A stretch of 37,093 nucleotides of DNA from Atopobiaceae bacterium (GTDB lineage Bacteria > Actinomycetota > Coriobacteriia > Coriobacteriales > Atopobiaceae). The stretch is from the NCBI GenBank assembly GCA_017941705.1, contig JAGAVX010000079.1, positions 1-37,093 of the forward strand. The letters run 5' to 3'. Below, one piece after another: positions 1-37,093 of the stretch. The stretch's first letter is position 1; each line of letters begins with the position of its first letter. The notes under the pieces are model-generated. The model searched no databases. It was not told where the DNA came from and worked only from the letters and a program-made list of their open reading frames with translations. Made by a program: the position numbers and the translations under genes.

Positions 1-155
1 GCCGTTACCGTGTCGCCTGGCCGCAGCGCCGAGAGGTCCCTGCGGCAGCAGGGCAGCAGGTGGATGTCATCACGCGTCTCATAGTACGCGCAGATGCGCG
101 CCCCCACCTCGGGGTGGCGCGCTGCGTAGTCGCAGCCGACGATGGCGTAGTCCAT
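1..155 (-). CDS. Partial unknown protein, N-terminal 51 residues
   Basis: The ATG lies at 153-155 on the minus strand, and the gene runs off the left edge of the window. A strong ribosome binding site (AGGAGGG in mRNA sense) sits about nine bases upstream. The visible protein starts MDYAIVGCDYAAR and contains a Cys-Cys pair in LLPCCRRDL. I do not recognise the family. The Cys pair could be a metal or redox site, but 51 residues are too few to say. Its start lies only 14 bases below the stop of the truncated hydrolase on the same strand, so the two were probably co-transcribed before the hydrolase was broken. Confidence 0.6.
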   Translation of the reverse strand, partial: MDYAIVGCDYAARHPEVGARICAYYETRDDIHLLPCCRRDLSALRPGDTVT

Positions 156-169
156 AGCGATCGACCCTC

Positions 170-850
170 CTAGAAGAAAGCCCGTATCTCGCGCGCAATC
201 TGGTCGCACCGGTTCTCGAGCGCGAAGTGGCCGCTCTCGACTGGCACGATGCGGGCGCCGGGCACGTCGCGGGCAAACGCCTCCGCACCCGACCAGACGA
301 AGGAGGGGTCCCTCCTACCCCAGACGGCAAGAAGCTTGGGCTGATGCTTGCGCAGGTACACCTGAAACGAGGGATAGAGCACCACGTTGGATCGGTAGTC
401 AAGGATGAGGTCGGACTGCTTCTCCGCGAAGTCGGGTATGGTCGCTGCGTAGTGCAGGTCGAGCTCATAGCCGTCAGGAGAGACGCTGCCCTCCTCGCAG
501 CCGAAAACGTACTGCCCGATGACGGTCTCTCGGGCGAAGGCGCTCTTGTACTGCTCGCGCAGCTCCAACGTGGGATGAGCCCAGTACTCCGCACGAGCCT
601 CCCACTTGGGCCCAAGCCCCTCCTCGTACACGTTGCCGTTCTGGCTCACGATCCCCAGGACGCACTCCGGATGCCGGCACGCTATGCGGAAGCCGATGGG
701 CGCACCGTAGTCGAAGACGTACAGGTAGAAGCGGTCAACGCCAATCGCGTACAGGAAGGACTCCACGACCTCGGACAGGTGGTTGAAGGTGTAGGCGAAT
801 GCGTCGCGCGCGGGACTCTCCGACTGGCCGAAACCAGGGTAGTCCGGCGC
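170..850 (-). pseudogene. 5'-truncated alpha/beta hydrolase (epoxide hydrolase / haloalkane dehalogenase type)
   Basis: The frame stops at 170-172 and is family-like from about 850 downward, beginning APDYPGFGQSE, the usual strand-loop before the cap of alpha/beta hydrolases. The nucleophile elbow reads VFDYGAPIGF, with an Asp nucleophile at about 710-712 as in epoxide hydrolases and haloalkane dehalogenases. The C-terminal catalytic His is in ESGHFALE. The N-terminal 40-60 residues expected before APDYPG, including the HGxP oxyanion strand, are absent. The frame stays open to 1120, but that extension is antisense to a ChbG-like gene and looks like no hydrolase. About 225 residues of a usual 280-300 remain. 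I call it a deletion remnant. A fusion product starting upstream is possible but unlikely. Confidence 0.75.
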
Positions 851-1045
851 ACGGTGGAGAACATGGCCGACGGGGAGACCTACGTGCTCGTCTTCCACCC
901 CGGCTGCCTGGACGCCTTCATCCTGGGCAACTCGAGCCTCACGGTCAACCGCACCAAGGAGGTCGACGCGCTCATCGACCCGAGCTTGCGCGCCTGGCTC
1001 GAGGCACAGCCTGATCTGCGACTCGTCGACTATCGCAACATCTAG
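851..1045 (+). pseudogene. C-terminal fragment of a ChbG/YdjC-like carbohydrate deacetylase
   Basis: The last 60 or so residues resemble the end of ChbG/HpnK (YdjC) deacetylases. There is a metal-binding-type VFHPG motif, then DAFILGNSSLTVNRTKEVD, a DPSLRAWL segment and a terminal LRLVDYRNI. This matches the family pattern HPGYxDxxL...SSxxxxRxxEL...L...L.DY. ChbG proteins are about 240-260 residues, so roughly three quarters is missing. The open frame continues leftward from 851 only as the antisense of the hydrolase fragment. The plus-strand ATG at 863 has no convincing ribosome binding site. Family members deacetylate chitooligosaccharides; this fragment lacks most of the fold and should be inactive. 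Confidence 0.7.
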
Positions 1046-1120
1046 ACTCAGATGCTCGCAGACTTGGGGTACCTTGGGATGAGTTGCAGGATGCCTCAAG
1101 TCCTCAGTAGATGGGGTCAT

Positions 1121-1150
1121 GTGTCACGGGGACGGAGGCGTTGACACACT
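1121..1150. repeat. GGGGAC-type palindromic repeat, copy 1
   Basis: An imperfect hairpin with outer arms GTGTCA and TGACAC around a GGGGACGGAGGCG centre. The same 30 bases recur exactly at 5698-5727, and a diverged copy lies at 5741-5770. It sits between the ends of the ChbG remnant (plus) and the tetR gene (minus), so it could end transcripts from both sides, although there is no long T tract. Confidence 0.7.
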
Positions 1151-1160
1151 CGGGGACGCG

Positions 1161-1772
1161 TCAGTGGACTGTCTCGCCCCTCCCGAACACCTCGTCGAGC
1201 ATGGCCTCGATGATCGCGTCGACCGTCCTCTCGAGGGCATCGGAGTGCAGGTTGGTCCTTCCGAGCAGCGCAAGGGCCAGAGCCTTCTGCAGGTTTGCGA
1301 ACACGCGCCAGTCGCAGCCTTCGCACACGCCGTCCAAGAGCTCCGCGATGGCTTCCATGACCTGCATGTCCTTAGCAGGGTCAAAACTCGCCTCGGGCTC
1401 GAGGTGTGCCATGAGCCACTCGTAGTCCTCGAGCGTCACGATGCGGTAGACGTTGCGCTCTGAACGCCACATGGCCTGAAGCCACGTACGCATCTCACTT
1501 CTCCCCAGGGCCCCATGCTCGTCGTGCAGCTTCCCCAAGAGGTCCATAAGGTCCTGGCGGCCCTCGGTCATCATGGCGTAGACGAACCGCTCCTTGGAGG
1601 GGAAGAAGCTGTAGAACGTTCCCTTGGCGATGCCTACAGCGCGGGTCACGTCCTCCACACGCAGCCTGCGAATGCCGCGCTCTTGCACGAGCCGGCACCC
1701 CTCGACAATCATGCGCTCGTAGAGCTCCCCCTTGTCACGCTCGCTGAAGATTGCCGGCACGAACTCCCCCAT
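1161..1772 (-). CDS. TetR/AcrR family transcriptional regulator
   Basis: A 203-residue protein with a typical TetR N-terminus: helix-turn-helix at about residues 38-58, including VEDVTRAVGIAKGTFYSFF, then an all-alpha ligand domain. It is the last gene of a minus-strand set after the two ABC half-transporters, 78 bases below the second one, so it probably shares their transcript. A 30-bp perfect-arm palindrome just after the promoter of that operon (5607-5636) is the natural candidate operator. The expected role is repression of the transporter, relieved by its substrate or a related toxic or metal-chelating molecule (family knowledge and inference). The ATG at 1770-1772 is the first in the conserved frame. 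Confidence 0.88.
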   Translation of the reverse strand: MGEFVPAIFSERDKGELYERMIVEGCRLVQERGIRRLRVEDVTRAVGIAKGTFYSFFPSKERFVYAMMTEGRQDLMDLLGKLHDEHGALGRSEMRTWLQAMWRSERNVYRIVTLEDYEWLMAHLEPEASFDPAKDMQVMEAIAELLDGVCEGCDWRVFANLQKALALALLGRTNLHSDALERTVDAIIEAMLDEVFGRGETVH

Positions 1773-1850
1773 TCGTCAAGATGCCGCCTCACAGCCATGA
1801 TAGCCGACAGCTGTGGGACCAGAGGGTCGGACCCCCTAGTCCCACAGCAC

Positions 1851-3623
1851 CTAGACGATCTGCCAAACCGAGGCCCTCTCCTGCTCCTCCCACAGACGTG
1901 CGTAGAGCTCGCAGCTCTGTAGCAATTCCTCGTGCGTGCCCTGCGCCACCACGCAGCCACCGTCAATGACCACGATGTTGTCCACCTCGCGGATGGAGTT
2001 CAGGCGATGCGCCACCACGATGACGGTCTTGCCCCGCACCAGCTCGGCGATGGCCTGCTGCACCGCCACCTCGTTGATGGCGTCAAGCGAGCTGGTGGCC
2101 TCGTCGAGCAACACGATCGGCGCGTCCTTGAGCAAAGCCCGCGCGATGCTGACCCGCTGGCGCTCGCCGCCAGAGAGCGTAGAGCCGCCCTCCCCCACGA
2201 CGGTCTCGAAGCCCTGCGGAAGCGCCTCGATGAAGTCTAGGGCAGCGGCACGGCGCGCGGCATCGCGGACCTCTTCGTCAGTCGCGTCGAGCCTGCCCAT
2301 GCGGATGTTGTCCGCGATGGTGCCTTGGAAGAGGAACACGTCCTGGAAGACGATGGAAACGCGGGAGAGCACGTCCGCCGCCCCGATGTCACGCTCGTCG
2401 CACCCACCGATGCGCACCGCGCCCACCGTCGGGTCCCAGAAGCGGGCTACCAGGCGGCAGACGGTCGACTTGCCCGAGCCGCTCGGCCCCACCAGGGCGG
2501 TGACCTTGCCCTGAGGCATGCACACGTCAACCCCGTCCAGCACGAGGCGCGCGTCCGCGTCATCAGAATACGAGAAGGACACCTGCTCGAAGGACACGTC
2601 CGCGGAGGCGGGGTCCTGGGCCTCGCCCACAGCCGGCTCGCTCAGCTCCTCCTCCTGCGCGAGCGCACGGATGCGACTCCCCGCGGCCCGCGCGTTGGCG
2701 TAGTCGGACAGGTAGTAGAACAGCGTGAAGATGGGCTCGTACACCGAGAGCGTCAGCAGCAGGAACACCAGCAGAGCAAAGGGGTCGACCGCTCCGGCAG
2801 ACGCAAGCGCCGCGCCCGTAAGCATGACGACGCCCGCGCCCGCCCCGATGACGGCCTTGCCAAAGACGGCTATTGGACGGCTTGCCGCCTCGCGTCCCAC
2901 CGAGGCCGCGCGCAGCCCCTCGAAACTCCTCTTGAGGGCATCAAAGCTCGCACCGGCCATGCCGAAGGCCCTGAGCGTGGTGATGCCGCCCGCATACTCG
3001 ATGGAACGGTTCGTCGCCTCCTGCGAGGCCATGGTGAGCGCCTCGCCGCTCTCACCCATGGTGTGGAACCCCCGCATGAGGAAGGGCACTGCAACGGGGA
3101 TCACCGCGAAGGTCGCGAGCGCAAGGCGCCAGTCAAAGAAGAGCAGCACGACCAAGGCAAGCGCCAGGCGCGCGATGATGGTCGCCACCTGCGAGAGCAC
3201 GTCCCAGCCGTAGTTGGTCACCGTCTCGAAGTCTCGCTGCAGCACGCTCACCACGTCGCCCGCGCCGGCACGGTCGTAGAAGCCCATGGGAAGGCGACGC
3301 AGCTTCTCGCCCAAGGCCAGACGCGCGTCCAGCGCGATGTCGCTCATACCGGCGCACGACAGCACGTACAGCCGATGCGACGAGAGATACGAGATCACGG
3401 CCTGCACCACGAGCACCCCGACGCAGCACCAGAGCCCCTTGATGTCGAGGGGCGTCCCGGGATGGATGACCGGCTGCACGAGCATCCACGTGGCAACCAA
3501 GCAGATGCCCGAGGGCACCGTGGAGATGATCGAGTCAAGCACACGCCATGCGACCAGGCCAACCAAGCGCTCCGGCGTGCCAAACGTGAGGTCCTCGATC
3601 GACTGTCTCAGATTGAAGTCCAT
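1851..3623 (-). CDS. ABC half-transporter, second subunit of an IrtAB/YbtPQ-like pair
   Basis: A 590-residue fused membrane and ATPase protein. The transmembrane domain spans about residues 20-310 and the nucleotide-binding domain about 343-580. Walker A is GPSGSGKS at 379-386, the signature LSGGE at 483-487, Walker B IVLLDE at 503-508, and the switch His about 539. All ATPase residues look intact. The start is three bases past the stop of the upstream subunit, which implies translational coupling and a heterodimer. The closest architecture I recognise is the IrtB/YbtQ type, exporter-fold proteins that can import siderophores or export compounds. No siderophore genes are in the window, so the substrate is unknown. 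Confidence 0.9.
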   Translation of the reverse strand: MDFNLRQSIEDLTFGTPERLVGLVAWRVLDSIISTVPSGICLVATWMLVQPVIHPGTPLDIKGLWCCVGVLVVQAVISYLSSHRLYVLSCAGMSDIALDARLALGEKLRRLPMGFYDRAGAGDVVSVLQRDFETVTNYGWDVLSQVATIIARLALALVVLLFFDWRLALATFAVIPVAVPFLMRGFHTMGESGEALTMASQEATNRSIEYAGGITTLRAFGMAGASFDALKRSFEGLRAASVGREAASRPIAVFGKAVIGAGAGVVMLTGAALASAGAVDPFALLVFLLLTLSVYEPIFTLFYYLSDYANARAAGSRIRALAQEEELSEPAVGEAQDPASADVSFEQVSFSYSDDADARLVLDGVDVCMPQGKVTALVGPSGSGKSTVCRLVARFWDPTVGAVRIGGCDERDIGAADVLSRVSIVFQDVFLFQGTIADNIRMGRLDATDEEVRDAARRAAALDFIEALPQGFETVVGEGGSTLSGGERQRVSIARALLKDAPIVLLDEATSSLDAINEVAVQQAIAELVRGKTVIVVAHRLNSIREVDNIVVIDGGCVVAQGTHEELLQSCELYARLWEEQERASVWQIV

Positions 3624-3626
3624 GAC

Positions 3627-5591
3627 CTATTCCTCCCCGCTCTCTGCGTTCAGCCCAGCCGTCTCGGGCATGTTGCTCAGGGCCCAACGGCTCCGCGCGC
3701 GGTCGGCGTCGACCATGGCGCGATAGGTCGCGCAGGCCTCGAGCAGCTCAGCGTGGGTTCCTTCTCCCACCACGTGCCCTTGGTCGAGCACCACGATCCT
3801 GTCGGCGCCCTCCACGGTCTTCAGGCGGTGCGCAATGACCAGCACGGTCTTGCCTGCCGCCAGCTTGCTCAGCCCCTCCTGTATCTGCGCCTCGTTGTCG
3901 GGATCGGCGTAGGCCGTCGCCTCGTCGAGGATGACGACAGGCGCGTCGCGCAAAAGCACGCGCGCCACGGCAATGCGCTGGCGCTCGCCTCCCGAGAGAG
4001 ACGCGCCTCCCTCACCCAGAACCGTCTCGTAGCCCTGCGGAAGGGCCTCGATGACCTCGTGGATGCGGGCAGCCTTCGCGGCGCCGACCACCTGCTCGTG
4101 CGTTGCCTTAGTTCCCATGAGGATGTTTGCCTCGACCGTGTCGTGAAAGAGGAAGGTGTCCTGCGACACGAGGGACGTGCACGCCGCGAGGTCTTGGCTC
4201 GCCATGTCGCGCACGTCGATGCCGCCCAAAAGGACCTGGCCCTCCTGCGGGTCGAAGAAGCGCAGGGCGAGCGCCGCGCAGGTGGACTTGCCCGAGCCGC
4301 TGGGACCCACCACCCCAACCACACTTCCCTGCTCTACCTGGAAGCTCACGTGGTCGAGGGCCACAGGCGAGGCCTGCCCGTCGTCAGAGGGGTAGGCAAA
4401 CGTGACGTCACGAAACTCAAGGTCATAGGACGAAGGCGTCTGTGGAGCCTCGGGCTCAGCGACCTCTTCGAGTGCCAGGACCTGGTCAATGCGCGCCACG
4501 CTCGCGTTGACCGAGGTGAACGAGATGGCCTTCACGAGCATCTGCAGCACCGGCTCCTTCATGGCCCCACCGACGAGGAAGAAGAGCAGTGCCTTGCTGA
4601 CGAACTCGGGGTATGGCGCCGCAGTGGCAGCCAAGAAGATGACAGCCGGGAGCAGGAAGAGCATCTGCGTGCCGATAGCGGCATAGAGCTTGCCCATGCC
4701 GCGTGCGTTGAACCATGTGGCCCACTTGACGTTGCCCACAAACTCGCGTGCGTCCTCCTCCAGGCGGGCAAAGGCGCCGTCGCTGCGGTTGAAGACCTTG
4801 ACCACGGGCATGCCGTGCACGTATTCCACGGTGGTCCCGTTCATGCGCTCGAGGCTGCGCGCCATGGCCACCTGGCAGGCAGAGCCCTCAGGGCTCCCCA
4901 GCGCAGAGCCCAAGAGCGCAAACGAGAGCACGATGGGCACGATGAGCAGCAAGGCGAGCCGCCAGTCGACGAAGAGCATCGCCACGATGGTGAGCAGCGG
5001 CATGGCGACGGCGCTCATGGTGTCCTGGAGGTTGTGCCCGATGAACGCCTCGATCATCTCCACGTCATCTACCAGCACCTTCTTGAGCTCGCCCTGCCTG
5101 ATGCCTCCAAACCAGCCACTCGGCACGCGGGCCAGCTTGCCCATGAGCGCCGTGCGCACCTCAAGCAGCACGTCGAAGGCCGCGCGATGCGCAAGCATGA
5201 GGGAGAGGTACGAGAGCAGAGCGCCAGCGACGGCTGCCGCAATGGTCGCAAGCGCACAGGTTCGCATGAGCGAGGCATCCATGGCGGGCGTGTCGTCCCA
5301 GTGGGCGATGAGCTCGCGCACGAATGCGTACACCGCAAAGGTGGGTACCAGGCGCACGAGTGACGAGGCGACCGCGGCAAGGCACGCCCCCACGAGCATG
5401 CTCGTCCGCCCCGACGCAAGCTCGAGCAGGCGCGGAAGGCCGCTCTTTGCTGTTGCCTCCTGTCCCTCCCCCTGCGTCACGCCCTGCGATACGGTGCCCG
5501 TGGTGTCCACCGCCACGGGATTCGCGTAGTAGTCTGCCTGCGCCTTTGAGTAAATGGTCTTGAGCGCTGGCCTGAACTCCCCTGAAGCCAT
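3627..5591 (-). CDS. ABC half-transporter, first subunit of an IrtAB/YbtPQ-like pair
   Basis: A 654-residue membrane-ATPase fusion. A hydrophilic N-terminal tail of about 50 residues precedes the transmembrane domain (about 60-365), and the ATPase follows (about 390-640). Walker A is GPSGSGKS at 429-436, the signature LSGGE at 532-536, Walker B VVILDE at 552-557, followed by ATAYADPDNE, a D-loop wording typical of the IrtA/YbtP side of such pairs. The switch His is about 588. There is no extra siderophore-interacting domain as in mycobacterial IrtA. The ATG at 5589-5591 has a GGAGGG site upstream. It is the first gene of the three-gene set with the second half-transporter and tetR. Confidence 0.9.
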   Translation of the reverse strand: MASGEFRPALKTIYSKAQADYYANPVAVDTTGTVSQGVTQGEGQEATAKSGLPRLLELASGRTSMLVGACLAAVASSLVRLVPTFAVYAFVRELIAHWDDTPAMDASLMRTCALATIAAAVAGALLSYLSLMLAHRAAFDVLLEVRTALMGKLARVPSGWFGGIRQGELKKVLVDDVEMIEAFIGHNLQDTMSAVAMPLLTIVAMLFVDWRLALLLIVPIVLSFALLGSALGSPEGSACQVAMARSLERMNGTTVEYVHGMPVVKVFNRSDGAFARLEEDAREFVGNVKWATWFNARGMGKLYAAIGTQMLFLLPAVIFLAATAAPYPEFVSKALLFFLVGGAMKEPVLQMLVKAISFTSVNASVARIDQVLALEEVAEPEAPQTPSSYDLEFRDVTFAYPSDDGQASPVALDHVSFQVEQGSVVGVVGPSGSGKSTCAALALRFFDPQEGQVLLGGIDVRDMASQDLAACTSLVSQDTFLFHDTVEANILMGTKATHEQVVGAAKAARIHEVIEALPQGYETVLGEGGASLSGGERQRIAVARVLLRDAPVVILDEATAYADPDNEAQIQEGLSKLAAGKTVLVIAHRLKTVEGADRIVVLDQGHVVGEGTHAELLEACATYRAMVDADRARSRWALSNMPETAGLNAESGEE

Positions 5592-5606
5592 GTTCTGCCC
5601 TCCGTA

Positions 5607-5636
5607 AAATGACCAGATTAGTATTTCTGGTCATTT
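5607..5636. promoter_or_regulatory. 30-bp operator-like palindrome before the ABC operon
   Basis: Perfect 10-base arms AAATGACCAG and CTGGTCATTT flank a 10-base spacer. It lies directly downstream of the predicted -10 box and just upstream of the ribosome binding site of the first ABC gene, where a bound repressor would block transcription. The TetR protein encoded at the end of the operon is the likely ligand (inference from position and symmetry). Confidence 0.72.
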
Positions 5637-5664
5637 ATGATAGACAGATCGGTCGCAATGGCAA
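5637..5664 (-). promoter_or_regulatory. Sigma-70-type promoter for the ABC-tetR operon
   Basis: In minus-strand sense a TTGCCA -35 box (5659-5664) and a TATCAT -10 box (5637-5642) are 16 bases apart. The start point would fall inside the adjacent palindrome at 5607-5636. Confidence 0.55.
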
Positions 5665-5697
5665 GAATAAGTTTGCTAAAGTTAACTTGCATCGGGT

Positions 5698-5770
5698 GTG
5701 TCACGGGGACGGAGGCGTTGACACACTTTCTGTCACGGGTGTGTCAAGGGGACGGAGGCGCCGACAAACT
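5698..5770. repeat. Two GGGGAC-type palindromic repeats in tandem
   Basis: Copy 2 (5698-5727) is identical to the repeat at 1121-1150. Copy 3 (5741-5770) has the same design with changes (GTGTCAAGGGGACGG, then GCCGACAAAC). The ABC-tetR operon is therefore bracketed by the same 30-base repeat. The element lies between the divergent ABC operon and the membrane protein gene, so it cannot simply be a terminator of either. Confidence 0.7.
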
Positions 5771-5841
5771 TTCGCCCAGCATTACAACGACATTCCATGA
5801 TGTTAGAATGAGCTAACTCTAGGCAACTGCTGGGAGGTCCC

Positions 5842-6588
5842 ATGAACACCATCGGCATCGACGACAACCTCGACCGCCCGCGCATAGGCAAGCTCCTCAT
5901 CATCGGCCTCCTCGGCTGCGTGCTCACCGGAGCGGGAGACTTTCTCCTTGGGTACGCCGAACCTGCCGATGTGGCAGGCGGTGCCTTCGAAGCCATACTC
6001 GCCACCGCAATCAGCCTCTCTGACGGCACGCTCTTCGCGGGCGGCCTTCTGGGCTTCTTTGGCCTGTTCATCGAGGGGCTCGCCTTCTTCGGCATCTACC
6101 GCCTCATGGCGGACGCCGCCCCGCGCTACGCGCACGTCTTCCGCTCGGGCATCTTCTTCTACCTCTGGCTGGCGCCGGTGGGCTGCCACATGAACATGGC
6201 CCTCATCAGCTACCTCTACAAGCGGCTCCTTTCGCTCGATCCCATGGTCGCCCACGAGGCGGTGGGTCCCATGTACCTGGCCTTCTGCATACCCCTCTAC
6301 GTCCTGCTCGTACTGGGCTGGGTCCCCCTTCTGGTGGCACAGTGGAAGGCGTTCTCCGAGGGCAAGACCCCCTACCCCACCTACGCCAAGTGGTTCAACC
6401 TCGCCACTGGAGCGGTCCCCACTCTTCTGGTGTCGTTTTTGCTCGGTGCCAACACCGCCATCGGCGGCGGCATTGGCACGATGTTCCTCAGCGTGGGCAA
6501 TGCGGTCACGTTCGGCGGACTTCTGGTGACCCTTCCCAGCGAGGAGCGCTTCGCTGAGTTCCGCGCCGAACTTGGCATGCCGACGTGA
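5842..6588 (+). CDS. Multi-pass membrane protein of unknown function
   Basis: A 248-residue protein with a GGGAGG ribosome binding site seven bases before the ATG. Hydrophobic segments are visible at about residues 17-38, 63-88, 101-125, 143-167, 188-206 and 210-230, so it is an integral membrane protein with about six or seven passes. Several charged or polar residues (Glu78, His116, Lys127) lie in or near segments. I see no transporter or enzyme signature and do not recognise the family with confidence. It is followed 56 bases later, on the same strand, by the ATC-hydrolase/reductase fusion, so the two may form an operon. Confidence 0.8.
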   Translation: MNTIGIDDNLDRPRIGKLLIIGLLGCVLTGAGDFLLGYAEPADVAGGAFEAILATAISLSDGTLFAGGLLGFFGLFIEGLAFFGIYRLMADAAPRYAHVFRSGIFFYLWLAPVGCHMNMALISYLYKRLLSLDPMVAHEAVGPMYLAFCIPLYVLLVLGWVPLLVAQWKAFSEGKTPYPTYAKWFNLATGAVPTLLVSFLLGANTAIGGGIGTMFLSVGNAVTFGGLLVTLPSEERFAEFRAELGMPT

Positions 6589-6644
6589 GTATTGAGCCGC
6601 AAGGGTAAGAAGACCAGGAAACTCGCCATGTCAGGAGGCCAGCC

Positions 6645-8252
6645 ATGTCACACTCCGCACGCAAGCTGCTGGAGCAGAAGAAGTTCGATCCGCTCATTGC
6701 CACACTGTCCGACCGGCTGGGCACAGACAACACTGCAGCACTCTGGATGCGTGCCGAACAGCGGCTGGACGGCCTGCTCAAGACCACCGACGAGCTCAGC
6801 AAAGAGGAGAAAGCGCACGTAGAGGGCTACATCATGCCCACATTCGCCCTCTACCGGGAGATGTCGGAGGAGATGGGCAGGGATGAAGCCCTCGCGCTCC
6901 TCATGGACTTCGCCCACACCAACGCACTGGTGAACCGCCGCTTCTTCGAGCGGATGGTGAGCATTCCCGGCGGGAAAGGCCTCTTTTTACGTGGCTTTGC
7001 CATCATGCAGCCGCGCGCGTTTGGGGAGAGCGCTGGCTTTGCCGTGCGCAGCACCTCTAACGACGGGACCCACGCGCACCTTGACATCGTGGGTTGCCCC
7101 TACCAACGCGTGACGGCCGAGCTTGGCGCGCCCGAGCTCTGCAACCTCTTCTGCACCAACGACGACATCATCTATGGCGACCTGCCCGGCATCCGATTCT
7201 CGCGTACAGGGACGCTGGGACGGGGCGACGCGGTATGCGACTTCGACGTGAGCCTAGCGGAGGGGACGGCCGTGGAGCCACGCAAGCTGCTCGTCGTTGG
7301 AGTCGGCGTCATCGGCAGCTACCTCACGCAGGTGCTCTGCGAGGCCGGCCATGACGTGTACGTGGTGGCCCGCGGTAGATGGGCCGACACGATAGAGCGT
7401 GACGGCCTGAGAATCCGCCACTATCTCCAGCGCAAGGACACGACGTGCCGCCCCCGCGTGGTACGCGAGCTGCCAACAGGTGAGCACTTCGACGCGACCT
7501 TCGTGGTCATGCGACAGGACCAGATGGTCGCGCTTGCGCCAGAGCTCGCCACCCTCGACACGGACCTCGTGGTCTGCGTGGGAAACGACCTCAGGACAGA
7601 TGAGGTCGAGACGGCCATCCGCGCAGACGGCGCGGGCCCCGAGCGGGTGCTCTTCGGCTTCCAGGGGACGGCTGGGCACCGCGAGGCGGACCGCGCGGTC
7701 GTAGTGCGCCTCGGAGCCTGGCACCTCACCGTGGGGTCCCTTGCGGGCGAGGTCTCCGAGCGGGATCGAGCGCTCCTCGAGAGCATCTTCTGCGGAAGCT
7801 ACCGAGCAAACTTCCAGCACGACATGCGCTGGTGGCTCGTGTGCCACGCGGTATCGGTGCTTCCCTTCTGCTTCCTCGCCTATCGCCTGGACTGCGACCT
7901 GACCAAAGCGACGGCGGCAGACATCACCGCGCTCACCGACGCGATGCTGGAGGGCTACAGGGCGGTGCTTGCCGCGGGAGGCATGATCTTACCCGAGGGC
8001 GACGAGGACTTCCTCAAGCCTGGCCCCAAGCGCATCGCATGGGAAATCGGGCTCAGGGTCATGGCCAAGACCGCCATCGGACGCCTCTGCGTGACCGACC
8101 ACTGCAAGAACGCCGTATCGGAGATGCGCGTACTCGATGAGGGCGTGGCGGAGCTCTTCGCGCAGGTGCCGGATGTGGCACATCCCGCCTGGGACGCGTT
8201 GCGCACCGCAATGCCCACCTGGGACGAGCTGGAGCGCGTCTGGCAGAGCTAG
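6645..8252 (+). CDS. Fusion: ATC-hydrolase-like domain plus ketopantoate-reductase-like domain
   Basis: A 535-residue protein with two parts. Residues 1 to about 205 resemble the L-2-amino-thiazoline-4-carboxylate (ATC) hydrolase family, including the closing motif RTGTLGRGDAVCDF (187-200), where that family has a conserved Gly-Asp and Cys-Asp-Phe. Residues about 213-535 are a dehydrogenase of the ApbA/PanE (ketopantoate reductase) type: a Rossmann GVGVIGSYL at 219-227, a cofactor Arg in VARGRW, and a helical C-terminal half. PanE alone is about 300 residues, so the second part is full length. An AGGAGG-type site precedes the ATG. The substrate is unknown. An in-frame TAG at 8250 is followed by 55 more open codons (8253-8420). 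Confidence 0.8.
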   Translation: MSHSARKLLEQKKFDPLIATLSDRLGTDNTAALWMRAEQRLDGLLKTTDELSKEEKAHVEGYIMPTFALYREMSEEMGRDEALALLMDFAHTNALVNRRFFERMVSIPGGKGLFLRGFAIMQPRAFGESAGFAVRSTSNDGTHAHLDIVGCPYQRVTAELGAPELCNLFCTNDDIIYGDLPGIRFSRTGTLGRGDAVCDFDVSLAEGTAVEPRKLLVVGVGVIGSYLTQVLCEAGHDVYVVARGRWADTIERDGLRIRHYLQRKDTTCRPRVVRELPTGEHFDATFVVMRQDQMVALAPELATLDTDLVVCVGNDLRTDEVETAIRADGAGPERVLFGFQGTAGHREADRAVVVRLGAWHLTVGSLAGEVSERDRALLESIFCGSYRANFQHDMRWWLVCHAVSVLPFCFLAYRLDCDLTKATAADITALTDAMLEGYRAVLAAGGMILPEGDEDFLKPGPKRIAWEIGLRVMAKTAIGRLCVTDHCKNAVSEMRVLDEGVAELFAQVPDVAHPAWDALRTAMPTWDELERVWQS

Positions 8253-8420
8253 TGCGAGGCCGCCTGGGACCTCGGGGCACACCAACTCAACTATGCCATG
8301 GGCCTCTGCCCCATCGTGCGCCGCATCCACAGCGAGGACAACGTGGCAGAAGCCTTTGCCGAGCAATACAAAAGCTTCCTCGTCACGCTGATCACGGGAA
8401 TGAAGCACGGCACTTCGTGA
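8253..8420 (+). pseudogene. In-frame open remnant after the fusion gene's TAG
   Basis: Directly after the TAG at 8250-8252 the same frame stays open for 55 codons and ends with TGA at 8418. It encodes a protein-like helical sequence (CEAAWDLGAHQLNY..., ending ITGMKHGTS) with the same GC bias as real genes. There is no start codon with a ribosome binding site at its head. It is either the lost C-terminus of the upstream protein cut by a nonsense mutation, or the tail of a deleted gene. The helical pattern would suit a TetR ligand-domain end, but I cannot identify it. Confidence 0.4.
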
Positions 8421-8484
8421 CCGACGAAAAGGTGGCTGTGGAAATCGCTCACTGTCACGTTGTCCGACAGGCTGGATACAGGCC

Positions 8485-8533
8485 AGCGCGTCCAATGCCT
8501 AATCATCAGGCCAGCATGCACGTGGCGCATGCT
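8485..8533. promoter_or_regulatory. Repeated element with GCATGC-N7-GCATGC palindrome, copy 1
   Basis: The stretch holds an interrupted palindrome with AGCATGC and GCATGCT arms around seven bases. It matches 15325-15373 at most positions, sharing GTCCAATGCC, TCAGGCC, ATGCA and CGCATGC in order. It lies about 50 bases before the -10 box of the GH1 gene, and the other copy is just upstream of an aldo/keto reductase. A shared regulator site is plausible. Nothing shows which protein would bind. Confidence 0.4.
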
Positions 8534-8559
8534 GTGTTCAGACCGATCATGGGAGCGGC

Positions 8560-8600
8560 TCATGTCGCCTGAACTAACCTTGTATACTTTGTAGCACGAG
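8560..8600 (+). promoter_or_regulatory. Promoter for the GH1 phospho-glucosidase
   Basis: A consensus-like TATACT -10 box lies at 8583-8588. The -35 region 17-18 bases upstream is poor, which would fit an activator-dependent promoter. A GGAGG ribosome binding site follows at about 8622. Confidence 0.45.
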
Positions 8601-8632
8601 CACCGTCCGTCACAAATTGCAAGGAGGATCGC

Positions 8633-10111
8633 ATGAGTTTTCCCAAGGGCTTTCTGTGGGGCGGCGCGACCGCCGCAAACCAGTACGAGGGCGGCTACCT
8701 GTCCGGCGGCAAGGGCCCCGCGGTCGCTGACACGCTGACCGGCGGCGACGGCCGCAACGGCATCCCCCGCAGGTTCATCTGCGAGCTCGCCGACGGCACC
8801 CGCAAGGAGTTCGGCGGCCGCGATGAGATCCCCGCCGGCGCCAAGGCCATCATCGACCCCGACGTCTACTACCCCAGCCACGTGGCCACCGACTTCTACC
8901 ACCACTGGGAGGAGGACCTCGAGCTGATGGCGGAGATGGGCTGCAACGTCAACCGCCTCTCCATCAACTGGACCCGCATCTTCCCCAACGGCGACGACGC
9001 CGAGCCCAACGAGGAAGGCATCCAGTTCTACATCAACGTCTTCAAGAAGTGCCAGGAGCTGGGCATCGAGCCGCTCGTGACCATCTACCACTTCGACTGC
9101 CCGCTGCATTTGGCCAACGAGTACGACGGCTGGGTCTCCCGCCACACGCTCGAGGCCTTCGAGCGCTACTGCGACGTGCTCTTCACCCGCTTCAAGGGCC
9201 TCGTGCACTACTGGCTCACCATCAACGAGATCAACATCAACACCAACTTCATGATGAACGGCGTCCACGAGCACCTGTCCAACAAGCAGAACGCCGAGCA
9301 GTGCCGCTACCACCTCTTCCTGGGTTCCGCCTACGCCGTCAAGAAGGGCCACGAGGTCGATTCCGAGAACAAGATCGGCCTCATGATCGCCCACGGCGGC
9401 TCCTATCCCTGGAGCTGCGACCCGGAGGACGTGTGGGCCGAGCTTGACACCGCCCACCACTTCAAGTGGTTCTACGGCGACGTGCAGGTGCGCGGCTACT
9501 ACCCCGCGTGGAAGGTGCTCGAACTCGAGCGCGAGGGAATCGAACTGGCCAAGGAGCCCGGCGACGACGAGCTGCTGCGCGAGGGCACGGTCGACTTCTA
9601 CAGCTTCTCCTACTACAGCACCGACGTCTGCGCGGCGCACCCCGAGGAGCACGGCGCCACCGACGGCAACATGCACCGCTCCATCGCCAACCCGCACCTC
9701 AAGCAGACCGAGTGGGGCTGGACCATCGACCCGCTGGGCCTGCGCATCAGCCTCAACCAGATCTGGGACCGCTACCAGATCCCTGTGATGATCGTGGAGA
9801 ACGGCTTCGGCGCCATCGACGTCCGCGAGGAGGACGGCTCCGTCCACGACCAGGGCCGCATCGACTACATGCGCACCCACATCAAGGTCATGAAGGACAC
9901 CGTCGAGATCGACGGCGTGGACCTCATGGGATACACCCCGTGGGGCTGGATCGACGTGGTCTCCGCCGGCACCGGCGAGATGCGCAAGCGCTACGGCTTC
10001 GTCTACGTCGACATGGACGACGATGGCAACGGCGACCTCTCTCGCAGCCGCAAGGACTCCTTCTACTACATGCAGAAGGTGTACAAGAGCAACGGCGAGG
10101 ACCTGGACTAG
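8633..10111 (+). CDS. bglA: 6-phospho-beta-glucosidase, glycoside hydrolase family 1
   Basis: A full-length 492-residue GH1 enzyme that cleaves PTS-imported phosphorylated beta-glucosides in the cytoplasm. The acid/base is Glu199 in LTINEINI and the nucleophile Glu389 in IVENGFG. The phosphate-binding signature of 6-phospho-glycosidases is present as SAGTGEMRKRYGF, with Ser444, Lys452 and Tyr454. Codon use is extremely biased to C-ending codons, more so than its neighbours, which suggests high expression. The ATG follows an AAGGAGGATCGC leader. It stands alone between its own promoter and a strong terminator, with no transporter beside it. Its exact aryl or alkyl beta-glucoside substrate cannot be read from the sequence. 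Confidence 0.93.
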   Translation: MSFPKGFLWGGATAANQYEGGYLSGGKGPAVADTLTGGDGRNGIPRRFICELADGTRKEFGGRDEIPAGAKAIIDPDVYYPSHVATDFYHHWEEDLELMAEMGCNVNRLSINWTRIFPNGDDAEPNEEGIQFYINVFKKCQELGIEPLVTIYHFDCPLHLANEYDGWVSRHTLEAFERYCDVLFTRFKGLVHYWLTINEININTNFMMNGVHEHLSNKQNAEQCRYHLFLGSAYAVKKGHEVDSENKIGLMIAHGGSYPWSCDPEDVWAELDTAHHFKWFYGDVQVRGYYPAWKVLELEREGIELAKEPGDDELLREGTVDFYSFSYYSTDVCAAHPEEHGATDGNMHRSIANPHLKQTEWGWTIDPLGLRISLNQIWDRYQIPVMIVENGFGAIDVREEDGSVHDQGRIDYMRTHIKVMKDTVEIDGVDLMGYTPWGWIDVVSAGTGEMRKRYGFVYVDMDDDGNGDLSRSRKDSFYYMQKVYKSNGEDLD

Positions 10112-10133
10112 GATCTCTGACCTGCGACCTCGC

Positions 10134-10177
10134 AAGCCCGGCGCAAGGGGTGGCTCCTTTGCGGCGGGCTTCTTTTG
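10134..10177 (+). terminator. Rho-independent terminator of the GH1 gene
   Basis: A GC-rich stem pairs AAGCCCGGCGCAAGG with CCTTTGCGGCGGGCTT over a short loop, followed by TCTTTT. It begins 22 bases after the bglA stop. Confidence 0.85.
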
Positions 10178-10213
10178 TCAGCAACAAGGGGGCAGGTCGT
10201 TTGACTCATCGCT

Positions 10214-10325
10214 TAAGTGCGAAAAAGTACTGGTTTCATTTCTTATGCTAGAATACATAACCGCAGGTAGATTGATCATTCAAAACCTTATGGACGACCG
10301 ATCTGCCCTCACTTTTTCGCACTTA
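10214..10325. repeat. CCGCAGGTAGA-core inverted-repeat element, copy A
   Basis: A perfect 15-base terminal inverted repeat (TAAGTGCGAAAAAGT at 10214-10228, complement at 10311-10325) encloses an AT-rich interior with CCGCAGGTAGA at 10261-10271. The core starts 32 bases from the left arm and ends 39 bases from the right arm. Copies B (18501-18607), C (17493-17621) and D (35336-35462) share the core and this spacing. The interior is far more AT-rich than the genes around it. No open frame is credible. Confidence 0.72.
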
Positions 10326-10358
10326 TTGAGGGCCGGGCGTGAGGAGCCACGAAGAGAA

Positions 10359-10410
10359 AAATGACCTGTCCCCTTGTCTCCCCCGCGGAAGACAAGGGGA
10401 CAGGTCATTT
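10359..10410 (-). terminator. GGGGAC-type palindrome acting as likely terminator of the aldo/keto reductase fusion gene
   Basis: Perfect 21-base arms flank a 10-base loop. The stem contains TGACCTGTCCCC and its complement. In minus-strand sense the hairpin is followed by a run of T-rich sequence (TTTTTCTCTT), fitting termination of the gene ending at 10428. A decayed half copy (GGGGGCAGGTCG) is visible at about 10173-10205. Confidence 0.7.
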
Positions 10411-10427
10411 GTCACCCCTTGACTTGC

Positions 10428-11693
10428 CTACTCGGAGAGGAAGCGGAACTGGTAGTTCTCCGGCAGAATGTGCGTGTACACGAAGCTGATGAGCTTCCAG
10501 CCACCGTCGGCCTGGCGATGGTAGGTCTCGGTCGCCACGAAGGAGTTGATGGCCTCGTTGCCGCCCACCAGCGCCGTAAGCTCCAGCTGGCGCAGGATGA
10601 TGGCGATCTCGTCATCAATGACGCGCACGTCAACGTGCTTGTCGTCGCGCTTGACGGTGACGATGTGCCTCTGTGCGATGGCCTCCTCCTCGGCGCTGCG
10701 GTCCATGGTGATGCCCATGTGCACGAAGGGGGCCTTGGGGTCGCAGGTCTTGCGGAGCTGCTCCACGTCGAGGTCGAACTGCGCCTTCCAGTACTCGTCG
10801 GAAGCAGCCAGGATCTCGGCCTTCAGCTCCTCCTGGTACTTGGCCTCCTGCACGTCAAAGTCGTCGGGAATGGAGAGGTACTTCTCGTACACGGACTCGT
10901 CGGCGGTGTAGTAGGTCTTGCCAGGCGTGGCGAGCTCGGCGATCTGGGCCATCTCGGCATCGGTCAGCTCGAAGTCGAAGATGTCCAGATTGTCGGCCAG
11001 GTGCGCCGGGCTCTTGGAGCCGGGGATGATGGAGTTGCCCTTCTGGATGTGCCAGCGCAGGATGACCTGCACGGGGCTCTTGCCGTACTTCTCGGCCAGC
11101 TCGGAAAAGACGGGCTCCTCGCGCAGGCTCGCGTCTCCATGGCCCAGCGGGTACCACGCCTCAATCACGATGCCGTACTGCGACAGGTACTCGCGCAGCT
11201 CGTCGTTGGGGTGGTAGGGGTGGTTCTCCACGGTCACGAGCTGCGGCTTGACCTCGGCAGCCTCGATGACCTCGGCGATCTTCTCCTCGGGGAAGTTGGA
11301 GAGGCCGAGCGCGCGGATCTTGCCCGCCTTGTAGGCGTCCTCCATGGCCTTCCAGGCGGCCAGGTAGTCGCCGCAGGGCTGGTGCAGGATGAGCATGTCG
11401 ATGTAGTCGAGACCCATACGGACGAGCGTCTTGTCGATGTGCTCGGCGGCGCGGGTGTAGCCTGACGGCCACAACTTGGTGGAGACGAAGATCTGCTCAC
11501 GCGGCACGCCGGAGCGGCGGATGCCGCGGGCCACACCGGCCTCGTTGTAGTAGCCGTTGGCGGTGTCGATGTGGCGAAAGCCGGCACGCAGGGCGTTAAG
11601 CGTGGCCATCTCCGCGTCGGCGGGGCTCATGAGGAAGGTCCCCAGTCCCTCGGCCGGCATCTTGACGTCGTTGTTGAGCGTGATGTACTGCAT
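10428..11693 (-). CDS. Aldo/keto reductase fused to an NTF2-like (SnoaL/DUF4440-type) domain
   Basis: A 421-residue protein. Residues 1 to about 280 form an aldo/keto reductase with the full catalytic tetrad Asp43, Tyr48, Lys73 and His104, so it should reduce carbonyls with NAD(P)H. Residues about 290-421 form an NTF2-like cone domain (FVHMG, LELTALVGG, ETYHRQADGGWK). A free protein with the same motif order is encoded at 27035-27448 beside another aldo/keto reductase. Normal family length is 270-290 residues, so the tail is a true addition. The ATG at 11693 follows a GGAGCATGCC-type site. The gene is divergent from a LysR regulator, which is its likely controller. Confidence 0.88.
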   Translation of the reverse strand: MQYITLNNDVKMPAEGLGTFLMSPADAEMATLNALRAGFRHIDTANGYYNEAGVARGIRRSGVPREQIFVSTKLWPSGYTRAAEHIDKTLVRMGLDYIDMLILHQPCGDYLAAWKAMEDAYKAGKIRALGLSNFPEEKIAEVIEAAEVKPQLVTVENHPYHPNDELREYLSQYGIVIEAWYPLGHGDASLREEPVFSELAEKYGKSPVQVILRWHIQKGNSIIPGSKSPAHLADNLDIFDFELTDAEMAQIAELATPGKTYYTADESVYEKYLSIPDDFDVQEAKYQEELKAEILAASDEYWKAQFDLDVEQLRKTCDPKAPFVHMGITMDRSAEEEAIAQRHIVTVKRDDKHVDVRVIDDEIAIILRQLELTALVGGNEAINSFVATETYHRQADGGWKLISFVYTHILPENYQFRFLSE

Positions 11694-11856
11694 GGCATGC
11701 TCCTTGTCCTTGGACTCTCTGCTGACTCAATTTTAAGCGCCACCGGCTTGCACGCAGCAGTCCATCCAGCTATGCCACTATGCTACTGATGCATGCCATT
11801 GCTATAGTTTTGTGCGAAATGCGATACCATGGACGCATGCTATAGATGGGAGCGAC
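11694..11856. promoter_or_regulatory. Divergent promoter region between aldo/keto reductase and lysR
   Basis: The 163 bases hold a TTGCAC box and TATGCC 17 bases later on the plus strand, a candidate lysR promoter. GCATGC occurs at 11791-11796 and 11834-11839, each followed by a GCTATAG heptamer (11801-11807 and 11839-11845). Such paired sites in a divergent gap fit LysR autoregulation and activation of the reductase gene, but no single T-N11-A box is clear. Confidence 0.4.
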
Positions 11857-12699
11857 ATGGAACTGGAGCAAATGAGGCAGCTCGACGCCATCGCGCGTTG
11901 CGGCACCATCTCGGCGGCGGCGGAGGAGCTGCACCTCTCGCAGCCGGCGCTCTCGCGCTCAATCAAGCGCCTGGAGCGCGAGCTGGGGCAGGAGCTCTTC
12001 GAGCGCACGCACAACTCCGCGGTGCTTAACGACGCGGGTCATCTGGCCGTCGACCATGCGCGCAACCTCCTGCGGGACGAGCGCATGATGCTCGACGCCT
12101 TCGCCGACCTCGCGCGCCGTCAGCGCACGCTGCTCGTGGGAACCGTGGCACCGGCGCCCGTCTGGCACCTCACCGCGCTCACCGTAGAGCGCTTCCCAGG
12201 AACGCTCCTCAACCCAGTGACCCTGCCCGAGGACGAGGTGGAGCGCCGCCTCATGAACCGCTCCGTCGACCTCGCCATAACCCTGCGGCCCCAGATTCTG
12301 CCCACCATGCACTCGACGCAGGTCATGTGCGAGGACCTCTACGCCTTCCTGCCCAAGGGCCACCGCCTCGCAACGCGCGACACGGTGTCGTTTGCCGACC
12401 TCGACGGAGAGAGCTTCCTCGTGCTCTCCGAGGTGGGCTTCTGGATGGGGATGCTGCGCCGCAACATGCCGCACGCCAACATCGTGGAGCAGGCGGACCG
12501 GTCAGTCTTCGAGCAGCTGGTGCGCTCGACCGAGCTCGTCAGCTTCGTCACCAACGTCACCCACGAGAGCCGGAGCAACCTCGATCGTATCGCAGTGCCC
12601 ATCGCGGACGCCGAAGCGCACGCCACGTTCTACCTCTCGGCGCTGTCCGACGCCCCGCAGCGCGTGCAGGACATCTACGAGTGGACGAGCAACCAATAG
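11857..12699 (+). CDS. LysR family transcriptional regulator
   Basis: 280 residues from the ATG at 11857, which has a GGGAG site six bases upstream. The frame is open to 11812, but the extra residues lack family similarity. The winged helix-turn-helix is at about 17-36 (TISAAAEELHLSQPALSRSI), then a type-2 periplasmic-binding-like effector domain from about 90. Length is slightly below the usual 290-310. It is divergent from the fused aldo/keto reductase at 10428-11693, the standard layout for a LysR protein and its target. The effector may be a carbonyl substrate of that enzyme (inference). Confidence 0.9.
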   Translation: MELEQMRQLDAIARCGTISAAAEELHLSQPALSRSIKRLERELGQELFERTHNSAVLNDAGHLAVDHARNLLRDERMMLDAFADLARRQRTLLVGTVAPAPVWHLTALTVERFPGTLLNPVTLPEDEVERRLMNRSVDLAITLRPQILPTMHSTQVMCEDLYAFLPKGHRLATRDTVSFADLDGESFLVLSEVGFWMGMLRRNMPHANIVEQADRSVFEQLVRSTELVSFVTNVTHESRSNLDRIAVPIADAEAHATFYLSALSDAPQRVQDIYEWTSNQ

Positions 12700-12760
12700 A
12701 CCTGTCATGCCTTCGGCTCTGCAGATCAGCTTTGCCAATGGCGGTAGGATGCGGACCACA

Positions 12761-12815
12761 TTTTTGCCGATATCGGCAAAAAGGGACCACCAAGGACTGT
12801 CCTTGGTGGTCCCTT
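12761..12815 (-). terminator. Terminator hairpin of the EIIB-ROK gene, with adjoining palindrome
   Basis: Perfect 16-base arms at 12781-12796 and 12800-12815 (stem GGGACCACCAAGGA) are followed, in minus-strand sense, by TTTTT. A second perfect 22-base palindrome (12761-12782, TTTTTGCCGAT and its complement) abuts it and supplies the T tract. It lies just past the stop of the minus-strand gene and may also stop lysR read-through. Confidence 0.75.
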
Positions 12816-12822
12816 GCGGGCG

Positions 12823-14283
12823 CTACTCCTCCGACCCGGCTTTGCGCAGCGCATTCACGCACAGGGCGTACTCCCCCACCAGCACGCGCTCGTGGTAGTC
12901 GCACACGTGCACAAGCTCGGGCACGGTGCCCTCGGGAAGGATCTTTGCCAGCTCGTCGTGCAGCTCGCCCATGTCGGGCAGCTGGTCCACCGCCACGTAG
13001 ATGACTTCGGGCGAGGTGGTCGTGATGGCACACAGGAGCTCGACGAGGACGATGCGCAGCATCCCCTCGGATGACCAGACGATGCTTCGCAGGTAATCGC
13101 GCTTGTCGAACTCGCCCGTGAGGTGGTTGATGAGGTAGCCGGGCTCACCCGCCAGACCATGGCTGCCGCGCACGAGCCTGCCATCTATGACGAGACCCTG
13201 GCCACCCACCGTATAGCCGGTGGGCTGGCGCTGCAGCAGGACGTTCTCGAATCTGTCCTGGCTCACGTAGCAGCCCACGGCGGCGGCGTTGGCGTTGTTG
13301 TCCACGAAGATGGGGACCCCCAGCTTCTCGGACAGCTTGGCGAAGTCAGGCATGCCGATATCCATCGTGACCATGTGCACCGTGGAGCCGTCCACGACGC
13401 CCGGCAGGGCGAGCCCGATGGCGTCGAGGTCGCAGATGTCGATGCCTTGCAAATGCACCGTGGCCAGCACGTCCTTGACGTCGCAGTAGCTCCGCCCCGG
13501 CTTCTCCACGCAGCCGTCGAGCACGACCTCGCCGTGGTCGTACACGCGGTAGCTGTAGAAGGAGTCGCTCACGCCGTAGACTGCGCTGACCACCAGTATC
13601 CGCTTGTCGTTGTCGAGCCTGCGCACGATGCGAGTGTCAGCCTGCTCGAGGCGGGCTGCCAGCGCGTTCTCGCTCATCGCGTTGAGGAGCATCCGCAGGG
13701 CCGTGCCCGCGTCGTAGCTGCCGAAGACCGCGCCGGGAATCTCGAAGACCACGAGGTCAGGATGGCGCCCCACCATCTCGTCGCGGCTCATGTGCACCTG
13801 GGGCGCCAGCATCACGGCCTCGTACTCCCCCGCCACCTCGAGCGCCTGCACGATGGGCTTTGCCTCGAACTCGTAGTCCAGCGAGAGCGTGGCGGCCACC
13901 TCGGCGAGCTTCTTGGCAAAGAAGCTCGTGGTGAGTCCCGAGGTGCATGACAGCAGGATGCGTGTGGCCTTTTGCGTGGTGAGCTGCGAGAGCGTATCGG
14001 TCAGCTCGTCGAAGAGCTGCTGGGCATGCTCGAGGTCGTCCATCTCAAAGTGCAGGAAGAACGTGGGGTTGTCCGGGTCGTCCGTCGGAATGATGTTGAG
14101 CTCCACGATCTCGGGCGCACCGGGATCGAGCTCGTAGAAGTTGACGTTGGCTGTGGCCTTCTCGGTGATGATCCTCACATGCTCGTCGTCGGGACTCTCC
14201 ACCGTGCAGCCCGGCACCGCATGGCTTAGCAATGCGGCACGAGAGAGGATCCAGGAACGGAAGTCGTTGGCAAGGCTGGTCAT
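12823..14283 (-). CDS. PTS EIIB-like domain fused to a ROK-family domain with degenerate kinase site
   Basis: 486 residues from the ATG at 14281-14283, preceded by GAGGAG; a longer frame to 14319 has no site. Residues 1-100 are an unrecognised alpha/beta segment. Residues about 106-200 resemble lactose/cellobiose-type EIIB: ILLSCTSGLTTS at 109-120 with the phosphorylatable Cys113, and MLAPQVHMSRDEM. Residues about 225-486 are a ROK fold: GLALPGVVDG at 290-299, FVDNNANAAA at 326-335, and GSHGLAGEPGYL. The ROK catalytic Asp of the NDAN motif appears as Asn330, and the zinc-site His of GExGH is Tyr. The CxCGxxGC motif is missing. No DNA-binding helix is visible. It is likely a sensor or adaptor rather than a sugar kinase (inference). 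Confidence 0.8.
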   Translation of the reverse strand: MTSLANDFRSWILSRAALLSHAVPGCTVESPDDEHVRIITEKATANVNFYELDPGAPEIVELNIIPTDDPDNPTFFLHFEMDDLEHAQQLFDELTDTLSQLTTQKATRILLSCTSGLTTSFFAKKLAEVAATLSLDYEFEAKPIVQALEVAGEYEAVMLAPQVHMSRDEMVGRHPDLVVFEIPGAVFGSYDAGTALRMLLNAMSENALAARLEQADTRIVRRLDNDKRILVVSAVYGVSDSFYSYRVYDHGEVVLDGCVEKPGRSYCDVKDVLATVHLQGIDICDLDAIGLALPGVVDGSTVHMVTMDIGMPDFAKLSEKLGVPIFVDNNANAAAVGCYVSQDRFENVLLQRQPTGYTVGGQGLVIDGRLVRGSHGLAGEPGYLINHLTGEFDKRDYLRSIVWSSEGMLRIVLVELLCAITTTSPEVIYVAVDQLPDMGELHDELAKILPEGTVPELVHVCDYHERVLVGEYALCVNALRKAGSEE

Positions 14284-14319
14284 GGTTGCTCCTCGGAAGC
14301 GTGGCGAGTTTGTTCTCAT

Positions 14320-14369
14320 TGTAAGAAGAGGAACAAGGGGCCGCTGGCAGCGTATCTACCAGCGGCCCC
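14320..14369 (-). terminator. Terminator of the second aldo/keto reductase
   Basis: Arms GGGGCCGCTGG and CCAGCGGCCCC around an 11-base loop are followed, in minus-strand sense, by TTGTTCCTCTTCTT. It begins 35 bases past the reductase stop and separates that gene from the EIIB-ROK gene downstream. Confidence 0.8.
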
Positions 14370-14404
14370 CAAGTGCCGATAGGAAGGTCTTCTGCAGATT
14401 CTCG

Positions 14405-15268
14405 CTACTTCGCCGCGTCGATCTGGCCCTTGATGCGGTCGAGCAGGAACTCCACCGTGTCGAGGTTGTGGTGGTCGAGGATGATGGACTTGCCGCCGTC
14501 GAGGCCGCGGATCTGCTCGCGGTCGTCCTCGGTGAGCCCGAAGTCGAAGACGTCGAAGTTCTCGGCCATGCGGGCGGGCTTGCTGGACTTGGGGATGACG
14601 ACGACGCCCTCGTCCATAAGGAAGCGCAGCGCGACCTGGCCGACGCCCTTGCCGTACTTGGCACCGATAGCCGCCAGCAGCGGGTTGGTAAAGAAGCCGT
14701 TTGCGCCCTCGGCGAAGGGACCCCAGGCCATGTGCTGCACGCCCAGGCGCTCCATCACGGCGTGCTCGGGCCGCTCCTGCCAGAAGACGTGCGTCTCCAC
14801 CTGGTTGAGCATGGGCTTCACATCGGCGAAGGCGCAGAGGTCCATGAGCTGCTTGGAGTCGAAGTTGGAGACGCCGATGGCGCGGACCTTGCCCTCCGCG
14901 TAGGCCTCCTCCAGCGCGCGCCAGGCGCCGTAGACGTCGTAGTAGCACTGGTGAAGCAGCATGAGATCGAGGTACTCCAGGCCCAGGCGCTCGAGGGACT
15001 CGTCGATGGAGCGCTTAGCGTCCTCGTAGCGATAGTTGGAGACCCAGATCTTTGAGACGACGAAGAGCTCATCACGCGCCACGCCGCTCTTGGCGATGGC
15101 GGCGCCAACGCCCTCCTCGTTGCCGTAGGACTGGGCCGTGTCGATGAGGCGGTAGCCAGCCTTGATGGCGTGCGCGACGCACTCCTCGGTCTCCGCATTG
15201 CCGATCTGGAAGACGCCGTAGCCGAGCATGGGCATCTTGACGTCGTTCGAGAGGGTGGTGTACTGCAT
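14405..15268 (-). CDS. Aldo/keto reductase
   Basis: 287 residues, the normal size for the 2,5-diketo-gluconate-reductase-like branch (AKR5-type). The tetrad is intact: Asp43, Tyr48, Lys73 and His106. The start MQYTTLSNDVKMP matches the other reductases here and has an AGAAGGAG site. The frame is open upstream to 15370, but that extension covers a repeated intergenic element (15325-15373) and lacks family similarity. It has its own terminator at 14320-14369. A short AraC regulator is encoded 154 bases upstream on the same strand. The physiological carbonyl substrate cannot be inferred. Confidence 0.92.
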   Translation of the reverse strand: MQYTTLSNDVKMPMLGYGVFQIGNAETEECVAHAIKAGYRLIDTAQSYGNEEGVGAAIAKSGVARDELFVVSKIWVSNYRYEDAKRSIDESLERLGLEYLDLMLLHQCYYDVYGAWRALEEAYAEGKVRAIGVSNFDSKQLMDLCAFADVKPMLNQVETHVFWQERPEHAVMERLGVQHMAWGPFAEGANGFFTNPLLAAIGAKYGKGVGQVALRFLMDEGVVVIPKSSKPARMAENFDVFDFGLTEDDREQIRGLDGGKSIILDHHNLDTVEFLLDRIKGQIDAAK

Positions 15269-15324
15269 GGTGCGCTCCTTCTGTGCGAGGCTTTCCGTTG
15301 TTACCATCATCCGCCGCCCGTCAG

Positions 15325-15373
15325 GCGCTGTCCAATGCCCGCTCGTCAGGCCGGTATGCACCAGACGCATGCA
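15325..15373. promoter_or_regulatory. Repeated element with GCATGC palindrome, copy 2
   Basis: It aligns along its length with 8485-8533 in the same plus-strand orientation, including the GTATGC-N7-GCATGC interrupted palindrome. It lies 57-105 bases upstream of the reductase start at 15268. Read on the minus strand, a TTGGAC box at its edge is followed 18 bases later by GATGAT, a possible promoter. Confidence 0.4.
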
Positions 15374-15422
15374 TGGGCAAATGGGAATGGTTGTGCAGCC
15401 ACCAAGGGCACGGAGTTTCCAA

Positions 15423-15872
15423 TCAGCTCTCCGGCAGGTAGCTCATACCCAGGGCCGCCATCGTGAGGCCCGGAGCCACGCCCGCGAGCGGCCCTGCCTC
15501 TACGTGCCGCTTCCGCCGTCGTAGGCGTTCACGGGCTTCCGTGGGCGTCTGGCCGCAGCGGTCGCGGAAGGTCTTGGCAAGGTGGCTCGGAGAGGAGAAT
15601 CCGCACCTGCGGGCAACCTCGGACATGGGAAGGTCGGTCTCGACCAGGAGCTCCTCCGCCTTCATCACGCGGTGCTCGATGAGGTAGTCGGCCGGGCTCG
15701 TTCCCGCACGTTCGCGGAAGATCTCGTAAGCGCGCGTGCGCGAGATGGTGGCGGCGCGAGCGATGTCTGCCGCCGTCACGTGCTCGGCGTAGTGCTCCCC
15801 CACGTAGCGCGCCATGGCATCGAAGGCGGCCTTCTCGAGCTCCGAATCGTTCTGTACGATTTTGGCAGCCAT
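15423..15872 (-). CDS. Short AraC/XylS-type regulator (DNA-binding domain only)
   Basis: 149 residues from the ATG at 15870-15872, which has a GGAAGG site. It contains almost only the AraC DNA-binding unit: first helix-turn-helix at about 33-53 (TAADIARAATISRTRAYEIF), second at about 82-104 (PMSEVARRCGFSSPSHLAKTF). A usual AraC protein adds a 100-200 residue sensor domain, which is absent. The C-terminal tail of about 30 residues is hydrophobic and unassigned. Direct repeats of GTACGATTTTG at 15854 and 15888 straddle the start codon and suggest autoregulation. The aldo/keto reductase downstream on the same strand is a likely target. It could act like SoxS or MarA, controlled by abundance rather than ligand. 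Confidence 0.87.
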   Translation of the reverse strand: MAAKIVQNDSELEKAAFDAMARYVGEHYAEHVTAADIARAATISRTRAYEIFRERAGTSPADYLIEHRVMKAEELLVETDLPMSEVARRCGFSSPSHLAKTFRDRCGQTPTEARERLRRRKRHVEAGPLAGVAPGLTMAALGMSYLPES

Positions 15873-15898
15873 CTTGCACAACCTTCCGTACGATTTTG
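15854..15898. promoter_or_regulatory. Direct repeats overlapping the araC-type gene start
   Basis: GTACGATTTTG occurs at 15854-15864 and 15888-15898 in the same orientation, 34 bases apart. The first copy lies within codons 4-7 of the gene and the second upstream. AraC proteins bind direct repeats, so this is a candidate autoregulatory site. Confidence 0.4.
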
Positions 15899-15992
15899 AT
15901 AGTGATATGTATGATTATGCTATTTAACTGCTTATTTCTGTATCTATCATAGTGAATGAAAGAAAGGTAAGTCAAGACGGAAGGGAAAGACA

Positions 15993-16802
15993 ATGTACAA
16001 GCTCATCGCCTGCGACCTCGACGAGACCCTCATCAGGCTCGACCGCATCATCTCCGAACGCGACCGCGAAGCAATCGCCGCTGCCAAGGACGCTGGCGTC
16101 TGGTTCGTGCCCGCCACAGGCCGTGGCTTCGAGAGCGTGGACGGCACGCTTGCAGAGCTCGGCCTCGACGAGCCGGGGCAGTACGTCATCTCGTACAACG
16201 GCGGCGCCATCACGGAAAACGCCACGCACCGCCTTCTGCACTTCCAGGGGCTCGACCGCGCGCTGGCCAGCGAGCTCTGGCGTCGCGGCCTCACCTACAA
16301 CGTGTGCATGCACGTCTACACGCCCGACATGTGCTACGCGTACCGCTACTCCGAGGACGAGCGCACCTACCTGGCAGGCCGCATGGCGGTGACCGAGACC
16401 GACGAGACCTCGCTCGCCTTCCTCGATGGGCAGGAGATCGTGAAGGTGCTCTACCAGAGCACCGACATGCCCTACCTGCGATCCATTGCCGACGAGCTCA
16501 CCGACGTCACGGGCGACATCGACGTGAGCTACTCCTCGGGCCGCTACCTGGAATTCAACGCGCGCGGCGTCAACAAGGGCGCGGGTCTGCTGCGCTTGGC
16601 ACGTGAGCTGGGCGTGGACCCTGCCGACACCATCGCCATCGGCGACAACTGGAACGACTGGCCCATGATCCGCGACGCGGGCCTGGGAGCCTGCGTGGCC
16701 AACGCCGTGGAGGACATAAAGCCGCAGTGCGACTATGTGTGCGAGGCGACGTGTGACCAGAACGCCGTCGCCGAGGTCATCGAGCGCTTCATGCTAAGGT
16801 AG
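15993..16802 (+). CDS. HAD-superfamily sugar phosphatase, Cof type
   Basis: A 269-residue protein of the Cof/YidA class of small-molecule phosphatases. Motif I is ACDLDETL, with nucleophile Asp8 and acid Asp10. The threonine motif II is PATGRG, and motif IV is GDNWNDWPM, binding magnesium. The C2-type cap spans about residues 85-190. Such enzymes dephosphorylate sugar phosphates or similar metabolites with loose specificity. A GGAAGG-like site sits about nine bases before the ATG. It stands alone and divergent from the AraC-type gene, with a 120-base AT-rich gap that probably holds both promoters. Confidence 0.92.
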   Translation: MYKLIACDLDETLIRLDRIISERDREAIAAAKDAGVWFVPATGRGFESVDGTLAELGLDEPGQYVISYNGGAITENATHRLLHFQGLDRALASELWRRGLTYNVCMHVYTPDMCYAYRYSEDERTYLAGRMAVTETDETSLAFLDGQEIVKVLYQSTDMPYLRSIADELTDVTGDIDVSYSSGRYLEFNARGVNKGAGLLRLARELGVDPADTIAIGDNWNDWPMIRDAGLGACVANAVEDIKPQCDYVCEATCDQNAVAEVIERFMLR

Positions 16803-16870
16803 AAGGCGATGCCTTCAATCACCGTCAATCGTCAATCACGAGCTAACGCGGCAGTCAGCGTGCTTGAGTC
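16803..16870. other. Start of the decayed, gene-poor stretch 16803-18500
   Basis: From the HAD gene stop to about 18500, only the 91-residue membrane protein (17982-18257) looks intact. The rest holds four gene remnants on the minus strand (Fic, EIIC, SGNH hydrolase, one unidentified) and repeat copy C. I see nothing in 16803-16870, 17131-17198, 17433-17492 or 17622-17801. Confidence 0.55.
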
Positions 16871-17130
16871 CTACCATCGCTGGGGCACGCGGCTACGCGG
16901 CCGCTCGATAGATGCGTCTCCGGAGAGCGTGGCGAGCGAAAGCTCGTATGCATTGAAGGCAGCCACCACTTCGTCTGCGACATAGATGCCGCTCTTACGG
17001 TTCTTCGAGTTCTGTCAGAGAATCCCCGCTTCTACGCAGGCAAGGATGGCGCCCCTCGCCGCCGGATAGTAGCGCACCTGCGCTGCAGCGTTCACCTGCA
17101 CCGTACCTTCCTCTTGTTGGTGGTCCTAGC
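16871..17130 (-). pseudogene. Remnant of a Fic-family protein (C-terminal winged-helix part)
   Basis: Read on the minus strand, a frame gives QEEGTVQVNAAAQVRYYP, then ILACVEAGIL, a TGA stop, then QNSKNRKSGIYVADEVVAAF, and ends with TAG at 16871. The wording fits the C-terminal wing of Fic proteins: a helix-turn-helix, AGIL, a short basic loop, then a Y-x-x-xEV-x-x-AF strand-helix. The internal TGA and the missing Fic core (HPFxxGNGR) mark it as dead. An upstream TAG closes the frame near 17131. Confidence 0.55.
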
Positions 17131-17198
17131 CCGTACATCACGACACCAGGGCTCGTGGCTAGGTCAATCCTATCTCTACTCTGCGGACTTGGCTGCTG

Positions 17199-17432
17199 CT
17201 ATGGCCTACTCCCCCTTGTACGCTTGCTGATCGGCGACCTTGAAGAGGGAAGGTACAACGGGGCGACAGCGGCGATGATCACGGGAATGAATACCGAGGT
17301 GACCGAGCTGGGATGGATGCCAGAGAACCAGACGAGGTCGGCAAGGGCGTACACGAGGATGACCGCTGCAGGCGAGGAACCAACGTTCATGATGGGTGTC
17401 GACTCGACCTGCATGGCTCCCATTTGACACAC
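17199..17432 (-). pseudogene. Remnant of a PTS EIIC (cellobiose/lactose-type) permease
   Basis: The minus-strand frame contains VILVYALADLVWFSGIHPSS and then VTSVFIPVIIAAVAPLYL. The W-F-x-GIH motif followed by a P-containing helix is characteristic of EIIC permeases of the Lac/Cel family. After PLYL the similarity moves to another frame (PSLFKVADQQAYKGE), which indicates a frameshift near 17250, and stop codons follow. Only about 60-80 of more than 400 residues remain. It may once have served the phospho-glucosidases in this window (inference). Confidence 0.55.
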
Positions 17433-17492
17433 GGAGATCGGCAGCGTGTGCCATTTGGAACCATAACGTGGGCAAGCAAGGGAGGTGCTCCA

Positions 17493-17621
17493 TGGACATT
17501 GTTGGGGTTATGCGTGAATTTTGTAGCAGCCTTCGAGTATTACGCGGTTGCGACCTGCGGTTTTAATGTCCGCATACTCGAGAGGTTGGCGAAAATTCAC
17601 GCATAGCCCCAACAATGTCCA
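17493..17621. repeat. CCGCAGGT-core inverted-repeat element, copy C (reverse orientation)
   Basis: Thirty-base arms at 17493-17522 and 17592-17621 match with a single mismatch. The core CCGCAGGT is on the minus strand at 17553-17560. Inside, GAGTATTACGCGG and its near complement CCGCATACTCG form a second stem. Arm sequence is unrelated to copies A and B, yet the pairing, the core and about 30-base arm-to-core distances are kept. Confidence 0.7.
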
Positions 17622-17801
17622 CAGCCTAGCGTATCTCATGTCGGCTTTTGTACAGTAGCCTGATATCGTCGACTATGGATTTGACAGAGGGAGATTGATT
17701 GTTCAACGAGGATTGCTTCCGGCCCTCGTTCAGCTGAAATGCTGGCTGTGATTGACCGAGACAGCCTTTTGATGGCGCTAGCGACGATACCTGGCTCCAC
17801 T

Positions 17802-17955
17802 ATGCTACGAGCACGCGCAGCAGGGCCTCCTCGAACTTTGGCGTCCACCACAGACCGTAGCCAGCCTTGGTAGGGTGCACCGGATCGTGCATGTAGAGCG
17901 CATAGTCCTCGGCCACCACGGACTGCCTCGTCGAGAGCGCACCCGCTCGTCGCAT
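17802..17955 (-). pseudogene. C-terminal remnant of an SGNH/GDSL-type hydrolase
   Basis: The minus-strand frame from the ATG at 17955 gives 50 residues ending at TAG 17802, including YALYMHDPVHPTKAGY and then LWWTPKFEEALL. The DxxHPxxxGY block is the catalytic Asp-His block (block V) of SGNH hydrolases and lysophospholipase-like esterases. The Ser-containing GDS block and the rest of the roughly 200-residue domain are missing. It lies just after the small membrane protein gene at 17982, so it looks like the decayed downstream partner of that gene. Confidence 0.55.
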
Positions 17956-17981
17956 CCAACATGCGCCACGGACGTCTCCCG

Positions 17982-18257
17982 TCAGTCGAGACTCTGCGCG
18001 TCGATTGCCCGATTGCGCAGGTAGATAAGGTCGTTCACGATAAGCGCCGCAAGGTTGAGCATATAGACGCCCAAGACCCAGTTCACGTTATGCCCCACGA
18101 ACTTCGCCGCGATACCCGCCACGTAGCCAAAGGTTATGAGCGCAAGGAACGCAGGCGATGTCGCCTTTGCCGTACGCGCTCGCCATGCCTTAAGCGCGTT
18201 GATGGGCCACGAAAGACCAAAGCACAGCATCATGGTTGCCTCGAGTACAGAAGCCAT
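17982..18257 (-). CDS. Small three-helix membrane protein, SemiSWEET-like layout
   Basis: 91 residues from the ATG at 18255-18257, with a GAGGA site about seven bases upstream. Three hydrophobic helices are seen at about residues 2-20, 32-52 and 56-78. The first ends LSWPINALKAWRARTAKATS and is followed by a second conserved-looking half. A proline plus polar residue after helix 1 and the 3-helix size recall the SemiSWEET/PQ-loop half-transporters, but the PQ motif is PI here, so this is only a resemblance. The start overlaps the end of an unidentified remnant (stop at 18261-18263), suggesting former translational coupling. It appears intact inside an otherwise decayed region. Confidence 0.65.
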   Translation of the reverse strand: MASVLEATMMLCFGLSWPINALKAWRARTAKATSPAFLALITFGYVAGIAAKFVGHNVNWVLGVYMLNLAALIVNDLIYLRNRAIDAQSLD

Positions 18258-18260
18258 CAC

Positions 18261-18419
18261 CTAGTCCTCGCTCTCCTCAATGAGCTTCATGGCCAACTCG
18301 AACGCCGCCTTGCCGTTGACCATGCCGTAGACCTGCATGGGGATTATCTCACAGGGGATGTCCACGGCATCTTCCCATTCGTTGCCGCGGACAACATGCC
18401 ACTGCCTACCCTTCACCAC
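18261..18419 (-). pseudogene. C-terminal remnant of an unidentified protein
   Basis: A minus-strand frame of 52 codons ends at TAG 18261-18263: VVKGRQWHVVRGNEWEDAVD, then IPCEIIPMQVYGMVNGK, ending LAMKLIEESED. It has coding-like composition and ends two codons before the next gene's start, so it was the upstream gene of that pair. It is closed upstream by a stop near 18420 and no start codon is available. I cannot name the family. Confidence 0.4.
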
Positions 18420-18500
18420 CTATCAGGCAGTTGTCTCCCCGTATCTAGGTCGGATCTTCCATAAAGGGCTGTGCGTGCAATAACCCACCACTTGAGATTA

Positions 18501-18607
18501 AGTGCGAAAAACTGTTGATTTCACTATTTATCTATTAACACAAAACCGCAGGTAGAATGATTATTTAATTCTTTATGAGTAAACAAGACGCCAAACTTTT
18601 TCGCACT
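18501..18607. repeat. CCGCAGGTAGA-core inverted-repeat element, copy B
   Basis: Arms AGTGCGAAAAA (18501-18511) and its exact complement (18597-18607) flank an AT-rich interior with CCGCAGGTAGA at 18546-18556. The core lies 34 bases from the left arm and 40 from the right. It is clearly homologous to copy A, sharing arms, core, and the TTTCA, TTTAT and CTTTATG-like words between. Confidence 0.72.
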
Positions 18608-18683
18608 AAACGAAGGCGAGCGAAGTCGGAACAGCTCATCCCAAGCAGGCCCGCCAGCAGCCCTTAGCCGCAAACACTGACAA

Positions 18684-18731
18684 ACTGGACCCGCTCCCCT
18701 CTCGCCAGCGCGAGAAAAGAGCGGGCCCAGT
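18684..18731. terminator. Stem-loop downstream of the double-glycine protein gene
   Basis: Arms ACTGGACCCGCTC and GAGCGGGCCCAGT pair with one mismatch, and a second small stem (CTCGC/GCGAG) lies in the loop. It is about 60 bases past the stop of the minus-strand gene at 18794. There is only a weak T tract, so terminator function is likely but not certain. Confidence 0.5.
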
Positions 18732-18793
18732 CAGTTATCAGTTCGCCAAGCGCAACGCTCACGCAAGAGGCTTGTTGAGCCTAAACCAATAGC

Positions 18794-19063
18794 CTACTTC
18801 TCCCACCAGTTCGGCGTGCGACGTGAGGGATCATAAACACTTGCGATGAAATCCCTTGCCTCCTGCTCGCTGAATGAGCTGATGCCATTAGCCCTCATAT
18901 GCTTGACCCAGTAATCCTGTACGTCATCCAGGTGATAGCCCTTGGATTCGAACCACTCGACATAGCGCCTGATCTCGTCCCTGTTGGCATCGGTAAGCTC
19001 TCCACCCGCAATGAACTCAAGCACCTCGTCCGGGACCTCAGTGATTTCTTCACGGTCGTCCAT
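18794..19063 (-). CDS. Small protein with a double-glycine leader-like N-terminus
   Basis: 89 residues with a GGAGT site before the ATG. The first 24 residues read MDDREEITEVPDEVLEFIAGG then ELT. Leu at -7, Ile at -4 and Gly-Gly at -2/-1 match double-glycine leaders of secreted or modified peptides. The part after Gly-Gly is about 68 residues, charged and helical, with aromatic residues (VEWFESKGY, NWWEK) and no Cys. No protease-type ABC exporter, lanthipeptide synthetase or radical SAM gene lies in the window. It could be an orphan precursor or simply a cytosolic helical protein. It is the first gene below murP on the same strand, separated by 176 bases. Confidence 0.7.
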   Translation of the reverse strand: MDDREEITEVPDEVLEFIAGGELTDANRDEIRRYVEWFESKGYHLDDVQDYWVKHMRANGISSFSEQEARDFIASVYDPSRRTPNWWEK

Positions 19064-19239
19064 TTTTTACTCCAATCGGTCGTTAAAACCCTACCGGGAA
19101 ACTTTTCATTAATTACTACGGTCAGAGACGGCTTACGTCTCAAGGTTTTTCCGATTGAATACAAAGTTTTTTGGTGCGAGGTCCGCGGGGCAACCTTGCT
19201 CGTGAGTCAACCTTGCGCGCGTGTGACCCGCGAAGCGGC

Positions 19240-20658
19240 TCACGCGCCGTATAGCTCCTCGATACGCTCGTCGTCGACGCCAAACAGCCACGTGAGCGCA
19301 AAGCCGCCCACACAAGCTCCCACGAGCGACACGGTGTAGGCCACCTGTTGTCCCGACTGGATAATCAGAACTCCAAACAGACCCGAGACGCCTTGCGATA
19401 TAGCCCCAAGATGAAAGAGTGTGGCAAGCACGCCACCCACGCCGGCGCCAAGGCAGGCGGTTACAAACGGCCTGCCCAAGGGAAGCGTCACCGCATACAT
19501 CAGGGGCTCGCCCACTCCCAGGATGCCCACAGGAATCGAATCCCTGATATAACCCTTGAGCTTTGCATTCTTTGTCTTGAGGTAGAGAGCAAGACCCGCT
19601 CCGACCTGACCGCCACCCGACATCATGAGAACTGGCAGGAGGAAGTTGACACCCATGGTCGGCCCGGCGGGATCGTTGAGCATCACGTGAATGGGCGTAA
19701 GCGCCTGGTGGAGTCCGACCGACACGAGAGGAAGAAACCCTGCGGCAAGCACATAGCCCCCAAGAACCCCCATCTTCTCGTACACGAACTCCATGGCGAC
19801 ATAGATGCCCTGAGTCATGACCGCGCCAACTGGCTGCAAGACCAGCACCAAGGCCAAGCTCCCCAAGACGAGCACGCAAAGCGGCGTCACAAACGTGTCG
19901 ACAAGGCTTGGCATGACGTCATGCAGCTTTCGCTCGAGCCATGCGAACAGGGCTCCTGCCAGCAAGGCCGCAACCAGACCACCGCTCCCAGGGTTGTAGG
20001 GAGCGTGCGTCAGCGGCAGCAGGACCTGAGCATCGCCATAGGTGGTGAGCAGGGGCATGGAGGGATGGGAGACGCAGGCGGCACCAGCGATCCCGCCCAA
20101 TATGGGAGACCCGCCAAACTCCCTTGCCGCGTTATAGCCCACAAAGATGGGGAGGTACGCAAACAGGGCCCAGCCCATGGTGCGGACAGTCTCGTACCAC
20201 CAGACACCGCCGAGCGCTCCGCCCGTCGACACGTTAACGACATTGGCGATGCCATTTATCAGGCCGGCAGCGATAATACCAGGCAAAAGGGGCACGAAGA
20301 TGTTTGCCACACGCTTGAGAAAGCGCTGCAAGGGATTCCCGTGCCTTTCCGCCTGGTCCTCTTTGTTCTTTCGGGCAACCTCCGCCACATCGGATCCATG
20401 CCCTCCCTTGGGAATGCCCGTCAGGGACGTGAAGGCGTCCAGCACCCTGTTGACGGTGCCTGGCCCAAAGACGATCTGGAGCGTGTCGGACTGTACAACT
20501 CCCATTACGCCCTCAATCGACTTGATCGCCTCGATATCCACCTTGGACATGTCGAGAACGCCCACGCGCAGCCGTGTCATGCACGCCTCGTTGGTGACGA
20601 CGTTGTCCACTCCGCCCAACCTCGTAAGCAGCTCCCTGCTGATTGCTTCGTAATCCAT
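19240..20658 (-). CDS. murP: PTS EIIBC for N-acetylmuramic acid
   Basis: 472 residues, close to E. coli MurP. The EIIB domain (about 1-85) carries the phosphorylatable Cys26 in NEACMTRLRV. The EIIC domain (about 110-460) is a multi-helix permease of the glucose/sucrose-type superfamily, with GEPLMYAV near 395 as expected. There is no EIIA domain, so phosphate must come from an EIIA encoded elsewhere. It imports and phosphorylates MurNAc to MurNAc-6-phosphate. The murQ gene ends six bases upstream, giving a murQ-murP operon, which supports MurNAc over other sugars. No MurR regulator is nearby. Confidence 0.9.
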   Translation of the reverse strand: MDYEAISRELLTRLGGVDNVVTNEACMTRLRVGVLDMSKVDIEAIKSIEGVMGVVQSDTLQIVFGPGTVNRVLDAFTSLTGIPKGGHGSDVAEVARKNKEDQAERHGNPLQRFLKRVANIFVPLLPGIIAAGLINGIANVVNVSTGGALGGVWWYETVRTMGWALFAYLPIFVGYNAAREFGGSPILGGIAGAACVSHPSMPLLTTYGDAQVLLPLTHAPYNPGSGGLVAALLAGALFAWLERKLHDVMPSLVDTFVTPLCVLVLGSLALVLVLQPVGAVMTQGIYVAMEFVYEKMGVLGGYVLAAGFLPLVSVGLHQALTPIHVMLNDPAGPTMGVNFLLPVLMMSGGGQVGAGLALYLKTKNAKLKGYIRDSIPVGILGVGEPLMYAVTLPLGRPFVTACLGAGVGGVLATLFHLGAISQGVSGLFGVLIIQSGQQVAYTVSLVGACVGGFALTWLFGVDDERIEELYGA

Positions 20659-20664
20659 GGATGC

Positions 20665-21564
20665 CTACTTTCCCGCTACCGCTGCGCTCACGCTGCCAAA
20701 GGCCTTGTCGAGCGCCCGCGCAGCGTGCTTAGAAGACACGCCGAGGAGAATGGCCACAATGGCGACCTTGGCAGAGCCGGAGGCCTCCTCAAGCGCTTGC
20801 CCAGCACGCTCGTCGCTGCACCCGGTCGCCTCAACCACGATTCGCCGGGCACGGTCCCTTAGCTTCTCATTGGTCTGTTGCACATCAACCATGAGATTCT
20901 GGAACGTCTTGTGCAGGCCTACCATCGCTCCCGTCGAAATCATGTTGAGCACCATCTTCTGAGCTGTGCCTGCCTTGAGCCGCGTCGACCCCGTCAGCAC
21001 CTCCGGTCCCGTCAGTAGCTCTATTGCAAGGCCTGCCTCCTCCCCGATCTGGGAATGACTCGTGCATGCGATGGCCACCGTATCGCACCCCAAGGAACGC
21101 GCGAAGCGCAAACCATGCACCACAAACGGCGTGCGTCCGCTTGCCGCAAGGCCTATCACCAGATCGTCTTGGTTCAGGCCAATCTGTTCAAACTCCTCCT
21201 GGCAGAGGGTCGTACTATCTTCCGCACCTTCCACCGCATGCATGAAGGCTTGCGGTCCCCCAGCGAGAATGCACACGACCCTATCGGGAGAGATGCCAAA
21301 TGTAGGCGGGCACTCTGCGGCGTCAAGCATCGCGAGCCTTCCGCTTGCGCCAGCACCCACGTAGACTACCCGACCGCCCCGCTGCAGGCTTGCGGTCGCA
21401 AGCGCTATGGCCTCCGCAATCTGAGGGAGGGCTTCTCCCACTGCCTCGGCCGCCCTTTTGTCTTCCTCGTTCATTGCCTGCACAATTTGCAGGGGCGACA
21501 TCTTGTCAAGATCTATAGTTCGCGGATTGCGCTGCTCAGTAGGCAAGCTTGATAGGTCCGTCAT
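20665..21564 (-). CDS. murQ: N-acetylmuramic acid 6-phosphate etherase
   Basis: 299 residues from the ATG at 21562-21564, with GAGGAG upstream; a longer frame to 21603 is not supported. It removes the lactyl ether from MurNAc-6-phosphate to give GlcNAc-6-phosphate and lactate, in peptidoglycan recovery. The SIS fold is clear: VYVGAGASGRLAMLDAAECPP, with catalytic Glu84 and second Glu115 in EGAEDS, the positions of E. coli Glu83 and Glu114. The C-terminal UBA-like helical part carries ATGCSDERAGQALEEASG. It is the first gene of the murQ-murP operon. Confidence 0.95.
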   Translation of the reverse strand: MTDLSSLPTEQRNPRTIDLDKMSPLQIVQAMNEEDKRAAEAVGEALPQIAEAIALATASLQRGGRVVYVGAGASGRLAMLDAAECPPTFGISPDRVVCILAGGPQAFMHAVEGAEDSTTLCQEEFEQIGLNQDDLVIGLAASGRTPFVVHGLRFARSLGCDTVAIACTSHSQIGEEAGLAIELLTGPEVLTGSTRLKAGTAQKMVLNMISTGAMVGLHKTFQNLMVDVQQTNEKLRDRARRIVVEATGCSDERAGQALEEASGSAKVAIVAILLGVSSKHAARALDKAFGSVSAAVAGK

Positions 21565-21669
21565 GGTCTCTCCTCGCCGAGCGGCATTATCGTGTACTGC
21601 CATTCTACGCGCTTGGCAATCGCACAGCCTTTCCCCGCTTCATCCGGACCTCAAGACCAAGGCACGTCC

Positions 21670-23505
21670 TCATACAACCACTTGACCAGCATGTTTGTCA
21701 TCTGGATCGGCGGTCGTGATGCGGATGAGCTTGCCTGAGCAGGCGGGCATATCGAGCGCAATCACACCTTCCTCGCAGGCGAGCGGCGCTCCCTCGCCAT
21801 CCGGCGTCGAGCCGCCGTAGCGCTCCCAGTCGGTGTCGACGAGCACTGCAGCCGAGGCAACACCCTCGATCTCGAAGACTCGCTCCACCGCCTCATCGGA
21901 GAGGTTGAGCGCGCACATCACGCATGAGCCAGCTGCGTCCCTGCGCAGGAAGGCATACACCACGTCGGCCTCTCCGTTGGCCTCCACCCACTCGAATCCC
22001 TCCGCATCGTAGTCGAGCTCCCAGAGCGCGGGCTCGCTTTGGTAGGCGGCGCCCAGCTCGCAGGCAAAGCGGAAGAACGCGTCGTGCGCGGGGTACGTGC
22101 GCATGAACCAGTCCTGCTCGCGGCGCTCGTCCCACTCGCGCAGCTGCGCTACCTCCCACCCCATGAAGTTGAGCTTCTTTCCGGGATGCGAGAACATGTA
22201 GAGGTAGAGCGCCCGTGCCTGTGCGAGCTTGCCCGTCACACCCGATGCCGCCATCTTCTGCGCGACCGTCGCCTTGCCGTGCACCACCTCGTCATGGGAG
22301 AGCGGCAGCAGGTAGCGCTCGTTGCCGAAGTACACCATCGAGAAGGTGAGCTTGTGGTACGCGTCATGGCGCGCCTCGGGAGGGGTCTGGAAGAGCTCGA
22401 GCGTGTCGTGCATCCAGCCCATGTCCCACTTGTAGTCAAAGCCGAGGCCGCCCTCCTCCACCGACGTCGTGCAGCCCGCGAGGCTCGTTGAGTCCTCGGC
22501 CACGGTGAAGCAGCCGGGGTTGAGCGAGCGCAGGCCGCTGTTGAAGGTCTTGACGAAGTCCACGGCCATGCCGTTGATGCCCCGTGCCTCGTCGCCTTGC
22601 CAGTAGATGATGCGGCTGATGGCGTCGAGACGGATCCCGTCGAAGTGGTATGCGCCCAGCCAGAAGTTCGCCGCGCTCTGCAGGAAGGAGCAGGTCTCGC
22701 CGCGCGAGTGCATGAAGTTGCGGCTGCCCCACTCCGAGACGCCCACGGCCGCGTTTGGGTACTCGAAGAGCGGGGTGCCGTCGTAGTCGGCGAGCCCCCA
22801 CGCATCGGTGGCAAAGTGAACGGGCACGAAGTCGATGATGCAGCCGATGCCAGCAGCGTGGAGCGCGTCCACCAGTCGCATGAGGCCGGTCGGCTCCCCA
22901 TAACGGCTCGTGGGGGCAAAGTAGCCCGTGGGCTGGTAGCCCCAGCTGCCATCGAAGGGATGCTCGTTGAGCGGCATGAACTCGACGTGCGTGGCGCCGA
23001 GCTCGGCGAGGTATGCCGGCAGCATCTCGGCAAGCTCGTCGTAGCCGTACCAGTCAGCCGGGTCATCGCTCGGCTCGTCACCCGAGCGTTTTCGCCAACT
23101 GCCCAGATGCAGCTCGTAGACGTTCATGGCCGCCTCGCGGCAGTCCGTGCGCGCGGCCATCCACTTTGCGTCGTGCCACTCGTAGGAGAGGTCCGCAACG
23201 ATGCTGCGGTGGTCGGGACGCAGCTCCGCCTGGTAGGCGTAGGGGTCTGCATGGTCGACGAACGAGCCTCCGTGCCAGATGCGGTACTCGTAGGCCTGCC
23301 CGGCAGTTGCGTCTGGGACCGTCACCTCCCAGAAGTTACCGTCGGCGACCTTGTCCATGGGGTGCGCCTCGCCCTCCAGCAGCAGCTCGATCTTGTCCGC
23401 CACAGGCGCGAACGTGCGGAACCGCACGCCACCCTCCACGAGGTGAGAACCCAGCATGAGGTGGGCATAGAACTCCTCGCCCGCATAGAAGTTGCGTGTG
23501 TCCAT
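21670..23505 (-). CDS. glgB: 1,4-alpha-glucan branching enzyme
   Basis: A 611-residue GH13 enzyme that forms alpha-1,6 branches in glycogen. An N-terminal CBM48 domain (about 15-100) precedes the barrel. Catalytic residues are present: nucleophile Asp294 in FDGIRLDAIS, general acid Glu337 in TVAEDST, and Asp405 in LSHDEVVHG. The C-terminal beta domain ends normally. Length is at the short end of the family (about 610-730), lacking the extra N1 domain of the longest forms. No glgA, glgC or glgP lies in the window. The start is divergent from a TetR gene with 87 bases between, so TetR control is possible. Confidence 0.94.
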   Translation of the reverse strand: MDTRNFYAGEEFYAHLMLGSHLVEGGVRFRTFAPVADKIELLLEGEAHPMDKVADGNFWEVTVPDATAGQAYEYRIWHGGSFVDHADPYAYQAELRPDHRSIVADLSYEWHDAKWMAARTDCREAAMNVYELHLGSWRKRSGDEPSDDPADWYGYDELAEMLPAYLAELGATHVEFMPLNEHPFDGSWGYQPTGYFAPTSRYGEPTGLMRLVDALHAAGIGCIIDFVPVHFATDAWGLADYDGTPLFEYPNAAVGVSEWGSRNFMHSRGETCSFLQSAANFWLGAYHFDGIRLDAISRIIYWQGDEARGINGMAVDFVKTFNSGLRSLNPGCFTVAEDSTSLAGCTTSVEEGGLGFDYKWDMGWMHDTLELFQTPPEARHDAYHKLTFSMVYFGNERYLLPLSHDEVVHGKATVAQKMAASGVTGKLAQARALYLYMFSHPGKKLNFMGWEVAQLREWDERREQDWFMRTYPAHDAFFRFACELGAAYQSEPALWELDYDAEGFEWVEANGEADVVYAFLRRDAAGSCVMCALNLSDEAVERVFEIEGVASAAVLVDTDWERYGGSTPDGEGAPLACEEGVIALDMPACSGKLIRITTADPDDKHAGQVVV

Positions 23506-23537
23506 GGCGCCTCCGTTCGTCCCGGTCCTTACCTACT

Positions 23538-23565
23538 ATTTTGAGACTATGGTATCATTTTGAGA
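23538..23565. promoter_or_regulatory. Direct repeats in the glgB-tetR divergent gap
   Basis: ATTTTGAGA occurs at 23538-23546 and 23557-23565, a 19-base period, between the divergent starts of glgB and tetR. This is a candidate binding site for the TetR protein controlling both genes. Confidence 0.4.
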
Positions 23566-23592
23566 AGCAAGACAGGCAGACGGGGGCGAGCG

Positions 23593-24096
23593 ATGGAATA
23601 CCGGCCGGGAAAGGCAGAGCGTACGAAAGCGCAGCTCGGCGAGGCCGTCATATCGCTGCTCACCGAGCTGCAACCAGATCAAATAACGGCAGACGCAATA
23701 GCCGAGCGGGCCGGCATGGGCCGCGCCACCTGGTTTAGGCACTTCTCGAGCAAGTCAGACGCAGTGGCATGTGCCCTCGTCGCGCGCTGGATGCGCTGGG
23801 CCACGGACGAGGACATCTCTCCCGAGTCGCAGGTCAGCATGCTCCCGTTCCTCCGCCTCGCTCACGCGCAGAGGGAGACGCTCACCCTCCTTTACGCCCG
23901 CGGCATGAGACAGGCGGTGCTGGATGCATCCGCACGCATCACTGAGGTCATCAGGGGCGATGGGCACGCCGGCTATAGATCGAAGTTCTTCCTATACGGG
24001 TTCGTGGGCGTGCTGGACGAGTGGGTCAGACGCGACTTTGCCGAGACGCCCGAAGAGATCGCTGCGATGCTGGGCATGTTTAGCCCTTCGCGATGA
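23593..24096 (+). CDS. TetR/AcrR family transcriptional regulator
   Basis: 167 residues from the ATG at 23593. A TTG-started longer form from 23560 is less likely because that region carries the operator-like repeats. The helix-turn-helix is at about 32-51 (TADAIAERAGMGRATWFRHF), followed by a short all-helical ligand domain of about 110 residues, small for the family. It is divergent from glgB and convergent with the second GH1 gene. The likely role is local repression of itself and perhaps glgB. The effector is unknown. Confidence 0.85.
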   Translation: MEYRPGKAERTKAQLGEAVISLLTELQPDQITADAIAERAGMGRATWFRHFSSKSDAVACALVARWMRWATDEDISPESQVSMLPFLRLAHAQRETLTLLYARGMRQAVLDASARITEVIRGDGHAGYRSKFFLYGFVGVLDEWVRRDFAETPEEIAAMLGMFSPSR

Positions 24097-24189
24097 TCGC
24101 CGCTCGCGGTTGAGCATTCTCAAGACACCCCTGCTGTTGGACCAGAAATGGCAGCACGAACGCACGCTAGGTGCAGCGCACCTCCGCCG

Positions 24190-25683
<1,494 letters not shown>

Positions 25684-25846
25684 TCAGTTGCCGCGCCGCA
25701 TGCTCGGCGCATCGCGCACCCCGATTCTCCCCTCCACCATAGCGTTTTGCGAGCCTTATCGATAGGAACAGGAGCGCTTTTGGCAGCAAGCCGACAGACT
25801 CCTGGCTTAGCAACCAATCCCGAACTCTCCGTCTGGCCGCAGCACA

Positions 25847-26368
25847 TCACCTGAGGCCGATCTCCCCAAGCCACGACTCGAGCGTGCGGTCGCAGCGCTG
25901 GACGTCGTCGCCATTGATGGCGAGTCCGCGGGAGATGTGCGCGCCAGGGCAAAGGCGAGCGATGTCGTCCAGCGAGTCGGAGAAGCCGCTGCCGCCGTGA
26001 GTGATGAGCGGGCAGATGGTCTTTCCCGAGAAGTCGTAGCTCTCCAGGAAGGTGCAGACGGCCATGGGCATGGTGGTCCACCAGTTGGGATAGGCAAGGA
26101 TCACCGTGTCATAGGCGTCCATGTTCTCGACGCGAGCGGTCAGCTCGGGCCTGGCGCCCTCCTCAAACTCCTGCTTGGCAATCTTGATCTTGGCCATATG
26201 GTCGTCGGGATACTTCTTCACCGTGTCATTGTAGAAGAGGTCGCTGGGCACCATCTCGTGGAGCTTCTTTGCCACGACCTCGGTGTTGCCTACCACCAGG
26301 TTGCGAATCCCGCCGTGAGAGTAGTTCTGCCCGGCGTGCGAGAAGTAGGCGATAAGTACGTTGCTCAT
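25847..26368 (-). CDS. Flavodoxin-like FMN protein
   Basis: 173 residues, an AAGGACG site before the ATG. The start MSNVLIAYFSHAGQNYSHG and the later GNTEVVAKKL form the phosphate loop of the flavodoxin-4-type family, in which the classic T-x-T-G-N-T is stretched. YPNWWTTMP is the aromatic FMN loop, and ITHGGSGFSDS is the second FMN loop. Such proteins are small cytosolic electron carriers or NAD(P)H-dependent quinone-type reductases. It follows the broken Old Yellow Enzyme gene and sits in the same minus-strand series as the NTF2-like protein and aldo/keto reductase, a redox cluster. Confidence 0.9.
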   Translation of the reverse strand: MSNVLIAYFSHAGQNYSHGGIRNLVVGNTEVVAKKLHEMVPSDLFYNDTVKKYPDDHMAKIKIAKQEFEEGARPELTARVENMDAYDTVILAYPNWWTTMPMAVCTFLESYDFSGKTICPLITHGGSGFSDSLDDIARLCPGAHISRGLAINGDDVQRCDRTLESWLGEIGLR

Positions 26369-26427
26369 GATATTTCGTCCTTTCGTTCCTGAGGTTCACC
26401 GTATGGACAAGCGTCCCGTGAAGCTGC

Positions 26428-27002
26428 TTACAGTTCGATGTCCTCTTCCGGATACACGACCATCGCGTTAGGCGCCGCAAACCGCTCTGCCGCCTCGCGA
26501 TCAAACCGCTCACCTGTGTCTGTCGTCGAATTGTGATAGGCGATAGCTTGGCCGCCTCGACGAAGTTGGCCATCTTGGTCTCGATGTCCTCGGCCGTGAG
26601 GGCGCGCGTCTTGCGCGACGGGTCCCACATGATGGTGAGCTCGCTCGGCGCAGAAAGGCCGGCATTGCGCCCAAGGCCAAAGGCCAGCTGCACGAACATC
26701 TTGGTGCCGTAGGCCGCGATACGCGCGTTGATCTCCTGGCCCGTGCGAACGAAGGCGGCAGGGTTGTCCAGCACGGACGGCGCGAACTTCTCGAAGTCGG
26801 TGTCGATGCCCATGCCGCCCGTGTAGATGAGGCCAAAGCCACCGGCGGCGCGGCGGACGTAGTAGTCGATGCCCATCTGCGTGAAGCTGCCGTCCGGCGC
26901 CACATCAAAGCCGGGATCCATCGGCGCCACGGCAAAGCGGTTCTTGATGGTGGTCTTGCCGATTGCAAACGAACTCGACAGCTGCGGATACGTCTTGGCC
27001 AC
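26428..27002 (-). pseudogene. Broken Old Yellow Enzyme-family flavin oxidoreductase
   Basis: From the ATG at 27002, residues 1 to about 153 are a normal NADH:flavin oxidoreductase N-terminus (BaiCD/2,4-dienoyl-CoA-reductase-like): NRFAVAPMDPGF, YYVRRAAGGFGLIYTGG, KMFVQLAFGLGRNAG, then NFVEAAK. Similarity ends abruptly at about 26543, where the family continues KxAGFDGVEIH. The sequence then passes to another frame encoding 36 residues (DREAAERFAAPNAMVVYPEE, end at TAA 26428). Normal enzymes have 340-670 residues, so the FMN barrel is mostly lost. An internal deletion joining to the gene's own or a neighbour's 3' end is the simplest reading. The plain frame runs on to 26226, inside the flavodoxin gene. 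Confidence 0.75.
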
Positions 27003-27034
27003 GATCCTCTCCCCCTCCTATGCCTGATGTCTGC

Positions 27035-27448
27035 CTATGCGCGCTTGGAATAGAGCCAGCGACCGTCCACGCGATGAAGGCTCTGCCTCACGTTGAGTGG
27101 GAAGGTCCCCTCGGCTCCATAGGCGCGGGCAGTGAGCGCCACGACGCCCGTGAGCACGGCCCAGTCGCCATCGATCGTCACGTTCACCTCGCGAACGTCC
27201 GAATGGAAGTACGTCAGCGGACCACCCACCTCGGCGATGAACTCCTCCTTGGTTTGGGTGTAGCCGCTCATGTGCGTGAAGGTCGTGCCCTCCTCCACGA
27301 TCGCGCGCATGGCGTCGTGGTCGGCGCTCACCATGGCCTGTTGCATGGCCTGATAGGCTGCGAGCACCTCAAGCTGCTCGGGCGTGAAGCCGCTGACGTC
27401 GGCCGTGACCACAGCCTTGCCGTCTCGGATGTCAAACGGTGTGAACAT
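27035..27448 (-). CDS. NTF2-like (SnoaL/DUF4440-type) protein
   Basis: 137 residues, one domain. A predicted N-terminal helix (about 22-45), then strands with FTHMSG, a VNVTIDGDWAVLTG strand pair and a closing LHRVDGRWLYSK. The same order of motifs forms the C-terminal domain of the aldo/keto reductase at 10428-11693. It sits 11 bases after the aldo/keto reductase stop at 27460, so the pair is co-transcribed. NTF2-like cone domains bind small hydrophobic ligands or act as isomerases or dehydratases. I see no clear catalytic set, so I infer a helper role for the reductase. Confidence 0.85.
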   Translation of the reverse strand: MFTPFDIRDGKAVVTADVSGFTPEQLEVLAAYQAMQQAMVSADHDAMRAIVEEGTTFTHMSGYTQTKEEFIAEVGGPLTYFHSDVREVNVTIDGDWAVLTGVVALTARAYGAEGTFPLNVRQSLHRVDGRWLYSKRA

Positions 27449-27459
27449 TCGTGATCCCC

Positions 27460-28308
27460 CTAGTCGTGCACGCGGAAGGAGAGCAGGCGCTCGGCGTTGA
27501 CGGGGTCGTCGGGATCGTGCGTACCCTTGCCGGTGTCCAGCGCGCGGATGGCATCCATCTCTGCGTCCGTCAGCTCGAAGCCAAAGATGTCGAGATTGGA
27601 CTTGATGCGCTCCGGACGAGTGGACTTGGGCAGCACCACAAGGCCCTCCTGCACCTCAAAGCGCAGCACGATCTGTCCGGCGTCCTTGCCGTACTTGGCC
27701 GCGGGACCGGTGATGGCGGGGCTGCCCAGCAGCTCGGCGTTGCCGTGGCCCAGCGGATACCAGCACTCGATGACGACACCAAGCGGCTCGAGCACCTCGC
27801 GAAGCGCACGCTGCTGGAAGATGGGATTGCACTCCACCTGGTTGATCGCGGGCAGCGTCTTGAAGCCGGGCACCCACTGGTTCCAGATCTTGGGAGTCAT
27901 GTTGGAAACGCCGATGGAACGGACGAGGCCCTGTTCCTTGGCCTCCTCGAGTGCCGCCCATGCCTCGTCTACCGGGCCATAGGGCTGGTGGAGCAGCATG
28001 AGGTCGATGTAGTCGAGGCCCAGGTTATCGAGGGTGCGCCTGATGCCGGCTGGTGCGTCTGCCGCGGCATAGTCCTGCGGCCACAGCTTGGAGGTGACAA
28101 AGATCTCCTCGCGCGGAATGCCGCTGTCACGTACGGCACGGCCCACGTCCTGCTCGTTCATGTAGGCGGCAGCCGTATCGATGTGGCGGTAGCCCGCCTT
28201 CAGCGCCGCAAGCGTCGCCTCACAGGTTGGTCCGTCACCCGGGATCATGAACACGCCAAAGCCGATCGCCGGAATCCTGTTGCCGTCATTGAGCTCGAAG
28301 TACTCCAT
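27460..28308 (-). CDS. Aldo/keto reductase
   Basis: 282 residues with the intact tetrad Asp44, Tyr49, Lys74 and His107. NAD(P)H-binding motifs near the C-terminus (LPKSTRPERIKSNLDIF) are present. AAGGAGCAG precedes the ATG at 28308. It heads a minus-strand series with the NTF2-like gene 11 bases downstream, then the Old Yellow Enzyme remnant and flavodoxin. It is closer in layout to the fused enzyme at 10428-11693 than to the one at 14405, since both pair with an NTF2-like domain. Substrate unknown. Confidence 0.93.
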   Translation of the reverse strand: MEYFELNDGNRIPAIGFGVFMIPGDGPTCEATLAALKAGYRHIDTAAAYMNEQDVGRAVRDSGIPREEIFVTSKLWPQDYAAADAPAGIRRTLDNLGLDYIDLMLLHQPYGPVDEAWAALEEAKEQGLVRSIGVSNMTPKIWNQWVPGFKTLPAINQVECNPIFQQRALREVLEPLGVVIECWYPLGHGNAELLGSPAITGPAAKYGKDAGQIVLRFEVQEGLVVLPKSTRPERIKSNLDIFGFELTDAEMDAIRALDTGKGTHDPDDPVNAERLLSFRVHD

Positions 28309-28457
28309 GGTCTGCTCCTTTTATGCCACTCGGGTTGCTTTTACTAGCAACAGTATCGAGCGCAAGAAAGCGCAGCTCAATGGGCATGTTTTTTACAATG
28401 GTGACTTATGACACCCTCTTTGGAAAACCGTTGCATATCTTTTGGGAACCGTACGCA

Positions 28458-28558
28458 GCAGCAAGCCGTCTCAGCCGCTCGGCGGCGCGGACTGTTGTCT
28501 GGGGGACACGCCCCTGGACAACAGTCCGCGCCGCCGAGCGGCTGAGACGGCTTGCTGC
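28458..28558. repeat. 101-bp perfect palindrome with 42-base arms
   Basis: Arms at 28458-28499 and 28517-28558 are exact complements, separated by 17 bases that contain GGGGGACACGCCCC, itself a small stem. The arms are GC-rich (for example CGCTCGGCGGCGCGGACTG). It lies between divergent genes (aldo/keto reductase and ktrB), so it is not at a gene end. The loop motif recurs at 34361-34374 and, changed, at about 35217-35230. Confidence 0.85.
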
Positions 28559-28604
28559 CCTGCTATGCTCTTGCCATTAAGAACGCATAAAGAAGGAGCA
28601 CACC

Positions 28605-29942
28605 ACGTTAGCAGCGCTTTCAAAACTGAGAAGACCCTCCACGTCCCAAATCGTCATCCTCGGATTCGCGGGGTTGGTCGCTCTGGGAACGGCACTCCTG
28701 ATGCTGCCCATCTCATCCCGGAGTAGCACCGGCACCTCGTTCGGAACCGCCCTCTTCACCGCGACCTCAGCAACGTGCGTGACGGGTCTTGTCGTGCGCG
28801 ACACGGCAACCCACTGGTCGACATTCGGCCAGGTGGTCATTCTCGCCCTGATTCAGACGGGCGGGCTTGGAATCATCATGGCCGCGGCGGGCTTCTCGCT
28901 GCTCTCCGGCAGAAGGATCTCGCTTACGGAGCGCAGCATGATGCGTGACGTCTTTGCCACCCGACGCATGGGCGGCATCGTGCGTCTCGCCACCTTCGTC
29001 TTTGCCGTAACCTTTGCCGTCGAGCTCCTCGGAGCCGTCCTCATGATCCCGCCGCTATGCAAGGAGTATGGGCTCCGGGGCATCTGGATCGCATTCTTCC
29101 TCTCCATATCGGCCTTCTGCAACGCGGGCTTCGACATCCTGGGAACGCACGACGCGCTCTTTCCCTCGCTCTCGGAGTTCGCCACCAACCCTGTCATCTG
29201 CCTCACCATCTGCCTGCTCATCGTCATCGGCGGCATCGGCTTTGCCACCTGGAGCGACGTCAGCAACAACCGGCTGCACTTTAGGCGCTACTCGCTCCAG
29301 AGCAAGATCATTCTGGCAACGTCGCCCTTTCTCATCGCCGTCCCCGCCCTGTTCTTCTTCCTCTTCGAGTATCCGCATCTCCCGATGTCCGAGCGCCTTC
29401 TCGCCTCGGTCTTCCAGTCGATCACCCCTCGCACCGCAGGCTTCAACGTCGAGGACATGTCGGTCATGACCGAGCCGGGCCAGGCGCTCACCATCATCCT
29501 CATGCTCATCGGCGGCTCCCCTGGCTCGACCGCGGGCGGCATCAAGAACACGACGCTCGCCGTGCTGCTGGCCAACTTCGCGGCTATCGCCTCCCGTCGC
29601 AGCGAGGCCGACATCTTTGGCCGCCGCGTCGAGGACAGCATCATCAAGCAAGCCGGCGCCATTCTGACGATGTACGTGGGACTGTCTCTGCTCGGAGCGA
29701 CGGCGCTCTGCCTCATCGAGGGGCTCCCCTACCTTGCCTGCCTCTTTGAGTGCGTGTCCGCCATCGGTACGGTAGGCATGACTGTCGGAATCACGCCCCA
29801 ACTGCACGCCGCCTCGCGTATCATCCTTATCGCCTACATGTTCATCGGACGCGTCGGCGGGCTCACGCTCATCTACGCGGCAACCGAGAGCCCCAAGAGA
29901 AACCCCGCAAAACTCCCACGCGAAAGCGTGACCGTCGGATAG
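28605..29942 (+). CDS. ktrB: Potassium uptake channel subunit, TrkH/KtrB family
   Basis: A membrane protein of 445 residues if translation starts at 28605. All four selectivity-filter repeats are visible: ATCVTGLV, FCNAGFDI, TPRTAGFN and AIGTVGMT. Its length and pairing with a single-RCK protein fit KtrB better than TrkH (about 480). No ATG exists at the expected N-terminus. The frame begins, six bases after an AAGGAG site, with ACG at 28605-28607. The first ATG/GTG/TTG options lie inside the first transmembrane helix (TTG at 28674), without a ribosome binding site. Residues from 28605 (LAALSKLRRPSTSQIV) are family-like, so I place the start there. ktrA follows nine bases later. Confidence 0.88.
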   Translation, partial: TLAALSKLRRPSTSQIVILGFAGLVALGTALLMLPISSRSSTGTSFGTALFTATSATCVTGLVVRDTATHWSTFGQVVILALIQTGGLGIIMAAAGFSLLSGRRISLTERSMMRDVFATRRMGGIVRLATFVFAVTFAVELLGAVLMIPPLCKEYGLRGIWIAFFLSISAFCNAGFDILGTHDALFPSLSEFATNPVICLTICLLIVIGGIGFATWSDVSNNRLHFRRYSLQSKIILATSPFLIAVPALFFFLFEYPHLPMSERLLASVFQSITPRTAGFNVEDMSVMTEPGQALTIILMLIGGSPGSTAGGIKNTTLAVLLANFAAIASRRSEADIFGRRVEDSIIKQAGAILTMYVGLSLLGATALCLIEGLPYLACLFECVSAIGTVGMTVGITPQLHAASRIILIAYMFIGRVGGLTLIYAATESPKRNPAKLPRESVTVG

Positions 29943-29951
29943 GATGAAACC

Positions 29952-30599
29952 ATGAAGTCTGTCTTGCTGATTGGCCTTGGACGCTTTGGCACCAACGTCG
30001 CCCTCAAGCTGAACGAGCTCGGCCATGAGATCATGGCCATCGACTGCGACGAGGAGCGTGTGGACAACATTCTGCCCATCGTCACCAATGCGCAAATCGG
30101 GGACAGCACCAACGAGGACTTCCTCGAGACGCTTGGCGTCCACAACTATGACGTCTGCTTCGTCGCCATCGCGCACGACTTCCAGAGCTCGCTGGAAACC
30201 ACGTCGCTGCTCAAGGAGATGGGCGCCAGGCTCGTCGTCGCACGTGCGGAGACCGACATCCAGAGGAAGTTCCTGTTGCGCAACGGTGCTGACGAGGTGG
30301 TCTACCCGGAGGCGCAGATGGCCAGATGGGCAGCCATGCGCTACTCGGCCGACCACATTCTCGACTACATCGAGCTTGATGAGGGGCATTCGATCGTCGA
30401 GGTCTCGATACCACGCAATTGGGTGGGCAAGACCCTGGGACAGCTCGACGTCCGACGCAGGCACGGTGTCAACATCCTCGCGCTCAAGCGCAACGACCAG
30501 ATGAACATGAGCATCCATGCAAACACGGTTCTCTCCTCAGACTGCACCTTGCTGGTACTGGGCGAGACGCGCGCCTTGCGGCGCACCTTTGACATCTAG
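29952..30599 (+). CDS. ktrA: Potassium channel regulatory subunit, RCK family (KtrA)
   Basis: 215 residues: an RCK_N Rossmann domain (about 1-120) with GLGRFG at 8-13 and an acidic residue Asp31 after the second strand for ribose binding, then an RCK_C domain (about 135-215). This is the single-RCK size of KtrA, half of TrkA. It forms a cytosolic gating ring under KtrB that responds to ATP/ADP or NAD(H); the RCK_C part can bind cyclic di-AMP in related systems. It follows ktrB by nine bases and precedes the adenosine-deaminase-like gene by 51 bases on the same strand. Confidence 0.92.
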   Translation: MKSVLLIGLGRFGTNVALKLNELGHEIMAIDCDEERVDNILPIVTNAQIGDSTNEDFLETLGVHNYDVCFVAIAHDFQSSLETTSLLKEMGARLVVARAETDIQRKFLLRNGADEVVYPEAQMARWAAMRYSADHILDYIELDEGHSIVEVSIPRNWVGKTLGQLDVRRRHGVNILALKRNDQMNMSIHANTVLSSDCTLLVLGETRALRRTFDI

Positions 30600-30650
30600 C
30601 GGACTCAGACTGCTACGTGCCCTTACTGCACGACATGGGAAGGCGGTCGC

Positions 30651-33131
30651 ATGGAGGCATTCGGACAGTTCTACCTCGACAAGGAGAAGGACCTTGTCGT
30701 CGACCTTTTCAGCGACGGGAACGAGCTGAACTACGTGCTCAGGACGCCCAACCATGGCACAGGCAACCTCATCACCAACCTCGCCTCCCTCTGCAACCTT
30801 GAGCTCCAAATGGATGAGCAGGGCCTCAAGGTGATTCGCGGCACGCTACCCTGCTACATCGACGGCGACAACCGCACGGTCTACATCTTCCGCCTGCTCG
30901 ACACGAAGGTCGCAAACATCTACCCGGACGGCAGGATCGAGCGAAAGGCATCCATACCCGCCATCGCCAAGACCCTGATGAGCCAGACCAAGGACTATCG
31001 CCAGGACTTTCGCAAGACCCTCGTGAAAACCTACATCCTGCGCGAATGCAAGTTTCGATGCGACCTGCACACCCACATGAACGCCAACCTCAGTCCGGAC
31101 ATCCTCATCGCCCTCGGGATCCACCACCAGATTCGCTACCCGCTCTACTACATCCGCAAGCTGGGGCTGCGGCTGTCACCAAAGCAGGAGCGACTCCTCG
31201 CCGGACGACGCGCGCAGACGGCGGAGGAACTCCGCAACTCCACGCTCAGGGGCAAGTTCCTGGAGCGCAGGATTGACGATGAGACGTTCCTGAACTTCGC
31301 GTCGCTCATACTCGAGAACCTCGAGCATGCGACATGGAACATCCCCAGGATCAGGGCGTCGCTGGCCATCATGAAGGACGGGCAGGCCGTCTTCACCAAC
31401 CTCGAGAAGGTCTACCTGTACCGCTACGTCTTCTGCAAGGGTGTGCCCGCCGACGATCCGATCGAGATTGATGGCACAGAGCGCATCCCCGACAACGAGA
31501 TTGTCCAGGCATTGACCACAATGGAAAGGGACCGCAGCAACCCTGCATTCACCGCGAACAACCTCTTTCAGGACAAGCTGCTGTGGATCGCGCGCGGCTA
31601 CGCCAAATGCGGCATCGACTACGCGGAAATCTCGGACACGACCCTAGCAAAGCCCGATAGCGCACCGCACATGCTGGCCGAGGTCCATGCAGTCATGCCA
31701 GCTATCAGACGAGAGACCGGCGTCACCCTGCGGTTCCTGGCGGCAATCCGACGGACCCCGCTCACGATCGTGCGCGACAGGATCGCCCCGGATGACTCCG
31801 TGCGCAAGAGCCTGCAGGCGATACGCGCAGTGGCTGGGGATCCGTACGTGGCGGGCAGTGACATCGTCGGGGAAGAGATCAACGACATACGCGACTTGGC
31901 GCCAGTTCTCGCCGAGCTCGACCGAATCGCCGCGGACCACCCCACCTTCACGATCCGCATCCACGCCGGGGAAAACGACGGTCTGCGTGACAACGTGGCC
32001 AACGCGATCAGGTGCGTCCGAGAGGGACTGGCGCCCGGTCAATCCATGCCTCCCGTGCGAATCGGTCACGGACTCTACACCAGGAACCTCGCGTCAAACA
32101 AGGGACGGCGACTACTGGAAGAACTGAGGGAGAGCGGCGCGGTGCTGGAGTTCCAGATCACCTCGAACGTCCGGCTGAACAACCTGAGCCAGCTGGAGCG
32201 ACATCATCTGCGACAGTACCTGGCGGCGGGTGTGCCCTGCGTGCAGGGGACGGACGGTGCGGCCATCTACGGGACGGACTCGATCGACGAGCAGCTGGCG
32301 CTCGAGAAGATGCTCAACCTCTCGAAGGAGGAGCTCGTTGCCATGCGTCGGGCGGAGGACGTGGTCCGAAGCCGTGGCCTTACCGCCCTCGAGGTGAAGA
32401 TGCGCGTCTTTGCCCAAGAGTCAGGTACGGAAGACGTCGAGACCTTCTACGCCACAAAGATGCTGGCACAGCAGCCGGCAGAGGAGGCGCTCTTGGATCT
32501 CCCGGACACCAAGGACAGCTCCGTGGTCTTTTCGGACGCGATAGAGGAGCTGCCCTTTGACCGAGTGCCGGTGATCCTCGTTGGTGGATCCTTCAACAAC
32601 GATCGACACGTGACCAGACGGCAGCGCAACGTCTGTGCCTTGCTTGACGACATCCTCGCCAAAGGCGATCCCAGCAAGATGTTCCTCGTCATAGGTCACA
32701 GCCTCTCGGGCTACGAGCGGTATCTGGTCGAACGGAACCGGGGGAAGTTCGACATCTACGCCTTCGTACCGGCGCGAATCGGGCCGGAGGAGGCAAAGGC
32801 CCTGACGCGGGCCGGAGTGCGCATACGGGTCTCCATCGAGCCCAGCCCCATGGGCATCTACAAGAGCGTCGCCTACGAGGTCTTCAAGCGCAGGCCCTCG
32901 GTCCTCGTCGCCCTCGACGGCAACTCCTCAGGCGCAAACATGATCCAGGACGCCAAGAACGGAAAGCGCAAGTGCCACATGTTCGTCCTCGACAGGAGGG
33001 GCATGCTGCGCGAGAAGGCCAGGAACCTCGAGGGGTACGTGTCCCTGTTTGGGACGGGTGACGACCTGGCGAGCCGGGTCTGCGATGCCGTGGAGACCTG
33101 CTATCCGGAGCGCTGGCTGCGGCAGGAGTAG
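30651..33131 (+). CDS. Large multidomain adenosine-deaminase-like protein
   Basis: 826 residues, more than twice a normal adenosine deaminase. Residues 1-130 are an unrecognised N-terminal domain. The deaminase core (about 135-600) has the metal pair DLHTH (His140, His142), HAGE (His438, Glu441), IGHG (His473) and an Asp in GTDGAA (Asp535). In ordinary enzymes the last motif is TDDP, so the second Asp, which contacts the purine, is Gly here. A long insert (about 170-330) follows the first metal motif. Residues about 636-815 form a separate Rossmann-like domain (VPVILVGGSFNN, MFLVIGHSLSG, VLVALDGNSSGANM), possibly of the SLOG type. It follows ktrBA and faces a nucleoside-handling lipoprotein gene. 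The substrate is uncertain. Confidence 0.8.
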   Translation: MEAFGQFYLDKEKDLVVDLFSDGNELNYVLRTPNHGTGNLITNLASLCNLELQMDEQGLKVIRGTLPCYIDGDNRTVYIFRLLDTKVANIYPDGRIERKASIPAIAKTLMSQTKDYRQDFRKTLVKTYILRECKFRCDLHTHMNANLSPDILIALGIHHQIRYPLYYIRKLGLRLSPKQERLLAGRRAQTAEELRNSTLRGKFLERRIDDETFLNFASLILENLEHATWNIPRIRASLAIMKDGQAVFTNLEKVYLYRYVFCKGVPADDPIEIDGTERIPDNEIVQALTTMERDRSNPAFTANNLFQDKLLWIARGYAKCGIDYAEISDTTLAKPDSAPHMLAEVHAVMPAIRRETGVTLRFLAAIRRTPLTIVRDRIAPDDSVRKSLQAIRAVAGDPYVAGSDIVGEEINDIRDLAPVLAELDRIAADHPTFTIRIHAGENDGLRDNVANAIRCVREGLAPGQSMPPVRIGHGLYTRNLASNKGRRLLEELRESGAVLEFQITSNVRLNNLSQLERHHLRQYLAAGVPCVQGTDGAAIYGTDSIDEQLALEKMLNLSKEELVAMRRAEDVVRSRGLTALEVKMRVFAQESGTEDVETFYATKMLAQQPAEEALLDLPDTKDSSVVFSDAIEELPFDRVPVILVGGSFNNDRHVTRRQRNVCALLDDILAKGDPSKMFLVIGHSLSGYERYLVERNRGKFDIYAFVPARIGPEEAKALTRAGVRIRVSIEPSPMGIYKSVAYEVFKRRPSVLVALDGNSSGANMIQDAKNGKRKCHMFVLDRRGMLREKARNLEGYVSLFGTGDDLASRVCDAVETCYPERWLRQE

Positions 33132-33181
33132 CGCAACCGGCGCGCCCACATAAGCTGAGCCCTCCCCGTGACTACTCGGTA

Positions 33182-34261
33182 CTACAGCTCACCCTCCAGC
33201 AAGGCGTCGATCACGATCCGCCCCGCATCAAAGAGGTTCTCCATACCTGGCTCGAAGATATCAAGGGTCTCGCCGTCATCATCTGCCGCCGAGGCGCCAA
33301 AGTCCGTGCCATCGAGCCAGAGGCTCTCCGGGCTCTCCCCCTTGAGGAACGTGTCAAAGTTCACGAGAACGCGCAGGGAGATGACCCGATCCTGGAGACC
33401 AAAGCACTCAGCCGCGTTCATGATGGCGATCTCTTCCATGTCGGTTACGGCATAGTCGTCGGGACACCCATAGTATTCTGCAATGAAGCCGGCGTTTGCG
33501 TGGTCGGCCCTCCCTTTCCAGAAGCTGTCTCCCGTCACGACGGTACCCTTCGCGACGCACGGCTCGCGCTGGGCCCATCCCTCGCCAGGGAAGTTCTCCT
33601 CGAGCACGCGCGTTACGGTCTTCGTCGTGCGCAGGCGGCAGTCCTTTAGCAGTTGGTAGGTCTTCTCACATAGTTCCGAGTTCAGGGGCTCGTATGAGTA
33701 TTCGCTATAGGACTCGTCTGGGAACCAGGTGCGAGAGGAGTCTGGGCTCGTCAGCTCGCCTTCATCCGTGCGATGCCCAAGGTCCGCGTCACATGCGGCA
33801 GTGACGACGATTACATCTCCAGGCACAAACGACCCGGTGTTTGCACCACCGCAACCGACGGACACGATCGTTGTGTCAGAGAAGTCATAGGCATCCCATG
33901 TCAACAACGACGCAAGCGACAATCCGGCGGCCGTCTTGCCCGCACCGGTTAGCAACAGCCCCACACCGGTGTCCTCGTTCATGAAGAAACGAGCGGTTGG
34001 CGTTGAGCTAGGAATGGCTATCTCGTCACATCCCGCACAGTACTGCCCGTAGAAGAGCTGCGCCTCTCCCGGAAAGTCCCCACTCATCTCGCCAATCTCG
34101 AACTTTGGCACGATGAGGACCTTGACCTTGGTCTTTTCTACCGGTCGCGCGCAGGCGGACAGCAGCAGGCATAGCGCCACCAGTAGCGTACAAGCAAGAC
34201 GGAAGGTCTGCCTCTGTTGTGCATGTACCGATACGTACCTCGAATGAGCGGATGGTTGCAT
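33182..34261 (-). CDS. Purine nucleoside permease (NUP)-family lipoprotein
   Basis: 359 residues. A lipoprotein signal peptide is clear: basic start, hydrophobic LLVALCLLL, then lipobox LSAC with Cys38. The mature protein matches the NUP/purine nucleoside permease family related to nucleoside phosphorylases: LLTGAGKTAAGLSL, SVGCGGANTGSF, GDVIVVTAACDADLGHR, KGTVVTGDSFWKG and VTDMEEIAIMNAA. Family members act outside the membrane in nucleoside binding or cleavage. It is convergent with the adenosine-deaminase-like gene, 50 bases apart, so both deal with purine nucleosides but are separately transcribed. The ATG at 34261 lacks a strong ribosome binding site. Confidence 0.88.
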   Translation of the reverse strand: MQPSAHSRYVSVHAQQRQTFRLACTLLVALCLLLSACARPVEKTKVKVLIVPKFEIGEMSGDFPGEAQLFYGQYCAGCDEIAIPSSTPTARFFMNEDTGVGLLLTGAGKTAAGLSLASLLTWDAYDFSDTTIVSVGCGGANTGSFVPGDVIVVTAACDADLGHRTDEGELTSPDSSRTWFPDESYSEYSYEPLNSELCEKTYQLLKDCRLRTTKTVTRVLEENFPGEGWAQREPCVAKGTVVTGDSFWKGRADHANAGFIAEYYGCPDDYAVTDMEEIAIMNAAECFGLQDRVISLRVLVNFDTFLKGESPESLWLDGTDFGASAADDDGETLDIFEPGMENLFDAGRIVIDALLEGEL

Positions 34262-34360
34262 ATGCCCTGCCTTGTTCCCCTTGCACCCTTGCGTATTTCA
34301 AGGCATTGTATCAGGCATTCCTATATGCTCCACTTAGCTGCGAGCCCGCCGTTGTCCGGG

Positions 34361-34374
34361 GGACACGCCCCAAA
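34361..34374. repeat. GGGGGACACGCCCC motif, second copy
   Basis: The motif with its TTGTC flank matches the loop region of the 101-bp palindrome at 28500-28516 but without the long arms. It sits between the divergent NUP lipoprotein and DUF3592-like genes. A related GGGGACGCGCCCC lies near 35217-35230. Confidence 0.5.
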
Positions 34375-34393
34375 GACACATTTCTGTGGCGCC

Positions 34394-34792
34394 ATGTGGG
34401 TCATAGGCTTTGCGCTGTTCGTACTGGGAATCATCTTTCTCATCAGCTATCCCATCAGCAAGAGGAAGAACAACCGCTGCTCCGCGCAGACGGAAGGGAT
34501 GCTGAGCGACTCCTACAGGACGAGAAACTCCAACGGAGACATCAAGCGAACGTATGTCTACACATACTAGGTCGACGGCGTCGAGTACCAGATCAAGTCG
34601 ACGGCTCTCAACCCGCAGGTGAGCGAGGTCGGCGACTCCTGCACCATCTAGTACAACCCCGCAAAGCCTAAAGACGCGCAGCCCTTCCATTACGACTCCA
34701 ACACGCCCTACAGGATCATCCTCGCGGTCGGAATCGCGCTGACCCTGTTAGGCATCATCCTGACCGTGATTGGACTCGCCCGGCAGGTATAG
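34394..34792 (+). pseudogene. DUF3592-like small membrane protein with two internal TAG codons
   Basis: One frame of 132 codons starts MWVIGFALFVLGIIFLISYP (helix 1), passes through a soluble part with VDGVEYQIKST and YNPAKPKDAQPFHY, and ends with helix 2 (ILAVGIALTLLGIILTVIGL). Two helices around a VDGxxY...CTIxYNPxxPK segment is the DUF3592 layout. TAG interrupts it at 34568-34570 and 34649-34651, yet the reading continues without frame change or loss of similarity. TAG is an ordinary stop elsewhere here (for example bglA, ktrA, lysR), so two nonsense mutations are the default explanation. No clear ribosome binding site precedes the ATG. Confidence 0.7.
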
Positions 34793-34825
34793 CGCGCGAT
34801 GGCGGATGAGAGGACAAGCCCCCAC

Positions 34826-35160
34826 TCACTCGAACTTGAAGACCATGTAGGGCATGCTATAAGCCCACTCGGTTGACCATGGCTTGTCGAACGGATTCGA
34901 GAGTGTCTTGCCCTTTGAGCTCAGGGTCTGCTCGTTTGAGACGCCGCCACTCGCGCCTTTGAACAGGCCAGACATCTTGAGCACACCCATCGTTCCCCCG
35001 ATACCACCGTCCACGTGTTGTCCGAGGTGTTAGAAGGCATGCTACAACCCGTGGCCACGAGTGCCATGCTGATGAACAAGGACATCGCAAAGAGCCTGCC
35101 AAGCAGGCGCGAGTAGGCAGCGTCGCATGTGCGTCCCTTCCCCGCATCCATGGGCCTCAT
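34826..35160 (-). pseudogene. Frameshifted small lipoprotein
   Basis: A minus-strand frame (up to 35160) encodes a signal peptide MSLFISMALVATGC with lipobox Cys, then SMPSNTSDNTWT. A second frame continues it from about 35012: VDGGIGGTMGVLKMSGLF, then a soluble stretch ending YSMPYMVFKFE at 34826. The join needs one base gained or lost near 35010-35020. Together they make a lipoprotein of about 90-115 residues of unknown role. The true start may be the ATG at 35085 (MSLF), 35151 or 35160. None has a strong ribosome binding site. Confidence 0.65.
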
Positions 35161-35253
35161 GGTAATACGGCAGGGAGGGTGACCTGCAGACGGTTGCCCG
35201 CATCGGAATGTTGGTCTGGGGACGCGCCCCGAGCCAGCACATAAGCACCCGTG

Positions 35254-35543
35254 TTGGGGCTCTGGAACCCCAATGTGTCACCCTGGGGCTCCGAGGCCCC
35301 AGCATGATGTGGTTCTAAAACCCCACTGTGCCACTCTGGGGCTCTGGAACCCCGCGACCGAGAGGCTTTTTGGAAGCTCGTCGACAAATCCGCAGGTAGA
35401 TGAGGTGCCACCGATTCCATGGATTACTCCTGGCCCGAATAATGGGGCTTTGGAACCCCAATATGGAGCTTTGGGGCCTGTGACCCCACCACGGTGTGGC
35501 CCTAGAACCCCACTGAGGCGCATTGTGGCTCCGTAGCCCCAAT
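35254..35543. repeat. Cluster of eight GGGGCTCTGGAACCCC-like hairpin units
   Basis: Quasi-palindromic units of about 18-20 bases lie at about 35254-35273, 35283-35302, 35309-35326, 35336-35355, 35442-35462, 35471-35487, 35494-35513 and 35522-35543. Each has a GGGG-type 5' half, a short middle and a CCCC 3' half, diverged to different degrees. Spacing is irregular. They fill the gap between the frameshifted lipoprotein and the lysozyme gene, with the CCGCAGGTAGA element (copy D) in the middle. Confidence 0.7.
35336..35462. repeat. CCGCAGGTAGA-core element, copy D
   Basis: CCGCAGGTAGA at 35390-35400 is preceded by AAAT as in the other copies. It is flanked by GGGGCTCTGGAACCCC (ending 34 bases before) and GGGGCTTTGGAACCCC (starting 41 bases after), the same distances as in copies A and B. 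The arms pair only partly with each other, since each is itself quasi-palindromic. Confidence 0.5.
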
Positions 35544-35581
35544 GAGGCTTGTCCAGAACCAGCCTGTCATCACGCAGTCTC

Positions 35582-36328
35582 TTACATGAGCAAATCGTCG
35601 ACCGTAACTCCTTCGGCAAGCACGTCAAGATCCACGTGGCCCGCCTCATTTGCCGCACCTGCCACCTCGCCCACATCGCTGTACTGCCAGATAATCCAGC
35701 CACCATGCGGCCACTCGACCCGGGCCGGCCACTTGCGGCACGAGATCCACAGGTCGCAATCGTCAAAGGAGCCTCGCAGGTAGCGGTCGTACACATCGTT
35801 GCCCGTATAGATGAGGGGCTTGTGGCCGCAGGCAGCCTCAACCGCGTCGACGAATGTCCTCAGCTCGCGTTGCACGTCCTCGGCTTTGGGTGGGTTCTGC
35901 TCCTTGTCGCCATACCACTCCACATCGACAGCAGGCTTCAGCGAGCGTATGGCGGGATTGACCCAAGCCGATGAGGCAGCCGCTATGAAGCTCGCGGCTT
36001 GGTCGATGCCCGGAGAGTCAAACGAGAAGAAGTGGTACGCACCAAGTGCGACGTCACTGCCAGAGGCCTGCGCACACGTAGCAGCAAACTGGGCATCGAC
36101 ATACCCCGCACCCTCGGTTGCCTTGGCATAGACGAACTCGATGCCCGCGCCAGAAAGCGCCTCGAAGTCGGTTGCGCCCTGGTACTCGCTCGTATCCACG
36201 CCCTTTGTACCTTGGGGCACAATAATCGAGTTCGGACGGATGACCTCCGCCTTGACCCCCACAACCAAGGCAGCCAACAAGGCCGCGATAGCGATGAGGG
36301 CGATTACAGCACGTCTCAGCATCAACAT
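35582..36328 (-). CDS. GH25 lysozyme-type muramidase, membrane-anchored or secreted
   Basis: 248 residues from the ATG at 36326-36328, which has an AAGGA site; the frame is open to 36367 but the extra residues are unsupported. Residues 4-25 form a signal peptide or anchor (RRAVIALIAIAALLAALVVG). The GH25 domain covers about 42-240: GVDTSEYQG with Asp45, and VDVEWYG with Asp135 and Glu137, the family's catalytic acids. WIIWQYSDVG closes the barrel, as is usual. It cleaves the MurNAc-GlcNAc bond in peptidoglycan. There is no separate cell-wall-binding domain. Its product chemistry matches the MurP/MurQ pathway, but the genes are 15 kb apart. Confidence 0.92.
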   Translation of the reverse strand: MLMLRRAVIALIAIAALLAALVVGVKAEVIRPNSIIVPQGTKGVDTSEYQGATDFEALSGAGIEFVYAKATEGAGYVDAQFAATCAQASGSDVALGAYHFFSFDSPGIDQAASFIAAASSAWVNPAIRSLKPAVDVEWYGDKEQNPPKAEDVQRELRTFVDAVEAACGHKPLIYTGNDVYDRYLRGSFDDCDLWISCRKWPARVEWPHGGWIIWQYSDVGEVAGAANEAGHVDLDVLAEGVTVDDLLM

Positions 36329-36439
36329 CCCCAATCCTTGTTTCTCACGCACCCGCAGCCCGACCACAGGTCACGCGAACGCACCGTATCAATACTACCC
36401 ACAACCCTTGCGAGGGGTTTACCCCACCCTCTACTCTGG

Positions 36440-36514
36440 CGAGCACCTAAATCTCGATCGAGAAATTTCAAAACGTGGGATAACGATCGTTCTCGATCAA
36501 GATTTAGGTGCTCG
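36440..36514. repeat. 75-bp inverted repeat with 25-base arms
   Basis: Arms at 36440-36464 and 36490-36514 match with one mismatch (GAGCACCTAAATCT and its complement form the outer part) around a 25-base loop. AT-rich inner arms contain CTCGATCGAGAA. It lies in the 383-base gap between the lysozyme gene and the last partial gene. It has no CCGCAGGT core, so it is a different element. The rest of that gap holds nothing I can identify. Confidence 0.7.
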
Positions 36515-36711
36515 GCCAAGTATCGTCGATGCAAAACGGGTGTTCGCCGGCCAGCGAAAGGCTTCGTGGCGGTTCTCGGCATCGACGCTGGAACTTCTGA
36601 GAGCCATTCGCGGCGGCGATAATGTGTTACGGTACTTCAGTTAGGTAGATTGCCAGACATCACCCCTCAGACGCCGGAGCGCACGGCACAATTGATTGGA
36701 GCTGCACGATA

Positions 36712-37093
36712 GTGGTGGCTAGGAAGGTAGCTTTCAGGCGTGACTGGAAGACACTCTTTGCACAGCGTGACGACTTCAAGCAATGGTACGAGCACAACTC
36801 CTACCTGCTCGATTCGCCAGCAATGCTCTTGGGCGACGAGATGCACACGGTCCACTTTGATTGGGACGATGCCGCCAGCAACGGAACGCTCGACGATCAC
36901 TTCAAGATCGCGCTCATCGAAGTGAACCCCTCTCCCTTCGCGTCGTGCACCACCGCCATTCGGCTCTTCTACCAACAGCTACACGAGCACAACCCCTCGT
37001 GGGTGATAGAGCGCGCCTTCAGCCCCGTGTCTGACAACAACCGCCTCATGATGGAGCGGGCAGGCATCGCCCCCGTTTCGGCAGAGGGCAACA
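36712..37093 (+). CDS. Partial unknown protein, N-terminal 127 residues
   Basis: The frame opens with GTG-GTG at 36712, about ten bases after a GGAG site, and continues to the right edge without a stop. The sequence begins VVARKVAFRRDWKTLFAQRD and includes HTVHFDWDD and a MMERAGIAP segment near the edge. It is soluble, rich in aromatic and acidic residues, with no signal peptide or helix for membrane insertion. I do not recognise the family. Codon use is less GC-biased than in the metabolic genes. An internal ATG at about 36826 is an alternative start but would discard similar-looking sequence. Confidence 0.6.
   Translation, partial: MVARKVAFRRDWKTLFAQRDDFKQWYEHNSYLLDSPAMLLGDEMHTVHFDWDDAASNGTLDDHFKIALIEVNPSPFASCTTAIRLFYQQLHEHNPSWVIERAFSPVSDNNRLMMERAGIAPVSAEGN

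What the first reader, a model, noticed from the sequence alone, without database searches (positions are those of the whole stretch)
10214..10325. Four-member family of structured intergenic elements with a CCGCAGGTAGA core between inverted repeats
Copies at 10214-10325, 18501-18607, 17493-17621 (reverse) and 35336-35462 share AAA/AAT-CCGCAGGT(AGA). The core sits about 31-34 bases from one arm and 28-41 from the other. A and B share arm sequence. C has entirely different 30-base arms that still pair with a single mismatch, and D has GGGG/CCCC-type arms. Pairing kept while sequence changes is what a structured RNA or a DNA hairpin under selection would show. None adjoins a transposase, and interiors are AT-rich. 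I know of no named element with this design.
Basis: partly seen in the sequence, partly recalled or inferred. Interest (0 to 1): 0.78.

Follow-up and report, generated by a model that had tools for sequence, protein, structure and literature searches.

The report
Palindromes around a shared recombinase site
Short non-coding DNA palindromes scattered through Coriobacteriales genomes, with arms from about 20 unrelated sequence families, share a central sequence that also lies beside phage integrase genes, so they are likely sites for DNA recombination and not RNA elements.

Summary
The four belong to a large class. The 18-mer AAAACCGCAGGTAGATGR gave 66 GTDB hits, 49 in Coriobacteriia records; 34 of those 49 have an inverted repeat around the core better than 40 shuffles. 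A set of 113 elements, collected by the core, falls into 20 arm clusters.

The core has the layout of a tyrosine-recombinase crossover site: half-site AAAACCGCAGG, variable 7-base overlap, degenerate inverted half-site (perfect at nine Collinsella-type places). The half-site lies within 260 bases after 29 of 47 integrase genes of one family, 2.7 expected; 14 of the 29 overlaps equal one from the palindromes.

Arms covary (53 double-change cells, 20 shuffled) while other sites are near linkage equilibrium. G.U and A.C mismatches are equal (155, 152), so the pairing looks like DNA, not RNA.

Best reading: non-autonomous palindromes built around a tyrosine-recombinase site, likely acted on in trans. 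Recombination, the enzyme and a clean empty site are not shown.

The parts
10213..10326 (+). Element A: palindromic element, GTGCGAAAAAGT arm family
   Evidence: 15-base arms 10214-10228/10311-10325, 100% complementary; 0 of 500 shuffles as good
10257..10274 (+). A: half-site ATAACCGCAGG (10257-10267) and overlap TAGATTG (10268-10274) of the predicted tyrosine-recombinase site; no clear right half-site
   Evidence: sequence; same layout as phage att sites, prophage locus L439 has the same overlap
18498..18610 (+). Element B: same arm family as A
   Evidence: 14-base arms, 93%; 6 of 500 shuffles as good
18542..18559 (+). B: half-site AAAACCGCAGG (18542-18552) and overlap TAGAATG (18553-18559)
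   Evidence: sequence
17493..17621 (-). Element C: nested palindrome, GGGGnTATGCGTGAnTTTT arm family
   Evidence: 48-base arms 17493-17540/17574-17621, 81%; two further copies L037, L051 in the own genome with arms changed on both sides
17547..17564 (-). C: half-site AAAACCGCAGG (17554-17564 read on minus) and overlap TCGCAAC (17547-17553)
   Evidence: sequence
35337..35460 (+). Element D: core between arrays of GGGGnnnnnnnnCCCC units; single arm pair not significant
   Evidence: same design in L006 and L018
35386..35403 (+). D: half-site AAATCCGCAGG (35386-35396) and overlap TAGATGA (35397-35403)
   Evidence: sequence
35255..35529 (.). Arrays of GGGG...CCCC units on both sides of D's core
   Evidence: repeat families D1 and D2

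Best explanation
The elements are members of a large class of short non-coding DNA palindromes of Coriobacteriales whose centre has the layout of a tyrosine-recombinase crossover site, and they are likely non-autonomous recombination substrates acted on in trans by a phage-type or resident tyrosine recombinase. Shown: the centre is half-site AAAACCGCAGG, a variable 7-base overlap mostly beginning TAGA, and a degenerate inverted half-site; the same half-site and several of the same overlaps lie just after integrase genes of one phage integrase family; the arms stay complementary while their sequence changes, without any RNA-type wobble excess. Inferred: that the half-site is bound by such a recombinase; that strands are exchanged in the overlap, so that copies with the same overlap can recombine with each other or with an incoming phage or mobile element; and that the arms matter as a DNA hairpin or cruciform which holds the site, or are kept perfect by template switching in replication. 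How new copies arise is not shown.
For: Breadth: GTDB scan 66 hits, 49 in Coriobacteriia records; the 17 others are close to the chance number of about 15 that I calculated. 34 of the 49 have an inverted repeat around the core better than all 40 shuffles, the lowest scoring 11; the highest of the 17 others is 9.5, without shuffles. In 246 genomes of the class the 17-mer AAAASYGCWGGTAGATG has 71 places in 46 genomes against 2 reversed controls. 113 elements make 20 arm clusters; 0 of 1500 shuffled arm pairs reach the clustering score. These 113 were collected by a core pattern, so they do not say how many palindromes lack it; a search by arm alone found five more elements, four with the core's GCAGGT or GCTGGT.

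Dispersed copies: 40 near full-length matches in genome G060, 40 of 122 first-look candidates having been scored. A 155-base family is scattered over Collinsella-type genomes.

Crossover-site layout: nine places with perfect AAAACCGCAGG-N7-CCTGCGGTTTT, all Collinsella-type and at least four of them orthologues of one locus; 48 places with up to 4 mismatches.

Attachment-site position: half-site with at most 2 mismatches within 260 bases of the integrase stop in 29 of 47 loci, 2.66 expected from shuffles. Four of the 47 (L368, L370, L375, L434) had been found through the core; without them it is 25 of 43. Some loci are near-duplicates. Of the 29 overlaps 14 equal one of the 26 found in the palindromes (10 of 25 without the four): TAGATGG, TAGATGC, TAGATGA, TAGACGG, TAGACGA, TAGAACG, TAGATTG, TAGATAG, TCAGAGC.

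DNA-level pairing. Unpaired sites have mean r2 of 0.03-0.10 (1/n is 0.04), paired arm sites 0.339.

Constraint: in 13 orthologues of one Collinsella element 2 of 58 arm columns vary against 36 of 162 flanking ones.
Against: No prophage was found seated in a palindromic element: 12 arm probes found nothing in 57 integrase loci except one match of the 12-base 'spi' probe in L336. The prophage in G231 sits at a gene 3' end that I read as rpoD.

The window's genome has no match to the A1 integrase alignment (6 of 13 candidates scored), and G060 has one PF00589 match in all (draft genome), so the enzyme is unnamed.

15 of 49 GTDB core sites have no significant inverted repeat. 18 of 47 integrases have no half-site, and 15 of the 29 att overlaps are not among those of the palindromes.

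No clean empty site was found. L401 lacks exactly one unit of an array, but homologous linkers explain that.

The right half-site is weak in most copies. At the fixed Collinsella locus 4 of 29 core columns vary, about as many as in the coding or spacer columns.

In G060, 21 of 26 copies have TATAAA just before the left arm, 20 of them with TTGAC or TTGAT upstream, which could mean transcription.

The covariation could come from template switching alone.
Confidence: 0.55

Rival explanations
1. Ordinary miniature transposons (MITEs) of several transposase families, in which the arms are the terminal repeats recognised by different DDE transposases in trans and the core is an internal resolution site, as in IS101.
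For: Short, non-coding, multicopy, terminal inverted repeats, dispersed at unrelated sites. A known precedent joins end repeats with an internal resolution site (IS101, passages of PMC4133298). An excess of 4-base direct repeats at the ends: 22 of 112 against 9.8.
Against: No excess of target duplications at 5 bases (1 of 112 against 2.8) or 6 bases (1 against 1.0). No full-length partner with the same ends among the nine F1 arm hits or the scored G060 hits; these are draft genomes.
Confidence: 0.2
2. Resident sites of a host DNA-binding protein (regulator or nucleoid protein). Phages merely adopted this abundant intergenic site as attachment site.
For: The palindromic 11-7-11 site also fits a dimeric operator; solitary cores lie in intergenic stretches; a site with at most 4 mismatches follows 9 of 30 xerD-like genes, 5 of them in the window's genus and in one orientation; arms are conserved at a fixed locus in 13 species.
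Against: The overlap is variable and asymmetric (TAGANNN) and 14 of 29 phage-type att overlaps equal one of its variants, as expected for a crossover and not for an operator spacer.
Confidence: 0.13
3. Structured RNA: small RNAs or RNA elements with the core in the loop.
For: Strong folding of A and C (z -8.8 and -11.0); compensatory changes; promoter-like TATAAA before 21 of 26 G060 copies.
Against: G.U 155 equals A.C 152 over 119 elements; no Rfam match beyond tRNAs; D does not fold better than shuffles.
Confidence: 0.1
4. Chance recurrence of a short motif between unrelated repeats.
For: D alone would fit this.
Against: Counts far above reversed controls and shuffles.
Confidence: 0.02

Closest known systems
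Attachment (attP/attB) cores of tyrosine integrases
   Same: Inverted half-sites around a 7-base overlap; the same half-site and many of the same overlaps lie after A1-family integrase genes.
   Different: Here the site is multicopy and lies inside long palindromes; the 12 arm probes tested are absent from the phage sites apart from one 12-base match.
IS101 and TIMEs (Tn3-derived miniature elements)
   Same: Miniature element that joins paired ends with an internal site-specific recombination site (passages of PMC4133298).
   Different: Ends are unrelated to each other and, by eye, not Tn3-like; no excess of 5- or 6-base target duplications; the site looks like a tyrosine-, not a serine-recombinase site.
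REP/GTAG repeats and REPINs mobilised by RAYTs
   Same: Many short extragenic palindromes, often clustered.
   Different: [quoted passage not shown] Here arms are about 14-50 bp and the GTAG letters are central. Collinsella, Olsenella, Atopobium, Coriobacter and Actinobacteria do not occur in that paper's main text.
Integron attC sites
   Same: Structure kept while sequence varies, in substrates of tyrosine recombinases (recalled, no call).
   Different: attC conserves its ends and varies its middle (recalled); here the middle is conserved. No cassette genes were noticed between the array units of the one array read in full (L389).

Membership tests
Tyrosine-recombinase core site | Inverted half-sites around a 6-8 base overlap | tested here: met
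   9 perfect 11-7-11 places, 48 with up to 4 mismatches; right half-site degenerate in most copies, A and B included
Tyrosine-recombinase core site | Overlap variable between sites, shared between partners | tested here: met
   26 overlaps in 113 elements; 14 of 29 phage-type att overlaps equal one of them
Tyrosine-recombinase core site | Site beside an integrase gene in the phage | tested here: met
   29 of 47, 2.66 expected; 25 of 43 without the four seeds
Tyrosine-recombinase core site | Recombinase binds and exchanges strands in the palindromic elements | not testable with these tools
   needs experiment
MITE | Short, non-coding, multicopy, with terminal inverted repeats | tested here: met
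MITE | Target-site duplication | tested here: not met
   k=5: 1 of 112 against 2.8 expected; k=6: 1 against 1.0; k=8: 1 against 0.1; but k=4: 22 against 9.8
MITE | Autonomous partner with the same ends | tested here: inconclusive
   none among the F1 hits and the scored G060 hits; draft genomes
Structured RNA | Excess of G.U over A.C in covarying stems | tested here: not met
   155 against 152
Structured RNA (Rfam) | Match to a described family | tested here: not met
   no match in the window; 20 loci gave only two tRNAs
GTAG-REP | 5-13 bp stem with GTAG outside the stem at one end | tested here: not met
   arms mostly 20-50 bp; GTAG letters central
Integron attC | Integron integrase and conserved R boxes at the palindrome ends | not tested
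   only the central conservation was examined
Xer/dif site | Chromosomal dif-like sequence bound by XerC/XerD | not tested
   cores follow some xerD-like genes; dif itself was not searched

The most novel reading that the evidence does not exclude
Coriobacteriales chromosomes carry a network of interchangeable, hairpin-borne crossover sites, tens and in some genomes perhaps a hundred. One recombinase specificity serves about twenty unrelated palindrome families as well as incoming phages: a gene-free, integron-like system that gives phages and mobile elements harmless landing sites and lets the chromosome rearrange at intergenic points.
Probability: 0.27. Interest if true: 0.87.

Novelty: new variant of a known kind. 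Interest (0 to 1): 0.7.

Why it matters
One short recombinase-type site inside about twenty unrelated palindrome families is a pattern that neither MITEs, REPs nor phage attachment sites explain alone. If the site is active, these genomes (Collinsella, Olsenella and relatives) have many predictable points for phage integration and rearrangement, and useful landing sites for genetics in bacteria that are hard to engineer. The data also separate DNA-level from RNA-level covariation: arms covary in copies near linkage equilibrium with no wobble excess, so covariation alone does not prove an RNA.

Tried and rejected
RNA element: rejected as the main reading by the equal G.U and A.C counts and no Rfam match beyond tRNAs. 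A 'Collinsella-1' RNA motif is named in PMC2864571 (search listing only); I did not compare it by sequence.

Bidirectional terminator: nested hairpins with A and T tracts exist in some Collinsella copies (L141, L389), but most families lack the right half, and flanking gene directions by simple ORF calling in the AT-rich genome are mixed.

MITE with target duplications. Arms as phage arm-type sites: no arm probe found in the phage loci beyond one 12-base match. Elements carried by phages: three exact element patterns gave 0 hits each in viral contigs. CRISPR protospacer of the L205 spacer: no match. Of the 12 viral contigs with the exact 17-mer (about the chance number), three have a relative of the integrase beside it.

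xerD neighbourhood: at first read as phage integrase; L002 turned out to be a chromosomal xer-like gene upstream of an mraZ-like and cell-division cluster (gene names recalled from the sequences, no family search except PF00589). A site with at most 4 mismatches follows 9 of 30 such genes.

Linkage test for crossover at the core: uninformative, unpaired sites are near equilibrium everywhere. Literature: the core letters occur in 20 papers, of which the 15 listed have titles on unrelated subjects (listing only); no paper held all terms for Collinsella, tyrosine recombinase, prophage and attB, for Coriobacteriia, inverted repeat and miniature, or for Coriobacteriales and REP; four papers for MITE, tyrosine recombinase, palindromic and intergenic are on other subjects by listing. 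This is not proof of absence from print, since most subscription papers are not held.

Full report
What was checked. The four places exist. A and B share 14-15 base arms (AAGTGCGAAAAA); C has 48-base arms at 81%; D does not have a significant arm pair (164 of 500 shuffles as good; fold z 0.16) but arrays of GGGGnnnnnnnnCCCC units. B is weaker than A and C (6 of 500). C lacks the AGA of the core.

The core is a class-wide motif. In the own genome AAACCGCAGGTAGA with one mismatch allowed has 21 places, reversed control 2. In 60 genomes (own and relatives) the 17-mer has 56 places in 23 genomes, control 1. An exact scan of the GTDB collection gave 66 stretches, 49 in Coriobacteriia records (by record title; L091 by its contig, which has the length of one in a genome of the same order) and 17 elsewhere, where I calculate about 15 by chance. 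In 246 genomes of the class the degenerate 17-mer gave 71 places in 46 genomes, control 2, mostly in families f1 and f10.

The core sits in long palindromes. Of the 49 Coriobacteriia hits, 34 have an inverted repeat around the core better than all of 40 shuffles and 15 do not. The 17 other hits score at most 9.5, below the lowest of the 34 (11); no shuffles were run for them. Over all fetched loci 119 elements found by a core pattern passed an arm score of 16. I dropped six before counting families: two CRISPR arrays (L205, L252), one phage contig (L162), and three that I did not inspect closely (L211, L328, L437). The remaining 113 fall into 20 arm clusters. One of these, L019, is window element A caught by a second outer repeat, so 19 is fairer. 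Because the set was collected by the core, it does not show how many palindromes lack it. The independent check is the search by one arm (AAGTGCGAAAAA): it found A, B and five more elements, and six of the seven have GCAGGT or GCTGGT at the same offset, the seventh CACAGGT. The families include this one (also L440, in another genus), the C family (L003, L037, L051), a TTGGCAATC family (L001, L014, L054), and families in Collinsella, Olsenella and unnamed Coriobacteriales.

Copies are dispersed. Genome G060 (1.5 Mb, record MAG Spi319_bin26) has 40 near full-length matches, 40 of 122 first-look candidates having been scored, in flanks that are not alike beyond about 50 bases. In Collinsella-type genomes a 155-base family recurs at many sites and forms arrays of two or three elements of alternating arm families joined by a linker CAAAATGATCCGTTTTCCTCC; one genome lacks exactly one unit, which homologous linkers explain. 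There is no excess of target duplications of 5 or 6 bases; at 4 bases there are 22 of 112 against 9.8.

Covariation and its meaning. On 24 distinct G060 copies, 92.7% of arm cells pair (88.5% shuffled), 53 cells have both sides changed (20.4 shuffled, 0 of 500 as high), and sliding the arms by one base drops pairing to about 51%. Relatedness does not explain this: informative sites outside arm pairs have mean r2 of 0.03-0.10 (1/n is 0.04; two core pairs 0.52), paired arm sites 0.339. Over the 119 elements mismatched arm cells are G.U 155, A.C 152 and other 343, against 4155 Watson-Crick; related copies are not independent here. An RNA stem read from one strand should prefer G.U. The arms therefore look like a DNA palindrome, kept by selection on DNA or by template switching, which can create and repair perfect stems and make multibase compensatory changes (PMC8794818, abstract and opening; PMC8604942, search listing).

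The core as a recombinase site. Nine places have the perfect palindrome AAAACCGCAGG-N7-CCTGCGGTTTT with N7 TAGAACG, TAGATGG, TAGAAAG or TAGAACC (read on the core strand); all are in Collinsella-type genomes and at least four (L387, L389, L392, L393) are one orthologous locus. 48 places come within 4 mismatches. Half-sites around a 7-base overlap are the layout of tyrosine-recombinase cores (established knowledge, recalled). Cores without palindrome were found next to integrase genes: L120 and L143, and viral contigs L159, L163 and L167, 27-91 bases after the stop. Pfam names the L120 protein Phage_integrase below its cut-off and has no match for L163 and L143; the resemblance of these to integrases rests on the alignment and on my model search. 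An alignment of the five (A1) found 19 viral loci and matches in 104 of 297 genomes of the order, many of them weak. In the 47 loci that I examined (17 of 19 viral, those with sequence after the stop, and the 30 genome loci that the search handed out), 29 have the half-site with at most 2 mismatches within 260 bases, 2.66 expected from shuffles; 18 do not. Four of the 47 had been found through the core (L368, L370, L375, L434); without them it is 25 of 43. Some are near-duplicates (L372/L373, L378/L379, L461/L462, L381/L445). Of the 29 overlaps, 14 equal one of the 26 overlaps of the palindromes and 15 do not; the shared ones are TAGATGG, TAGATGC, TAGATGA, TAGACGG, TAGACGA, TAGAACG, TAGATTG, TAGATAG and TCAGAGC. 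Window element A has TAGATTG, the overlap of the L439 prophage; D has TAGATGA.

Where the chain is open. I found no prophage seated in a palindromic element; the one followed closely, in G231, lies at a gene 3' end that I read as rpoD, where 29 other genomes of the genus have no half-site with at most 1 mismatch within 300 bases. The window's genome has no match to the A1 alignment, and G060 has a single PF00589 match, an Xer-like gene with a core-like site about 250 bases downstream. A site with at most 4 mismatches follows 9 of 30 xerD-like genes, five of them in the window's genus with the same orientation. A resident Xer protein or integrases of visiting phages are both possible actors. 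At one Collinsella locus 13 orthologues show 2 of 58 arm columns variable against 36 of 162 in the flanks and 48 of 330 further left, but 4 of 29 in the core, which suggests use of the arms at the site and not only passive copies.

Verdict. The elements are real, numerous and DNA-level. The core as a tyrosine-recombinase-type site is well supported by layout and by phage att sites. What recombines, and how copies spread, is inference.

Noticed in passing
L205 (G273:C1:1963723-1963739): The core AAAAGCGCAGGTAGATGG lies inside a spacer of a CRISPR array, so a mobile element with this site was probably targeted; no protospacer found in viral contigs (exact 30-mer) or phage records.
   Followed up: partly
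G060 loci L168-L196, left flank: 21 of 26 copies have TATAAA just before the left arm, 20 of them with TTGAC or TTGAT upstream, promoter-like; unexplained.
   Followed up: partly
L228 (G263:C12), L238, L210: Two cores head to head with 2 bases (L228, L238) or a few (L210) between; in L228 a 38-base palindrome GCATCTACCTGCGGTTTTATAAAAGCGCAGGTAGATGC. L228 and L238 lie about 160-180 bases after an xer-like gene.
   Followed up: partly
window 10369-10410: A second palindromic repeat (GACAAGGGGACAGGTCATT type) next to element A; similar letters occur in L025 upstream of another copy of the A family.
   Followed up: no
G000 contig C62 13018-14148 and about 20 other listed places: The first 50 residues of the xer reading frame (LVPVPGARPRALVPVP) match many short frames in the own genome: probably a dispersed DNA repeat read as protein.
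   Followed up: no
L319/L335 (G181:C65): A Collinsella-type element is cut inside the core after AAAACCG by a foreign sequence that runs to the contig end.
   Followed up: partly
L092, L115, L116: Solitary cores beside 11-base direct repeats (GATAACTagat type), which by eye look like integrase arm-binding sites.
   Followed up: no
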